Part shown: positions 1 to 64,000 of the stretch, one piece after another
Layout: each line of letters begins with the position of its first letter
How positions within the stretch are numbered: position 1 is the first letter of the stretch
Assembly (NCBI RefSeq): GCF_000328475.2
Contig: NC_026493.1
Span: 372,001-436,000 of the forward strand
Source of the DNA: Mycosarcoma maydis
Taxonomy: Eukaryota; Basidiomycota; Ustilaginomycetes; Ustilaginales
Length of the DNA stretch: 64,000 nt
Direction of reading: 5' to 3'
Notes under the pieces: model-generated
Told to the model about the DNA's origin: nothing
Database searches by the model: none
Seen by the model: only the letters and a program-made list of their open reading frames with translations
Program-made: the position numbers and the translations under genes

Positions 1-2
1 AG

Positions 3-2102
3 AGCCTAATCCGCGAGCAGCTCTCTCGCAATTACAGCTTCCTGGGTGAAGAGGGCATGACCGCGATCCGTAACTCGTTTGTCATTGTCGTTGGCGCCGG
101 AGGTGTTGGATCTTGGGCTGCGCTCATGCTCCTCCGCTCGGGTGTCTCCAAGCTTCGACTCATTGACTTCGACCAGGTCTCACTCTCTTCGCTCAACCGT
201 CATGCCTGTGCTACACTCGAAGACGTCGGTCGACCCAAGGTGGTGTGCTGTGCGGAAAAGTTTGCACAGATCGCTCCTTGGGCAAAACTCGAGGCGTGGG
301 TAGAGCTATTTCGTGGTGATGAAGCGGAACGTCTGCTCGGAGGCAACCCAACTTATGTGGTGGATGCAATCGACAACATCGATACCAAGGTCGACTTGCT
401 GCGCTTCTGCGCCGAACGCAAGATCAAGGTCATCAGTTCGATGGGTGCTGGTGCCAAGAGCGATCCGAGCCGTATCCAGATCTCCGACATTAGCGTCACA
501 TCCGAGGACCCGCTCGCACGCAGTGTGCGTCGTCGCTTGCGAGCGCTAGGTCTGCCACCGATCCCACCAAAGGAGATCGAGGACAAGGCAAAACGGGAGG
601 CGGAAAAGCTGGAAAAGGCGCAAGCACAACCACCACGTCACTCAAACCATGCCGGTAAGACGAAAATCGGAGGCAAGCAGAACAAGTTGGATGCACCTTT
701 GACCGGCGTCGATCTCGACCGCACTCCGATGAAAGCGGGCACAAGCGACGAGCTCGGTCGAAGAGCAGCCAACGGCAACACTAGCAGCGGCTCTTGTTCG
801 CCAGCGAATGACAGATTCAGCGGGTCCTTGCAGCCTCGTCAGCCACGCAAGCTGGCGTATTCGGCTTCGCCGCTTGCCTCCCGAAGCGCAAGTTCGACCG
901 ATTTGACCTGCTTGAACACATCCAACGATAGCACCATGTCGAATGCAGCATCCATGTCTAGCTCAAGGTGCGTGTCTGCAGCTGAGCCTCAAGCACCACG
1001 ACACAGTCGACGAGCGAGTAGTGTTTCCTCGTTTGGTTCGGGAGCGTATGCGACGCCCATGACGACTCCTTCCGACGAGATGGCAGCACTACTACCGGAT
1101 GAGGACGATCACGAGACGAGCTTTCGACCACTCGATGAGCGAGATGGCGCTGAGCACGACGATACGGCGCACGCCAACTTGGACTCGCTCGCATCGTCAC
1201 GGACACTTGTCGATCGACGTACATCTCAAAGCAGCGCATCGGCTTCCGACGCCACAGCTGTCGATCTAGCGGCTCACACTGCACCACGCACCAAGATCAC
1301 CGACTCGTTGCGCACTCGCGTCTCGGAAGTAGAGCATCTCTCACGCTCTCCATCCGCGTCATCCCCTGCACTCTCACGTTCAAGCTCGTTCAAGCGATCG
1401 CTACCATCTACACCTCGCATCGGCAAAACCGAGACGGACGAAGACGAGTTTAGCGAACCGACATTCTTCATCCCGTGCGTCTACTCTACCGAAAAATCCG
1501 ATACACGTCTTCTTCCTTTGGACCAAGACGAATTTGAAAAGGGCAATGTGGACGAGTTGGCGGCGTTGGAGGATTTTCGAGTTCGGATCTTGCCCGTTCT
1601 GGGGCCGTTGCCTGCGATGTTCGGGTTAGCGGTGGCTACGTTCATCATCTGCGAGATTGGAGGACAGAAGATGGAGCCGTTAGCGTTCAAGGGACGACGA
1701 AAGCTGTATGAGAAGCTCTTCCACGATTTGAGTGTCAGCGAAGCGCGTCATCCGTTGGCTGGATCCCAAGTGGACTCTCAAGATGCACAAAACACAGGCC
1801 CTAGACACCACATCCCATTCAGCATCAACGACATTGCGTACCTGTTCGAAGAGGTCTTCAGAGGCAGGAGTATCGTCCCACCGTTCGAGAGCTTGTCCGG
1901 CGCTCAGCTGCACAGGTGGGACTCGACTCTCCCGCTGAGTTTTCAAAACGTAGCCCTCTTCTCCAGATCCCAGGCTAAAGTACACGAGTCCGAGGTTTTG
2001 AAAAAGGGAAGAAGCCCAGTCGAGGTCTGGGGCGCAGACGCCGCTCATATGATCAAAAGGAGAATGGCTAGCGAACGCCGAAGCGGCTTCTTCCGCTTTT
2101 AA
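3..2102 (+). CDS. TcdA/Tcd1-type tRNA threonylcarbamoyladenosine dehydratase (5' partial)
   Basis: E1-like ThiF-fold enzyme expected to cyclise the t6A modification of ANN-decoding tRNAs to ct6A, using ATP; yeast homologues sit at the mitochondrial outer membrane. The frame is already open at base 3 with family-typical residues upstream of the first internal Met at 57, so the gene starts outside the window. Visible from Met57: Gly-rich nucleotide loop GAGGVGSWAA (about residues 13-22), DFDQVSLSSLNRH (about 37-49), VDAIDNIDTK, and SSMGAGAKSDP before a conserved RR-rich stretch. Odd point: about 270 Ser/Thr/Pro-rich, low-complexity residues (roughly 190-465) split the conserved core, which resumes at TEKSDTRLLPL and ends with LPAMFGLAVATFIICEIGG, a probable hydrophobic anchor segment. 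This makes it much longer than the roughly 430-450-residue yeast proteins. Convergent with ILV3. Confidence 0.88.
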   Translation, partial: SLIREQLSRNYSFLGEEGMTAIRNSFVIVVGAGGVGSWAALMLLRSGVSKLRLIDFDQVSLSSLNRHACATLEDVGRPKVVCCAEKFAQIAPWAKLEAWVELFRGDEAERLLGGNPTYVVDAIDNIDTKVDLLRFCAERKIKVISSMGAGAKSDPSRIQISDISVTSEDPLARSVRRRLRALGLPPIPPKEIEDKAKREAEKLEKAQAQPPRHSNHAGKTKIGGKQNKLDAPLTGVDLDRTPMKAGTSDELGRRAANGNTSSGSCSPANDRFSGSLQPRQPRKLAYSASPLASRSASSTDLTCLNTSNDSTMSNAASMSSSRCVSAAEPQAPRHSRRASSVSSFGSGAYATPMTTPSDEMAALLPDEDDHETSFRPLDERDGAEHDDTAHANLDSLASSRTLVDRRTSQSSASASDATAVDLAAHTAPRTKITDSLRTRVSEVEHLSRSPSASSPALSRSSSFKRSLPSTPRIGKTETDEDEFSEPTFFIPCVYSTEKSDTRLLPLDQDEFEKGNVDELAALEDFRVRILPVLGPLPAMFGLAVATFIICEIGGQKMEPLAFKGRRKLYEKLFHDLSVSEARHPLAGSQVDSQDAQNTGPRHHIPFSINDIAYLFEEVFRGRSIVPPFESLSGAQLHRWDSTLPLSFQNVALFSRSQAKVHESEVLKKGRSPVEVWGADAAHMIKRRMASERRSGFFRF

Positions 2103-2286
2103 ACGTCTGCACAATGTACATACTCGATCCAATTCACGATCAACACACAAGCCATTCGTGATTGGCTTGCACGTTGGGTTTGACGTGGTGGAAGCATGTC
2201 TAATCTACAAGTGGAACCCAAAGTGCGAGCCGAGGCGGCGTGCAGCTGACATGTTGCGTGTCAAGTTGGGTAGCATGTGTGTTGGT

Positions 2287-4119
2287 TCACATATCGGTGA
2301 TGCAACCATGCGAAGCATCGGCAACGTTACGAACGAACTTGAGCAGGTGGCCCGATTTCGGTTTGAGCGGTAGAGGCTTCCACGACTCTCTTCGGGACTC
2401 GAGATCGGCAGCGGATACACCGACAAGCTCCAACGTGTTGGTCTCGGCATCGATGCTGATCACATCACCATCCTTTACGAGGCCGATCGGACCTCCGACC
2501 TGTGCCTCGGGAACGACGTGACCGATGACGAAACCGTGACTTCCACCGGAGAACCGACCGTCGGTCAAACAGGCTACATCCTGCCCAAGACCAGCGCCCA
2601 TGATCAAACTGGTAGGTTTGAGCATCTCGGGCATACCAGGTCCACCCTTAGGACCCTTGTAGCGCAACACGATCACTGTCTTTTCACCCTTCTTGATCTC
2701 GCCCTTTTCAACGGCGCCAACCATGGCATCTTCGGTGTCAAAGACGCGCGCTTTACCTGTGAATCGCAGACCCTCTTTTCCAGTGATCTTGGCGACGGCG
2801 CCACCAGGCGCAAGATTGCCCTTGAGGATTCGAATGTGGCCGGTGCTCTTGAGAGGCTTGTCGATCGGTCGGAGCACGTCTTGGCCTGCAGGCAGTTTGC
2901 CGCGCTCGTGCGTCCATCGGTCGACGTTCTCGGCAAGCGTTCGACCGGTGACGGTCATGTGTTCACCCTTCATCAGCTTGTTCTCGATGCAGTACTGAAT
3001 AATCGTCGGGATACCGCCGAGTTTCGAGTGAACATCTTCCATCACGTACTTGCCCGACGGCTTGAGGTCGGCAAGGAATGGAGTCACGTCGGCGATGCGC
3101 TGGAAGTCGTCAATGCTGAGCTCGATGCCGACCGAGTGAGCGACAGCAATCAGATGTAAGACTGCATTCGTGCTGCCTCCGAGAACCATGGTGAGAGCGA
3201 TCGCATCTTCGAAGGCGGATCGCGTCATGATGTCGCGCGGCTTGATGTCCTTTTCGAGGACGAGGCGCATGGCGGCTCCCATATTTTCGGCTTCGGCGAT
3301 CTTTTCAGGGTATTCTGCCGGGAACGACGAGCTACCTGGGAGCGTCATGCCGAGAGCCTCGGCGCATGAAGCCATGGTGTTGGCGGTGTACATGCCACCG
3401 CACGCACCGGGACCGGGACAGGCGTTGCGGACGGTGTCATAGCGAATCTTTTCAGCAGCCGGAGAGCCTCCGTTGGCGAGGTACTGGCCGTACGACTGGA
3501 AAGCAGAGACAATGTCGAGCGTGCCCTCGACGCTAGCACATCCACCGGGACGGATCGTTCCGCCGTAGAGCATGATTCCGGGACGATTCAGACGGCCGAG
3601 AGCCATCAGCACACCAGGCATGTTCTTGTCGCAACCGGGAATCACCACACAGCCATCAAGCCAATGACCACCGCAAGCCGATTCCACCGAGTCAGCGATC
3701 AGATCACGCGACGGGAGCGAGTACGACATGGCGTCTGTACCCATCGAGATACCATCCGAAACACCGACAGATCCAAACTGATAACCGGTGAGACCGGCTT
3801 GCTGCACCGACTTTTTGACGCGCTGCGAGATGGCGAGCAGGTGCGCGTTGCATGGGTTGCCCTCGTACCAAATCGAGCCGATACCAACCATAGCACGCGT
3901 GAGGTCCTCGTCCGACTGGATGCCGTCGGTGGCGTAGAGCATGGCTTGCGATGCTCCCTGATCCTTGGGCCGGGTGATGATACGCGAGTACTTGTTTAGA
4001 GCGCCCGGCGGAGCGCGCTCTGTGTTGAGAGCGGCTGAGGAGGTGTGGAGAGCGCGGCGGGAGGCGAGGCCGCCGCGCAGGACGCAACGTGCTGAGGGAC
4101 TGAGGGCGGATCGCAGCAT
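2287..4119 (-). CDS. ILV3: Dihydroxy-acid dehydratase, mitochondrial
   Basis: Fe-S enzyme of valine/isoleucine (and pantothenate precursor) synthesis that converts 2,3-dihydroxy acids to 2-keto acids in the mitochondrion. The 610-residue single-exon ORF starts at an ATG and begins with a basic, Ser/Ala-rich presequence of about 30 residues ([17 protein letters not shown]). Cluster cysteines are visible in [18 protein letters not shown] and [12 protein letters not shown], and the C-terminal [25 protein letters not shown] block is intact. Length and motif order are normal for the IlvD/Edd family, and no break is seen. It ends 184 bp from the convergent upstream gene. The roughly 830 bp in front of it are free of genes and hold its promoter. 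Confidence 0.97.
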
Positions 4120-4947
4120 GGCTGAATGGTATCAGGGTGATGCTGTGATGGTGACCGAATGAAGCTCGAGAAGAAGAGGTGATTCCGAGAAAGAGGTTGA
4201 TTATTCACATTCGTGATTTCTTCCAAATCATGAATCGTGAATCACGAATGTGACACCGTGACTGTGACACCCAAGCAACGAATCACGACTCGTAAATTCA
4301 GCAACTGCTCAACGCTGACTCTGTGACTGCTGCCGAGTCACTCTTGGCTTGAGTCAGGCTAAAAAGACGGGCAATTTCCAGTCAAGTTCAGCTTTAGCTT
4401 GAGATTATGCGGAGAGCTGTCGGTGGGGGGTTTTTTTTTTTTTCTTCATGGGCCAATAGCGGCACTCCAATTTCGAGCTTTGCAAACAGGAAACGGGAAA
4501 AATCAAGACATGTTAGTTTTTGTTTCTCATTACTTTATGAAAGCATACACGACAAAAAAAGCACGCAAGTCGTGAGTGAGCGAGTCACGAGCGTGCGTGT
4601 GTGTGTGTTGGTCGCGCCTTTGGGGAACAGGCATTCACAGATTCGCGATTTACAATTTTAGTGGCCATGCTGGCTGCCTCTTTATCACTCTGCCTCCTGA
4701 AAATCGTGACAGACACATCGAGCGGGGTTCCGGAGCCAAACACAGCTTGAACCCTGAGTCGTGAGTCTGAGTCTCGTGGCAAGGTTCGCTCCTCCTCAAT
4801 GATCTTGATCACCGTCCTCCATCCAGCTTTCTCGCCCTTCTCAATTGTCAAGATTCGCCCATAGCTCAAGGCACCTCCAAACTTCCCTCTCAAGTGGCTG
4901 CACACGAAGACCCAGCTTTGAGCGCTACCACAATTGTCATTCGCACG
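4120..4947. other. Intergenic, shared promoter region of ILV3 and the next gene
   Basis: No coding region seen. Around 4203-4290 there are dispersed heptamer words (ATT-CGTG-ATT, then AAT-CATG-AAT-CGTG-AAT-CACG-AAT). A pure T run of about 13 bp follows a G run near 4426-4443. The rest is unremarkable AT-richer DNA lying between divergent genes. Confidence 0.6.
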
Positions 4948-5532
4948 ATGAGGTTTCAACGCTCAAGTATTCTCCAATGCCTAGCACTGGTATTAGTAAC
5001 CCTCTGTGCCACAGTCTTGGCCCAGAACACGGTCGCATCAACACAGGCAGCTGCTAGCGGCAATGCGCCTGCATCCAGCGGACGTGGTAAGTATTTACTT
5101 GTGCAACAGACAGAATGAGGCTCACTAGAGCACGCTTGCTGACCCTTGTTTGGCTTCCTTGCTTCACGTGGACCACGATTCCGTCTTGCAGCTGCTGCCA
5201 CTCCATCAGCATCTGGTCCAGCCATAGCATCTGGCACTGGCTCAAGAAGCGGCAACGTCACTGCCACCGTTTCATCCAACTCGACCAACATTACTACTAC
5301 GACTAGCACCACACCCACCACATTCCCTATCGCTTCTGTCCCCACCACGGGCTACTTGGCAGGTACAGCAGCTGCTCCCGCTCCAGGAGGCGCATCTGGC
5401 GCTCAGGGAACCGCTGCAGTGGGTCCCGACGATAATCACATTGTCAGCGCTGCTCAGATGCTCGGCGCGCCGTTCGCGGCTGTCTCGGCGAGCATATTGG
5501 CGCTCGGCGTCGGTGTTTGGGTTCTGCTCTGA
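4948..5532 (+). CDS. Small Ser/Thr/Ala-rich secreted protein, probably GPI-anchored (2 exons)
   Basis: Exon 1 is 4948-5086 and exon 2 is 5192-5532. The intron starts GTAAGT at 5087 and ends TTGCAG at 5191, phase 1, giving 159 residues. The N-terminus is a signal peptide (MRFQRSSILQCLALVLVTLC...AQ, cleavage probably after about residue 25). The mature part is Ala/Ser/Thr-rich with N-glycosylation sequons (NVT, NST, NIT). The C-terminus is hydrophobic (about the last 20 residues, ending GVGVWVLL) after a small-residue stretch, the layout of a GPI-anchor signal. No catalytic domain is visible. A cell-wall or plasma-membrane mannoprotein-like role is inference. An unspliced reading stops just past the donor, supporting the intron. 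Confidence 0.75.
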
Positions 5533-6211
5533 GAGCAGACACGAGAAAGAAAGAGACAAACGTGTGCAGAGTCACATGGCGATCGAGCTTTCTCGCACGC
5601 ATGCTAGATTGGCTGCAGCAGCTGTATACGAAGGGAGCGCAACCTGGCCCGGCTTACCCACGCTCCATCAAAGCTTGAAAGCTCGCAGTCAAGTCTTGAC
5701 CGATATATTATGACATGCCACTCTCTTCTCTTTAGAGATTCTTATCTCTCAGACTCTGGCCCCCTGCCTTTGAATTGTGCCTCTACACGATGAACTCGGG
5801 TTTTGATATCGCATGTCTCTGGCAGCATTGGACAATTTTCTTTGATTCGATTCGACGTGTGGAACTGGCTTACTGTGTGATTACTTGAGGGACACTATTG
5901 CTTCTCTACAGCGACTGTGGAAGCGTCGATACATACAATTATGAGGACGAGGGTGTGTAACGCCGCGCTCTGAAGAGATTGCCGGAGGGACGTCGAGAGA
6001 GAGCCTTACTGAAGCGGAAGATGGTCGAAAAATTCAACCAGACAAATGGTTAAGATGAATCACGAATGCATGCAGCTCAAACAGGCTTCGCAAAATAAGT
6101 TGGCGTGGCGCGCGAATTCATGAGCCTGCGGTGTCACTGGGCGCGTGTTCCGGTTTGGAACCAACTTGGTGCTTCTCAGCTTGCACCTCTCGCATCTCGA
6201 CACTAGCAGCC
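5533..6211. other. Intergenic, SND2 upstream region
   Basis: No supportable gene. Open frames on the minus strand here are shadows without domains. The region ends directly at the SND2 start codon, so its last part is the SND2 5' UTR and promoter. Confidence 0.5.
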
Positions 6212-6955
6212 ATGGTAAGCGTCTCACTGTACGAGAGTTGGGTGTTGCGCGTGACGTTGAAAGCTGACGTTGTGACTTGGTCTGGTTGCTGCGTTTGGTT
6301 GGCAGGCTCGAGGAAGCGCAAAAAAGACGGCGTCCGGCAATGCGTTTCTGCTGAGACTGCTTCGGAATGGGTTCCTGGCGACCAACACGATCTACCTGCT
6401 CGTACGATTCTGGCTGTTGCGATCGAGCGTCACGAAGCGCATCGTGTTTGGATACGTTGCCTCCGAGGCTGTTGCGGTGTCGCTGTGGTGGACGCTCCAG
6501 AGCATGGCGGCGCAGGGAAACGATCTGCAGCAGAGCGGTCTGACGCAGTACATGTTCGACGTCATCTACGTCACTTGGTTCGTTCAATTGGCTTCACTGG
6601 TTTGGTCCAAATTGTGGTATCTTTATCTCATCGTAAGTGCTCGTGATTCGCGAAGCGGGTGGTCGCATCGAGCTAGTGCTGAACGAGGTTGGGTGAACTG
6701 TGCGTCTTTGCATGCCAACAGATTCCGGGTTATGCGGCCTACGTGATCTACCAGAAGATTCTGCTTCCATATCTGTTCCGCGGTCAGAGTCCATTTGGTT
6801 CGATCCAGCGCCTGCTCGGCGCATCCGGCAGCGCTGCAGCTGGCGCCACCGTCAACGCCCAACAGCAGCCGACAGAGACAATGTCGAAGCGTCAGCAGAA
6901 GCTTCAGGCTCGTGCGGCAAAGGGCGACGCTCGAGTACAGATCCGCAAGCATTGA
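6212..6955 (+). CDS. SND2: SND2/TMEM208-family ER protein (3 exons, intron right after ATG)
   Basis: Homologue of yeast Snd2/Env10 and human TMEM208 (DUF788), an ER membrane protein of the SRP-independent targeting route that helps insert membrane proteins. Exon 1 contributes only the ATG (6212-6214). Intron 1 runs 6215-6305 (GTAAGC...GGCAG), exon 2 is 6306-6632, intron 2 runs 6633-6721, and exon 3 is 6722-6955, giving 187 residues. The protein opens MARGSAKKTASGNAF and then has hydrophobic segments FLATNTIYLLVRFWLL, FGYVASEAVAVSLWW and a long C-terminal pair around YMFDVIYVTWFVQL and YLYLIIPGYAAYVIY. The GLTQYMFDVIYVTWF block is the family signature. The tail is basic (KRQQKLQARAAKGD). The start was chosen because only this ATG joins the exon 2 frame through a canonical splice. 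Confidence 0.87.
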
Positions 6956-7912
6956 CAGATAGCGTCACGAAAAATCTCACTCACCAATCGAATTCGGCTC
7001 GTCCGTCGTGCACGCTGGACACGCCAGAAAGCAAACAAGACCGACAATCACGAGTGTACCATGGCAACCGTGAATCCTGGAAGCGTGGACTGTGAAGCGC
7101 GAAATGCACACGCTTGGTGTGACGATACGATCCAATGCACCGCGCAAGCGCAACTTGAACTGCGTGACGCTTGTATGTAGGGCGCACTTGGCCGTCGCAT
7201 AGCTGGCGTGCGACGGCTGCTCGCATTCGTGATTCGAGGCCAAGACTTGGCCGTACGCTTGCAGCCACGCGTGAGGGCGAGTGACGCGCACATGTCGATT
7301 TCATCTGAAGCGGATTCGAGCGTAGCAGCGAGCGGTGGCTGATGGCTCGATCATTAGAGTACGCTGTTGCGCGGCGCGAGTGCGGCGCATCCGAAGCTGC
7401 ACGTCTGTGATTGTGCCGGTGCGACAAGGCGAGACACGCTTCGTGTGGGTAGGCCGATGGCGCGGACGCGTTGATGAAATCATGAATCCAATCACCAATC
7501 GTGCGTGGTGGCCATCGTCTGTGATTTCTCGAGGGTGGGTCAGATGGTCGTTGGCGCTGATTCATCGGTGCGGTTGTAACGCACAGCCACTCTGCGTGGG
7601 GCTCGCAAGCCGCGCGTGCGAAAACATCGAGCGCGCACCGCGGCTGTCAACGGATATAAAGGCTGGCACGAGCCTCACGATGCGCCATTGGCGCGCCTCA
7701 CGAAGCGGACAAACGTATAAGGCTCCCCCTGTTCACCCTCTCTGCTTTGACGTTCAACCAGACAGTCGTATCTTGCGCTGTCTGTCTCTGGGCTCGCCTA
7801 CTCGAATTGTGAGTCACAGTGTCATCACACGTGTCGCGAGTTCAGCGCGAGACTTTGTAGCCCTACTAACCCACCAAACCACGCGCTGTATCGCTCGTCG
7901 TGCGCAGACACG
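6956..7912. other. Intergenic, upstream of the small secreted protein gene
   Basis: No gene supported. Long open frames on the minus strand (for example 6981-7565) have no recognisable domain and an Arg/His-rich composition typical of antisense GC-rich DNA. TATA-like elements lie near its right end. Confidence 0.5.
7655..7660 (+). promoter_or_regulatory. TATA box candidate
   Basis: TATAAA lies 253 bp before the ATG at 7913, and a second TATAAGG lies at 7716-7722. These are reasonable core promoter candidates for the small secreted protein; which one is used cannot be told from sequence. Confidence 0.35.
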
Positions 7913-8284
7913 ATGCTCGTCCAGACCACTGGAAACATGCGGCTAAGCCTGGCGCTGATGGTTGTGCTCAGCGTTGCATCTTGCACTGTGATGGCTGCAC
8001 CGTTCGAGCGCGCGTACTCGGCGGTCGTGCTCAAGCTCAACGACGGCCGTACCGCACAATGCATCTTGCCAACCGCACCCTGGCTCTCGCGCAACCAGGC
8101 CGACATGGTCTCATCGCATCTGGTCGCAAGCGGCAAAATGGCATGCAAATCTGCACAAGAACACGCTTCCCACGACGGTAAAACGCTCCACTGCGAGGCT
8201 GGTCAGCTCGGCTCCACCGACGACGCTATCACCACCCTGAAATCTGCCTGCCACCAACACCATGGCACTCATGCCGTGGTCTGA
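7913..8284 (+). CDS. Small secreted protein with four mature cysteines
   Basis: A 123-residue single-exon ORF. There is an N-terminal signal peptide (hydrophobic LSLALMVVLSVASC, cleavage probably near VMA/APFE at about residue 28); translation may start at Met1 or Met9. The mature part of about 95 residues has four cysteines (C50, C78, C94, C113), fitting two disulfides, and a His-rich tail (CHQHHGTH). No family recognised. Small size, secretion and paired cysteines are compatible with an apoplastic effector-like or cell-wall protein, but that is inference only. It is convergent with PRP2, whose stop lies 88 bp away. Confidence 0.65.
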   Translation: MLVQTTGNMRLSLALMVVLSVASCTVMAAPFERAYSAVVLKLNDGRTAQCILPTAPWLSRNQADMVSSHLVASGKMACKSAQEHASHDGKTLHCEAGQLGSTDDAITTLKSACHQHHGTHAVV

Positions 8285-8371
8285 TGCGCTTGCAAACGTG
8301 TCCTAATCACGATGCATACTCTTATTTCACACACTTGGCTTTCAATCGCAATCGATTCAATTGACACCTGC

Positions 8372-11300
8372 TCACCGCGTGACTCCCTTGGCACCAGCCA
8401 GAGCAGCCGCACTCGCCGTTTGCCCCTTATACACCTTCCTGTTCGCATCATGCTGCACATCCTCCTTGGTAAAGTAATGCTTGGCCACCTCCAAGAGCCA
8501 TTCTGGCCTGATCTGCATCACCTGGCGCATGAAGTTCTTGCTAGTCTCTACCAGTTCGAAGAAGCACAAGAACGGCGGTTGCGGAATGTGCTTATACAGA
8601 CAGCTGGATGGATGGATATGGATCGTAGTGTTCTGTTTGATAGTCCTGTACGCCTCGCCGCCTTTCTGGATGCGCGCAGTGTTCATAAAGTAGCCGGCAA
8701 GAATCGAACGTTGGATCCCTGAAATGTCGGATGGATCCGCGTTGGATTCCGGTGTCAGCTCGACACGTTCGCACAGCTGTGAGAGTTGATCGCGAACATC
8801 GCGGACGCGCGCGAGCACCTTGGGCTGCACAAAGTTGTCGATGCAGAATTGATGGTCGTAGTTACTGTGTACCCATTGCTCCCATACGTTGAGCAGCGTC
8901 AAGTGGTCACCGCCCGGCTGCACAAACGCGGCACGTGCGCGATCCGCATGCATTTTCTTGTCCTTCGGTCGAAAGAAGAGCGCCGAAGACTCGGACAGCA
9001 TCGACACGATCGAAACCACCTCTTCTGTGCACCGGTACGTCTCACTCGCCAGAATCGCCTTGGACAGCTGCGGATCCACCGGAAACTCGGCCATCCTACG
9101 TCCGAGCTTGGTCAACTCTCCCTTGTCGTTAAGCGCACCGAGCGCGTACAACAGCTCGAACGAGCGCATCAGCGTATCCGACGGCGGCGGATCGAGAAAG
9201 TCAAAGTTGAGCAGATCATTGATACCGAGCGACTTGAGTAGCAGCACTACATTCGCCAAATTGGTTCGTTGGATCTCGGGCGTCGTGTTCTCCTCCATCT
9301 CGTTACGGAATGCCCACTTGGTAAATAGACGGAAACACTTGCCAGCACCCACGCGGCCTGCGCGACCAGCACGCTGATTCGCCGACGCGCGCGAACACGC
9401 CACCACCGTCAGCGACGACATGCCCGTTCGCGCATTGTACGAGTTCTGCTTGACAAACCCCGGATCAATCACAAACACCACCCCGTCAATCGTGATCGAC
9501 GTCTCGGCAATGTTGGTCGCCAACACTACCTTCCTAGCCCCCTCGGGTGTCGGCTCGAAAATCTTGGCCTGCATCTCACTCGGCAAGTTGGCGTAGATCG
9601 GACAAATAATCAGCTCGGCGATCTTGTTGCCCAACGCACGGCTCGTCTCCTGAAGATTCTCCATGGCAGCATCGATCTCGTCTTGGCCCGTCAAGAACAC
9701 GAGAATGTCACCGCGCGGCTGTGTCGTGTGAATCTGAAACACGGTCGTGATGGCTGCGTGCAGATAATTCGCCTCGGGCTGCGGCGTGTAGTGGATGTCG
9801 ACGGGATACCTTCGTCCAGGCACGTCGAAGATCGGAGCATCGTCGAAGAACTCGGAAAATTTTTCAGCATCCAGTGTAGCACTCGAAATGAGCAGCTTCA
9901 GGTCGGGTCGAAAGCGCGCAATATCCTTGACTAGACCGAATAGCACATCCGTGCTCAGCGTCCGTTCGTGCGCTTCGTCAATGATGATTGCCGAGTACGA
10001 GCTCAGGTCGGGTTCCGTCAGAAATTCGCGAAGAAGCATGCCGTCGGTCATGTACTTGATCACCGTATCGTCCGACGTGCAGTCCTCGAAACGAATGCTG
10101 TAGCCACACTCGCGACCGAGACGGACGCCCATCTCTTCGGCCACACGTGCTGCAACGCTCATCGCGGCAACACGACGTGGTTGCGTGCATCCGACCTTCT
10201 TTCCGTTCTTCGTGTAGCCGGCTTCGTGCAAGAATTGCGGCAGCTGCGTCGTCTTTCCTGAGCCTGTTTCGCCGACGACGATGAGCACCTGGTACTCGTC
10301 GATAGCATCGAGCAGTTCTTGTCGGAGCGCGTAGACAGGCAGCGATTTGCGCGTGGCCTGAATCTTGGCTGCCTTTGTCTCTGCCTCGTCGATCTGTTGT
10401 TGCAGCAGTTTGTCTTTGGCGCTCATGGCGTTGTTAGAGATGCCGGCCATTTGCGACTCGACAACAAATTGAATTGTCTGGCTCTCGTCAAAGACATAGT
10501 CGTATTGCTCCACAAGCTCCTTGGATGCTTCGTTGGACGGCTCGGCGACGTAGCGCGAGCGATTGATCTGCTCTTTTTCGAACTGTTCGGCGTCAGTAAC
10601 GTGCGTCTGCTGGGCGAGTCGTTCGGAACGTGCATCATTGTAACGCTGATAGAGGGCTTGCTCCTTTTTGGCTGTGTCGAGTTTGCCTTTTTCGGTAATG
10701 TAGTCTTCCGGCATCATGTATCCAGTATCGCCATCATCTATGCGCGCTCGTTCTTCTGCCAGACGCAGCACCTCTTTCTTGTACTCGAGATCTCGCTCTT
10801 CGCGTTTGGTCATCTTTAGACCACGGAAAAAGCGCTCCTCGTCCTGAATTTCTAGCCGCAGGAGTTGCATGCGTTGTTGCGCGCGTTTGGCGAGGTAATC
10901 TTGCCTTGATCGGTCGCGCAGGCTGGGCATGGCTGCGGAACGTGCGTCGTCGTCTTCTGCCAGTAGGCGACGCGCGGCAGCTTCTGGGTTGAGACGAGCA
11001 GTGGTGCGATCTTCGACGACGTTGCGGGTGCTGGTTTTGTCCTTGTCGCGCATGCGTCTTGCAAATTCATCCCTCTCGGCAAGGTCCTTGAGACGGGCAC
11101 GCTCGCGCGAGTCTTGGTCTGATCCGGGTGCATCGTTGCGCGGACTAGGAGATTTGGATCGTCGCTGGTCAACACTTGGTGATCGCGACCTTGGATGTGG
11201 TTCTCGATCGACCAGGCCGATTTCCTGCTTCTTCTTCTTCTTCTTTTCAGGTTTGATGGCGAGCTCCTCCTGCCCATTTTCCTCATCCAGAATTAGTCCG

Positions 11301-11596
11301 TAGCGCTTCTTGCTGCTTTTGGCGCTTGTCTTGGCACGATCGGTCGACGAGGTCGGCGCTGGTCGCGCGTTGCTCTGACTGGCGCGAGGCACTCGTCTGT
11401 AGAGCTCGTCGGCAAACGTGCGCGCCTCGTCCGTGGAAGGTAGTCCGAGAGAGGTGAGGCTCTGGAACAAGTCAGTTGGCGTGGATGCTGAGGATGCAGA
11501 AACTTGGATAAAGTCGATGATCGAGGATTGTGAGAGCCCGAAAAAACGCATGCTATTGTCGCTAATCCAGCGACGCAGCTCGGAATCCGACGCCAT
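8372..11596 (-). CDS. PRP2: Pre-mRNA-splicing DEAH-box ATP-dependent RNA helicase Prp2/DHX16
   Basis: Spliceosomal DEAH helicase that remodels the activated spliceosome before the first transesterification. I place the start at ATG 11596 (MASDSELRRW); the longer frame begins at a GTG. About 1074 residues: a charged N-terminal region rich in RS/RD/KKKKK (about 100-330), the DHX16/Prp2 signature YDYVFDESQTIQFV (about 365-380), RecA1 with GETGSGKTTQLPQ (about residue 440), TQPRRVAA, DEAH (about 540) and SAT, RecA2 with FLTGQDEID, TNIAETSITI and QRAGRAGR, then winged-helix/HA2 and OB-fold regions ending at KQNTTIHIHPSS and FVELVETSKNFMRQVM-like residues. All helicase motifs are present. Prp22 and Prp16 are the nearest alternatives, but the N-terminal block favours Prp2. 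Confidence 0.93.
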   Translation of the reverse strand: MASDSELRRWISDNSMRFFGLSQSSIIDFIQVSASSASTPTDLFQSLTSLGLPSTDEARTFADELYRRVPRASQSNARPAPTSSTDRAKTSAKSSKKRYGLILDEENGQEELAIKPEKKKKKKQEIGLVDREPHPRSRSPSVDQRRSKSPSPRNDAPGSDQDSRERARLKDLAERDEFARRMRDKDKTSTRNVVEDRTTARLNPEAAARRLLAEDDDARSAAMPSLRDRSRQDYLAKRAQQRMQLLRLEIQDEERFFRGLKMTKREERDLEYKKEVLRLAEERARIDDGDTGYMMPEDYITEKGKLDTAKKEQALYQRYNDARSERLAQQTHVTDAEQFEKEQINRSRYVAEPSNEASKELVEQYDYVFDESQTIQFVVESQMAGISNNAMSAKDKLLQQQIDEAETKAAKIQATRKSLPVYALRQELLDAIDEYQVLIVVGETGSGKTTQLPQFLHEAGYTKNGKKVGCTQPRRVAAMSVAARVAEEMGVRLGRECGYSIRFEDCTSDDTVIKYMTDGMLLREFLTEPDLSSYSAIIIDEAHERTLSTDVLFGLVKDIARFRPDLKLLISSATLDAEKFSEFFDDAPIFDVPGRRYPVDIHYTPQPEANYLHAAITTVFQIHTTQPRGDILVFLTGQDEIDAAMENLQETSRALGNKIAELIICPIYANLPSEMQAKIFEPTPEGARKVVLATNIAETSITIDGVVFVIDPGFVKQNSYNARTGMSSLTVVACSRASANQRAGRAGRVGAGKCFRLFTKWAFRNEMEENTTPEIQRTNLANVVLLLKSLGINDLLNFDFLDPPPSDTLMRSFELLYALGALNDKGELTKLGRRMAEFPVDPQLSKAILASETYRCTEEVVSIVSMLSESSALFFRPKDKKMHADRARAAFVQPGGDHLTLLNVWEQWVHSNYDHQFCIDNFVQPKVLARVRDVRDQLSQLCERVELTPESNADPSDISGIQRSILAGYFMNTARIQKGGEAYRTIKQNTTIHIHPSSCLYKHIPQPPFLCFFELVETSKNFMRQVMQIRPEWLLEVAKHYFTKEDVQHDANRKVYKGQTASAAALAGAKGVTR

Positions 11597-11944
11597 GTCG
11601 GACACACAGAGCCGAGCACTTCGGCCACTTTGAGACGAGCAGACACAGCTAGCTCAACCACGTCTCCATGCAGCGAACGCCCAAATGGGCGTAAAAGTAA
11701 GGTGTCGATGGGAGCAGCTTAGGAGAAGGTCCAAGATGCGACTCAGCTCTGTTCAGTATTTTTTACCAAGCTCGGAACGCGGAATTCAGATCGTGGATTG
11801 GATCCTGCCTTGTGGAAAAATTCACGACTCACTATGCTCTCGGATGCCCACATTCACTAGACCTCATCGATGATAGTGGAGAGCAGAATGGTGCTTTGCA
11901 GAGTGACGAGCTACAGTACAGGGTCGCGGAACATGTGGGCGTAT
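11597..11944. other. Intergenic between ATG14-like stop and PRP2 start
   Basis: About 350 bp between two minus-strand genes, containing the PRP2 promoter and ATG14-like terminator. No gene or repeat seen. Confidence 0.5.
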
Positions 11945-14623
11945 CTAGACGAGGTTCCAGCCTTCGTCGTTCGTTTGCTTGCGGGGCTTCTTGCCAGATT
12001 CGCCGCGCGTCGAGTCGGTCGGAGTGAGATTGCCAACGCCAACCTCGACACCATTGAAAATGACAGCACCGGGACCGACTTTGGCCGGCACAGGCTCGGC
12101 TCCCGTCAAGTGAAAAACAGGACTGGCGTTAGAATAGTCGGGCTTCGCCTTGGAGGCATCACGCCCACGTTGACGCAGAAAGTCGAGCGAGGGAGGAGGC
12201 TGGGCAGGCATTGCCGAGCTACTGCGTTTGCCCGCATCAACTCGTTGCTTCTGAAGACTACTGATGGCATTAGGCTGGCCGGCTTGTCTGGTCAAAGTCG
12301 AGTCTGAATGCCGTGGCGTCTGTTGCGAAGGCGTCCGGTTAGATGACGGCGACTGCAAATTCGGCTTGCGGGTCATCGTGGAAGGATCCTTGATGTCGAA
12401 CACCGAAGCTGCCGCTTCGCCGACATCAACATAACTTTGCTCAAGAATCTTGGGCGTCTTGCTAGGCTTTGAAGACGATGCCTTTTCCATTTCGACTTTG
12501 GCGGACTTGGTGGAACCGCGCTTGTAGCTGTCGGCTGTTGCGTTGTTTGGCTCCAAAATCTGAGCGAGCTGCTCATAGTCCAGGCCAGGTAATCTCAGAT
12601 CCTGGATGCTCGAAGGACGGATATGATTAGCGTGCGCAAAACGACCAAGTTCGGCTTGCTGCATGACCTTGGTCAAAATTTCAAGAGGATTTGCTGCAGC
12701 TGCGACGAGGTCGAGCCGGATTCCCTGTTTGGCAGCGAGGTAGGCAACGTTGTAGGAGAACATGACGAGAGCCGAGACAAACGACTTGGCAGCTTGCTCC
12801 GGCTTGGATTTGAAGCCTGTACGCGGGTTAGTGTCGGAACGTCGATTCTGGTCTGCCTCAGCATGCGTGGGAGTTGTGTTGTATGTCGGCTTGGAAGGCT
12901 GCGCCGAGGTGGACGACAGGCCCCATGGCAGGCTCGTGCTGGAAGGGAGGTGGATATACGACTCGATCGTGGACAGAGTCGACGCTCCGAGACCATAGGT
13001 AGACTCTGCAAGATTATTGAGCTTGGAAGGACGTGAGGCGGCCGTGTGGGTGGCGGTGAGGTAGGTATATGCACTTGATGAGAGATGAAGCGTCTTTGCG
13101 CTCGAGCCTCCGCCGCCATCCCAGAGTGGGTCAGGACAAATGGCCAGGCGGCCCTTGTGCTGCTCGATGGAAAAGGGGAGAGCAATTCCGAGATATGCGG
13201 CAACGAGTTGAAGCAAGTTGGCAGCATACGTGACAGCACCGTTGACAGCTTCGCGAGGGTATCGACGTGCTTCGCTGGGCAAAGGTAGCGGGAGCGAGGC
13301 GATCGACCAGTTGCTGGACGAGGCTGATGCAGAGGCGCTGGCGGAAGAGGGCTTGGATTGGCGAGCATCGGAGACTGTGTCGCGTTGTGGAGTCCGAATG
13401 GTGAGAGCAGACGAGGACGAGCTACTCTGGAGTCCAAATGCGCCCGGAATGTATTTCTCCGAGAGTCGACTGATGCGCTGCGCCACCGAGCCACTGGCAG
13501 AAAGGTCGAGTTGCCGCGTTCTGAGCAAAAGGGGCGGCTTGAATGACGGCGTGTCAGGAGGAGATACAGTGAAGATGGAGAAGGCTTGTCGGGCGAGGTA
13601 GGCTCTCGTGACTGCCAGTTGCGTAGACACAGCGTGAGCCTCGGTCTTGAGTGCTGCGAGGTCAAGTCGAGCGCGTGTGAGAATGGCGCCTAGCTGGTGA
13701 TCAGTCGATTGGGACGTGGGCACAAGGGCAGCGTCGCTATGATCGTCAGATTGGCGTTCGTAGTGGGTATAGACATCGGTATAGACCAGAGGGAGGTCGA
13801 TGTGATCAGCAGCTGGATGAGTGAGCCAGCGAGACTTGGCTGCGATGCGTGAGCGTTGAGCAGCAGAGGCGGGAGCAGCTGCCGAAGAGCCTTCGAGTGC
13901 AGACCAGGCTTTGGCGAGATTCTGCTTGCGTAGGGCAATATGCGCCACTTTCTCTTTGAGCACTTCTTGACCCTGGAGATGGGCAAGTTGCGATTCAGAG
14001 ATGCACCTGTGAACGGTTTGTACGCGTTCGATGATGGCGGACCGGCGTGCACGTAGCTGTATCAGCGAATATAGATCGAGTAGATCGGGTTTGGCGTCTG
14101 ACGAAGTGGTGGATGATTGTTCTGCAGCGTTGGATTCAAATGGATCTGGAAGTGCATTCTCGTTGATGGTCTGCATGGGCCCAGTCGACGGCGAAGGCTG
14201 GGACGAAGATGAGAAAGTAGCGCGTACAGCTTCAGTATTGGGATGGGGGAACAACAGATGGTTGACACAAGCTTTGGCCTTGTCGCGAGTGAGAGAAAGC
14301 CTACGCATCTCGGTGTGGTGCGCTTCGATTCTGGAAGTGAGGCATGAGTCACAATAGAAGCGAGTGTCTATCCGATGACAATGTTGACAGGCAGGCGGAT
14401 CCAAGGCGGTAGCAGGAGGCAATTGGGACGTCGCCGAGGGTAGTGTGGGAGCAGTGACGACATGCTTGAGCTTGGAGCGCATAGACGTCGGTGAACGATG
14501 AGAAGGAAGAGGAGTCTTTGCGCCGGTGCTGAACTTGAGCCTGGTTGGTGAAGAAGCGCCGATGGAATGACGAGATGGAGGATGCTTAGGCCGCGATGGC
14601 TTTGCTGTCGAGGTGGATGCCAT
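11945..14623 (-). CDS. ATG14: Atg14/UVRAG-family subunit of the Vps34 PI3-kinase complex (probable Atg14)
   Basis: The longer frame starts at a GTG (14713), so the first ATG, 14623 (MASTSTAKPS), is taken as start, giving 892 residues. After a basic Ser/Pro-rich N-terminus come four cysteines in C-x2-C-x8-C-x2-C (about C79, C82, C91, C94; ACQHCHRI...FYCDSC), the hallmark of Atg14/Barkor. A coiled coil follows (about 180-245), then the family core with LARQAFSIFTV and, after a linker, LLQLVAAYLGIALPFSIE and FVSALVMFSYNVAYLAAKQG, blocks typical of the Atg14/Vps38 domain. The C-terminal 200 residues are low-complexity, Ser/Gln-rich. Atg14 would direct the lipid kinase to autophagosome formation. 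Vps38/UVRAG is the alternative, but lacks the cysteine motif. Confidence 0.8.
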   Translation of the reverse strand: MASTSTAKPSRPKHPPSRHSIGASSPTRLKFSTGAKTPLPSHRSPTSMRSKLKHVVTAPTLPSATSQLPPATALDPPACQHCHRIDTRFYCDSCLTSRIEAHHTEMRRLSLTRDKAKACVNHLLFPHPNTEAVRATFSSSSQPSPSTGPMQTINENALPDPFESNAAEQSSTTSSDAKPDLLDLYSLIQLRARRSAIIERVQTVHRCISESQLAHLQGQEVLKEKVAHIALRKQNLAKAWSALEGSSAAAPASAAQRSRIAAKSRWLTHPAADHIDLPLVYTDVYTHYERQSDDHSDAALVPTSQSTDHQLGAILTRARLDLAALKTEAHAVSTQLAVTRAYLARQAFSIFTVSPPDTPSFKPPLLLRTRQLDLSASGSVAQRISRLSEKYIPGAFGLQSSSSSSALTIRTPQRDTVSDARQSKPSSASASASASSSNWSIASLPLPLPSEARRYPREAVNGAVTYAANLLQLVAAYLGIALPFSIEQHKGRLAICPDPLWDGGGGSSAKTLHLSSSAYTYLTATHTAASRPSKLNNLAESTYGLGASTLSTIESYIHLPSSTSLPWGLSSTSAQPSKPTYNTTPTHAEADQNRRSDTNPRTGFKSKPEQAAKSFVSALVMFSYNVAYLAAKQGIRLDLVAAAANPLEILTKVMQQAELGRFAHANHIRPSSIQDLRLPGLDYEQLAQILEPNNATADSYKRGSTKSAKVEMEKASSSKPSKTPKILEQSYVDVGEAAASVFDIKDPSTMTRKPNLQSPSSNRTPSQQTPRHSDSTLTRQAGQPNAISSLQKQRVDAGKRSSSAMPAQPPPSLDFLRQRGRDASKAKPDYSNASPVFHLTGAEPVPAKVGPGAVIFNGVEVGVGNLTPTDSTRGESGKKPRKQTNDEGWNLV

Positions 14624-15296
14624 TTTGATCTGTGCGGGCCGAGTGTTGGTAGGGGGTCGTGGTGGGGCGTGGGTGAGCCTAGGCAAAGGCAGGTATCGAG
14701 TTGGATGGGTCACATGTCTTGGGATAGCTGGATCAAGTACGAAGCTGTGATCGGCTCGCTTGATCGAGATGACAAGTGTTGATCACTTTGGCAGCTGAGT
14801 TGAGTGCATTGTTGACAAGACAGCGCACGAGTCGTGATGCTATGATGGCGTGAAGGATACCAAGTTTGGCACGTTTGATCTGCTCACTCATCCACGATCG
14901 CCATTCATCATTGCACAGGCACAGGCACAGACTGGGCTGAGTTCCGTGGTTGATTCGTGATTGATACGCGATCACGTGGATACGTGGTACAAGATTCACG
15001 ATTCACGATTCACGATTGTTAATATTGTGAATGTACTCTTTGGACCCTGCACCAGCCAGCTTCGTGTTCACTTACGGAGTCTAAATCGGGGTCGCTGGAC
15101 CCCGATGCGCGTCGGAGAGATTTCCTCCACAAGCGCAGTCCGAGTTGTGAGTGGTTTGTCTGTGCACATTTCTCTCTGGCACAGCTACTCACGACTGACA
15201 GTCACGAGTGTGAGTGACGAGTGTCAGCGTCGTCTGTCGTTGGTCTCATCAATCATCATCTCTGCCACCATCACCTCACGATCAACAACACACAAC
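14624..15296. other. Divergent promoter region ATG14-like / RBX1
   Basis: No gene seen. At about 14995-15018 lies a short array ATT-CACG-ATT repeated three times, and single ACT-CACG-ACT and AGT-CACG-AGT words occur near 15190-15205. The last 60 bp before RBX1 are C/A/T-rich (ATCATCATC, CACCATCACC), as in smut 5' UTRs. Confidence 0.55.
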
Positions 15297-16131
15297 ATGG
15301 CTGCTGAAAATGCACCAATGGAGCTCGACTCTCCAAGCACAAAGCAACCTCGTTTCCAGGTCAAGAAGGTAGGCCACTGTGTTAAATGAAATCTCCTGTT
15401 TCACCAACGACTGACCCAAATCGTCTTGCTAATCGTCTTTGCCTGTACATTCGCAGTGGAACGCCGTCTGTCTGTGGTCATGGGACATTCAGGTTGAAGA
15501 CGTACGTATTGCGGCAGTATAATGTTTCACAGGCTCCGCGCAGCGCTTGCTGCTAGTAGTGCAATGCCAAACTGACGCAATTGGATGTTGGGATGTTGCT
15601 GTTGACCTTGCTCTTGATCGCTTGCCACATCAGTGTGCCATCTGCAGAAACCACATTATGGATCTTTGTAGGCTTTCTTCTCGTACCTCTCTCTCAGCTG
15701 CTTCGAAGATCACTTGCTTACACTTGCTGTTTGCTGCCGCGTGCACCTCGCCTTGTGAACACATCAGGCATCGAATGCCAGGCCAACCAGGGCTCTGCTA
15801 CTACGGAAGAATGCACCGTCGCTTGGGGTCAATGCAACGTGGGTATTCGTCTCTCAGCCCACCATGCCAAAGCGCTACGTCTGACCCCTCCTTGTTCTTC
15901 TCTTTTGCACTGCTCAACGTGGTCCAGCATGCTTTCCACTTCCACTGCATTTCACGATGGCTCAAGACACGTCAGGTATGCCCGCTCGACAACAGAGATT
16001 GGGAACTGCAGAAGTACGTCACGTTGATCTGCCTCCTCTTTGCAAGCTTTAATTCGCTCGCACCGTTCATCCTGACACGTCTTGCTCTTATTCTTCTCGC
16101 CCCTGCCCACTCCAACAGGTACGGTCGTTGA
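15297..16131 (+). CDS. RBX1: RING-box protein 1 (Rbx1/Roc1/Hrt1), six exons
   Basis: RING-H2 subunit of cullin-RING ubiquitin ligases (SCF) that recruits the E2. Exons are 15297-15368, 15457-15501, 15634-15667, 15768-15838, 15928-16013 and 16119-16131, all joined by GT-AG introns, giving 106 residues (human Rbx1 has 108). The spliced product reads through [53 protein letters not shown] and [16 protein letters not shown], so all zinc ligands of the RING-H2 are present. Compared with animal Rbx1 one residue is missing just before CAIC at the exon 2/3 junction. The last coding exon is only 13 nt and supplies part of one Lys codon plus Tyr-Gly-Arg-stop. Intron density is exceptional for this window. 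Confidence 0.93.
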
Positions 16132-16373
16132 GCTACTCGTAGGCTGCTTCGAAACTGCCACCGCATTTGTACACTAGCATCTCTACCCGCGGTCACACAT
16201 GAATCGCTTTTGGCTTTCTCATTCGGCTGTGCATACATCGACGCTTTCTACCTGTGACATTCGATCGCCCCGAGTCGCGAGTCGCGAGTCGCCGCAGCAA
16301 GCGTTGAATCAGACCAACATTGAAAGTGGGAGTAATGTAGTGACACTTAGCGAATCGAAGAGGGGCGAGCTGG

Positions 16374-19300
16374 TCAGAGTGCGGAAATGCGCATGAGGCG
16401 AACACAGCCGTCCTCGGAAGCGGAAGCTAGAATAGCGTCGTCCTGGTCGTCGAGCACGGGAGGACGAAAGGCGAGCTGGTTGATCTGTTCGGCAGCGATA
16501 TCAGCCAACTTGAGTGTGGTCGACCATTCGTTAAGCGGTTGCTGATTGGAGTCGAATTTGCGCTGAAGAATCTCGACCTGGCCATCCTCGTTGCCGACCG
16601 CAATCACCAAATCCGCTCCGAATGTAACCGACGTAACGGCTTCGTTGAATTTGATCGTCTGTAACAAATCAAACGGCTTCTCGCGCGCCTGTTTGAGCTG
16701 TAACTCAAAGATCTTGATCGTCTTGTCTCTGGACGCCGTAGCAAACACATAGGGTCGCGAAACGTCGGTTGACCATGCGCAATCCCAGATGATTCTCGCA
16801 TGTGACCGCTCTCCCGTAAACGGCACAAATCGCACCTGAGCGGTACCTGCCTGTGTCACCTTTTCAAACATCCTCCAGCTTCGATCTCTGGAACAAGTAA
16901 GCACGAAGCGCGAGTCCAGGCTCCACTGAATGCGCGTGATACTGAGCGAATGACCTTGGAGCACCGCACACTCTCTCCAATTTTCATCACGATCATGTAT
17001 GCGAACCACTGCGTGATCTTGACTGGTCGCTTTGCAGCACGAAGCAACAAATCGCCCGCCGCCAGCCGTCCGCCCGCCATCTACTGGGTTGGGCGGGTTA
17101 GCGCTGACCCAGAGCATCTCGTATCCGTGTCCATACAGCTTTTCTAGCTCGGGCCACAGCGTCTCGACAGACAGCTGCTCTTCGCAAGGTGGCTGACGCA
17201 GCATAGCTGAGAGCGATTCCTTGGCAGATCCGATCGGCTGTCCACTGGCTGAAGGCGCTTCTTCGATTGTGGATCCTTCATACACCGCGCGGTTCGACAG
17301 CCCCAAGGGCGGAACACTAGCCCCAACAGGACGCACCGCGATGTTGTCATCTTTGGTCTGATCCACAGTGTCGTCTTGACGCCTCGCTGATAAACGAAGC
17401 TGATGGGACACTCGATGTCGTTTTGTTGCCTCCAAAGCTTGAACGCGACGTGCGCCCTGCGCAACCAGCCATTTGCGGATGGCGGTGCTTCCAATCTTGC
17501 TCTCAGCCAACGCCTTTGCGTCGCCCTTGAGCTCAGTCTGACCTTGGCTGCCAACAACGCCAATCACCCAGTTCTCCACCGATGCAAGTCCGTTCTCCTT
17601 CCTTTTGCCATCGATGAACTCAGCCCCAGAAAGCGTCTCGTCAGTGACGACGAGCGCTTGCAGATTGGCTTCGGTAGCTGCAGGTCCAGCTACATCTTCA
17701 AGCTTGACCACCTGCTGGTCGAGTTCAGTGAAAGGTAGGCGGACGAGGCCGATAAATGCATTGACAGCAGCGATACGCTCGTCAATAGGCTCGAGTACGG
17801 CAGCGTCGGATTTCTTGGTGAGCATGGCATCATCGGTGACACCAACAATGATCTTTTGCTCGGCGATAAGCGATGCCATGGTGAGGAGGATCTTGTGTCC
17901 AACGTGTAGATGATCAAACGTGCCACCAAGCGCAACGACAGGGTAGCATTTCAGGCCCTTGCCATCATCCTGACCCACAGCTTCGGTGCGTCCCTGCAGG
18001 CCGACATCAGATTCGATCGTGCGGACATCGACGCCAATATTCTGCCACCTTGTCGTCGAATCCGGGTCGAGGCTGGCATCCACAAGTACTTGTGCGTCCG
18101 GGCTGTAGAGTCGACGGGCAACACGTTCAAGGGAAGCCTCCGGAACGAGCAAGACGGTGATGTTGACGAGCATCAGACCGCGCTGAACGGCGACGCTCCA
18201 CGCCTGAGCGTAGAGCCACTTGAGATAGAGTTCGATTTGTTTGAAGCTGAGATGGTCAAAGGGTCTTTGAAAGAGGGAAGACGACACGATGGCCGTCACA
18301 GAATCACTTTGCCGGTTGCAGTATCGCTGTACTGTTTGCTTGATGAGATCGCCGTGTCTCTCTGCCGATGCGAGAAGACCGAATCGCGGATTGACTGAGA
18401 GGTGGAGAAGGGTGTCTTGTCCTGCAACAGGACGAGATGCTGCTCGCGACTCGGCTTCAGAGCCAAGCGTAGCACAATGGAGACCGCTTTTGCCTGCCGT
18501 GCCGACGAATCCACGCGGAGCAGCAAAGACCCTCAAAACCTTTTCGTCAGCCGCCGACACGAAGTTGAGTCGATCAAGCCAAGAGACGGAATGCAGATCG
18601 TAGCCATGGGATTGAGGGCGCGCAACCTCGTGCCAGGTAGCATTGTGTGAATCGAGGCTGTGTGCGTTCTTGCGCATGGGCCGTGCATGGAGGCGTGTGG
18701 TCTGATCGTCGGAACAGCTGAGCAGGTACTCGCCGCATGGCTCCCAAGCAAGGGATCTGGCTGCGGCAAAGTGGCCAGTGACGGGGTCGGCGACTTGCCA
18801 TCGAGGACTTGTCGATGTCGCTTCGTGGCGAGCAAGTGTCCAGATGTGTGCGGAGCCTCCCCAGCCGTGCGCAAGGACTGCAGAGGCGGGTTGCTGGATG
18901 TCGGAAGTGGCAGAAGGCGACGACCAAGGCTGCCAGAGAGCGCCAAAGAAGCCAAGGTTGCTTGCACCGCCAACCTCACCAAAGCGCTGAGAGGGCATCC
19001 AGATAGAAGAGGCGAGATGAAGCGAAGAGGGACAGCTTGTGCGGCGCGCGCCTCCGGTAGAGAGGAGTGTTGAATCGAAAGCGGGGAAGGGAGATGTTGA
19101 AGCAGGTTCAGGGAGATGCGCGGAAGGCGTCCACAGGATGAGACTGTTATCTGCCGAAGATGAGAGGAGTGCAGCAGGCTGCGCAGGCTGCGCAGGCTGG
19201 CCTGTGGCGGTGGAAATAGCTGGATGCCAGCGCACGCCAGTGACCCAGTTGTCGTGCCCGACCAGCAAAGCATCAAAGGTGATTGCCCAGGATTGCTGAG

Positions 19301-20279
19301 TACCGTCTGCGCATGTAAGGAAGAATGGGTGAGCACGAGTCGAGATCTCTCCAGCCTTTGTGCTGCGATCAGACTCGATCTTGGCAACCATCTGCTCAAA
19401 GTCGTCGTCTTGGGTCGGAGAGGAGGATCGCAGCTGTTGCGTTGATGATGTTGGCTCGTTTTGGCTTATGGGTGCAAGCTTCCATAGCCTGACGCTGGCA
19501 TCTTGGGAGCCAGTGGCGAGCATAACAGTGGCGACACGCTCTCGATCATCGGCGATGGTGAAGGTGTTGCAGAGATCGAGGGACTTGACCCAGTCCTCGT
19601 GACCTTCTAGGGAGAGCTTGTGTTGAAACTCGAGCTGGTGAGCAGCATCAGTAGTTGGTGAAGCGGCATTTGAGGAGGCGTAAATGTCGATTTTGTTGGT
19701 GGTTGTGGCGAGTGCCATGAGCAGATGAGGTGCGGTACTGGATGGCAACGGTAAAATGGAAAGATCGAGCGGAAATCGACCTTTGAGGTCGATCGTCTGC
19801 ACCAGCATCGGTGGTCGAGAAGGGTCGTCCAACAGCAGCCATACCTTGATCAAGCCATCCGAAGCACCTGATACAAATATTGAGCCTGCTTGGAATGAAT
19901 CGTCAAAAGCTCTGATAACTCCGATGGCAGAGATGGAGCCTTGATGTGCTGCTTTGATGGTGTGTAGCCTTGTCCAACCGTGCGTCTCTCGAAACGCCCA
20001 GACACCGAGGCTTCCTTGGGCAGAGCCGGCTACGATGCACGGATGGGACGAAATGGCATTCAATTGAGCAAACTTGAGCGAGGTGATGGGATCGGAAAAG
20101 CCCGTAGCGAGGAGCTGCGTGACGCCCGGGGAAGAGGCATGACCAGGCTTGTCCCAAATGGCAATCGACTTGTTGGCAGCGTATGCGATGATGCTGTGAG
20201 GAGCGTTGGCCCAGTCGGCGATGTGGTTGGCACGATTGAACGCCGCCGATATGTACAAGTTAGATGCATGCGGTGTCAT
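16374..20279 (-). CDS. ELP2: Elongator subunit Elp2 with an embedded phosphopantetheine adenylyltransferase
   Basis: One uninterrupted 1301-codon frame from an ATG. Residues 1-600 are the N-terminal Elp2 propeller and most of the second (NRANHIADWA start, repeated GH...W/L WD units, FVSAADEKVLRVFAAPRGF at about 573-591). Residues about 988-1301 resume Elp2 exactly at its conserved VPPLGLSNRAVYEG and finish the second propeller. Between them, residues about 620-945 look like a whole eukaryotic PPAT (Cab4/CoaD family), with VVALGGTFDHLHVGHKILL (nucleotidyl-transferase HxGH at 792-795), VGVTDDAML and KIGSTAIRKW (the ISSTxIR-type motif, 929-935). Elp2 scaffolds Elongator, which modifies wobble U34 of tRNAs through the acetyl-CoA-using Elp3. 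Typical Elp2 is about 800 residues, so the excess equals the insert. No strong splice sites were seen at the joints. Confidence 0.9.
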   Translation of the reverse strand: MTPHASNLYISAAFNRANHIADWANAPHSIIAYAANKSIAIWDKPGHASSPGVTQLLATGFSDPITSLKFAQLNAISSHPCIVAGSAQGSLGVWAFRETHGWTRLHTIKAAHQGSISAIGVIRAFDDSFQAGSIFVSGASDGLIKVWLLLDDPSRPPMLVQTIDLKGRFPLDLSILPLPSSTAPHLLMALATTTNKIDIYASSNAASPTTDAAHQLEFQHKLSLEGHEDWVKSLDLCNTFTIADDRERVATVMLATGSQDASVRLWKLAPISQNEPTSSTQQLRSSSPTQDDDFEQMVAKIESDRSTKAGEISTRAHPFFLTCADGTQQSWAITFDALLVGHDNWVTGVRWHPAISTATGQPAQPAQPAALLSSSADNSLILWTPSAHLPEPASTSPFPAFDSTLLSTGGARRTSCPSSLHLASSIWMPSQRFGEVGGASNLGFFGALWQPWSSPSATSDIQQPASAVLAHGWGGSAHIWTLARHEATSTSPRWQVADPVTGHFAAARSLAWEPCGEYLLSCSDDQTTRLHARPMRKNAHSLDSHNATWHEVARPQSHGYDLHSVSWLDRLNFVSAADEKVLRVFAAPRGFVGTAGKSGLHCATLGSEAESRAASRPVAGQDTLLHLSVNPRFGLLASAERHGDLIKQTVQRYCNRQSDSVTAIVSSSLFQRPFDHLSFKQIELYLKWLYAQAWSVAVQRGLMLVNITVLLVPEASLERVARRLYSPDAQVLVDASLDPDSTTRWQNIGVDVRTIESDVGLQGRTEAVGQDDGKGLKCYPVVALGGTFDHLHVGHKILLTMASLIAEQKIIVGVTDDAMLTKKSDAAVLEPIDERIAAVNAFIGLVRLPFTELDQQVVKLEDVAGPAATEANLQALVVTDETLSGAEFIDGKRKENGLASVENWVIGVVGSQGQTELKGDAKALAESKIGSTAIRKWLVAQGARRVQALEATKRHRVSHQLRLSARRQDDTVDQTKDDNIAVRPVGASVPPLGLSNRAVYEGSTIEEAPSASGQPIGSAKESLSAMLRQPPCEEQLSVETLWPELEKLYGHGYEMLWVSANPPNPVDGGRTAGGGRFVASCCKATSQDHAVVRIHDRDENWRECAVLQGHSLSITRIQWSLDSRFVLTCSRDRSWRMFEKVTQAGTAQVRFVPFTGERSHARIIWDCAWSTDVSRPYVFATASRDKTIKIFELQLKQAREKPFDLLQTIKFNEAVTSVTFGADLVIAVGNEDGQVEILQRKFDSNQQPLNEWSTTLKLADIAAEQINQLAFRPPVLDDQDDAILASASEDGCVRLMRISAL
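17445..18416 (-). other. PPAT (CoA biosynthesis) module inside ELP2
   Basis: Approximate genomic span of residues 622-945 of the ELP2 frame. PPAT transfers AMP from ATP to 4'-phosphopantetheine, giving dephospho-CoA. The catalytic half (about 17460-17942) carries GGTFDHLHVGH, EPIDERIAAVNAF, LVVTDETLSGAEFI and IGSTAIR, in the order of eukaryotic PPATs; the less conserved half upstream matches the position of the Cab4 N-terminal region. Both catalytic motifs are intact, so activity is plausible. Confidence 0.85.
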
Positions 20280-20787
20280 GCTGCGCTATCAGAGATGCCA
20301 AAGGGCGGTCGATCGTGGTGGGTGTCAAGCAGGTCGGTGGCTTGAGCGACATCCACATTCGCAATGATTCACGATTCGTGATTCGTGATTCGTGATTCGT
20401 GATTCGTGATTCGTGATTCGTGATTCGTGATTCTCCAAGAAAAGAAAAGGACCAAAAATAAAAGGAAAGTGGAAAGCTTATTCACGATTTTGTCTTTGGC
20501 TGGTCGCTGCGGTTGTGCACTGTTGTGAGTGACATGCGAAATAACGTTAGATTGAAAATATATATTGTATATAACTATACAGTATAACACCACCACCAAC
20601 GAAATCAACAAGCGTCAAGCTACCAACGTGCAAGGCACAGGGTCCAACGACACCTCCTCCACTTTCTACCGTCACGCGTTGGTCGTCGTTTCAGCCATCG
20701 GTGGTCGCTCGACCTAGACACAGACTTTTAGGGAACCTGTACGGCCTCGTGCGTTGGTCAATCAGGACAAAGGTGTGCCCAAGAGTG
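20280..20787. other. Divergent promoter region ELP2 / ATE1
   Basis: Holds the 9-unit heptamer array at 20367-20432 and an AT-rich stretch near 20545-20590. The ATE1 frame is open upstream from 20701, but only with a GTG, so this part is treated as non-coding. Confidence 0.55.
20367..20432. repeat. Heptamer tandem array, ATT-(CACG/CGTG)
   Basis: Nine exact 7-bp units plus a closing ATT (66 bp). The first core is CACG and the next eight are CGTG. This is the purest array of the dispersed heptamer family described in the findings. Confidence 0.95.
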
Positions 20788-22305
20788 ATGGCAGAAGACC
20801 GTGCAGAGGTGCAGCTGTCGATCATATCGCCCACGGGCTACACAGCGTCTACTTGTGGCTACTGCACTGCTCCCGGCTCCGGCAAGCGAAGCCAACACAA
20901 ATCCGCAAAGTCATACGGCATCTGGGCGCACCGTCTCTCGCCATACCATTACCAGAGTCTCATCGACCGAGGATGGAGAAGATCAGGCCAGTACATATAC
21001 AAGCCGGATCTGCTCAGAAGCTGTTGTGCACAGATGCCGATTCGACTGGAAGCTCGCAACTACAAACCTAGCAAGAGCCACAGGCGTGCTTTGACCAATC
21101 TGCTGTTTCGAGTACGTCAAACCAAGCTCAAGCCGGCCAAGTGGAAGGGAAGGTGGAGTATCTCACGAGATTGGGACATAGAACAACGTTGGAATGAGAT
21201 CACACCCTTCAACGCATCACAGAGCGATGCTTCGACGTCGTCGTTGGCATGGGCGGACTCGGTCGCAGGACCGATCACTCGTAAGCTTCAAGTTCGTCTT
21301 GCTCTGGCTGCTACCTCTGACGAAAAATACCAACTTTTTCGCAAATATCAGGCCAAGATTCATGGTGAATCTGAACATGATATCAGCGATGAACCAGGCT
21401 TTCGTCGCTTCTTGGTGGATACGAGCCTTGTCTTGACTTGGCCTTCCACGGGCAAGCCGCTCACGCGCTCCGAACAAGTGGAATGGCGAGCCAAGAGCTT
21501 TGATCCAGCCTGCTTGCCCGACCAACTTGCGTATGGCTGCTACCACCAAGAATACCGATTGGAGGAGAAACTCATCGCCGTCGGTGTGCTTGACATCCTA
21601 CCAAATTGCGTCAGCAGTGTCTATGTGTTCTACGACCCAGAGTACAGCGATTGGGAGCTGGGCAAGGTCTCGGCGCTGCAAGAGATTGGCTTGACCTTGC
21701 GCCTCAGTCGGCTCAAAGCCATGTCCAAGGTCGCACATTACTACATGGGCTTCTACATCCACACGTGCCAAAAGATGAAGTACAAGGCAATGTATCGTCC
21801 CAGTCAGGTGCTCGATTGTGACAGCAATACGTGGCACAACTTGACTGATGTCACCAAGGCTTTGGACGCGAAGCGGTTTTTCGATTGGTCGGATGACCAA
21901 TCTCGGTCTCAAAAGCACGATGGCTCACCTGACCAAACATTGGACTCTGACGCAGAGCAGGAGCAGGAAGAACATGTGGTTCGCCTGCCGACACGGCCAC
22001 GTCCACCACCAGGCATGCTCGATGCTACTGCAATCCTGAAAGCTCTCGAGCAGACATTGCATGGCGCCTGCACTGCCAACGAGCCTGACGTAGGCTGGGA
22101 TCTGTTACAGCATGCCATGGTCTTGGAAGTCGAGAGGCAGGCAGAGGGTATCAAACCGCTCTTGATATCCAACGTTTTGCGCGACCATGCGCAGAGCCGC
22201 CGGGAAAGTAAGAGTAACAAAGATGCCGAGCTGGTACAAGTGGTCGAGTGTGTGGCGGCCCTGGCGAGTGCACAACTAGTGGCCGAGACGATTTTGTTCA
22301 TCTGA
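20788..22305 (+). CDS. ATE1: Arginyl-tRNA--protein transferase 1
   Basis: Transfers Arg from Arg-tRNA to N-terminal Asp/Glu (and oxidised Cys), creating Arg/N-degrons for proteasomal degradation. The start is placed at ATG 20788 (MAEDRAEVQLS); the in-frame region from 20701 begins with GTG. The product is 505 residues. N-terminal ATE domain: CGYC with downstream YGIWAHRLSPYHYQSLIDRGWRRSGQYIYKP and a CC pair (SCCAQMPIRLEA), all conserved. C-terminal ATE domain: LIAVGVLDILPNCVSSVYVFYDP, YYMGFYIHTCQKMKYKAMYRPSQVLDC. The tail of about 150 residues is acidic/Gln-rich and variable. Length matches fungal Ate1 (about 500). Divergent from ELP2, convergent with SEM1. Confidence 0.94.
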   Translation: MAEDRAEVQLSIISPTGYTASTCGYCTAPGSGKRSQHKSAKSYGIWAHRLSPYHYQSLIDRGWRRSGQYIYKPDLLRSCCAQMPIRLEARNYKPSKSHRRALTNLLFRVRQTKLKPAKWKGRWSISRDWDIEQRWNEITPFNASQSDASTSSLAWADSVAGPITRKLQVRLALAATSDEKYQLFRKYQAKIHGESEHDISDEPGFRRFLVDTSLVLTWPSTGKPLTRSEQVEWRAKSFDPACLPDQLAYGCYHQEYRLEEKLIAVGVLDILPNCVSSVYVFYDPEYSDWELGKVSALQEIGLTLRLSRLKAMSKVAHYYMGFYIHTCQKMKYKAMYRPSQVLDCDSNTWHNLTDVTKALDAKRFFDWSDDQSRSQKHDGSPDQTLDSDAEQEQEEHVVRLPTRPRPPPGMLDATAILKALEQTLHGACTANEPDVGWDLLQHAMVLEVERQAEGIKPLLISNVLRDHAQSRRESKSNKDAELVQVVECVAALASAQLVAETILFI

Positions 22306-22439
22306 AGTCGCTGGAGTACAGCAGTCAAACATGAGCTGTGGAATTGTGTTGAGTGCAAGCGCATTAAGAAAAGCTGGAAGGGATGATGATACAATTGTGA
22401 ACGAGGATGAATGATGTGATGCGCGGTTGAAAGAAGAGA

Positions 22440-22906
22440 TCAGGTCGACATGGCTTGGGGTGCGCTGCTCTGCTTGTCAAGCTCGGCCCTCAAAGCCTTG
22501 CTAAAGTCGTCTTCGACGGTGTCGTCGTCCCACGAGTCTTGCCAGAGGTGGTCGCCTGTGCTGGCCGAAGAGGCACCCATGGTGAGGCCGACACCAGCGC
22601 CGAGTGCATTGGAAGTGGCCGCAGTCAAGTGGGAGAGATCGGTCTCTGCATCGTTCCAGTCTGTTGAAGTGGATGATGGGATGGGATGAGTGAAAAGAGG
22701 ATCAGGAGGTCAACGGTTGTGCACTTGTTGATCCGACACCGTGGACAATGACGACAACTCGACTTACCTTGCTCATCAAACTCTTCAAACTCATCGTCTT
22801 CGTCGAGCGCGCCAAGAGATGGGAGTGACGATTTGTTGTCTTCGGTCGGTTTTGAAGACTGCGCCTCTGGCTTGATAGATTGTGAGTTGGAGCTGGTGGC
22901 CGACAT
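22440..22906 (-). CDS. SEM1: Sem1/Dss1, 26S proteasome lid subunit (2 exons)
   Basis: Small acidic, disordered protein of the proteasome lid, also known in TREX-2 and as a BRCA2 partner (Brh2-Dss1 in Ustilago maydis recombination). Exon 1 is 22906-22768 and exon 2 is 22660-22440, with an intron GTAAGT...CAACAG (phase 1), giving 119 residues. The two conserved acidic-aromatic blocks are [16 protein letters not shown] (across the splice) and [15 protein letters not shown] followed by a C-terminal helix [11 protein letters not shown]. Yeast and human proteins are 70-90 residues; here the Ser/Thr/Gly-rich linker between the blocks is longer. The upstream frame extension on the minus strand is ignored because it lacks a reason to be coding. 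Confidence 0.9.
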
Positions 22907-24504
22907 ACTGGCTGAGGATGCGAGCGCTTGCAGGCTGTGCGGTTGTGTGGCAAGTCTAGCGAAGCGGCTGGACAGAGTTGAGAGTGAGTCGTGTAGCAAT
23001 CCTAGTTGCAAGAGCACAAGGAGATCAAACGGTCGCTGGCTTGCCGACAATGGTGGGTGGTGGACTGATTTGGTGAGAACCAAGTGAGTCACGAGGGTGC
23101 GTACTCCCACTAAGTCGTCAGTCGTAAGTCGTGAGTCGTGAGTGTTGCTTCCAAAAAGTGGAGAGGTGAGTTTGCGGGCGGGCGGATGACGGCGAATCAC
23201 GAATTATACGTGATAAATCGTGAAGGGTAACGTGCACACGCGTCCCGATCACGATTTTTCTCGTTGTTAGACGGCGACAATCAACATGAAAATCGACATT
23301 CGTGATTGTGCCCGTGCCCCTGCCGCAAATTCGACACCAACTTGAATCGTGAATCACGAATGATGGTCCGTGAACGCGAAGAAACACGAACACCGAAGGA
23401 CTGACTCGCTCTCCTACCCTTGTCGACTCAGCGACTGTCAAGCTTTACCTCTTTACCTCTCTCGGCCGCAGTGAATAGGACGCCCAAGTCCAAGCTCTTT
23501 GCGCACATGACACTTTGAATATGTAAAGTGAGTACTGTACAAGTGTTGCAAAGTCACCGTCTGAGTGGTCATGGGGATCCTCTGAATTCCACGTAGCACA
23601 CTCGTCACTAGATTCACAATCGTGAAGAACTGAAGCATCGCGTTGCAAGCCGCAGCCATAGCAACCACGAAATGCATATGACTTGGCCAACCACATAACA
23701 GTCGCGGGTCAGTCAGAGTCCTCGCTGAGTATTATAATAATATTATAAAAACCAATCAGTTTGCTTATTCGTGATTTATGACATATTAATCGTGAATAGA
23801 ATACATATACCTTTGGTATTTACCCTTCACAACACACCATACATAATACACAATTCACGATTCACGATTTGCCGGTGGTTGGTTTCAAGTGAGCTTGCGC
23901 GTCGCAATCATGAATTCAAAGCAAATTTCAAATGACAATCCAAATTGATATAGCGTACATGGTGCGAGCCAAGAGAGAGCGAGAGAGCAGCTCTGTAGCA
24001 GAGAGCCAACCAACTAAGTCACGAGTTTGTCGATTCATCTCGCTGGCTCCGACACTTCCAACGCATCACCTCGGTGCGAGCATGTGCACTTGCCATGAGC
24101 CATGAGCCATGAGCCATGACCGATGTGACCCATGCCACGACGAACGACGCACGCCCCAACCAGATCACGCCGCCTCGCCTCGCCTCGCCTCGACCACATT
24201 GGCAATCCTTGTCCTAACCCAATCCCTCGTTCTCTTCCTCTTCCTCTCTTCTTTCTCTTTCTCTTGTGCTTCCTTGACTTCATCGCTTGCGTTGGCTCGC
24301 TTTCGCCTTGATCTTGTTTCGCATCATCATCATCATCGATCACAGCGGCTGTCTGGGCATCATCGTCAACGTCTCACTCTTTCATCCGAAGCCACATCAG
24401 CACAGACATCTACTTGTGACGCTCTTTCGCATTCCTAGCCGCCATCAGCTACACATACACGCAGCTCTAGCGCTCGAGCTGGCTCGGTATCCATCAGCGC
24501 AGCT
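22907..24504. other. Long divergent intergenic region SEM1 / SEC31
   Basis: About 1.6 kb without a supportable gene. Heptamer words (AGT-CGTG-AGT, AAT-CACG-AAT) cluster at about 23110-23365. An AT-rich stretch lies at 23720-23880. A G/A purine-rich run is near 23970-24000. CCTCGCCTCG and CTTCCTCTTC pyrimidine tracts at 24170-24280 precede the SEC31 start and probably mark its 5' UTR/promoter. Confidence 0.55.
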
Positions 24505-27500
24505 ATGAAGGCTTACATCAACCGCACCGCCACCTTTGCCTGGTCACCAGCTACCTACGAGTCCGATTCACCCCTGATTGCCACAGGTACCGTTGCAGGC
24601 GCTCTCGACGAATCCTTCAGCAATGAGAGCCTTCTTGAACTCTGGAAGCCTTTCTACGCCGCTTCCGCTGACGCAAACATCGATGCCGACGCAAAACCGC
24701 TAGCCAGCATCTCCACCAGCGCTCGCTTCAATCGTCTCGCTTGGGGTTATGCCAATCCTTCCCGTCCCAAGGGTCTCCTCGCAGCTGGTCTCGAAAACGG
24801 TGAACTCGGCATCTGGGACGCTGACAAGGTCCTCGCTGCCGCTGCCGAATCCGATGCACAGGTCATCAAAAACACAACACATACCGGCCCCGTTCGAGGT
24901 CTCGACTTTAATCCCCTTCAGCCTAACCTGCTCTCCAGCGGTGCTGTGGCCGGCGAAATTTTCATCTGGGATCTCAACTCGCCTGCCAAGCCCTACTCGC
25001 CCGGAGCACGCTCTTCAAAGCTCGACGAGATCACCTCATTGGCTTGGAATTGCCAAGTGCCTCACGTACTCGCCACCTCTTCCAGCAGCGGATACACCGT
25101 CGTCTGGGATCTCAGGGGCAAGCGAGAGGTCGTTGCTCTTCAATACGGTGGCGGGGCTGGTACTGCAGTTGGCTCTTTGGGCATCAACGCTGGATCCGCT
25201 CTCGCTGCTGGAGGTCGGCGCGGTATGAGTGCTGTCGCTTGGCACCCAGACACTCCTACACGACTCGTCACCGCTAGCGAAGACGACTCGAGCCCCGTCA
25301 TCATGCTTTGGGATCTCAGAAACTCACGCGCTCCCGAAAAGATCATGACCGGCCACGACAAGGGCATTCTCTCCCTCTCCTGGTGCAAGCAGGACGCCGA
25401 TCTCCTCCTCTCGTGTGGTAAAGACAATCGCTCCATCTGCTGGAACCCGCAGACGTGCGATATCGTCGGCGAGCTCCCATCCAGCTCCAATTGGTCTTTC
25501 GAAGTTCAGTGGTCGCCTCGCAACCCAGGCATGCTCGCCACCGCCAGCTTCGATGGAAAGATTGGCGTTCACTCACTTCAAAGCACCAACGCTCCTGAAC
25601 CAGACGCTCCTGCCACGCAGCAGCTCAACGAGGATTCCGACTTTTTCAATCAGGCCACCGCTCCACAGACCACCTCCAAGGGTCTCTCCCTCAAGCAACC
25701 CCCCAAGTGGCTCCGTCGGCCTGTATCCGCCGTCTTCGGATTCGGTGGTCAGCTCGTCTCCAGCGGTGGTCCCTCCTCAAAACCCTTTACTCCGACCGTC
25801 CATCTCCGTGACTTTGTCTCCGAACCTTCCATCGTTGAGAGGGCCACCAAGTTGCAGCACGCTCTCGACGGTCAGAGTCTCGCCGAATTCTGTGCCCAAC
25901 GCAGTCAGGATCCCTCCACCCGTCCCGACGACATTGCAAACTGGAAGGCGCTCCAGACCCTGTTCCGCGCCGATTCCCGCGACGAGCTTGTCGCCTTGCT
26001 TGGTTTCTCCAAGGAGGATATTGCTCAAAAGGTGTCTCAGTCCATCGCAGCTTTCAAGACAAACGGTACCGCAGCCGTCGAACCCGAGGTTACCCCCGTC
26101 ACCAACCCCATCGACGAGCCAGAGTTAACCAAGCCGGTGACATCCGCAGATGACGGTGCTGATGCTGTAGAAGCGGCCAACGAGATCGTCGAACCAGCTG
26201 CCATTGCCACAGAGCCAGCCCCCGAGGTCGAAGCAAACGACATTGACGAACCTGGTCTTTTTGGCGATGACGCTGCAGGCGCGGCCAACAACGATGCCTC
26301 AGACTTCTTCAACCAGATCTCGGCAGGCCAGACCCCGGCCGTCCGATCTGCTTTGCCCAGCCACCTTCTCTCCGAGTCTCAGCCGCACATTCACTCATCT
26401 GCGGCTACCATTGGCTCGCCAGCTCCCTCGTCGGTTGCCAGCGAGAGCATTCGCCCTTCCACCTTCAAGATCTATCCCTCTGAAGAGTCCGAGGCTGATA
26501 AGCTCATCACCCGCGCCCTCGTGCTCGGCGAATTCGAAAGTGCCGTCTCGCTCTGCATCAACAGCGACCGCTTCGCCGATGCTTTCCTCCTCGCCGTCCG
26601 CGGTGGAGAGGAGCTCCTCGCCAAAACGCAAAAGGCCTACTTTGAGAAGCGCACAGCACAGCTTCCGTACCTCCGTCTCTTCCAGAGTATCGTCTCGGAC
26701 GACCTCACTGACGTCGTGCAGAACGCCGACCTTGGCGAGTGGCAAGAGATCTTTGTCGTCCTCTGCACTTTTTCCAAGCAGGACGAGTTCAGCAACTTGA
26801 CCGAACAGCTTGGACAGCGTCTCGAATTCCAGTACTCGCTTGCACGCAATTCAGACATCACCCAGGCTAAAGAGCACCGCAAGAATGCCGTCCTCTGCTA
26901 CCTCGCTGCAGGCAAATTAGAAAAGGTCGCTGGCATGTGGATCGACGAGATGAAGGAGGAAGAACTTGCGCTCCGATCCAACACCAAGAACGCCGATGAA
27001 TCTCACAAAGGCACCCTCTACTCTGCCCGCGCCGAGGCTCTCCAGACGTTCATGGAAAAGATCACTGTTTTCCAGAGCGCAGTCGGCTACGTCGATGTTG
27101 ACCTCCAGCAGCCTACTCAGGACTCGATCGTCGCAGAGACCGGCGCTCGCTCGTACAAGCTTGCCCCGCTCTACGACCGTATCCACGAGTACGTCGAGCT
27201 GCTTGCCGATCAGGGTCTCATCTCTCCCGCTTTGAGGTTTGCCAACCAGACGCCTGCCGACTACCGACCCCATGGCCCTGCCGATCAGAGCGCCACTGCC
27301 ACTGCTCTCAAGCAGCGCTTGCTCAAGGCAGAGATCGCACGTCCCAAGACTGATACTGCTGCCTCTTCTTCGACCAACAATGTTGTTGCCGCTGCTTCCG
27401 CTTCCGCCTCTTCGTACGCTGCTGCGCCCGCTTCAAATGGTTACGCTCCTTACGATCCTTATGGCCAATCGACCTCCTCGAGCGTCCCAACCGTTCCATC

Positions 27501-28755
27501 CGTGCCCGCCGTGCCTGCAGTCAACACGTACCAGGATCCGTACGCAGCAGCTGCTCCAAGTCCTTCCGTCGCTGCTCCTCAGCCTCCTACTCAGTCGCGA
27601 TACGCACCGGCGGTGCCCGCGCCCGTACCCACTGCAATGCAGCCAGAGCCGGTGCAGACCAATGCCTACGGCGCTTACGGTGCTCAGAGCTACCAGTCTG
27701 CGTATCAGCCAGCCCAGCCTATGATCCCAGCCGCGCCCGCCTTCGGCGCCTCGTCCTACGGGCAACAGCAGCACCAACAGCAACTTCCTCCGCCACCACC
27801 GCTTAAGCGTGACCAATCGGGATGGAATGATGTTCCGGAAGGCCTCGCAGCTCCCAAGCGTACTCCCAGCGCCATGTCGCAGCACAAATCTGCCAATGCC
27901 ATCACCTCGCCCTTCCCCAACGCTCCCGCCCAGGCTCCCTCGCCCTACGGTGGCGCCCCAGGGGCGCCTCCTACCGGACCCCCTCGTGGTGCTACGCCTT
28001 CGCGAGGCATGATGAGTCCTCCTCCTCAGGGTCCGCCCTCGGGACCAGGTCTTGCTCAGCAGCGTGTGGGGCCACCTGGCGTTCGACCACCTCCTATGGG
28101 CCCCGCGCAGGGCCAGCCGCGTCCCGGTCAGCAACAGCCTGGCCCACCTAGCCAGGCAGCTCCTTCCGCCGGCCCATATGCCCGACCACCCGCGGGTCCC
28201 GGCGCTCCCTCCGCCAACGGTATGCAGCAGCAGCAGCAGCCAGGCGCGCCGCCAGTAGGTCCTGGTGCTGGCGCTCTTCGACCTCCCGGTCAGGCGCTAC
28301 CCGGTGCACCTGGTCTCGCTGGCCCGCCAGGTGTGCCTCAACGCTCGGCGACACCAGGCGGCGGGGCAGGCGCGCCTTCTCGCAGCGCCACTCCTGGAGC
28401 CCGAGGCGCTTCGCAGATGAAATACCCGCCCGGTGACCGATCGCACATTCCCGAGAACCAGCGACCGATTCAGCATGCTCTGCAGCGCGAAGTGGCGCGA
28501 CTCAAAGCCACTGCACCCCCGGCTCAAAAGAGGATGATCGACGATACCGAGCGCCGCATCAACCTGCTGCTCGACCACCTCAACTGCGGCACCATCGACG
28601 CCAAGACCGTTGGCGGTCTCATGCAGATCGTCGCCGCCATCGAAGCGAGAAACAAGCAGGCAGCGCTCAACATCCACCTCCAGCTCGTCACTAGCAGCTC
28701 AGGCGACGTCGCTGCCGGTCTTGTTGGTGTCAAGATGATCATCTCGCGTCTGTGA
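24505..28755 (+). CDS. SEC31: COPII outer-coat protein Sec31
   Basis: Outer cage subunit of COPII vesicles, partner of Sec13, acting at ER exit sites. A 1416-residue single exon starting MKAYINRTATFAWSP. N-terminal WD40 propeller to about residue 365 (repeats ending IWDL, VWDLRGK, MLWDLRNS, SICWNP). A linker with acidic DSDFFNQ/ASDFFNQ repeats follows. The alpha-helical ACE1-type domain spans about 655-930 (DKLITRALVLGEFESAVSLC, QKAYFEKRTAQLPYLRLFQS, CYLAAGKLEKVAGMWIDEM). A Pro/Gln/Ala-rich region (about 950-1300) carries PPP and GPP runs that bind Sec23/Sec24 and stimulate Sar1 GTPase. A conserved C-terminal helical domain covers about 1305-1416. All parts are in the expected order. The region carries many spurious overlapping frames because of its CG-rich composition. 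Confidence 0.96.
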   Translation: MKAYINRTATFAWSPATYESDSPLIATGTVAGALDESFSNESLLELWKPFYAASADANIDADAKPLASISTSARFNRLAWGYANPSRPKGLLAAGLENGELGIWDADKVLAAAAESDAQVIKNTTHTGPVRGLDFNPLQPNLLSSGAVAGEIFIWDLNSPAKPYSPGARSSKLDEITSLAWNCQVPHVLATSSSSGYTVVWDLRGKREVVALQYGGGAGTAVGSLGINAGSALAAGGRRGMSAVAWHPDTPTRLVTASEDDSSPVIMLWDLRNSRAPEKIMTGHDKGILSLSWCKQDADLLLSCGKDNRSICWNPQTCDIVGELPSSSNWSFEVQWSPRNPGMLATASFDGKIGVHSLQSTNAPEPDAPATQQLNEDSDFFNQATAPQTTSKGLSLKQPPKWLRRPVSAVFGFGGQLVSSGGPSSKPFTPTVHLRDFVSEPSIVERATKLQHALDGQSLAEFCAQRSQDPSTRPDDIANWKALQTLFRADSRDELVALLGFSKEDIAQKVSQSIAAFKTNGTAAVEPEVTPVTNPIDEPELTKPVTSADDGADAVEAANEIVEPAAIATEPAPEVEANDIDEPGLFGDDAAGAANNDASDFFNQISAGQTPAVRSALPSHLLSESQPHIHSSAATIGSPAPSSVASESIRPSTFKIYPSEESEADKLITRALVLGEFESAVSLCINSDRFADAFLLAVRGGEELLAKTQKAYFEKRTAQLPYLRLFQSIVSDDLTDVVQNADLGEWQEIFVVLCTFSKQDEFSNLTEQLGQRLEFQYSLARNSDITQAKEHRKNAVLCYLAAGKLEKVAGMWIDEMKEEELALRSNTKNADESHKGTLYSARAEALQTFMEKITVFQSAVGYVDVDLQQPTQDSIVAETGARSYKLAPLYDRIHEYVELLADQGLISPALRFANQTPADYRPHGPADQSATATALKQRLLKAEIARPKTDTAASSSTNNVVAAASASASSYAAAPASNGYAPYDPYGQSTSSSVPTVPSVPAVPAVNTYQDPYAAAAPSPSVAAPQPPTQSRYAPAVPAPVPTAMQPEPVQTNAYGAYGAQSYQSAYQPAQPMIPAAPAFGASSYGQQQHQQQLPPPPPLKRDQSGWNDVPEGLAAPKRTPSAMSQHKSANAITSPFPNAPAQAPSPYGGAPGAPPTGPPRGATPSRGMMSPPPQGPPSGPGLAQQRVGPPGVRPPPMGPAQGQPRPGQQQPGPPSQAAPSAGPYARPPAGPGAPSANGMQQQQQPGAPPVGPGAGALRPPGQALPGAPGLAGPPGVPQRSATPGGGAGAPSRSATPGARGASQMKYPPGDRSHIPENQRPIQHALQREVARLKATAPPAQKRMIDDTERRINLLLDHLNCGTIDAKTVGGLMQIVAAIEARNKQAALNIHLQLVTSSSGDVAAGLVGVKMIISRL

Positions 28756-29287
28756 GCATGATGCAAAACCAAATATGACTCCAAGTGTGTATATCTTTCG
28801 ATTCTACTAAAAACAGGCACTGATCAGTTCTAGATTGCGTGTCTAGTCTTGGGACGTCTGTCGATTTACATTTCTGATGACATGGTCACGAGTGAGAGAT
28901 GCTGCTGATGCGTGCTGAGTTTCCGCTGAATGGAGTTGTCAGGGACGTGAGAAGCGAGAGGTGGGAGTGATTAGAAAATGGGGGTGACACGCGGCTCGCA
29001 CGTTCCAGGTGGTTTGTGTATTTTCACGTTTGTGTTTCAGGTTTGACAGTGTGAGTCGTGAGTGAGTCACGGGTGTTTGTTGTTCGTTGTTGGTTGGTTG
29101 TACTTGGACTGTTACCGCATCAACCACGGTGATCTGGCGTTGCTTTGGCGTTGCTTTGGTAGGATTCACGATTGTCTGCAATTGTGGTGCGTATACAAGC
29201 TCGCTAAGTGGAGCGGTGTGTCGTACTCTGGATTTGCTTGCGAGAGGCCAAGTGGAAACGGCATATAGGATTGATCAAGTGGAAAGC
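28756..29287. other. Intergenic SEC31 / NECAP
   Basis: No gene seen. It contains the SEC31 3' UTR, scattered AGT-CGTG-AGT and ATT-CACG-ATT words (about 29050-29170) and the NECAP promoter. Confidence 0.5.
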
Positions 29288-30102
29288 ATGTCGGGATACG
29301 AAACGGTGCTGTTTGTAGCACGCGAGTGCTTCGTCTATCGCGTGCCACCGCGCTCGTCGACGGCAGGCTACAAAGCAGCAGAATGGGGCGACATGGAAGC
29401 GTTCCTCTGGAAGGGTCGACTGCGCATCATGGAGAGATCCGATGCCACCACATGCTCGATCCGGCTTGAAGACGCCGACTCTGGCGAACTGTTCGCCGAG
29501 TGCCCATACGACATCACGGGAACTTCGGTCGAACCCGTCCTCGATTCTAGTCGCTACTTCGTCCTCAGAGTCGAATCACAAACCTCAGACGCCAAAAAAA
29601 AGAAGGCCTACATCGGCATGGGTGTAAGTACCACCCACCTACCGTTCATCCGTCCATGTCGTTCTAACCCAACTCTCCTCCGTCACCTCCGCTATACAGT
29701 TCCAAGATCGAAGTGATAGCTTCGACTTTAACGTCGCCCTCCAGGATTGGACAAAGTAAGCTCTGTATCCTTTGCTCCTGCTTGCGGAACCAAGCTGACC
29801 ACCTTCGTACCCATGTCTTGCCAATCCGTCTGTCGATCAGACGTCAAAAAGCAGCCGCCAATCGAGCCTCATATCTGTCCAACGACGACACTCCACTGAT
29901 CGACGATGCACCATCTCCGCACCTCCCGACTGGGCCCAAAAAAGACTTGTCGCTCAAAGAAGGCGAAACGTTCGCCATCAAGCTCCCCGGCGGCGGCGGA
30001 CGAAAGATCACATCCGCTTCGTCTTCCAGCTCATCATCACGCCTCGGTGGAGCCTTCGCCGGTGGCCCGCTCCTGCCCCCACCGCCAAGCAAGAAGAGGT
30101 GA
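29288..30102 (+). CDS. NECAP-like adaptin-ear-binding coat-associated protein (3 exons)
   Basis: Clathrin-coat accessory protein with a PHear domain. Exons are 29288-29623, 29700-29755 and 29841-30102, joined by GTAAGT...ACAG (phase 0) and GTAAGC...TCAG (phase 2) introns, giving 217 residues. PHear core: YETVLFVARECFVYRVPP, GYKAAEWGDMEAFLWKGRLRI, DSGELFAECPYD, SSRYFVLRVES, then GMGFQDRSDSFDFNVALQDWTKRQK across the splices. The C-terminal part (about 150-217) has LKEGETFAIKLPGG and a Ser-rich, Pro-rich tail ending PPPPSKKR. The WxxF adaptin-ear motif that ends mammalian NECAPs is not present here, so AP-2 ear binding may be lost or use other residues. Convergent with the next gene. Confidence 0.9.
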
Positions 30103-30338
30103 CCACCATGCATCGCTCCTCTCACACACACACTCGTCCTCTTTCAGCCCTAGCAACATAACGTTATGCAACTTCATTTTCCAATCGTGAGTCCACCGTT
30201 GCAAAGTGTGAAGCAAGACTGAAACAACCATGAACGAACGAGCCGCCGACAATCCCGAATTGCAGCATGGGTATCAAATTTAGTTAACTATATGCAGCCC
30301 GTGCTCGATGAAAGCAATCACTGATTCACGATTGTGAA

Positions 30339-33300
30339 TCAGGGGAGGAACCTCATCCACTTGGATACGCCCTCCAACCCCTTGATACTCAGCGGGAGCG
30401 ACGGTTGTCTATATTCAAAGTTGGGGATCTTAAAACCTTGGATCTCAACCCTGGCGGCCACTTCCAGATCGAGCATGATCAGCCCTTTGCTCTTGATAAA
30501 TGCACCCACCATACTCTCGAGCGGTTGTGCCAGGCTTACCGACACCGCCGAGCTTCGCTGCTGACCCGGCTGCTTTACGCTGCCCGCGGGTACGCGCAGT
30601 GGGTGGTTCGACTCGTACGTGATGGTGCAGCTGCCAAAAGGCTTGCCCTGGTACGATGCCATGAAAGACATGGCCACCAAATCAAACGGCACCCCCAACG
30701 GATTGTTGACGACAAACTCTGCATCGACCGACGCTGATGTCAGTGCAGAAACGCCCAATGTGATCGAAATGCTGTCGATCAACGTTCGGTCCATCATCGG
30801 CTTCAGATCGAAGGAGAGACGGATATTTTTCAGTGCGCGGATGAGCAGAGGTATCTCACTCGACTCGTCATCACCACGGATTTCGAGCGTCGTGGTGCGG
30901 CCGGACAAGAAGTTGGCGGGAATGTCGCGCACTTCCCTCTCCACCTCGGGCGGCGGACAGTATCGAAAGTGAATGTCGTGCACCGCAACCGGTCCAGAAT
31001 CCAACTTGAACCCCTTGGAGATATGAGCCCTTCCTACGTACAAGCCCTTGTAAAAGGCAGCCATGGTGAGATCCGTGTCCGGCAGCGCCACCTGGAACGT
31101 CTTGCTCGGATTGTTGAGATAGAGCGAAAACACAATCTTCAGGTAGTCGCTCGAAGCCTCGACTACTTGCAGATTTGTGTACTGGACCGGGCTCGATCGC
31201 AGCCCGCGCAAGCCCTCCATTTGCAGCACGTGCGGATGCTTTCCCAGGTCCACGTCAACGTAAATCTCTCCTAGCGCAACGTCGACACGCGCCCGTGCCT
31301 TACCGCGAATGCTGATCTTATCTGTTTGATCGCAGTCGGCAATGTGTGCGATAAGCTCGGCCAGACCCTCTGTGGGTTTGGTGATCAGCTTGAACGATCC
31401 GGCCGAGAGCCGGACCAGGCGACACGATCTGCCCACCCCTTCATCTACGTCCGAGCCACTACTCTCTTCAATTGGCATGCATGACTGGACGTCTGTATCA
31501 ATCCGGCCTGTACCAACGCATCCATGGCCTTCGTAATGCACCTCGATATCGGCCTGGACAGCCAATACCTCGAAACGAACGCTGAGTGGCACCTCGACCT
31601 GGAATGCGATCTCGTCAATGTCGGCATCCATAGGCTCTTGGCGACGGAAGCTGGCGGAAAGCCGCTTAATCTGCATGCCCTTGATGACCGGATATATGCC
31701 CTGGTGTAGGATCGTCTTGATCGAAACTTGCTGAAAGGCCAAATCCAACCACGGAACTTGTTTCTGCGCAAAGGCTGCACTACCTGACGTACCTACGCTG
31801 CCAGCTCGGAAGAGTTTGGTAGGAGCTGCCCTCTGAGTAGAAGCGGACAATGTCCTCTGCAAAGTCGTAGCAGAAGGATTGCTGCGAAGGTGAGGAGACA
31901 ACGGAGCTCGATTGAGAGAATTGAGCTGCATCTCGCCCATAGCAAACGCTCGGTAGCCTGAGACGGTCAGCTCAGCAGGCGTACCAGAAAGGAGGGCGCT
32001 TGCAAGCCTCCCAAACGTTTCCAGAGCAGCTAGTCTGTACTCAGCGACGGACTGGCCTTCCTTAAGAGATTCCCTCCCGATGAAAATGTATCCATTGGCT
32101 TCGAACTCCACGTGTGTCGTGTTGAGCGCGAAAACGATGTCTTCGGCAGAGATGATGCCGACTTGAACGCCTTCAAATTCGATACCCGCTTCGATCTTGG
32201 AAAGCGCAACTGCAAGATGTCCCTTGTGTGGGATGCGGACTTGCGTTCGAATCCGGAATGCCTTCTCTTTGCCACCGACGTGACCAGAGTTGCCACTTGA
32301 CGCAGATGCAGAGCTCAAAGCTCGACCTCGCCCTGGACCTGTTGGAGCGGCGACCTCGTCAAAAATGTCGAGACCTTCCAAGGTCAAGCCCTCCATTCCA
32401 CAAAGTCCGGGTAAACGGACAGACTTGGTGAGCACAGCTGAAAAGTCTGCCCCACCAGCTATGACCCGACAAGCGTCGGAACAAATGCGAACCGGAAGCT
32501 CGTCAGCTTGAATGAGTTGCGATACGAAGGTTGCAAAATTGGCCACACTTTTTGGTCCGACGGTTGGAAGGATGCGCAGCCGCGTCCTGAGCAGCTCCTC
32601 GCTGCCTGCAATTCCTCGCAAAGGTTCACCAAACACGATGCGAGCAATGGATGCTGACTTGTTTTCGGCATCAATGGCGGATGTTCCTGTGATGTCAAGT
32701 CCTTGGTCGAAGTGGATTTCAACGTCCAATGGTCCAAAGTCGACTAGGCCAATATCAGCTTCCACACTGAGCCCCTTTTCGTCCATGTCGAGGATTTTAA
32801 GCCTGGTGATCGAGATCCTTGCTTGGTCGATCAGAGCGTCGACGAGCGGAGCGCCAACCGAAGGCAGGATGGTTCGAGCTGTCTTTACGGTGATGGCGAT
32901 GGGCAGCTGATGCTGGACGAAGTGAATCTCGCCCGGAATACGAAAGTCACCGATCGAGACCTCGGCAGAGATGTGCGCCGAAACTTTGAGTGACGAAAGA
33001 GCACTAGCCACAAGATTGGGCAGGTCGATGGCTTCTCGTGGCTCATTTTTGCGTTTGATTTGCGAATGAGGTGCTTCGATTGCCACCTTGGCCTGACCTT
33101 CGCCTACCGGCATGAGCTGCAATGCCGAAACCAGCTTTTGGTTAAGCTCGATACCCTTTCTTTTTGCTTCAGTCTGCAGGATATGCACGTAAGAGGCGCC
33201 GCCTCCCGATAAGCTGAAGGGAAGACTAGCATGAACAGGATTGTCGGAGGAGAGCGTGAGAACAGGCCAATCGGGAGGTGTACTAATGTCTCCCAGATGG

Positions 33301-34769
33301 ATGGGGTTCAGATCAGTAGATGAAGATGCTGAGCCATTCGTATCCGGTTCGAAGTCCTGGAATGCTTGTGCCTTGAGCGAGTGAATGTGCAGCAGTGGGC
33401 CAAGTTGGTTGCGCAGCGTCGCGCGGGCGTAAAGCTGAGATCTGGGCGTTGAGCCATTCTCTTCGGGGGGCACGAGCGATGCGCCGTCCAGAAGCTTGGA
33501 GCTGATGCCGAGGGCGGGAAGAAGAGCCGAGATATGGACCTCTTTGAAGATGGCGGCGACCCACGGGACTTCCGAGGAAGCATCAGAGCCAACCACGTTG
33601 ACCGAAATGGGGCGGTTCTCGAGCAGAGAGCGAATCAGAGCGATACCAGCGATGCGTGCAGGATCGCCTTGTTGTACCACAAGAACGTTGCCATGAATCG
33701 CAACTTTCGAGGATCCAGGCTTGAGGGAAAAGTTGGGCAGAAAAACTTGCCCAACGACAGCATTGTGATCTTGGCCGCTGGCTCTGAGTTCAGCGATGTC
33801 CGTCAGCAGGTTCAGTCTAATACGGCCCATCTGTGCAGTGATCTGAGCTGGATTGTTGAGCTCAACAATGGCTTGAAACGAGATGCCCGAGACAGGATCA
33901 CCGCCCAATATCTGGAAATCTTGGATGGCGCTGCGTTGAGGGATCGGTGTGGAAGACGCAGACGGCGGGGTACCGAAGGAGAGAACCCCGCCGAGACTGC
34001 TCAGGCCTTGAAAAGAGATTTCTTTCTCGATTGTTATTCGTTTAAAGGACATGCCGTACGCTTTGACTTCGGTATTGGATGAGGCCACCTTCAAGATGAC
34101 GTTGCTGCTTGAAACTAACAAGGTGCGGAAGAGGACATCGAGACCCTGATGGGCGGATGAGGGGCCAGTCGAGGCTGCAGTGAGCCTTCCTTCGACAGTG
34201 AGACCGGTCTGTTTGTTGGCATTGCGAATCTTGATCGGAGACAAGCGGATGTTGGCGATTCTTGATGTATCTGTGGGGTGAAGGTAGAGGTCGATGCCAT
34301 CGGGAAAGGTGATCTTGGCCTTTGCGGGACCTGTTTTAGCAACGCGAATATGCAAAGCGATGTGGAATCCGTCGGGTGTCAGATGGGCGACATTGATTGA
34401 TTCGACTGTGATGACAGATCTGGAAACGATCTGATCGACTGCCTGTTTGGCTATGTCGAGAGAGAAGATGCCTTTCTTGTCGCCACTTGCTACAGTTGGG
34501 CCGATTGGCGAGACACCGTGGAAGCTCTGCTGGGTGTGAAGATCACTGCCTATGAGGATAGACGATGTGGAATTGGTGGATGCAGATCCATCTGCGGAAC
34601 TAGAAGCGTCGGTGGCCAAAGGGGAAGCTAGATTTGCATCGTCTCTGGTCAAATTCGCAGAGGGCTCTGTGCCAATTGCCGCGGTCGAGTCTGAGCTCTT
34701 ACGCTTTGACGATTTCGCCTCGGAGGACTTTGAGAACGGCTTTCGAAAGTTCTTGAAAACGGATGGCAT
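30339..34769 (-). CDS. Large DUF3712/LEA14-like repeat protein
   Basis: A 1476-residue single-exon protein from ATG 34769. The first 90 residues are basic and Ser-rich (FRKPFSKSSEAKSSKRKSS). The rest is a chain of beta-rich modules of about 150-250 residues with alternating hydrophobics and phrases such as LRLSPIKI..., GIALIRSLLE, LPGLCGMEGLTLEGLDIFDE and VVNNPLGVPFDLVAMSF, resembling the fungal DUF3712 family of LEA14/AsmA-like folds. No clear transmembrane helix is visible, unlike several DUF3712 proteins that are vacuolar-membrane anchored. Such beta-taco-like modules suggest lipid or membrane association, but the function is unknown and the assignment rests on pattern, not on a search. 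Confidence 0.7.
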   Translation of the reverse strand: MPSVFKNFRKPFSKSSEAKSSKRKSSDSTAAIGTEPSANLTRDDANLASPLATDASSSADGSASTNSTSSILIGSDLHTQQSFHGVSPIGPTVASGDKKGIFSLDIAKQAVDQIVSRSVITVESINVAHLTPDGFHIALHIRVAKTGPAKAKITFPDGIDLYLHPTDTSRIANIRLSPIKIRNANKQTGLTVEGRLTAASTGPSSAHQGLDVLFRTLLVSSSNVILKVASSNTEVKAYGMSFKRITIEKEISFQGLSSLGGVLSFGTPPSASSTPIPQRSAIQDFQILGGDPVSGISFQAIVELNNPAQITAQMGRIRLNLLTDIAELRASGQDHNAVVGQVFLPNFSLKPGSSKVAIHGNVLVVQQGDPARIAGIALIRSLLENRPISVNVVGSDASSEVPWVAAIFKEVHISALLPALGISSKLLDGASLVPPEENGSTPRSQLYARATLRNQLGPLLHIHSLKAQAFQDFEPDTNGSASSSTDLNPIHLGDISTPPDWPVLTLSSDNPVHASLPFSLSGGGASYVHILQTEAKRKGIELNQKLVSALQLMPVGEGQAKVAIEAPHSQIKRKNEPREAIDLPNLVASALSSLKVSAHISAEVSIGDFRIPGEIHFVQHQLPIAITVKTARTILPSVGAPLVDALIDQARISITRLKILDMDEKGLSVEADIGLVDFGPLDVEIHFDQGLDITGTSAIDAENKSASIARIVFGEPLRGIAGSEELLRTRLRILPTVGPKSVANFATFVSQLIQADELPVRICSDACRVIAGGADFSAVLTKSVRLPGLCGMEGLTLEGLDIFDEVAAPTGPGRGRALSSASASSGNSGHVGGKEKAFRIRTQVRIPHKGHLAVALSKIEAGIEFEGVQVGIISAEDIVFALNTTHVEFEANGYIFIGRESLKEGQSVAEYRLAALETFGRLASALLSGTPAELTVSGYRAFAMGEMQLNSLNRAPLSPHLRSNPSATTLQRTLSASTQRAAPTKLFRAGSVGTSGSAAFAQKQVPWLDLAFQQVSIKTILHQGIYPVIKGMQIKRLSASFRRQEPMDADIDEIAFQVEVPLSVRFEVLAVQADIEVHYEGHGCVGTGRIDTDVQSCMPIEESSGSDVDEGVGRSCRLVRLSAGSFKLITKPTEGLAELIAHIADCDQTDKISIRGKARARVDVALGEIYVDVDLGKHPHVLQMEGLRGLRSSPVQYTNLQVVEASSDYLKIVFSLYLNNPSKTFQVALPDTDLTMAAFYKGLYVGRAHISKGFKLDSGPVAVHDIHFRYCPPPEVEREVRDIPANFLSGRTTTLEIRGDDESSEIPLLIRALKNIRLSFDLKPMMDRTLIDSISITLGVSALTSASVDAEFVVNNPLGVPFDLVAMSFMASYQGKPFGSCTITYESNHPLRVPAGSVKQPGQQRSSAVSVSLAQPLESMVGAFIKSKGLIMLDLEVAARVEIQGFKIPNFEYRQPSLPLSIKGLEGVSKWMRFLP

Positions 34770-36653
34770 TGTCGTGAGCCTGGGAGGGGAGAGCGAGAGG
34801 GTGTATCAGATCGGCAATACTGTAACTGCAGCTGAGTCGAGAGTTGGACGGGGTATGATGAACGGAAATGAGCGCGCGTAAGGTAAGTTGCGGACATCAG
34901 CTCTGAGTGATGGAGGTCAGACAGAAGGCAAAGTGTTCTTGTCAAAGAGAGAGGCCGATGCACGATTCACAATTGTGAATGCGTCGTCGAGGCTTCTCCA
35001 CACAAAGTATGCATCATTCACATTCCAACTAAAGTGTCAGCCGCTTAACACGTAACTTGTTCGCTTAATTCATCTGTATTATTCACGATAATTCCCAACT
35101 TGGTCACGATCGCCATGTGCTGCTGCAGCGGGGCGACACCAACAAAGTTCACGCAAACAAAATTCCCAACACGACGTGGACACGCGACACGAGCATGCCG
35201 TGTGGGAGAGGACCCTTTCTTGTAATTTGCCCACATCGTGAATCGTGGACCAGACTCGCGTGAAAGGTGCACAGAGTGAAATATCACGAATCACGAATAA
35301 TAATCGTGAATCGTAAATCGTGAATCGTGAATCGTGATACAGTCACATGAGTATGTGAATCGTGAATCACAAATGCTGCTCCCAGACCTGACCCCACTCG
35401 TGGACTCGTCCGCTGCTTGTTCCCTAGGAGAGTCACGATGAGTCGGTCTGCTTAAAAGCGTCTTTCTCCGCATGATCGTCACATGTCAAAGTGCGCCATA
35501 ATTCTGCACCGTACAGTCGTGAGTACTCGTGACTGTGACCGAATTTTGCGGAAAGCAAGCAAGAGGATGCCTGGCTCAGACGCCGACGGTTACACTGACT
35601 CGTGACTGTACATTCTGTGACCGTACTCAGACTGTACGTACAGTCAAAAGTACGGTTCCCTCTTCTTTCGCATTATTGGCGATAACGACTCACCTCTACC
35701 GTCTCTTCCACCACCTTTGGCTTTAGCTCGACATCACGAGTCGGCAGTCCGCGTGCTCTGTTCTCCTCGTCAATGTTGCCACCTCGTCAGTCTTGCAGAC
35801 GCGTTAGCTACTCGTTACTTGCATCTTCGTCTTGGTGCACATTGGCAAGCAGCGCGCAACGAATCTCCAGGCCTTCAGCAAGGCAATTTTGCTGACCTCG
35901 ACTTGGTTGGATCTGCTGTCGCAGACTTTCATATACATGCGACTGTTCGAAGAGCCCTCAATAGTTGAGCTTGGTCATCGTCATCCAAATCGCTGTGAGC
36001 TGATTCGTGATTCGTGGCATGGGCATCCGTCTGGTCGTTGACAACGGCCGAGACTATGCCATTCGTGGTTGATAGTCTGCGCGAGCTGACAGCTAGAGTC
36101 CCTTCGTTCTGACAAGCTCTTCGCCAGACCCTTTCTTGCTCGCGTTCAAGACGGTGCAACGATAGCTCGCCAAGCTCCGACCTAGGAGGAGATTAATGTC
36201 ATACGCGTCTGGCTCGTAGATCATCAAACACCAGTTTCGATGCTGAGCTGTGCGTGGTTATAATCAACCTTGATGACGTACTACACACTCGTGACTCTCC
36301 TACGGCTACCGTGAGCGCGACACTCACACTGCTGTTGCGCTTGGCTCCAAACATTTTCGACAATCGCGACTCGTACATAGCAAGCACATCATGACTCGTT
36401 ACTCGTTTAGATTAAACATAATATTCACGATTTGTCATGCAAATCACGACTCATGATGAGGGATTTGGTACAGAGGAAACTCTTGAAAGACCGAAAATCT
36501 CGCTGACTCTGTTTGCAGCGATTTCAACTCTTGACTGGAATTCACCTACGCAGACGATGACGGCCTTGGATCGGACAACTTGGACAGCTGGGCCCAGCCT
36601 CACAAAAGCATTTTTCGCCGGCACATGTGCGCGCCCACACCTCGATATTCTCC
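34770..36653. other. Intergenic, heptamer-rich, no gene
   Basis: About 1.9 kb. AAT-CGTG-AAT words are dense at about 35275-35375, including four consecutive units around 35305-35335; ACT-CGTG-ACT words occur at about 35518-35620. The part 35640-36200 is less repetitive and has short open frames, but nothing recognisable. The end near 36420 has further heptamer remnants. No RNA gene seen. Confidence 0.5.
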
Positions 36654-38261
36654 TCAGTCCATGTTGCGATCTTTCCAGCCGTCGAAAGGGCCCGTCGCTC
36701 CGCTGTGCCGGTGATCTGAATGATAGACCTCGTATGGTGGATGTTGGCCCCACTGATCTGGGTCGAGTATGGTCGAGTTGGTAGTCGCAGGATGGATTTT
36801 GTTGCGCGACACATTAGCAACTGATTCTGGGAAGAGCCTCGCAAATTCGAAGCTGACCATCCACCGCTCGATGCAACTTGGTAAAGGCTCCGTGGCAGTA
36901 TCGATGGGCGGATACTGGACTGGCCATGGTTCAAGCCTTTGTCGCAACTGCGCTGGCAACCAAGGCTGTGCTGCTTTATTTGCCTCCATCCTTTCATCTA
37001 CCTGTTGCAAGGCCTGATGCAGCTCCAGCGATCTCCAGCAAGGTACCAGCTTTCGCATCGCCGCAATACGCTGTTGGCCCCCCTTGCCACCACCAACACC
37101 AACACCAGCAAGGCGATTGATACGCCCGATGCTTGGTTCGAGCGATTTCGTTTCGGCCTCGTTGTCTGAGTCATTGGTGGCCTCGACGTCAGTGGCTTCA
37201 ACACTAGCTGCCTGTGGGATAGTAAAGTTGGTATAATGATACCGACGACGCAGAGTGTCATCGCGAAGCAAGGCGGCAGTGCGCTTATCGCACTTCTTCT
37301 TGACTCGAGTGTTTCTTCTACGGCTGGCATCTCTGGCGTGCCTCCTGTCAGGATTGATGGCGTCGCGCTGCTGCTGGTGCCACTCCTTTATGAGACGGCT
37401 CAAAGAGGCCAAGCACACGTCGATGGCAGCCCTTAGACCACCAAGTTCTTCGACTCGTTGCCGTGCAGAGGCATCTCGTTCAGTAATCCGAGTGACAATC
37501 TCCTGGACAAGCCCGGCATAGGCTGTTGCTGGTTTTGACCAGTCGATGCGGAGGACAGGAACCCCGTAGAGGCTGGGAGGGTTCGCTTCGAAGTGTGGAA
37601 GCGGATCTTTCGATCCTAGGCCCATTCGCCTACGAAGCTCTCGTCGGAAAGGGGCCTCGAGAATCCTGTTGGGCTTTGAGCCTCCTCCTCGCTTAGGCTG
37701 CGGTTGAAAAGGAGGTAGAGCGCGCTTTTCTTCAGCAAAAGCACTCGGTTCAGCTGGATCGATGCGCTTGAGATCTGCCTCGAGCCAGTGCAGCCTTTGC
37801 ACCATGGTGTTCCGCTCGGATTGGCTGCCGGCGAGATCAGCCGTCAGCTGATCGAAATGTTGCTTCATATAGAGCGTCTCAGCTTGATTCTCTTCTCCGC
37901 TGGCAGCCTTTTTCTGATGCGTGGTAGCCTTGCTCTGGTTGCTTTGGGTTGACAGATTTGCATTGATGACATCACCCAAATGGCCGACAACAATTCTGTG
38001 AGGCATCTGAGTCGCATTCTCAGGCGACTCTACGGCTTCTTTGGAGAGCTCGTCGTATGCTTCGCTGGCTGTTGACCCCAATCGCACATTATCCGTTTTT
38101 TCACGCTCGATGAAGCTCGATGACGAGCTGCTTGGTGAAGGGATGGTCGTATTCCTGCGTCGTTTGGGACGAGGCTCTGCTCCTGGTGTCCATGGTTGTT
38201 CATTGCCGACACTTCCTTCTCTCGCCCTCTGCGGTCTCATTCGGGATTTTGCGACTGGCAT
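36654..38261 (-). CDS. Orphan basic protein, no recognised domain
   Basis: A 535-residue uninterrupted frame from ATG 38261. N-terminal third: basic and Ser-rich with a PKRRRN nuclear-localisation-like patch. Around 140-175: a predicted coiled coil (DQLTADLAGSQSERNTMVQRL). Middle: ILEAPFRRELRRRMGLGSKDPLPHF, then a helical block with VQEIVTRITERDASARQRVEEL and a highly basic stretch (RRHARDASRRRNTRVKKK). The C-terminal part is Trp/Pro-rich (AAQPWLPAQLRQRLEPW). I do not recognise a family. It could be a lineage-specific DNA- or RNA-binding protein, or a captured fragment of a mobile element given the repeat island next to it. The long open frame with normal codon use argues for a real gene. Confidence 0.55.
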   Translation of the reverse strand: MPVAKSRMRPQRAREGSVGNEQPWTPGAEPRPKRRRNTTIPSPSSSSSSFIEREKTDNVRLGSTASEAYDELSKEAVESPENATQMPHRIVVGHLGDVINANLSTQSNQSKATTHQKKAASGEENQAETLYMKQHFDQLTADLAGSQSERNTMVQRLHWLEADLKRIDPAEPSAFAEEKRALPPFQPQPKRGGGSKPNRILEAPFRRELRRRMGLGSKDPLPHFEANPPSLYGVPVLRIDWSKPATAYAGLVQEIVTRITERDASARQRVEELGGLRAAIDVCLASLSRLIKEWHQQQRDAINPDRRHARDASRRRNTRVKKKCDKRTAALLRDDTLRRRYHYTNFTIPQAASVEATDVEATNDSDNEAETKSLEPSIGRINRLAGVGVGGGKGGQQRIAAMRKLVPCWRSLELHQALQQVDERMEANKAAQPWLPAQLRQRLEPWPVQYPPIDTATEPLPSCIERWMVSFEFARLFPESVANVSRNKIHPATTNSTILDPDQWGQHPPYEVYHSDHRHSGATGPFDGWKDRNMD

Positions 38262-39234
38262 TCTGATGGTGGTTGAGACGGTGGAGGTCGTGATCAGACC
38301 ACGGACCGTTGCCAGTGATATGGGGTTCTGGCATAACTACATGAAAGTCGAAAACACGAAATCGTGAATCGTGAATGTGAAACTCGAAACGGGAACGTGA
38401 ACCGTGGAACGAAACCCGGGAACACGGAACACGGAACACGGAACACGGAACACGAAAATGGCTGGGCATATCAGATCACAGAATCCATTCACGATTCTAG
38501 ATCGTTATTCCAAGTCGTCAGTGTTCACAACGTGCGTGCTGATATGATTAAAGGGAAGTGTACGTGACAAAGTCTCGCTATGTGAGACAGCTGTCACTAT
38601 TCACGATTGGTTTCGACGTTCCCTTTCATTCGTGATTCTCTAACTCAGCGTGGAAACCCCCCAGGTTATACTATTAACGATTCATGATTAATGTTGTTGT
38701 CCTTTTTTGTTTAGGGAGCCCGTCCGAGGCCTTGGACAGCGGCCTATGCAGACTCCCGCCAAGTAGCGGTTCACAAGACTAAAGGACTCAGTTATGATTC
38801 GTGAACCTAACGCAAGAACATTTAACCCGCGTGCCGAAGTGAAAAGTTCCTCCAGGCTAGGCCTTGGCTTCGGCTGCACACAGGAGATGATAGCTGGTCA
38901 CTGGATAACCCTAAAGCCAAGCGATTCACCTGGGTTCGGACGGTGTCGACACTCACTCCGACTCACTGCTCACTCGCTCGGCGCTTTCGATCCTCCCTCG
39001 CAGCTGTTCCACAGTCAGGCTGCGATCAAGCGAGTCCTGCGCTAACGAGTCAATTGCAGCAGGCTATGCGGCAGCCACATGTCGTGTGTGTCTGCGCCTT
39101 CTGTTGAGAGAGGGTGTTTTGAGCGCAGCGTGCTCGGATTTATAGGTGGAGCTCATCTCAGCTTTCTTGCCCTACTTCTCGACGTTAACCATGCATCCGC
39201 CTACTATCTTCAGGCAGGCTGCCTTTTGTTGAAG
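38262..39234. other. Repeat-island left border
   Basis: No gene seen. It includes AAT-CGTG-AAT words near 38360-38380, the GAA-CACG array at 38420-38457 and scattered heptamers to 38690. The right half is ordinary unique-looking DNA with short, unconvincing frames. Confidence 0.45.
38420..38457. repeat. Heptamer array GAA-CACG
   Basis: Five CACG cores separated by GAA, ending in AAA. It has the same 4-bp core and 7-bp period as the ATT/ACT arrays, but with a different trinucleotide, showing that the core and the spacer vary independently. Confidence 0.9.
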
Positions 39235-39300
39235 CATCCTGCGATTCATGCTTGGGCTGTACGACCTTAATCGAGTGGGAGCTTTTATAATACCTGCGAT
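39235..39300 (+). mobile_element. Copia 3'-end relic: polypurine tract plus LTR start
   Basis: CGAGTGGGAG followed by a TTTATAATACCTGCGATTGGC-like start resembles the junction at 44795-44825 (GAGTGGGAG then TGTTAGAATATC...GATTGGC). The 30 bp upstream (TGCGATTCATG..TTGGGC) also match the copy upstream of 44795. What follows to about 39870 is diverged and could not be matched further. Confidence 0.45.
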
Positions 39301-40261
39301 TGGCATTGATATCGATAGCTCACAAACACGTGACCAAACCCAATCGACTCCATACCAAGTGACCAGATGGGAGCGAGAAGCCGGTAAATGAGCCCGTCCC
39401 AACCTGTGACCGGTCCAGCTGCAATGACAGCATCGTTGCCCGAATTGTGCCATTCGCTAGCGAGCGCGAAGTGGCACAGAGAATCACGAATCGACGACCT
39501 GACCCACAAGCTGAGGCAGACCAATTCCAACATCCACTCCGGTATCGACAGGCAGTACGCCCGATGCCGCAGTTCTCCGACCCCAGCCACGGCCAGCACG
39601 CTGTCACAATCCTGCGCCTGAAGACCGAAGTGTGTGCGTATGACGCAATGAGTTGAGGGATGCGTGATAGGACTCGGTATCGGCTGGTCGCCATGAACGC
39701 TCCACTCAGCAATGATACGCGTAGCTCGGTTCTGAATGGTATGCAGTACACCTCGTGAGCGTTCTGGACGGCAGTGTACTGCCACAGGATGTCTAGTGGT
39801 GGTTGAGGTTCCACCACAACGGTTGAGTTTCCGTCTGTAGTGTAGGTGCTACAATGTCAGTGTAGGTTCTGACGTTCGATAACGCTGATCCACAGGCCAC
39901 GAGGCACAAGCGTTTGTAGCGCCAATGTATTCTGATTGGATTGCTGCACTAGTCGAACAAAATGTAAAGTAGTAGATAGTAGTCGCAATGGCGAGAAAAT
40001 AGTAAGTTAAATTGAAAGAGTAGTAGAGTGGATGAGATCCAGCTCATCCACAAGAAGGAAAGTGCTGTCTTAGTTATAAAGTGTGTGCTCTGCACTAATG
40101 ACCTGCGTGCTGCAAACCCCTGTCGGAGGTAAGTCCTTTCATTCCCGACCCGTGCCACTTTGCCAAGCTACGACGTCTGTAACACACACCACCAAAACTT
40201 CAGCACCGTGTTATCCTTGGATGTCAACCCCTTCAGGCAAAAAGTGACATTATGGCCCTCT
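39301..40261. other. Unassigned repeat-island DNA
   Basis: No gene or complete element recognised. It contains a short palindrome GTGGTGG...CCACCAC around 39802-39823 and an AT-rich part (39955-40080). Frames on both strands lack domains. Confidence 0.35.
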
Positions 40262-40939
40262 CTACGCACCGGCTCGACGAGGCCTTCGCGCTCCGGCGGT
40301 CAGAGATGAGAACGGTATTCGCGTGGTCCGACTCGCCAGCAAAGACGTGGCAGTCGTCGTGAGCTCCAGTGACGATGCTGATGCCCTCTTTCTGCCGACC
40401 CAAGCATGAATCGAAACTGCTTTCCCCGGATCAACCAAAGTTCTCAAGCTAATCCGTTCGGTCCTAATGGCCAACCTGTCCATGGTTATCCACGGGGTTT
40501 ACACACCCGAAGACCAAGATTCCGCCACGGCTCACGCCCAAGAAGTCGCACACACCCTCGAAGAGCGCAAAAAGATCAACTTTGTCAACACGATATGGCC
40601 TGCTCGGCCCTCCAAGGCTCGCCTCATGCCGCCATGATAGCTTGATAGTACAGACCGAATCCAAGGAGGTCAAGGAAAACTTCCTCCAACGTGCGACTCT
40701 CAATTTTGACCGTGGGAAGCTCTTTGTCGAGGTTTTCTGAGCGCCTGTACACCGCCCCCAGCAGTCACGAGTGCGATAACTGTCGTCGTGTCGGCGGTAT
40801 TGCCCGCCATTGCCGAGCCACCCCCCCCCCCCCCACAGTTCTAGTGCAACAGGAATTTATGAAAGTTTTGCAGTACAATCGTGAATCGTGGGTAACTAAC
40901 TCTCTTGCAACAGTAATGAGTACCTTCTCGAATTGCTAG
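40262..40939 (+). pseudogene. LINE (non-LTR retrotransposon) relic: end of ORF1 and start of ORF2
   Basis: In broken frames the plus strand reads VVRLASKDVAVVVSSSDDAD, LMANLSMVIHGVYTPED, HTLEERKKINFVNTIWPA and ENFLQRATLNFDRGKLFVEVF, the pattern of a LINE ORF1 RRM-like domain (VIHGVP-type motif). A zinc-knuckle remnant CDNCRRVGGIARHC follows, with the expected His replaced by Gly. After a 17-bp C run comes MKVLQYN, the typical opening of an APE-type endonuclease (ORF2), which breaks off within 30 codons. Stops and frameshifts show that it is dead. Only this fragment is present; no reverse transcriptase or poly(A) tail was seen. Confidence 0.6.
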
Positions 40940-41069
40940 GCTACGAATACATGCATTTATTCGTGATTATTGTTTTGCTCCAATCGTGAATACCAGGACT
41001 TGTGTCTTGTGTGTGATCTCCTGTGCGACTGGCCGACAAGCTAATGAGATTATGGTCGTCCTCGGAACC

Positions 41070-41180
41070 ACCCTAGGAACCACCTGCGAGGGGTGATTCC
41101 GGCGAGAAGCCATCTAGGAGCCACTCAGGGTGGTTGCCGGTGTGGTTCCTAGGTCGACTTTTTCCTTTTTTTACGACGTG
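41070..41180. repeat. Short GGTGGTT/AACCACC element, copy 1
   Basis: Alternating AACCACC, AGCCACT and GGTGGTT words ending TGGTTCCTAGGTCGACTTTTTCCTTTTTTTACGACGTGA-like sequence. Related copies lie at 45558-45620 and, inverted, at 47655-47775. Its nature is unknown. Confidence 0.5.
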
Positions 41181-41372
41181 ATTTGTCTGTGATTCACGAT
41201 TGACGTATGAAAAATTATGAATGTAGATACAAATTTGTTTCATGATTGGCTCAATTGCACGTTCATGACAAAATCACGAATTTTGGTGATTGGCGTTCCG
41301 ACCGTCTAAAGACGTTCACCCAACAGGAACATCACGAGAACAAGTAACAATTATTAAATTTTAGGTATATCG

Positions 41373-41603
41373 TGAATCTTTAGCGGGCACTCGTGACTAG
41401 ATGATCGAAGTCTCCTTTCCTTAGAGAGGCGAGTTGGGACTGAGTAGTGGTCGAGAATGGTTTGGAATGTATTTGGATAGTGTGTTTTGGACAAGGGACT
41501 AACTACAAAGTGTGAGCGTTTCCTCTGTATTTATGTACATGAGCTGACTGGAGTATCCTACATGAGCTTCTTCCTATACGTCAGCTCCTCATACAACTGG
41601 CTA
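41373..41603 (-). mobile_element. Copia LTR copy A, antisense, truncated by the assembly gap
   Basis: Reverse complement of the right-hand part of LTR copy B (about 45315-45545). It shares GGGACTAACTACAAAGTGTGAGCG-type sequence, the CTGGAGTATCCTACATGAGC block and CGTCAGCTCCTCATACAACTG before it runs into the N run. Its outer end is TGAATC, the complement of the LTR terminus GATTCA. It carries one extra ACT-CGTG-ACT heptamer at 41389-41398 absent from B. Confidence 0.85.
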
Positions 41604-41703
41604 NNNNNNNNNNNNNNNNNNNNNNNNNNNNNNNNNNNNNNNNNNNNNNNNNNNNNNNNNNNNNNNNNNNNNNNNNNNNNNNNNNNNNNNNNNNNNNNNN
41701 NNN
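41604..41703. other. Assembly gap (100 N)
   Basis: Exactly 100 unknown bases, the conventional size for a gap of unknown length. It sits between an antisense LTR and a sense pol fragment, so repeat collapse or a misjoin is likely here. Confidence 0.98.
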
Positions 41704-44160
41704 GAAGGAATGCATGGCAAACGCCAGGATCTTCACGGTATCCGGGTCTTTGGGTGTAAAGCATGGGCACGCGTACCTGTCGAACTCCGCAAATCCCTGG
41801 ATCCCAAGTCTGTTGAATGCATACACCTGGGACATGTTAGCAATAACCACCCTTACATATACAGACTCATGGACGTAGAAACCGGCCAGATCTTCACAAG
41901 TCGGCACGTCATCTTCCGGGAGAACGAGCGGATTCGGCGAAAATCTGAAGCCCCCTTCGAGGAACTTTCAGATGATGAAACTGGAACCACGGGAAACAAT
42001 CTCCCGAGGCCAGGATTACCGGCCCCGGTCCGCTCATCGCTGAACATCCCAAGGACTTCCCCATCGTCCGAAGAACCCAGTCAACCAGTGGGAGCCACCA
42101 ACTACCCTCATCTCGCCTCAATAGAGGAAGCGCAATTAGCAGATACTACCGAGAGCGGTGATTCACTGGAGAGTCCAACTCAACAACTTGTTCCTTCAGC
42201 AGAATCCACAGATGACGAATTCCATGAACCGATCAACCTTATTCCCTCAAGAAGGCGACCTCAAGACATCCGAGGCCGGGACTCCCCATCGCGGCATCAA
42301 GAAATAGATGACGAGTCCGATGACTCTCTCGCTCTTCTCCCGACTCCTCACCAAACAGTGGGAGGAGATACAACAACAGTGGGAGATACAAGAACAGTGG
42401 GAGACAAAAACAACGCAAACGAGAGCACGGGTGACGAGTCACGTTACAACCTTAGGGCAAGGCCCCACAGACTTGGCGATTACGCCCGGCACGTGACAAC
42501 AAATCTTTCAAAGCCACCGGCCACCCTGAAACAAGCTCGCATGCGCGCCGACTGGCCCCTATGGGAAGGTGCCATCCAGGCAGAACTCAAAAGTCATGAA
42601 TCCAACAAGACTTGGACCCTCGTAGACCACCCACACAAACAAAGCCACCAATGTGGTCAGCTGCAAATGGGTATTCGCCATCAAGAAAAAGGCCGATGGA
42701 TCTCTCGACAAATACAAGGCACGACTCGTCGCACGAGGCTTCACACAGCGATACGGATACGACTACGACGAAACCTTCTCTCCAGTAGTAAAGGCCACCA
42801 CGTTACGCATCCTCATCGGCCTCGCCGCGGCATTCGACTGGAAGATTGTTCATTGGGACGCAGTCACTGCTTTCTTAAACGGACGCCTATCGGCAGAAGT
42901 ATACATGACGATGCCTCCCGGTCACGAAGTACCCGGGAAGGTCTGCTTCCTGAACAAAGCCATCTACGGTCTCAAGCAAGCCGGCCGCGAATGGTACCTC
43001 TTCGCTACGAAGGTACTCGAACAGCTCGGATTCACGAAACTGCAAGAAGACCACTGCCTCTTTCATTCCAAGAAGGCCGGACGACAGATCTTACTTGCAT
43101 TATACGTCGATGACCTCGTCGCTGCGTCACCAAAAGCATCGGAACTCGCCTGGCTCCACACCGATTCAATCCAAACTCATTTTAAAATCACAGATCAGGG
43201 CGATTTATCTTCTGTGCTCAACGTCAGCGTGTCGAAATCTACCAATTCCACTTCCCTAGGCCAACCTGGTTACATCCAAAAGATCCTCGATCGTTTCCAG
43301 ATGCTCGAAGCGAAACCCGCCTTCACACCATTACCCGCCACTGGCATTGCTCATCCCGAAAACCCCGAGCACTGCTCCGTCGCGGACAAGGAACTCTTCC
43401 AACAGCTCGTAGGCTCTGTCAACTACCTGGCTTGCTACACTCGACCAGATGTGGCATACGCGGTACAAGCTCTCAGCCGCTATTTAGCTCAACCGACGAT
43501 CCACGCACTCTCTGCTGGAAAACACCTTCTCCGTTACCTCAAGACTACGCAGGACTATCGCCTCCGGTTCCCCAAACTAGCGAGTGGGAGGAATCTGACC
43601 CTAGAGGTCTTCACGGACGCTGATTTTGCAAACCAGAAGGCGATTTACTCTCCTCAATCAAGAGTTAACCACCAAAAACAAGATCGTCATACCGGGTCGA
43701 CACAACAAACACCCCTCGCAAAAGCGTCACAGGAATGATCTTCCTAATGAACGGTTCCCCAATCAGCTGGCTATCCAAACAACAACCTATCATCGCAACC
43801 TCAACACAAATGGCTGAATATATCGCGGCCGCGGAAGGCGCGAAAGAAGCGTTGTGGATCAGAAGCCTGTTTCATTTCCCTTCAACTTCGAGGAAAAGAA
43901 GCAATACCTCACTACATTGACAACCAGGCAGCGATCCAGCTATGCAAGAACCCGGTACTTCACAAGGCTACAAAGCACATCGACATCATCTACCACAAGA
44001 TACGCGAATTGGCCGCCGTCGGTGTTATCAACATCGAATATACCGAGTCAGGGGAGCAACGAGCGGATGCGCTCACAAAGACGCTCAACCGTCAGCAGAT
44101 CGAAAAGTTCTGCAAGGAGATTGGCCTGAAAGACAGGTCCAACGAGAAATCCTCTCAATA
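41704..44160 (+). pseudogene. Ty1/copia retrotransposon pol pseudogene (integrase end, RT, RNase H)
   Basis: It begins inside the integrase C-terminal region just after the gap (RVFGCKAWARVP, SRHVIFREN). An acidic Ser/Thr-rich linker (about 41950-42450) leads to NLRARPHRL and the start of the reverse transcriptase near 42520. A frameshift near 42650 moves the reading to a second frame with the copia RT (CKWVFAIKKK, ARLVARGFTQ, GLKQAGREWY) and the catalytic YVDD at about 43107-43118. A second shift near 43630 and a third near 43870 carry the reading through the RNase H region (MAEYIAAAEGAKEALW, ADALTKTL) to a stop at 44160. Gag, protease and the integrase core are missing or in the gap. Dead as read, though an error-rich assembly near the gap is possible. 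Confidence 0.9.
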
Positions 44161-44802
44161 AACTCCATGACGGAAACATCTGCCTTTCACAACCTTCAAT
44201 TCGCCCTCGCTGAACGCGTGCGAAAACTAGGCAGATCGATACAACAGAAAGCCTGTTGGCCGCAGCTTTCGACCTGATGGGTTTGGATCATCCAAAGAAG
44301 GTCCCATCAAGGTTCAAGGACTTGCAAAAGGACTGGAAACCCAACTGACACAGTGGTATCCACAAAAGTCACCATGCACACTTCCCTGATTCTCCCTCCA
44401 CTGGAGGATAACGAGAACGAATACATGATGTATTCAGGGAACAAAACCTCACGCGTCGCCAAAAAACGAGCTGTGAAAGTTCCCAAATCACGAGCATCAC
44501 GTAGGTTTCCCAGGACCATGGAGCAGTCAAGTAGTCAACGAAAGCTCACCGAACGAAGCTTCAACGAGGGCCCACCTAGAGGAAAGATTCGCTGGAAAGA
44601 GCCGCAGCGCACCTCAAATGCCCCAGACACTTACACTTCGATCCGTAAGAGGACACGGCGCACACACCTTCCAAACTTGGACGGAAAGTTTTACGCCGCA
44701 CACATCAAGACAGAGAGCAACATGGCGCGATCCCCACCGAGTGGGAGCGTCAGTGTCTCTGCGATTCATGATTTGGGCACTCAAACACCATTCGAGTGGG
44801 AG
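44161..44802 (+). other. 3' internal region of the copia element up to the polypurine tract
   Basis: Between the pol stop and the LTR. It ends with the polypurine tract GAGTGGGAG (44794-44802) directly before the LTR TG. An open frame at 44353-44808 runs through it and into the LTR; it has no recognised domain and is probably chance or an element-specific extra frame. Confidence 0.6.
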
Positions 44803-45545
44803 TGTTAGAATATCTACGATTGGCGTTTTAGTCTGATCGCCCACAATCATGCAACCCTTGCAGTAACCTAACCGGTATACACGCAGAGTGACCGGGACGG
44901 TGAACGAGTAGGTGTCTCAGTACGCGCGCTATACGCGCGCGACACGCACTCAATACACCAGCGGTACGTCTGCGGTACGCGTGCGATACACTCTCAGTAC
45001 GCGCGCTATACGCGCGCGACACGCGCTCAATGCACCCGCAGTACGTCCGCGGTACGCGTGCGATACACTCGCAGTACGCGCGCCATACGCGCGCGACACG
45101 CGCTCAATGCACCCGCAGTACGACCGCGGTACGCGCGCAAGTATAGTAACTCGCCAGAGTTTCCCCGCTTCACAACATAGCGCTGGTAGCGAGAAGCCCA
45201 GAGTAGATTCACACAAGTCGCTGGACGACTGTGGGAACACGCCGTTGGCTACAGACTCGTACCAAGTGGAAGAACCTGAGGGAGAACAGACTCATGCATC
45301 TGGCCAGTTGTGGCCACAGCTAGTCAGTTGTATGAGGAGCTGACGTATAGGGAGAAGCTCATGTAGGATACTCCAGTCGACTCATGTACATAAATACAGA
45401 GGGAACGCTCACACTTTGTAGTTAGTCCCTCGTCCAATTCACACTATCCAAATACATCCCAAAACCATTCTCGACCCTACTCAGTCCCAACTCGCCTCTC
45501 TAAGGAAAGGGAGACTTCGATCATCCAGCGCCCGCTAAGGATTCA
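44803..45545 (+). mobile_element. Copia LTR copy B, 743 bp, complete
   Basis: Starts TGTTAGAATATC after the polypurine tract and ends GATTCA, the TG...CA ends of a Ty1/copia LTR; same strand as the pol pseudogene, hence its 3' LTR. It contains a CG-rich 77-bp satellite (44917-45139) and lacks most heptamer insertions present in copy C, so it serves as the reference for them. Confidence 0.88.
44917..45139 (+). repeat. 77-bp CG-rich tandem repeat within the LTR, about 2.9 units
   Basis: Units begin at 44917, 44994 and 45071, each with CAGTACGCGCGC, ATACGCGCGCGACACGC and GGTACGCG motifs. The long CGCG and alternating purine-pyrimidine runs could form Z-DNA or hairpins. Copy C has at most a shortened single unit, so the expansion is specific to B. 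Confidence 0.9.
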
Positions 45546-46402
45546 CCGCGAATATTGAATAGGGTGGTTGCCAGGGTGGTTCCCAGGACGACTTTCTCCT
45601 TTTTTCACGACGTGAATGTGACTTTCGAATCATGCAATAGGAGATCGTATTGGATCACGCAGACTTCATTTATCATGCATGAAACACGAATTCCAGAAAA
45701 TGAGAAAAACAGTTAACTTAATCACGAATGATGAAGAGATAATTATGAATCGTGAATCATAATCACGAATTGTTAATCGTGAATGGCCAAGTTAGATAAA
45801 TCACGAATATTCACGTGATTATACTCATGACTATTATACTCACTCGTGACTTGTAGTAACGTTAAATTCATGAGTTGGTGAGGACAAATTCATGGTCGTG
45901 TATGGTCACTTTTAGCGTCTGACAACGGCTGTACGTAATAATCACGAATGTTTTCCTGAATGCACCTCGTGCAAAGAAAGCTCATAAGGTCTGGCTCTTC
46001 AAGCACGAATTGTGAATGTAGACCTCATCGCTGTTGCAAAGAAAATACAATCACGAGGAAAAGAACGACATTATTCACATTTCACGATTGCGAAGTCACG
46101 AATCTGAGTACTAGGATACACTCACAGACTTGATGAAAATCCGAGAAATTCACGATTCGTGATTCAACAGGCATCTCATGCAAACATAGGATGAACCTAC
46201 AGCCTCGACTTATTCACGATTCCACCTTTTTTGTAGGGAAATCGTAAATCGTGAACTGTAGTTCCTGATTCGTGAATCACGATTCGTCACGTTTGATGCT
46301 CGTAGATAGCAATCGTGAATTACGAATCACAAATCACGAATCTGTGAATAGTGAATCAATAATCATGATTTACGAAACATGCACGAATAATCAAGTATCA
46401 AT
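45546..46402. other. AT-rich, heptamer-dense spacer between LTR copies
   Basis: No gene. It contains copy 2 of the GGTGGTT element at about 45558-45620, then AT-rich DNA packed with AAT-CACG-AAT and AAT-CGTG-AAT words, including degenerate CATG and TAA-containing versions (45720-46375). Confidence 0.6.
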
Positions 46403-47123
46403 CAAGAAACCTTTTAGCGAGCGCCATCACGCATATGTTCGAAGTCGCCCTTTCCTTAGAGAGGCGAGTTAGGACTGAGTAGGTCGAGAATCACGAATCA
46501 CGAATCGTGAATGGTTTGGAGTCGTGAGTGTATTTGGACTCGTGACTGTCACGAGTCACGAGTCGTGAGTATGTTTTTGACAGTCACGAGTCGTGAGTGA
46601 TTTTTGGAGAGGGGATTAACTACAAAGTGTGAGTCAAGAGTGCCTCTGTATCTATTTACATATGCTGATTCGTGATTCACGACTGACGACTGACGACTGG
46701 AGTATCCTACATGAGCTTCTCCCTACACGTCAGCTCCTCTTACAACTGACTCGTGACTAGCCGTGGCCATAACTCACGACTGGCCAGATGCATGAGCCTG
46801 TTCTCTTTCTGGTTCTACCACTCACGACTCGTGACTTGGTACGAGTCTGTAGTCAACGGCATACCCGTGATTCCTGAAGTCGTCCTGCGACTCACGACTT
46901 GTGTGAATCTACTCTGGGCTTCTCGCTACCAGCGCTATGTCATGAACCGGGGAAACTCTGGCGAGCTACTATACTTGCGCGCGTATCGTGGGTGTAGCGC
47001 GGCGTTCTGAGACACCTACTCGTTCCCGTCCGGTCACTCGTGTGTTCCAATTCGTGATTCGTGATTGGGAACTGAGATGATTGTGGACGATCAGACTAAA
47101 AGCCAATCGCAGATATTTTAACA
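46403..47123 (-). mobile_element. Copia LTR copy C, antisense, peppered with heptamer insertions
   Basis: Full-length LTR in the same orientation as copy A (plus-strand end ...ATATTTTAACA is the complement of TGTTAAAATAT). It aligns along its whole length with the complement of copy B, except for insertions that are whole numbers of 7-bp CACG/CGTG units (46489-46512, 46749-46758, 46772-46781, 46820-46836, 46890-46899, 47050-47066, plus several between 46518 and 46700). It is probably the 3' LTR of the minus-strand relic to its right. Confidence 0.85.
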
Positions 47124-47180
47124 AACCCAGGGTATTCACGATTCTGCAACGTGTTCGTACGCAGTCAAGCCAGTCATGAG

Positions 47181-48237
47181 TCACGAGTCGTGAGTGCACA
47201 AACGACTGCTAGCCCAATGCATTGCATCTAGGGTAGCCGAGTTTGCGGTGCCACAGTTCTGCTTTGCTCGGCACTCATGACTCGTAATTGGCCGGATCTT
47301 GCTTTGCATGTGGGCGAAAGCTAGAGAGAAAGCTTGTTCTGGCATGCTGCCGTCGCAGATCATCATTGCTGCAGCGGAGTAGCCAACACCACTGATTGGG
47401 ACACCTACAGCAAGACCGTGGCAGTCTGTTATAGAGACGACCTCATCATCGAAAGTCACAGTTCCATTTCATTCGTGATTAGCGACTCATGACTACCGTG
47501 GTGCCAATGAGATTCAGGATTGGTCACCAGACTTGGTATCAGGAGACAGTTACTGTAGGTGGTGGTCTCCCATCTATAAGCATCTTGGGGCTGAAGCTAA
47601 GTAGGCTGACGATGCCACCCTTCTTTAAAACAGGGAGCTTGCGACCGTTAGCAGTCACATCCTGAAAAAAGGAAAAAACCATTCTTGGAGCCACCCGAGG
47701 AAGCACCCCCGATCTAGGCTCCTCATCAGGGGTGGCTTCCAAGGAGCAGCCACCCTGGGTGTTTGCTGGAATGGCTTCCGATGAGCAACCACTCCCCATC
47801 AATCAACCGGCCCCAGCATACAGCTCAATACGCCACAGTTGTTGTCAATCACAAATGCAATATAATGAATAAATTTAAGCCAACGAGCGAGCGAGCAAGT
47901 GAGGTGAGACGAGTGAGTAAAGGGCCAGCAGCCAAACGAGTGAGCTAGACCAAAGAGTCATGAGTAGGTGTCATCATTCAGGATAGTCATTCCGTCTCTT
48001 TGCATGATGGGCAGAGTTGACCAAAACACAGGAAGCTCCAAGGTCGAAAACAAAAGTAACCAGCCGAGGTGGTGTGTTGTTAGGCATAGGCATGAGGTGC
48101 TGGCTTGAGCTGAGTGAAGAACGCAAGGGCCGGCGTGTCAATCTATTTATGATTTTCTTTGAGCCTTCGCATGCGACAGTACAAAACATGTGTTTGCACT
48201 GTTCTTGGGTGGCAACTTCGCTTTGTTCTGCTTCCAA
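47181..48237 (-). pseudogene. Minus-strand copia gag/protease/pre-integrase remnants
   Basis: Three separate minus-strand frames follow each other in retrotransposon order. 48237-47974 has an aspartic-protease-like core FVFDLGASC (expected D-S/T-G-A, here DLGA) ahead of RRNDYPE. 47802-47539 has NGRKLPVLKKGGIVSLLSFSPKML, fitting the sequence after a copia protease. 47459-47181 has DCHGLAVGVPISGVGYSAAA and CGTANSATLDAMHWA, like a pre-integrase region. LTR copy C follows on the same strand. The integrase, RT and RNase H parts are deleted. The inverted GGTGGTT element (47655-47775) lies inside the second frame. Family assignment is by motif reading only. Confidence 0.5.
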
Positions 48238-48519
48238 CGTGCATGGGCCTCGTCATTAGGGCTGCAAATGGCGGCATAACTTAGCCTAATTCACCGCATG
48301 CCGAGCAGATTATGAGGGTCGCAGCACACAATTAGATAAACATGAAATATGAAGATGGAAGTAAAGAGAGTGTTCCTGTCGCTAAGAAGAGCACGCATCA
48401 GAGTCTTGTAGCGGAACGAGTGTGAGTCCATGGTCCTTCAAGATAGGCGTGAAGTTTTGACACGTCCTGCTCCATTTGCCAAAGAGTCGTAGTCGTGGGC
48501 ATCCACTTGATCACAAAGG

Positions 48520-48890
48520 AGTAACTGGGTGGCCACAAGTGGCCAGGAGCAGCTCGCATTGCCTGTTAGCTGAATGGACGGTGCACTTCTTCACCGCCCA
48601 GTCGAAGAGGTCAATTGAAGTTGCCAGGGGCTGGTGTCCGTGCTCGGACAAGGATTTGGAATGTAGCTGTGGCGAGAAGCTGCTCATCACAGTTGAGCGC
48701 AGTAGAACGTCCGCATCCTCTCTGGTTGTTGTTGCAGCTGGGGCGGTCAGAGTTGCTGATAGGTTCGTTTACCAGCTACTCGTCCCCCTTCGGTCACTCG
48801 TATATTGCCTCTTGGGACGGATCTTGTGATCGTGGGCGATCAGGGTGATTTTTAGCTTCACCCTCGACACCCAATCAACGTTAGCGAATA
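48520..48890 (-). mobile_element. Eroded copia LTR fragment D (possible 5' LTR of the minus-strand relic)
   Basis: Scattered similarity, in the orientation of copy C: GTGGCCACAA.TGGCCAG near 48530, CTACTCGTCCC..TCGGTCACTCGT near 48777-48800, and GATCGTGGGCGATCAG near 48828-48843. Order and spacing agree with the LTR, placing it where a 5' LTR of the minus-strand element would be. Confidence 0.45.
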
Positions 48891-48966
48891 CGAATCTCAA
48901 TAGAACATGTAGAAAGGCAGGCAAGAGGAAGCACACAGAGGCCAGGATCGTCGTCCATCTTAACAA

Positions 48967-51765
48967 TTAGGCGTCTTCCTGCATCGCCACGTCGCCAAGC
49001 TCGACTGCTGAGATGTCCAGATACATGATCCTTTGTGCATCTTCCCCGATCACGGCTACCGTCTGCTTGTTGACGTTGACGGCGAGTTTGGCTGGTTTGA
49101 AGTCCTTCTCGAACTCCGTAGCGCGAGTCGGTGTGACTGTGGCTACGGCTTCGTTTGCAATGTCGCGATGATGGGTCAACGGTATATCGGCGAGATCAAA
49201 AGCGAGCAAAATGGCCACCGACGTGGACGGTAGCGTCGCAAGGACGAGCAGCTCTGCATCACCGTAGAGACCGAGGTCGAGGATAGAGAGGTCGTCGGCG
49301 CCGGAAATTGAGAAATGCGCAGAAGTGAGAGCGTCTCGATCTGACACGGTGTCTCGTCGGACCACGAGGACTGAATCGCGAGACGGAGTTTTCTTGGACG
49401 TGGAGTGAAGAATGTACGCAGAAAACAAGATCTCGCCACCCACGAAAGACGCTGTGCAGATGCGACTTGTACGCTCTTGAACGTCAGTCAGAGAGGACAG
49501 GGACAGCGCCGGAGCTGGCTCTCGTGCCAGACTCCAACTATTGCTTGCTACCAGGCAAGAACTTGTCTCCTCGACCACTGATTGGTCCAAGTCGGCACGA
49601 AGCAGTTGTGTCAATTGACCGCCAAGGATCTCGACCGCCTTAGTCAACGCGGGCACGATGGCGAGTGTCGCGATTCTCTCTCTCTCTGATAGCTCATGCG
49701 GTGGTTTTGCTTCAATGCTCTTGGCACTAGGGCTAGCCAGGAATACTTTCGCTCCTTCTAGAGCCTCCTTCAACGTTGGCTCCTTTCGTGCTTCGGTAGA
49801 AGTTTCTTCGAGCGCCTGAGACGAGAGATCATTGCCCAGTCTTGCATGCATCTCTTCGTTTTCGAAACCTCTATCAATGTAAGCGGCCACACAGTGAACA
49901 TCGTACGTGACGGGCAATCTAGGTTCGTCTTGATCTTGTTTGATCCTCTCTTGCCTTTCTCTTTCGGTCCTACACCACCTGTAAAATTCTTGCGAGATGA
50001 GTGCTTCCAAATCGACCTCTTGCGCCAAGCTCAGAGTAGAGTCGAGCGAGGACTGAAGGATCTTGAGCGCTTGCTGCAACGCCTCATCGTTTTGGCCATA
50101 GAATTGCGTCTGACCCACAAGACCGGCAAGACAGATGATACAGCGTTCCAAGGCTGGCTTTAGATTTTCTGATATGAGCTTCTTGAGCGTGTACGTGGCC
50201 GCCATGGCTTGCTGTTCAAGGCGGGAAAGCACGCCTTCTGTCAAGTTCCCGAGCAGGAACTGCTCCGCTGCCGGACCTGCACGACCAGTAAGGAGAACGT
50301 TGACCAGCTCGTACTTCATGTCCCCACCAAACCTGATGCTGAGGTCTTCAATATTTTTTGACCACTCGTTCGTAACTTTGTGCACGAATTCTTTCTGATA
50401 CACCTGCTGCATGGCAGAGGCAGTGTCAAGAGCGTAGCCGAGGTAGAAGTGCAGGAGATGGCCTGCGCGACTGACCGCAGCGATCCTGCGGCGTGTGCTG
50501 GACGGGCCATACCGAGTTGACACTGGCAGAGGCATTCTCAGCTTGAGATCAGAAAGGGTGAAATCAGCAGACGTAGAAATCGAGACGACTTGAGCCATGT
50601 CGTGCGAGAGCGAGAGCACGGAGGACAGGCACATGCATCGCGCGTGTTGCTGCATGTCCTGCGCGACTTTTGGAAGCCGTACAGTGCCAATTTCAGCCTG
50701 TCCATCCAAGACGAGTTCCACCCAAGCGTTTTGCGGATGGGAAACAAGAACGACACTTTCGGGTGATAATGGAAGCGCACGATCCGCGTCAAGGGCAAGC
50801 GAGGCAGCTCCACCTTCCAAGAGACGCAGATCGGCGTCTGCCTTGGCCAGACGAGGTATACTTGCCAGAGGCCCTCTGCCCTGCAGTGCGAGATTCGAAG
50901 GGTATTGGAAGCCGGGTGGAGGCTTTTGACCGCTCATCTGCATCATTCTGAGCTGATGGGGCATGAGGTTACTCGCGCCTCCTGTGGCTGCAAAGCTGTC
51001 TTCTGCCGGTAGTACGGGCAGGGGTGAGAACTTGGTGAGGAGAGATTCGCTGCTACCATCGATTGCATCGTTCGGAAGTCCAAGGTCGACATCAAGCCAG
51101 CTCAGAGCCATTGGATCTGCGAAATGGTCGTGGTTGCTGTCGCTTTTGTTTTCGGGGCTGAAACGGACAGGAATGGAGGAAAGGAGGCGGCCATCTTGGA
51201 CGGAGTAGGTACGCAAGAATGTTGTCGTTCGCGAGCTTTCGGTCGAGGGAGAGGAAACTGGAGATCTTTTCATGCTTACGAGAACGGCTAAGCGATCACC
51301 CTTTGGACTCCAAACGACATCGTGAAGGTGAAGATCCTCATGTTCTTGCTGGGACGCACCAGCGGCAGTAGGAGCGAAATCCATGGCCTTGTCAAAGCTA
51401 AGAGCTACAGACCAGACTATGCTGCTATCATCGCCCATCCGCCAGAGAACGAGGTGAACCTGAGGTCCGCGCTTTGGCTCCGGTACGCCTTGAGCACTGG
51501 AAGCCTGTGCACCACGTTGTCGAGCAGCAAGCATGCGCTGTACGAGTGCAAATTGAGCAGCTGACATTCCAGGAGGAGCGGTAGCAGCTGGCACTGCTTG
51601 TGCGGCAGCATCCCTGACGATTAGCAGAACAAGGTCCATGCGAGGGTTGGCGGAAGTGCGCAGTAAAGTGGCAGGTTTGTCGAGCCGTTCGTCGGCCAGG
51701 ACGGGAAACATGCCGATCTGGCTACCATCGCCGACGACCGAGCCGTCAGCCAGAAAGACTGGCAT
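48967..51765 (-). CDS. APC4: Anaphase-promoting complex subunit 4
   Basis: Scaffold subunit of the APC/C ubiquitin ligase that drives the metaphase-anaphase transition. A 932-residue single exon from ATG 51765. N-terminal WD40-type region with PRMDLVLLIVRDA, VHLVLWRM, VVWSPKGDRLAVLV and DGRLLSSIPV, as in APC4 propellers. The helical Apc4 long domain starts at about residue 455 (VHKVTNEWSKNIEDLSIRFGG, ELVNVLLTGRAGPAAEQFLLGNLTEGVLSRLEQ). The propeller resumes in the C-terminal third. The helix block with LLTG...AAEQFLLGNL is the most telling. It is longer than human APC4 (808) because of low-complexity loops. It closes the repeat island: its stop lies about 80 bp from LTR fragment D. Confidence 0.85.
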   Translation of the reverse strand: MPVFLADGSVVGDGSQIGMFPVLADERLDKPATLLRTSANPRMDLVLLIVRDAAAQAVPAATAPPGMSAAQFALVQRMLAARQRGAQASSAQGVPEPKRGPQVHLVLWRMGDDSSIVWSVALSFDKAMDFAPTAAGASQQEHEDLHLHDVVWSPKGDRLAVLVSMKRSPVSSPSTESSRTTTFLRTYSVQDGRLLSSIPVRFSPENKSDSNHDHFADPMALSWLDVDLGLPNDAIDGSSESLLTKFSPLPVLPAEDSFAATGGASNLMPHQLRMMQMSGQKPPPGFQYPSNLALQGRGPLASIPRLAKADADLRLLEGGAASLALDADRALPLSPESVVLVSHPQNAWVELVLDGQAEIGTVRLPKVAQDMQQHARCMCLSSVLSLSHDMAQVVSISTSADFTLSDLKLRMPLPVSTRYGPSSTRRRIAAVSRAGHLLHFYLGYALDTASAMQQVYQKEFVHKVTNEWSKNIEDLSIRFGGDMKYELVNVLLTGRAGPAAEQFLLGNLTEGVLSRLEQQAMAATYTLKKLISENLKPALERCIICLAGLVGQTQFYGQNDEALQQALKILQSSLDSTLSLAQEVDLEALISQEFYRWCRTERERQERIKQDQDEPRLPVTYDVHCVAAYIDRGFENEEMHARLGNDLSSQALEETSTEARKEPTLKEALEGAKVFLASPSAKSIEAKPPHELSERERIATLAIVPALTKAVEILGGQLTQLLRADLDQSVVEETSSCLVASNSWSLAREPAPALSLSSLTDVQERTSRICTASFVGGEILFSAYILHSTSKKTPSRDSVLVVRRDTVSDRDALTSAHFSISGADDLSILDLGLYGDAELLVLATLPSTSVAILLAFDLADIPLTHHRDIANEAVATVTPTRATEFEKDFKPAKLAVNVNKQTVAVIGEDAQRIMYLDISAVELGDVAMQEDA

Positions 51766-52147
51766 GCTGTAGTCGATTTAGACAGACTGCGTGCTAATGC
51801 ATTGCGCTGTATGTGGAAGAGTTGATGCAGAGGAAGGTGAACGAGGACCAAGTAGAAAGAGCGAAGAAGGTGTTGTCTCTGTTCACAACGCAACTGTGCA
51901 ACCGTGCATTCGTGATTAAAACACGTTTTTGTTCCAAATCGCGTTACGCGTAAACTTCGTCTAGCCTAGGTCGATTCGCCCAGATGCCGTTTCATTATCA
52001 GCAGGCGAGGCTCATATCGTGTATAGAAACAGTGAAAAGTACGACTCCGGCTCAGGCTCAGGCAAGGACAATAAAGCAAACGCGGAGACAGCAAATGGGT
52101 ACAATAAAGGTGCGTTATGATTGACTGAACTACTACAGGACGTCAAT
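51766..52147. other. Intergenic ETFA stop / APC4 start
   Basis: Contains the APC4 promoter and ETFA terminator. One heptamer remnant (CATTCGTGATTAAAAC) lies near 51907. No gene seen. Confidence 0.5.
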
Positions 52148-53320
52148 TTACTTGATCTTCTCGAGCATCTCGGGGACAGCCTCGTAGAGGTCAGCGACGA
52201 GACCAAGGTCGGCAACCTGGAAGATAGGAGCATCTGCATCCTTGTTGATGGCAACAATGGTTTTGCTGTCCTTCATACCAGCCAAGTGCTGAATGGCACC
52301 CGAAATACCAATAGCAACGTAAAGCTCGGGAGCGATGATCTTACCCGTCTGACCGACCTGCAGCGCGTTATCGGCGTAGCCAGCATCGACGGCAGCTCGC
52401 GAAGCACCGACAGCGGCGTTGAGCGAGTCGGCGAGCGGCTCAATGTACTTGACGAAATTTTCAGCCGACTTGAGCGCACGACCACCAGAAACGACGCGTG
52501 GGGCAGTGGCAAGGTCGGGACGAGAGGACTCGGAGACCTTCTCCTCGACAAACTCGGTGAGCGCCTCGACGCCTTCAGGCTGGACCTCCTCAGTGGTAGC
52601 GCTCCCACCCTCCTGAGCAGCGGCGTCGAAAGCAGTGCCTCGAACGGTAAAGACCTTGACCTTGTCAGAGCTCTTGAGAGTGGCAATGGCGTTACCGGCA
52701 TAGATGGGACGGACGAAGGTGTCCTCACCCTCGAGGCCGATAATGTCGGAAACCTGGGATGAGTCAAGCAAAGCGGCAGCGCGCGGGAAGATGTCGCGAC
52801 CTACGGCAGTGTGTCCTGTGCAAACGTGAGTGTAAGAGTTGGACTCAACGATCTTCTTGATGAGTGGTGCAAGTGGTTCAGAAAGATTGTTGGCAAACTC
52901 GGCGTGCTTGGCAAAGAGGACTTTCTTGATGCCAGGGAGCCTGGAGAAGGAGATAAACAAGAGGGGAATAGAGTGATCACAGATGTAGTTGTCAGTATGG
53001 AAAGTAAACTGTGGAAGCGAAGAGCAAGCGAGTATGCAATTGCACAGAAAGACAACTTACTTGGCAGCCTTTTCGGCGACCTGGCTGGCGTCAGCCTCGC
53101 CACCTACGACAAGCGCATCAATGTCACCTCCAAGCTTCTGAGCGGCAGTGAGGGCGGAGAGAGTGGCGGCAGCAAAGTTGCCATTTTTGTGCTCGAGGAA
53201 GACGAGCGTGTTTGCGAGGTCGACACGAGAAGTAGCAAAGCCTCGACGCAGAGGCAAGGCGCGAGCAGCGTTGGAAGTGCTACGCAGGGCGACACGGGGA
53301 AACATGGCGGGTGCAAACAT
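52148..53320 (-). CDS. ETFA: Electron transfer flavoprotein alpha subunit, mitochondrial (2 exons)
   Basis: FAD-binding subunit of ETF (yeast Aim45), carrying electrons from acyl-CoA and other matrix dehydrogenases to ETF-ubiquinone oxidoreductase. Exon 1 is 53320-53061 and exon 2 is 52940-52148, with a 120-nt GTAAGT...CTCCAG intron (phase 2), giving 350 residues. A mitochondrial presequence ([19 protein letters not shown]... to about residue 34) precedes [21 protein letters not shown]. The C-terminal FAD domain has [49 protein letters not shown] and [14 protein letters not shown], all complete. Normal family length. Confidence 0.96.
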
Positions 53321-53842
53321 TGTGAAGGTATAGGGAAGGTTGATGGTGATGATAACGTGAAGAGATGCCAAGCAGCAATAGCCAAGGGGGAAGTCCAGCA
53401 ACAACTCTGCCGGATCACATCGGACGCACTCTGACGAGTCGGTGACTCTCCGCTTTCAACGTCGCTTTCACCCGTCGACCTTTTCTTGAAGCCACACAGA
53501 CGCTGCTGTGACCGGCTCAGCCGATGCGGAGCACCCGAACAAAAGCACCCACTAAGTATTACCTAATCACACTCCTCAATTTTCGCGCTTGCTTCCCTTT
53601 TGTGCTTCACGCTTCACGCTCACTTTGGATGAATGTATATTACGGAGACATAACAGCCTCTTTTCACAAAAAAAATATCACGAATCACGAATCACGAATC
53701 ACGAATCACGAATCACGAATCACGAATGCACGATTCGTGAACCTGGTCCTCTCTGCCGGCTGACGTAGCTGACGGCATGACGTGAGGCCAAAGTGCCTTG
53801 GACCAGTCACAGTCGTGAGTCACTCGTGACTGTGAAGGCTGA
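53321..53842. other. Divergent promoter region ETFA / DHH protein
   Basis: Contains the 7-unit AAT-CACG array (53676-53727) and ACT-CGTG-ACT words near 53815-53832. No gene seen. Confidence 0.55.
53676..53727. repeat. Heptamer tandem array, AAT-CACG
   Basis: Seven CACG cores, each followed by AAT, opened by TAT. The strand-complement form of the array at 20367-20432. A further ATT-CGTG-AAC follows after two bases. Confidence 0.95.
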
Positions 53843-55573
53843 ATGTATGTGAACCACGTGAACCCTGCGTGTTGTGTACTTGTACATCGTGCATCTGCCG
53901 TGTCGATGTCGAGTCGGCCATCCAAGCAGGTAGCTCGTACGACGTGTACTCATCTGTGCTTCGACATACACTGCCGACGAGGCATGCCCGCGCGCATTCT
54001 TTGGCGGCCTAGCCTGTCGCTAGAAGCTAGATCGTGCCTCCGAAGAGCGCTGCCGCTGCATCGACGAGTCACTGCCATCACATTCGACAGCATGTCCAAA
54101 CGAGTCGCTTCGTCTACTGCTGTTGCACCCAGCGCCGCTTCCACCAAGCGCAAGAAATCCTCTACTGAGCTCTCATCTTCCATTCCGTCTATACCGCCGT
54201 TCGAAGTCGCTCGTCTATCTGAAATGTATCGAGAATGGCCAGCACCTGCCTCCCGAATGCAAGAGGCTGCCGATTTTCTACGTGCATGTGCAGCCTCATC
54301 TCGATCCGATCGTATTCTCCTCGTACCAGACAAGGATGCAGACGGCCTTTCCTCGGGAGTCATCATGTATCGCACTCTGGTTCAAGCTCTAGGCATCGAT
54401 CCGTCGCGTATCGACATTCATCTCATGACCAAGGGAAGCAATCTTTCTGCCGAATCACAGCGCGACTCCATGTCAAAGTACGGGGCTAAATGGATTATTG
54501 TTCTCGACCAAGGATCTCGAAATGGCCCGCCTCTGGTACCTGGTGCAGAGAATGGCTGGAAGTACGAGCATGTGGAAGCTGTCAGGACGATGGTAGTAGA
54601 TCACCATTGGCTGGCAGAAGGAGAACCAGGACCAGAAGGCTGTCTCATGCTCAATGCGTGTCATCACAAGCCGGTAGCCACAGCTTCTTTGCTCACATGG
54701 GTGCTATGTCGACCCTTGTGGTCCGAAGAAACGGCAGAGCTTGCGCAGGATCGAATCGACTACGTCGCGGTGCTTGGTACGATGGGCGATCTCAGCGTCA
54801 ACGTTGAATGGGATCCGCCTTTCCCAGACCTCACTTGCGAAGTGAAGAAATGGACCAAGAAACGTCTGGGATCAGCCATTGCGCTTCTCAACGCTCCACG
54901 GCGTACACCCGATTTCGACGTCATCACCGCCTGGTCTGCCCTCCTCTCCTCCAAGTCCCCACTCACCATCCTCGATCCAGCCACCAATAGGCACGCCGCT
55001 CGTCTGTACGAAGCCCGAGATATGGTAGCACTCGAAACAGAACGCTGTACGCACACGCCGCCCAAATTTTCCAAAGACGGTCGTGTAGCTTTACTCCGCA
55101 TTACCTCAGCGTATCAAGTCCACCCATCGATAGCAACACGCTGGACGGGAGCTTTGAAGAGCAAGAATTTGCAAGTGGTCATGTGCGCCAATGATGGCTA
55201 CAACCAAGGCTTGGTGAATTTCAGTTGTCGCATCGCACAGGTGGCCAAGAAACGCGGTGAAGAGGTCAACATCATCCAGGTACTCAATAGCTATGCGGAC
55301 ACGGATCCCGAGTGGAAGAAAGAGGTGACGGACGCGCTGGGCGGCAATGCATTTAATGGTCATCCACAGGCAAGTGGTGGCATCTTCCCAAAGGAACACT
55401 TTGATAAGTTCTACGAGCTGATGCAGATCGGTGTCCCTCCTGATGGAACGAGTAGGGCGAAAGGAGGTGGGAAAACGAGCAAGAGTAAGGTGCCAGTGCA
55501 AAAGAACAATTTGCTGGCTATGGGGTTCTCCACTTCGCCCAGAAAGAAGCAGCAGCAGCAACAGTCACCATAG
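53843..55573 (+). CDS. DHH/DHHA1-family phosphoesterase (RecJ/NrnA-like fold)
   Basis: A 576-residue frame from ATG 53843. Two later ATGs are plausible starts: 53984 (Met48, followed by a basic, Ser/Leu/Arg-rich segment with the look of a mitochondrial presequence) and 54092 (Met84, just before the Ser-rich linker). Catalytic DHH part: PDKDADGLSSG (about 162-172, Asp-rich metal motif), LDQGSRNG, VVDHH (about 252-256) and LGTMGDLSVN (about 312-321). C-terminal DHHA1-like part: LLRITSAYQVHP, FSCRIAQVAKKRG and GHPQASGGIF (about 510-520), the substrate-binding Gly-His motif. Such enzymes cleave single-stranded DNA, short oligonucleotides or cyclic dinucleotides; the substrate here is unknown. The tail is Lys/Gln-rich. 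This is not a prune-type exopolyphosphatase by motif layout. Confidence 0.85.
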   Translation: MYVNHVNPACCVLVHRASAVSMSSRPSKQVARTTCTHLCFDIHCRRGMPARILWRPSLSLEARSCLRRALPLHRRVTAITFDSMSKRVASSTAVAPSAASTKRKKSSTELSSSIPSIPPFEVARLSEMYREWPAPASRMQEAADFLRACAASSRSDRILLVPDKDADGLSSGVIMYRTLVQALGIDPSRIDIHLMTKGSNLSAESQRDSMSKYGAKWIIVLDQGSRNGPPLVPGAENGWKYEHVEAVRTMVVDHHWLAEGEPGPEGCLMLNACHHKPVATASLLTWVLCRPLWSEETAELAQDRIDYVAVLGTMGDLSVNVEWDPPFPDLTCEVKKWTKKRLGSAIALLNAPRRTPDFDVITAWSALLSSKSPLTILDPATNRHAARLYEARDMVALETERCTHTPPKFSKDGRVALLRITSAYQVHPSIATRWTGALKSKNLQVVMCANDGYNQGLVNFSCRIAQVAKKRGEEVNIIQVLNSYADTDPEWKKEVTDALGGNAFNGHPQASGGIFPKEHFDKFYELMQIGVPPDGTSRAKGGGKTSKSKVPVQKNNLLAMGFSTSPRKKQQQQQSP

Positions 55574-55708
55574 GAAGCAGCGTCAACTTGAGCATCCATC
55601 TCATCGCGCAATCACAGACACAAATCTGGCATTTGAAACAGATCACTGCACTGCACATCGTTCCGAGGTTAATTGCAAAGTGCTATGGCATGCGCAGCGC
55701 GATCGGAA

Positions 55709-58189
55709 TCAAATCTCGTCGGTGTCGACAAACTCCCTCGCATCTGCCGTCGTTACATCCGACTGCCTTGCCTCATCTTCTTCCTCGGTCACCAGCCCGT
55801 ACTCCAACTTGCCATGGATGCTTTCCTCCCAGAACGCTCTATGGTCTTTCAAGAGAATCTTCTTGAAGGAGCGAATGAACAGATTCCAATTGATCGCTTC
55901 CTCGTACTCCTGTGCCACCTTTTTTCCCACCTTTATGCATTCAGCTGCCATCGTGTACTTTTTCTCGCTGACGAGATGGTGGAGCGTAGACTCAAGCGAG
56001 TTGATTGCTGAAGTGATATCGTCCTTCTCGACCAGTTCGAAGAGATGTTTGACTGGATCGGAGAGACGTAAGAGCGTTTGCTTCAGAGCGTTTGCTGATG
56101 GCTGAGTGGCCTGCTCGATCTTCACAGAAGCTGCGACAGGGGCTGAATCGTCTTCGTCCTCAGTCGCATCAGAATCTTCGTCAAGCACAAGATTCCCACT
56201 CTGAGTGCTAGCTGTTGCGGTAGCTTCGATTCGGGGCGCTTTGCTTGCGGCCCCTGCGTCTTCGCGCGAAGCTGTTGCCACTGTCTTCGAAGACGATGAT
56301 GCCATAGCTCTGTTCCGATCGTTTTCATCATTCTGCATAGCGTTAAGGGTGCGCTTCTTCCGGTCGGCGTTGCCCCGTGGCGGTATGTAGGCGATCTTGA
56401 ACCTTTGGCGACACATTTGCGCTGCCTGGGTCGCTGCTGTTCTCACTTGGGAGGGCGCTTCGAGGTACTTGACCAGTTCCGGGTGAGGGCCGGGCAGATC
56501 GTTGCGGTCTGGGTGGATGAAACGCTGACGAACGGCAGTCTTGAGACCGTGGATGGCTGGATTATAGGAATCGAGCACGTCAAACCATGGATCTGGCAGC
56601 TCGAGACTGTCTACGAATGCATCCATGGCCTCCTGATCTGCTTCGTCCGGAATGTTGGGACCTTGACGCAGCTCTGTGCCATCTGTGGTGACGATTCTGT
56701 CCAGAGGAGGGAAAGGAAACCTGCGCAAGTCTTCGCGGAAAGGCGCTTTAGAGTAGAAAAAGTACTCGTTGTGCTCTTCCACTTTGGGTTTGAGCATGCC
56801 CAATTCGGGCTCGGCGCCATCCTTCCTAACAAGTCTGACTACTGCCAGCACATCCAACTCAGCCATGGCGCGAACGAGCGTCGAAATCTGGAGCTGAGAC
56901 TTTATTTGTGCATGATCGGCAAAGACGTACCAGATCTGATCCATGTTATACTCTCTTCGGTAGGCGGATGCGTTGAAAAAGTGAAGGATCTCCATGCTTT
57001 TGTGCGTGTCCATGTTGCCAAAGGATTCTTCGGGGACGGGGATAAGGCTGGCACCAAGCTTCCACGCTCTCGTAAAATTTGCATCCGACTGAGGTGGAAG
57101 CGGCTCAGGCAGCTTGTTGGTGTTGGCGACAGCGGCAAGTTCATCGAGAAGGAAGAATTCTCGCTTGAGATCGGCGCGATACACGATGGATGATTCTGGT
57201 TCCTCGTCTTTGACGGGGGCTACAGGTGTCGAGGTGGGGTTGAGATGGTTGCGCCTTGCGTCTTCGCGTTTGCGCTCTTCTGCTGCCTCTGCACTTTCGC
57301 GTGCAAGCTTGGATATCTTGGACTGGGTCATTGGTCGAGCAGGGTCGGTCATCTTGTACAGACTGATAGGGATTTGAAAGGATCCATTGGAGGAGAGGTC
57401 TTCCGGATCGCCAAAGCTTAGGATGGTTTTGGACGGCGCTGGCTTTGTGATTTGCACGTTTGGCATTGAAGCTTGGGCGATGGCCGAAGCGGCGGTTGCA
57501 AATCCGGCGGTGGGAATCTGAGCCAGGAAGTTTTGCCAAAAGCGTTCGTTCTTCTGCTTGATCTTGTCTTTCGGCTCGAGCTTGATGTCGAAGTGAGGAT
57601 CGTCAAAGTCGACACCAAGCAGGCGCAACGTGATGTTCTCGTCCTTGAGCTTGTTGCTGATCGCCTCCGCACCATCAAAGCCAAATTTTGATCGACCATC
57701 TGTAACGAGATAGACAGTGCGCTTCCACGTGTTCTTTTGGGACGGTTTGATGCCACCCTTTTGTGGATCGGAGGAAAGCTGAATTGCGTCGACGAGCGCA
57801 GCCAGAGGATCGGCGAGTGGCGCTTCTTGGTCCGGATGAACTGCCCGAAGGCTTTGGACCAAATCCAACGTGTCGAGTGTGGGAAGCGCGGGCCAACAGA
57901 CTTCGTCGATGCCCTGGTAGTCGATGGGTGAGTCAGGGATGGAATTGTTGGTGCGTGGCGAGCCGTAGGTGATGATGCCGACGCGCGTTGTTTTGAGGCC
58001 ACGAAGGATGATCTCCGCTATGCGTGACGAGACGAACTCGCAAACCCATTGCAGATTGGTGGTGGAACGAGTGCGTCGTTGCACAGATTGGTTTTCAGTG
58101 ACAATGTGATCCTCAACCTGACGAGTCTCTCCCATGTGAGAAGAAATGTCAAGCGCAAAGAGCGTGAGCGTGTTGGATTCGACACTCAT
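55709..58189 (-). CDS. KU80: Ku80 (Ku86) subunit of the DNA-end-binding Ku heterodimer
   Basis: Binds DNA ends with Ku70 for non-homologous end joining and telomere protection. An 826-residue single exon from ATG 58189. N-terminal vWA domain (LTLFALDISSHMGE, GIITYGSPRT, VYLVTDGRSKF). Ku core beta-barrel from about 255 (IQITKPAPSKTILSFGD, SIVYRADLKREFFLLDE, LVRKDGAEPELGMLKP, YFFYSKAPFREDLRRFPFPPL), then the C-terminal arm (DRNDLPGPHPELVKYLEAP). After an acidic linker there is a helical C-terminal domain (about 700-800: LFELVEKDDITSAINSLE, KKVAQEYEEAINWNLFIRSFKK) and an acidic tail ending REFVDTDEI. The extra C-terminal domain is the part that in animals binds DNA-PKcs. Confidence 0.93.
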   Translation of the reverse strand: MSVESNTLTLFALDISSHMGETRQVEDHIVTENQSVQRRTRSTTNLQWVCEFVSSRIAEIILRGLKTTRVGIITYGSPRTNNSIPDSPIDYQGIDEVCWPALPTLDTLDLVQSLRAVHPDQEAPLADPLAALVDAIQLSSDPQKGGIKPSQKNTWKRTVYLVTDGRSKFGFDGAEAISNKLKDENITLRLLGVDFDDPHFDIKLEPKDKIKQKNERFWQNFLAQIPTAGFATAASAIAQASMPNVQITKPAPSKTILSFGDPEDLSSNGSFQIPISLYKMTDPARPMTQSKISKLARESAEAAEERKREDARRNHLNPTSTPVAPVKDEEPESSIVYRADLKREFFLLDELAAVANTNKLPEPLPPQSDANFTRAWKLGASLIPVPEESFGNMDTHKSMEILHFFNASAYRREYNMDQIWYVFADHAQIKSQLQISTLVRAMAELDVLAVVRLVRKDGAEPELGMLKPKVEEHNEYFFYSKAPFREDLRRFPFPPLDRIVTTDGTELRQGPNIPDEADQEAMDAFVDSLELPDPWFDVLDSYNPAIHGLKTAVRQRFIHPDRNDLPGPHPELVKYLEAPSQVRTAATQAAQMCRQRFKIAYIPPRGNADRKKRTLNAMQNDENDRNRAMASSSSKTVATASREDAGAASKAPRIEATATASTQSGNLVLDEDSDATEDEDDSAPVAASVKIEQATQPSANALKQTLLRLSDPVKHLFELVEKDDITSAINSLESTLHHLVSEKKYTMAAECIKVGKKVAQEYEEAINWNLFIRSFKKILLKDHRAFWEESIHGKLEYGLVTEEEDEARQSDVTTADAREFVDTDEI

Positions 58190-58785
58190 GACTTTATTGA
58201 TGCGGATGTGGCGGCCATGACAAGGGTAGAAGGTGATGATAAGTCGGTGGTGATATTGACAATAGACCTAACGAAAGAGTCATGAGTAGGTGTTGGTTGG
58301 CTTACTCGGCTCGGCTTCGGAGCATTGAACGGCGATGAATGCGCTCACAGCCAAAAGAGTCCAACACTCGTGACTCGTGACTGTACTCGTGACTTTTTCT
58401 CGTGTCTGACAGCTGCAGCCACGGAAGAATCACGAATCACGCCCAACGGGAATCACGAAAAACTCACGACTCATGACTTGACACGGCGTCTTCTCGCTTG
58501 CGACACGCGAAGATTTCTTGAATGTTAGACCATCAATTCAACATCAGCCACGAGCGGGCCAAATTATTCATGATTCGTGGCTGTTCCTCCACTCTGTGAC
58601 TCCTCACCCGGCGAACAGAGCAACACATTCCCCGCATTTTCGGCGTTGAAGCGAGGCCGGAGCGGTTATATTCAGCGTTTTGCGTTCAAGGCAACCGTGA
58701 ACGTAACGTTGGGTGGATATTTTCTTGCCCAATTCACACCATATCCCATTGACCATTATTGGCCTCTGTGTCGCTTGAATCAACC
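58190..58785. other. Divergent promoter region KU80 / isochorismatase-like gene
   Basis: No gene. ACT-CGTG-ACT words are repeated at about 58366-58395, with ACT-CACG-ACT-CATG-ACT near 58462 and ATT-CATG-ATT-CGTG near 58565. Otherwise unremarkable. Confidence 0.55.
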
Positions 58786-59780
58786 ATGGCAGCCGCAGCT
58801 TTCCGCACAGCTCGTATCGAGCTTGCCAAGACTGCTTTCTTCCTATGCGATATGCAAGAGAGATTCAAGACGGTCATCTCCAACTTCGACCTCATCACAC
58901 AGACTTCGGCTCGCATGCTCAAGGCGGCCAAGATCCTCGACGTGCCTGTATTCACCACCGAGCAGAACCCCAAAGGTATGCTAGACATTTTGAAGCTGCC
59001 AGAGTAAATGCTGTAAACGCATTACTGACTTTGTCATCGGTGCAAACTCTCCTCTGTAGCGCTTGGAGCCACCGTCTCGCCGTTGAGCGATTTGCTCAAA
59101 GACCTTCCACAAATCTCAGCTGCTGCAGTGCATCCAAAGACAAAATTCAGCATGGATCTTCCCGATATCACCGACAAGTGGCTCCAGAGCGCTGGAGATA
59201 TCAAGCATGTTGTCATCTTTGGTATTGAGTCGCACGTCTGCGTCCTCCAGACTACCCTCGATCTGCTCGATCGAGGTATCCAGGTGCATGTCATCAAGGA
59301 CGGGGTATCTAGCTGCAATGTTGGTGAGATTGATGTTGCTCTCGAGGTGAGTAGGGCTTCTTTCTTCTAGGGAGCATTGTCTTGATGCCTTTGCTGACGG
59401 TACTTGGCTTTTCGACGATCGTATCATGGCAGAGAATGCGGAATTCGGGTGCTCAGATTACGACGTCAGAGTCTGTGCTCTTTCAGATGCTCGGTGAGTC
59501 CCTTCTTTGGCATTTCTTCGCCTCCATCAAGAGTTTGGATGCGGCTGACACGCCATTGCTTGTATCTGCCTCGGTGATGCCGCAGTTGATGCGTCTCATC
59601 CCAAGTTTAAGGCTATTTCTGGTCTCATCGTAAGTTGCTGCATGCTGGATGTAAGTGTAGGAGCCTGAGCTAAAGTCCAAGACAGCTGACAGCCGCCTGT
59701 TCTGTTGTTCATATTCACAGAAAGAGGAAAAGCAGCAGATCAAGGATGCCGTCAACACTCTGGGACTGGCCAAGTACTAG
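58786..59780 (+). CDS. Isochorismatase-domain (ISOC1/2-like) hydrolase, five exons
   Basis: Cysteine-hydrolase fold protein of the ISOC/Pnc1-related superfamily, substrate unknown. Exons are 58786-58975, 59060-59346, 59433-59493, 59586-59629 and 59721-59780, giving 213 residues. The start is the ATG at 58786 (MAAAAFRTARIEL); the longer frame begins at a TTG. Motifs: AFFLCDMQERF (first catalytic Asp), FTTEQNPKALGAT, HPKTKFSM (Lys), VVIFGIESHVCVLQTTLDL with the nucleophile Cys, and SSCNVGEIDVALERMRNSGA. The product ends DASHPKFKAISGLIKEE..., matching ISOC2 ends. For intron 3 I use the acceptor GCCGCAG at 59585; this restores a normal frame with a GT-AG pair. Confidence 0.85.
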
Positions 59781-61217
59781 TCCGCTTCATTCGCCTGTCG
59801 GGGTGCCTGCATCTGCCTACAATCTCATCAAAATCAGCTATACGCATGCTTGGAAAGTGTATCGCCCCTCTGAAAGCATTTGCTCATGACCAGGTCAACG
59901 TTGAGACAAATCACGAATCACGAATTTTGGCAGAGACGTTCGCGCTACATGATGCGCAATCGTGAATCGTGAATGCTACATGCGTGATGCACGGTGCATG
60001 GTGAACGGTGCGAGCCAAAAATTGTTAGACCTCTTCTCCTACACTCTCGCATCGAACCCGTGTGCAGCGGACAGACTCACGACTGGTGACTTCACGTGAG
60101 GCACCAGACAAAGACGCCAAAAAGCGCAAAAACGAGTCGCGTCGCGCACACAGTCAGAAAAAGCGCGCGTAGGATGACAGACAATCCACCAGAATGACCA
60201 GCCAGTATGTGTGATTCTGACGCGTGGCCTTGAGGCAATCGCCCCAACCAACGTTAAGAAGATCTGAGGGAGGTTTACAGGGAAAGGCAAAACCCTGTGC
60301 AGCTAGAGAGTCGGAAGGAGCAATCCGAATGGGCTTCTGCAGCCATCAAACAACGGGCCGCCCGAAAAGTGATCGTAAAGGCTCGTAAAAGCCCTTATGG
60401 ACTCGCACGGTCGCGCAAGCAACGCCTCTCTTCAGAGCGTACAGTACTGTACACGGCACGACAAGCCGATTGTGTGGGAAAGAAAAGGTCTCGGGCGAAT
60501 GAAATATAACGACACTTGAGTTCAGCCGTGTATATCATTTCGGAACTTGACCGTTGACCAGTGACGAGTAAAAGAAACGTGCCGCAAAAGAGGCGTCATG
60601 AAAAACGGCCATGTTAATCCAACCTACGAAAGAGGCTCGTTCAACGCAACAGGCGCGCTGTATTACCGTGTCACTTACCTGTGACAACGTACATTCGTGA
60701 TTCACGATGGGCTCGCTTGCAAGGGTCTCTCTTGTGGCGTAGTATTCTCAACTTATCATCATTGCTTAAGTCATCGTGTATTATAATCGTGAATCAATCA
60801 CGAATCACGAATGGTGTTGATGGTTAACTTAACTCATAACAAATCACGAATGTTGTGTTTTTTCTCTGTGTTGTCACTCGTGACTTGTCTGTCTTTGCTT
60901 CTCAAAATTCCCGAGCAGGTGCTGCTTTGGCACAGACAAACCCACTCCTGACTCTGATCCATCATCGCCGCCATCGCTCGCCTCTTCCGGCCGTCATCGA
61001 TCGACTTTTGCTTTCTTTTCGAGCGATTCAAGGCGCGTCAAAGTCGCAACAGTCGTGAGTGTCACCACACCCACTTCTGTTTGCAAGAGAAGGGCACCGA
61101 TCTTGCTTAGCACTTCCAAGGTCCATGCCGATGACAGCCGTGTCAAGCTAGACGGAGTAGCCCATTACCAATTGCATCCTACTTCGTCACGAGTCATCGT
61201 TTGCCCTCGTCACAGTC
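59781..61217. other. Intergenic, sirtuin upstream region
   Basis: About 1.4 kb with no recognised gene. AAT-CACG-AAT and AAT-CGTG-AAT words occur at about 59915-59975, and again at 60690-60860 with ATT-CACG-ATG and an AAT-CACG-AAT pair. The 60040-60540 part has short frames of no known type. An upstream exon of the sirtuin gene in the last 300 bp cannot be excluded. Confidence 0.45.
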
Positions 61218-64000
61218 ATGATTGTCATCAATATCCCTGTCGACTGCGAAGTCTCGCTCCCACCAGAGCCACGCCCGCGACCCAAACTGGACAACGCTGC
61301 TCCTTCGCTCCAAGAGTCTTCTGCTGCCTCGTCAGGTTCCATTACACCTTTGTCTGGCTCAGATTCCTCGACTCGTCGTCTATCTCGTCGTGTTCAGAGT
61401 ATGGCTGTCGCCCATTTGGTGCGCGGCGACTCCCCTAAGCCTTCTCAAGTTGTAGCTTCGTCATCCCCAGCGAGCAGCTCTACCTCTGATCTCAAAGCGC
61501 TCAAGTATGATCTCCCCGCCGACATCACCGCTCCGCCCTTTGCTCAACCGTCCAAGGATGTAGACCGCGACCTTGCCCGACTGTATGAAGCCGTTTCTGG
61601 TGCACGTCGCATTGCTGTCATTTGTGGCGCTGGTATCTCTGTCTCTGCCCCGGCCAACATTCCCGACTTTCGCTCGGCGCATGGTCTCTTCAAAAAGCTC
61701 AAGGAGAAGCACCCTACCGCTGGGCTCTCTTCCGGCAAAGACCTCTTCGACGCGCGTCTTTTCAGCTCCGAGTCTACTTCGGCTCTCTTCTACTCGATGG
61801 TAGCCGAACTCAAGAGGCTCGCCGATGAGGCCGAGCCTACCATTTTTCATCGCTTTCTCAAACGCCTTGATGACGAAGGTCGGCTTCAGCGGGTTTATAC
61901 CCAGAACATTGATGGACTTGAGGAAAAAGCTGGCCTCACTTTCGGGCTTGGTGAAGCCGGCGATTCTACCACCACCGTTCGCGCTCTCGGCAAACGCAAG
62001 AGACTCGGCTCGGCTTCCTTCTCGCGCTCTAAATCCGACTCGCACCTCCTCTTTTCCCAAAGGCAGCAAGAGCAAGACAAGCAGAACAGACCCATGTTTC
62101 CACGTACCATCCCACTCCACGGCACGCTTCAGACGCTCACTTGTGCCTTGTGCAACCACAAGCTCATGCTTGGCAACACGGTCCATCATAAGGCCGATCA
62201 CCGAGACATGTCGCCTTTCTCGCGCGAAGGCTCGGCCTCTCTTGGCCACGAGGAGAGCAAGCACGCCATGGAGCTGCTCCAGAATGGCGAGGCGGTTCCT
62301 TGCCCACGATGCCAGACCGCCGACGAAGTTCGTACAAGCAATGGTATGCGCTCGCGAGGTGTAGGAAGAATGAAGGTCGACATTGTACTCTATGGAGGAC
62401 AGAACGAGGGCGCAGAACGCGTCGGTCAGTGCCTTCAGAGGGACATTCTCGGTCTCCGAGACCCAAACGAGCCACCTGTGCCCGAGTCTGCCGCGGAGAC
62501 GCGCGCTCGTGAACGCAGAGAAGCTAAAGAAGCTGCCAAACTCAAACTAGAGATACAACAGCAGCAGCAGATGGAGCTCAAGCAAGAGCGAGAGAGGGCA
62601 CAAGCCGATTTGAGCGTCGACTCAGAAGGCATGGTTGATTCCGAGCTTGGCACCTTGATGCCCGCCGAGGACTCCAAGGACGACATTCTGGCCAGGGCTT
62701 TCGCAGAGGAGGGGGATGGTGACCACAGCGTACCCAGCAATGCGCAATCGGCCAGGAGCATCACCAACACAGAACGCGTCACGGCGGCCAAGAAGAAAGC
62801 CACACGACCGCCTAGGTTGAAGCCACTGCCCCCAGATCTTCTCATCGTAGCCGGTACCAGTCTCAAGGTTCCAGGAACCAAACGAATCGTCCGAGAGTTT
62901 GCCAAAGCTTGTCACGCACAAGATGAGTGGCTCATCTATTCTTCCGAGGACGAGGATGAGAGCAGCACAGCCGAGGATGGTTCGGGCAAAAAGGCAAAAG
63001 CAACCCGTAACGAGCCAAACAAAGATCGTCGCTCCAATGGTCCAGCAGATAAGCTCGACGTGGACGAGGGTGAAGTGGATGAGGATGAGGAGCCCGAGAT
63101 CCACAATCCTAACTGTCCCATCCGTACCATTCTGTTCAACTACGACTTTCCGAACCCGGCTCGCGAGTGGGAGGATGTGTTTGACGTATGGATCCAGGGC
63201 GACCTTCAGCGTGCAGCGCTCTCATTGTTTCCTCGCAAAAAGGTGGACGACGATGCTCCTGCTGAGGCCAAAGCCATCGAGCAGATCGTTGGCAGCCATA
63301 CATGGGACAAGTTCAAGGACTATCTTGAGGAACAGAGAAAGCTCGCCAAGAAGGAAAAAAAGAAAGCCACTGTGGCATCCTCTTGCATCGCCAATCCAGG
63401 CAATCGCAAGGGCAAGATGGGGAGGACCATGTCGGCTGCCGCCAAAATGGAAGGCGTTGGTGTCGCTTCTTGCACCGATTCGACCCCAACTCTTGCAGCA
63501 ACTTTGTTACAGACACAATCGGGCAAGGCGGCGGCGGCGGCGGCGGCGGCGGCAGCGAGGTCAAAAGCAGCAAAAGCGAGGAGTCGGTCAGAGTCGCCAG
63601 CCAAGAAACGTGCTGGTACCACCGCCAACAGTGGTGCCAAGCGCACTCTGACTGGCGCAAACGGCCAAGGACTCAGACGTAGCAACAGCAAAACGAGCAA
63701 TCCTTTTCTCGCGGCTGCTACATCCAACGCTGATGTCGAGATCATCAATATTTCAGACGACGACGAGGAAATCAACGAGGAGGAGCGATCCGGACGCTCG
63801 CAAAGCAAACAGCGTGACGGCGGCACATGGAACAAGAGGAGAAAAGAGCAGCTATCGGCGGTGACGGAGGTGGAATCCGATGCGACCATCGAGATCATCA
63901 CGATTTCGGAGGATGATGACGAGAGTCTGCAGCGCTCGCAGGGAAAAGAGCGTGACGGTGGCACATTCAAGAGGAGGAAGGAGCAGCTGCCATCGTCGTG
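61218..64000 (+). CDS. Sirtuin (class I, Hst3/Hst4-like NAD-dependent deacetylase), 3' partial
   Basis: The frame opens after a stop at 61158, has its first ATG at 61218 (MIVINIPVDCEV) and stays open to the window end (927 codons). Catalytic core: ICGAGISVSAPANIPDFRS (about 134-152), YTQNIDGLEEKAGL, LHGTLQTLTCALC (first zinc pair, about 308) and CPRC (about 361), then DIVLYGGQNEG and LLIVAGTSLKVPGTKRIVREF. GTSLKV.G.K..VR is typical of Hst3/Hst4, which remove acetyl from H3K56. A 60-residue insert precedes the histidine motif, and a charged Gln-rich insert of about 120 residues precedes the GTS motif. The C-terminal extension is long: a run of about ten Ala codons (GCG repeats near 63526-63555), basic patches, then two related units containing EIINISDDDEE and EIITISEDDDE. 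The stop lies outside the window. Confidence 0.88.
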   Translation, partial: MIVINIPVDCEVSLPPEPRPRPKLDNAAPSLQESSAASSGSITPLSGSDSSTRRLSRRVQSMAVAHLVRGDSPKPSQVVASSSPASSSTSDLKALKYDLPADITAPPFAQPSKDVDRDLARLYEAVSGARRIAVICGAGISVSAPANIPDFRSAHGLFKKLKEKHPTAGLSSGKDLFDARLFSSESTSALFYSMVAELKRLADEAEPTIFHRFLKRLDDEGRLQRVYTQNIDGLEEKAGLTFGLGEAGDSTTTVRALGKRKRLGSASFSRSKSDSHLLFSQRQQEQDKQNRPMFPRTIPLHGTLQTLTCALCNHKLMLGNTVHHKADHRDMSPFSREGSASLGHEESKHAMELLQNGEAVPCPRCQTADEVRTSNGMRSRGVGRMKVDIVLYGGQNEGAERVGQCLQRDILGLRDPNEPPVPESAAETRARERREAKEAAKLKLEIQQQQQMELKQERERAQADLSVDSEGMVDSELGTLMPAEDSKDDILARAFAEEGDGDHSVPSNAQSARSITNTERVTAAKKKATRPPRLKPLPPDLLIVAGTSLKVPGTKRIVREFAKACHAQDEWLIYSSEDEDESSTAEDGSGKKAKATRNEPNKDRRSNGPADKLDVDEGEVDEDEEPEIHNPNCPIRTILFNYDFPNPAREWEDVFDVWIQGDLQRAALSLFPRKKVDDDAPAEAKAIEQIVGSHTWDKFKDYLEEQRKLAKKEKKKATVASSCIANPGNRKGKMGRTMSAAAKMEGVGVASCTDSTPTLAATLLQTQSGKAAAAAAAAAARSKAAKARSRSESPAKKRAGTTANSGAKRTLTGANGQGLRRSNSKTSNPFLAAATSNADVEIINISDDDEEINEEERSGRSQSKQRDGGTWNKRRKEQLSAVTEVESDATIEIITISEDDDESLQRSQGKERDGGTFKRRKEQLPSS

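Follow-up and report, generated by a model that had tools for sequence, protein, structure and literature searches.

Repeats of 10 bp in the genome of Ustilago maydis have been suggested to be footprints of transposable elements (PMC4081816, citing Laurie et al. 2012 and Schirawski et al. 2010). Cut-and-paste elements leave comparable traces elsewhere: the cited passages describe footprints of Sleeping Beauty that are identical to its 3-nt 3′ overhangs (PMC7827188), and mariner and Stowaway scars that retain the target site duplications together with sequence of the element ends (PMC4561436). In rice, perfect excisions accounted for 8 of 94 cases in the account given in PMC4423477; known scars are often messier, and excision of PIF/Harbinger elements is described as generally precise. 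Arrays of heptanucleotide repeats have also been reported from bacteria, of the GGGAATC type in Xanthomonas and Nostoc and as TAACTGA in Beggiatoaceae, in the portions of the literature cited here (PMC4692102, PMC4679880).

The window analysed here, 64,000 nucleotides in its whole length, belongs to a genome in whose non-coding DNA micro-insertions have built up by the thousand at A-N-T triplets. In each of these units at least the middle base of the triplet is duplicated from the target, next to a core of CACG or, with about the same frequency, of CGTG.

Structure and abundance of the inserted units

Across 124 kb, made up of the window and six 10-kb stretches, the pattern ANT-(CACG/CGTG)-ANT was observed 197 times against 1.4 expected from a third-order Markov model. 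In the window and these six arbitrarily chosen stretches the middle base N is the same on both sides of the core in 197 cases and differs in 22; as the A and T are constant, it is for this middle base that copying of the target is strictly proven. The same DNA contains no units in 69.7 kb of long open reading frames and 197 in the 54.2 kb outside them. Within this non-ORF portion the pattern ANT-N4-ANT is dominated by CACG (197), with 18 occurrences of the runner-up core, and spacings other than 4 give merely small excesses. Genome-wide, three of the four unit types occupy 21,430 places, compared with 67 for reversed controls. The two orientations of the core are present at a ratio of approximately 1:1, with 122 and 121 single units in a sample that includes 17 loci picked for AATCACGAATCACGAAT, a kind of sample in which tallies of arrays are biased; over the whole genome AATCACGAAT occurs 8,759 times and AATCGTGAAT 9,389 times.

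The class is wider than its 4-bp cores. The core CACAG is found at 1,177 places against 56 for the reversed sequence, with the same N on both sides in 82 of the 100 places listed, while CACNNG (ANTCACNNGANT) is found at 730 places against 235, with N matched in 55 of 100 listed places where 25 would be expected. Cores of CAC and CAG show small excesses, on 16 and 8 places, one of which resembles chance and lies in LTR sequence. CATG was considered as a separate product of mismatch repair and rejected, since its count of 18, against 15 for CACA, is at about the level of CpG decay.

Units in a copia-like LTR family

Three LTR copies lie in the part of the window under study. Copy A (41374..41603, minus strand) aligns to the reverse complement of copy B with a divergence of 5.4% and is truncated by a 100-N gap at 41604-41703; copy B (44806..45545, plus strand), which served as the reference, has no perfect units and contains a GC-rich 77-bp tandem part; copy C (46414..47120, minus strand) is old, with a divergence of 8.4%, and rich in units. 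The initial annotation had taken all three for LTRs of the same element, which proved wrong, as A lies in the opposite orientation to B, and C is a copy of its own. Because the three derive from different copies, the polarity of the units had to be read from other members of this copia-like LTR family, 47 copies of which were set against B. In the LTR searches 40 candidates out of 98 and 40 out of 94 were scored, and three full-length matches were left out of the comparison.

Copy A carries one ACT-CGTG-ACT unit (ACTCGTGACT) at 41389..41398, where the remaining copies have a unit-free GCT; the unit itself was correctly annotated, but the target ACT assigned to it differs by one base from the GCT of B. 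Copy C begins its series with three AAT units (46489..46512, cores CACG, CACG and CGTG, AATCACGAATCACGAATCGTGAAT), for which the empty site is AAT in A and ATT in B. A single AGT-CGTG-AGT follows at 46520..46529, where other copies read AAT or GAT, then an ACT-CGTG-ACT at 46538..46547, two pairs of AGT units, each with CACG followed by CGTG, at 46554..46570 and 46582..46598, and an ATT-CGTG-ATT at 46668..46677. Further along are single units ACT-CGTG-ACT at 46749..46758 (ACTCGTGACT; empty site at 45322-45324 of B) and ACT-CACG-ACT at 46772..46781 (ACTCACGACT; empty site at 45306-45308 of B), and two ACT units, CACG followed by CGTG, at 46820..46836 (ACTCACGACTCGTGACT), a site that holds one CGTG unit in copy L074. 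At 46890..46899 copy C has ACT-CACG-ACT (ACTCACGACT; empty at 45216-45218 of B), and copies L069 and L071 have ACT-CGTG-ACT at this same place, an independent hit. Two ATT units, both with CGTG, lie at 47050..47066. The positions given in the initial annotation for units in A and C are all accurate, to which the perfect units starting at 46520, 46538, 46554, 46561, 46582, 46589, 46668, 47050 and 47057 are to be added; in B, 45266-45268 reads GTG, and the empty AGT that corresponds to the pair at 46820..46836 is at 45265-45267.

Counted at the level of copies, the LTR set contains 22 clean 7-bp insertions. All have the form ANT-core-ANT, 20 of them with CACG or CGTG and 2 with a decayed core. 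Enrichment of this length had been proposed as a check, and it is seen: 22 of the 36 insertions of at least 2 bases are of 7 bp, and there is one each of 14 and 21. The insertions other than clean units are AA, CATCACGCA, CGTGAACGTA and one of 52 bp; one of 8 bp and one of 26 bp both have units inside them. At reference position 304 the insertions appear as 6 bp, three being perfect ATT units and two decayed forms, and are misaligned to this length because B differs there.

Seventeen unit sites were followed through the family. At these sites the unit is absent from all 29 young copies and from most older ones, which identifies the units as gains, and unit-free copies outnumber the others at each of the 17, so that the derivation of unit-free copies by deletion, named beforehand as one of the observations that would overturn the claim, was not encountered. 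At 14 of the 17 sites the allele without the unit has that same ANT once; at the other three (reference 16, 89 and 135) the majority unit-free allele is one base off the ANT of the unit. Reference site 325 has been hit independently, in opposite orientations. As an indication of scale, L071 has gained four units that are missing from its relative L069, while the two amassed 17 substitutions between them in 562 bases. An ancestrally unit-bearing family, whose copies lost units through deletion between the 3-bp repeats, would yield an identical empty allele, and as B is unit-free such losses would be invisible as deletions relative to it; this reading is nevertheless highly implausible, given that every one of the 29 young copies, like the majority of older ones, has the unit-free allele at each of the 17 sites, that the sites bearing units differ among old copies, and that L071 has four units of which L069 has none.

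Origin of the units

On balance, we favor the interpretation that the units are footprints left by the excision of a cut-and-paste DNA element. Such an element would insert with a 3-bp duplication of ANT and have 4-nt ends, and its excision would leave a 4-nt 3′ overhang, with a deduced sequence of 5′-CACG, on both flanks. Two CACG overhangs could pair at their outer bases alone (C-G and G-C), leaving two central A.C mismatches in the joint, which replication would resolve into one daughter with CACG and another with CGTG; resolution of this kind would account for the 1:1 orientation. In the Sleeping Beauty scar, C(A/T)G, the outer bases likewise pair and the central mismatch is resolved either way. 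The minor cores (CACAG, and perhaps CAC, CAG and those of 6 bp) may arise from shifted cuts or from processing of the ends. A low-copy element with rare jumps over a long time would suffice, and selection would clear units out of genes, with dead LTRs and spacers keeping them.

Two features expected of footprints are observed. The target is duplicated around a short core, as seen from the 17 sites with empty and filled alleles and from the middle base (197 matched, 22 unmatched), and the junction varies, through the CACAG and CACNNG cores. The earlier reading of the units as an insertion of 4 bp accompanied by duplication of a 3-bp ANT target is borne out, with N copied and the core free to take either orientation. 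Three points weigh against footprints: one product dominates in this fungus, unlike the often messier known scars; PIF/Harbinger elements, which share the 3-bp duplication, generally excise precisely; and the old LTR copies L070 (5.8% diverged) and L072 (4.4% diverged) have no units.

A search of the examined stretches, a small part of 19.66 Mb, found no donor element, which also counts against footprints. Twenty-four ANT-flanked CAC...GTG pairs with similar ends were present there, and their left end is always the unit-like CACGANT; among the LTR copies compared there is no longer insertion flanked by ANT and CACG/CGTG. Profile searches of the genome with PF02992 (CACTA, Transposase_21) and PF18759 (Plavaka) gave zero matches, with controls that were likewise silent, and CACTA and Plavaka transposases were provisionally set aside as a source. 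A Pfam scan covered 5 of 13 ATG ORFs of at least 300 amino acids. DDE_Tnp_4 occurs at three places in the genome, and the only PIF/Harbinger relic with a visible inverted repeat (L210) has the terminus AGAGGTTTTGGTC, which starts AGAGGTTTTGG and not CACG; these relics were rejected as donor, as their target and termini both differ.

It is possible, though we think it rather unlikely, that no mobile DNA was ever resident at these sites. A nuclease or transposase-derived enzyme would make cuts at ANT that are staggered by 3 nt, and a fixed short core would be sealed in during repair, templated by RNA, brought in as an oligonucleotide bound to the enzyme or made by a dedicated polymerase. The same site, N-match and orientation data fit this proposal, the single dominant core agrees with it, and the DNA examined holds neither an occupied site nor a donor. 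The existence of related cores of varied length (CACG, CACAG and the weaker CAC and CACNNG), however, is more suggestive of variable end joining than of a fixed template, and we know of no enzyme that inserts a fixed short core at ANT.

Template switching or gene conversion, in which a broken or stalled end in ANT primes on an existing unit and copies CACGANT, appears improbable. Possible donors are abundant genome-wide and a 3-base match would likewise give the same N on either side, but this process should copy any sequence after ANT, at any length, whereas CACG is found 197 times and the next core 18 times; nor does it explain the origin of the first units. Copying from existing units was rejected on this specificity of core and length. 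Replication slippage of a tandem heptamer microsatellite is very unlikely as the source of single units, which occur at unrepeated sites as originally argued and in both orientations (122:121): slippage cannot invert the core and arrays of mixed orientation exist, although tandem arrays are present (e.g. 20365-20433 and 53677-53733) and the excess of same-orientation doublets in the window (24 vs 9 mixed, in overlapping counts) indicates that slippage probably extends arrays.

Were the units footprints, the jumps of one transposon across the genome would be preserved as a fossil record at the 21,430 places counted, giving access to its choice of target, the geometry of its cuts and their repair, and pointing to an element that nobody has named. 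If no element ever resided there, they would represent a new mode of DNA insertion, in effect a seven-base 'transposon' nearly without DNA of its own. On either reading they are a major source of small insertions in the non-coding DNA of this fungus, and comparisons of smut genomes must model them.

Comparison with known systems

The bacterial arrays of AATCACG share the 7-bp period of the units, and AATCACG is a frequent word in prokaryotic genomes. Among 16 genomes picked for having such an array, 10 have at least five times as many AATCACGAAT as AATCGTGAAT (896 vs 101 over all 16), whereas the fungus, with 8,759 and 9,389, lacks this predominance of one orientation. At first count 79 of 132 bacterial heptamer arrays could be parsed as ANT plus 4 bp; once arrays near or one base from AATCACG had been removed, 31 of 64 could, against 24.9 expected (p 0.12). 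A common cause was rejected on this result and on the adverse orientation test.

PIF/Harbinger elements also make a 3-bp target duplication, but their target is described as TAA/TTA and that of the units is ANT. In the passages of PMC4423477 cited, CACTA (En/Spm) elements have a 3-bp target duplication and ends that begin with CAC; those ends are CACT(A/G) and the target is variable, whereas the units have CACG or CAC and a target of ANT. Tc1/mariner elements and Sleeping Beauty likewise leave the target duplication on both sides of a few element-end bases, as far as the cited passages describe (PMC7827188, PMC4561436). The units differ in having ANT (3 bp) in place of a TA duplication, 4 nt in place of 3, and tens of thousands of scars with no element found.

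The 10-bp repeats of U. maydis resemble ANTCACGANT in presumed species, scatter, length (10 bp) and suggested footprint origin. The passages concerned do not give their sequence, so that identity with ANTCACGANT is inferred from length and distribution, and empty and filled sites, the ANT rule, orientation and minor cores are not mentioned in them. The observation itself is probably not new, a footprint origin having been suggested earlier for these repeats.

LTR copies and the polarity of the units

The inserted sequences reported in the initial annotation are present where it placed them in the window, which spans C16:372001–436000 of the source assembly (19,664,356 bases in 27 contigs). LTR copies A (41374–41603, minus strand), B (44806–45545, plus strand) and C (46414–47120, minus strand), which it had assigned to the same element, are instead three copies of one LTR family. 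Copy A is inverted relative to B and truncated by a run of exactly 100 N (41604–41703), and A and B are therefore not the paired LTRs of one element. This run, probably an assembly gap, separates A from the interior of the element, a putative copia by its earlier label; an ORF on the plus strand between the gap and B (41710–43113) encodes a retroviral polymerase SH3-like domain. A GC-rich 77-bp tandem repeat in B (44915–45135, 2.9 copies) varies strongly in length among the LTR copies.

Two LTR searches, each scoring 40 candidates (out of 98 and 94, respectively), gave 41 and 64 matches, and 47 copies (A, C and the other copies L032–L076) were compared against B. All 29 young copies (0–0.6% diverged from B) are free of the 10-bp unit ANT-core-ANT, as are all six copies at 0.8–1.75% divergence, four of them partial sequences only; units are present in 10 of the 12 copies diverged by more than 2.5% (all except L070 and L072). 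Insertions of at least 2 bases with good flanks were counted at copy level, excluding the GC-rich tandem part. The predicted enrichment in 7-bp differences was observed, with 22 of 36 insertions of 7 bp, one of 14 bp and one of 21 bp; half of the remaining 12 are 6 bp long. Every 7-bp insertion has the form ANT-core-ANT, with CACG or CGTG in 20 and CACA and CAAG in one each. Five of the 6-bp insertions are a single allele at site 304 of B, with three perfect ATT units and two decayed; this allele exceeds the old unit-free one by 7 bp, and the matching single ANT of the latter is found in six old copies and is absent from the young ones. The sixth combines one unit with a loss of 1 bp.

At 17 unit sites the unit is missing from all 29 young copies and the majority of older ones; the unit-free allele carries the same single ANT at 14 and differs by one base at the other three. 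Unit positions differ from copy to copy, and site 325 holds CACG in copy C and CGTG in L069 and L071, which makes two separate hits on a single ACT. Over 562 bases, 17 substitutions separate L071 from L069, and L071 has four additional 7-bp insertions. Taken together, these observations establish that the units are gains, not losses, and that the unit-free copies did not arise by deletion, in agreement with the polarity first proposed. The flanks of nine old LTR copies (L066–L074) contain 8.4–23.8 units per kb at eight and 1.0 at L073, compared with 3.6 per kb in non-ORF DNA of the unselected sample.

Abundance, orientation and cores

The insertion process is genome-wide, real and strong. On both strands of the whole genome AATCACGAAT occurs at 8,759 places (reversed-word control, 7), AATCGTGAAT at 9,389 (4) and ACTCGTGACT at 3,282 (56); these counts cover three of the four unit words, ACTCACGACT being the fourth. 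A 124-kb sample drawn without regard to the motif contains 197 units against a Markov expectation of 1.4, with the middle base N identical on either side in 197 cases and differing in 22. None lies within ORFs of at least 250 aa (69.7 kb; length-based expectation 110.8), and all fall in the remaining 54.2 kb. Non-ANT duplicated triplets around CACG/CGTG show a modest excess (59 against 23.6 expected), for which one-base decay of ANT units would account.

Duplication of ANT with insertion of CACG and duplication of N with insertion of TCACGA at A_T give an identical string, and as A and T are constant, only N is proven to be copied from the target. The proposed 4-bp insertion with a 3-bp target duplication is supported, strictly so for N. 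In the window, each other flank type has one or two copies with matched N. A 188-kb sample, selected in part for AATCACG doublets, has 122 single units in one orientation and 121 in the other, and mixed-orientation two-unit arrays occur, fitting repeated insertion. Same-orientation doublets exceed mixed ones (24 to 9 in the window, overlapping counts), which suggests that slippage extends the arrays. Long perfect or near-perfect heptamer arrays lie at 20365–20433 (TGATTCG, 9.9 copies) and 53677–53733 (ATCACGA, 8.0), and other heptamer tandems at 38419–38454 (GGAACAC, 5.1) and 24092–24119 (GCCATGA, 4.0).

Other cores are also in excess in non-ORF DNA: CAC/GTG (16 against 2.8 expected), CAG/CTG (8 against 2.3) and CACAG/CTGTG (8 against 0.23). 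Genome-wide, ANTCACAGANT occurs 1,177 times (reversed control, 56), and N matches at 82 of 100 places listed for the CACAG class (25 expected). ANT-CACAG-ANT is a second unit class, an 8-bp insertion judged by structure, with no example in the LTR copies compared. ANTCACNNGANT occurs 730 times (reversed control, 235), and N matches at 55 of 100 CACNNG places listed, palindromic CACGTG places being listed twice. Since these cores are in excess with matched N, the process is not confined to the 4-bp core, which is its main product.

Possible origin of the units

We favor, with some reserve, transposon excision footprints as the most likely reading. Excision would leave 5'-CACG 3' overhangs, two of which could pair via their outer bases with two A·C mismatches; replication of this joint would yield CACG and CGTG in equal shares. 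Sleeping Beauty flanks are described as retaining 3-nt overhangs, with footprints identical to them (passage in PMC7827188), and mariner/Stowaway scars as retaining TSDs and element-end sequence (passage in PMC4561436); we infer that such a scar mechanism may carry over to this genome.

No donor element was found in the stretches examined, which counts against footprints, as does the description of rice excision scars as mostly messy and perfect in 8 of 94 (passage in PMC4423477). The main rival, insertion without any element, appears possible, if unlikely. Flanking ANT triplets around a CAC...GTG pair whose ends are similar were found 24 times in the stretches examined (four other terminal triplets gave 0 to 1), but the left ends are all CACGANT, resembling units. 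Transposase_21 (PF02992, CACTA) and Plavaka (PF18759) had no match in the genome, in searches whose controls were silent too. DDE_Tnp_4 identified three PIF/Harbinger-like places, including transposase relics at C2:1202128–1202598 and C7:3319–3738, and an inverted repeat, with AGAGGTTTTGGTC, is visible in one of the two places read.

Comparison with known repeats

Five tandem words had no occurrence in the literature searched, and the matches listed for Ustilago heptanucleotide or short repeats or TEs, and for microinsertions, held nothing pertinent. Repeats of the U. maydis genome have been suggested to be TE footprints (passages in PMC4081816, citing Laurie et al., 2012; Schirawski et al., 2010). 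As ANTCACGANT is 10 bp long, like the published repeats, both the repeat and the footprint idea have probably been noted previously; the passages there on 10-bp repeats do not contain the present tests of polarity, N match, orientation and cores.

An AATCACG 24-mer was found in eight stretches of viral_contigs and at least 119 of genome_contigs; among the matches listed, tandem AATCACG heptamers are widespread across many prokaryotic phyla, often in Xanthomonas, Lysobacter and Luteimonas. Sixteen bacterial genomes with the array, selected for the first word in the AATCACG orientation, total 896 AATCACGAAT and 101 AATCGTGAAT, the ratio being at least 5 in 10 and near one in three. The bacterial arrays thus run mostly in one orientation, in contrast to the fungal units, in which the two words are similarly abundant, and we treat them as a separate, mostly directional phenomenon.
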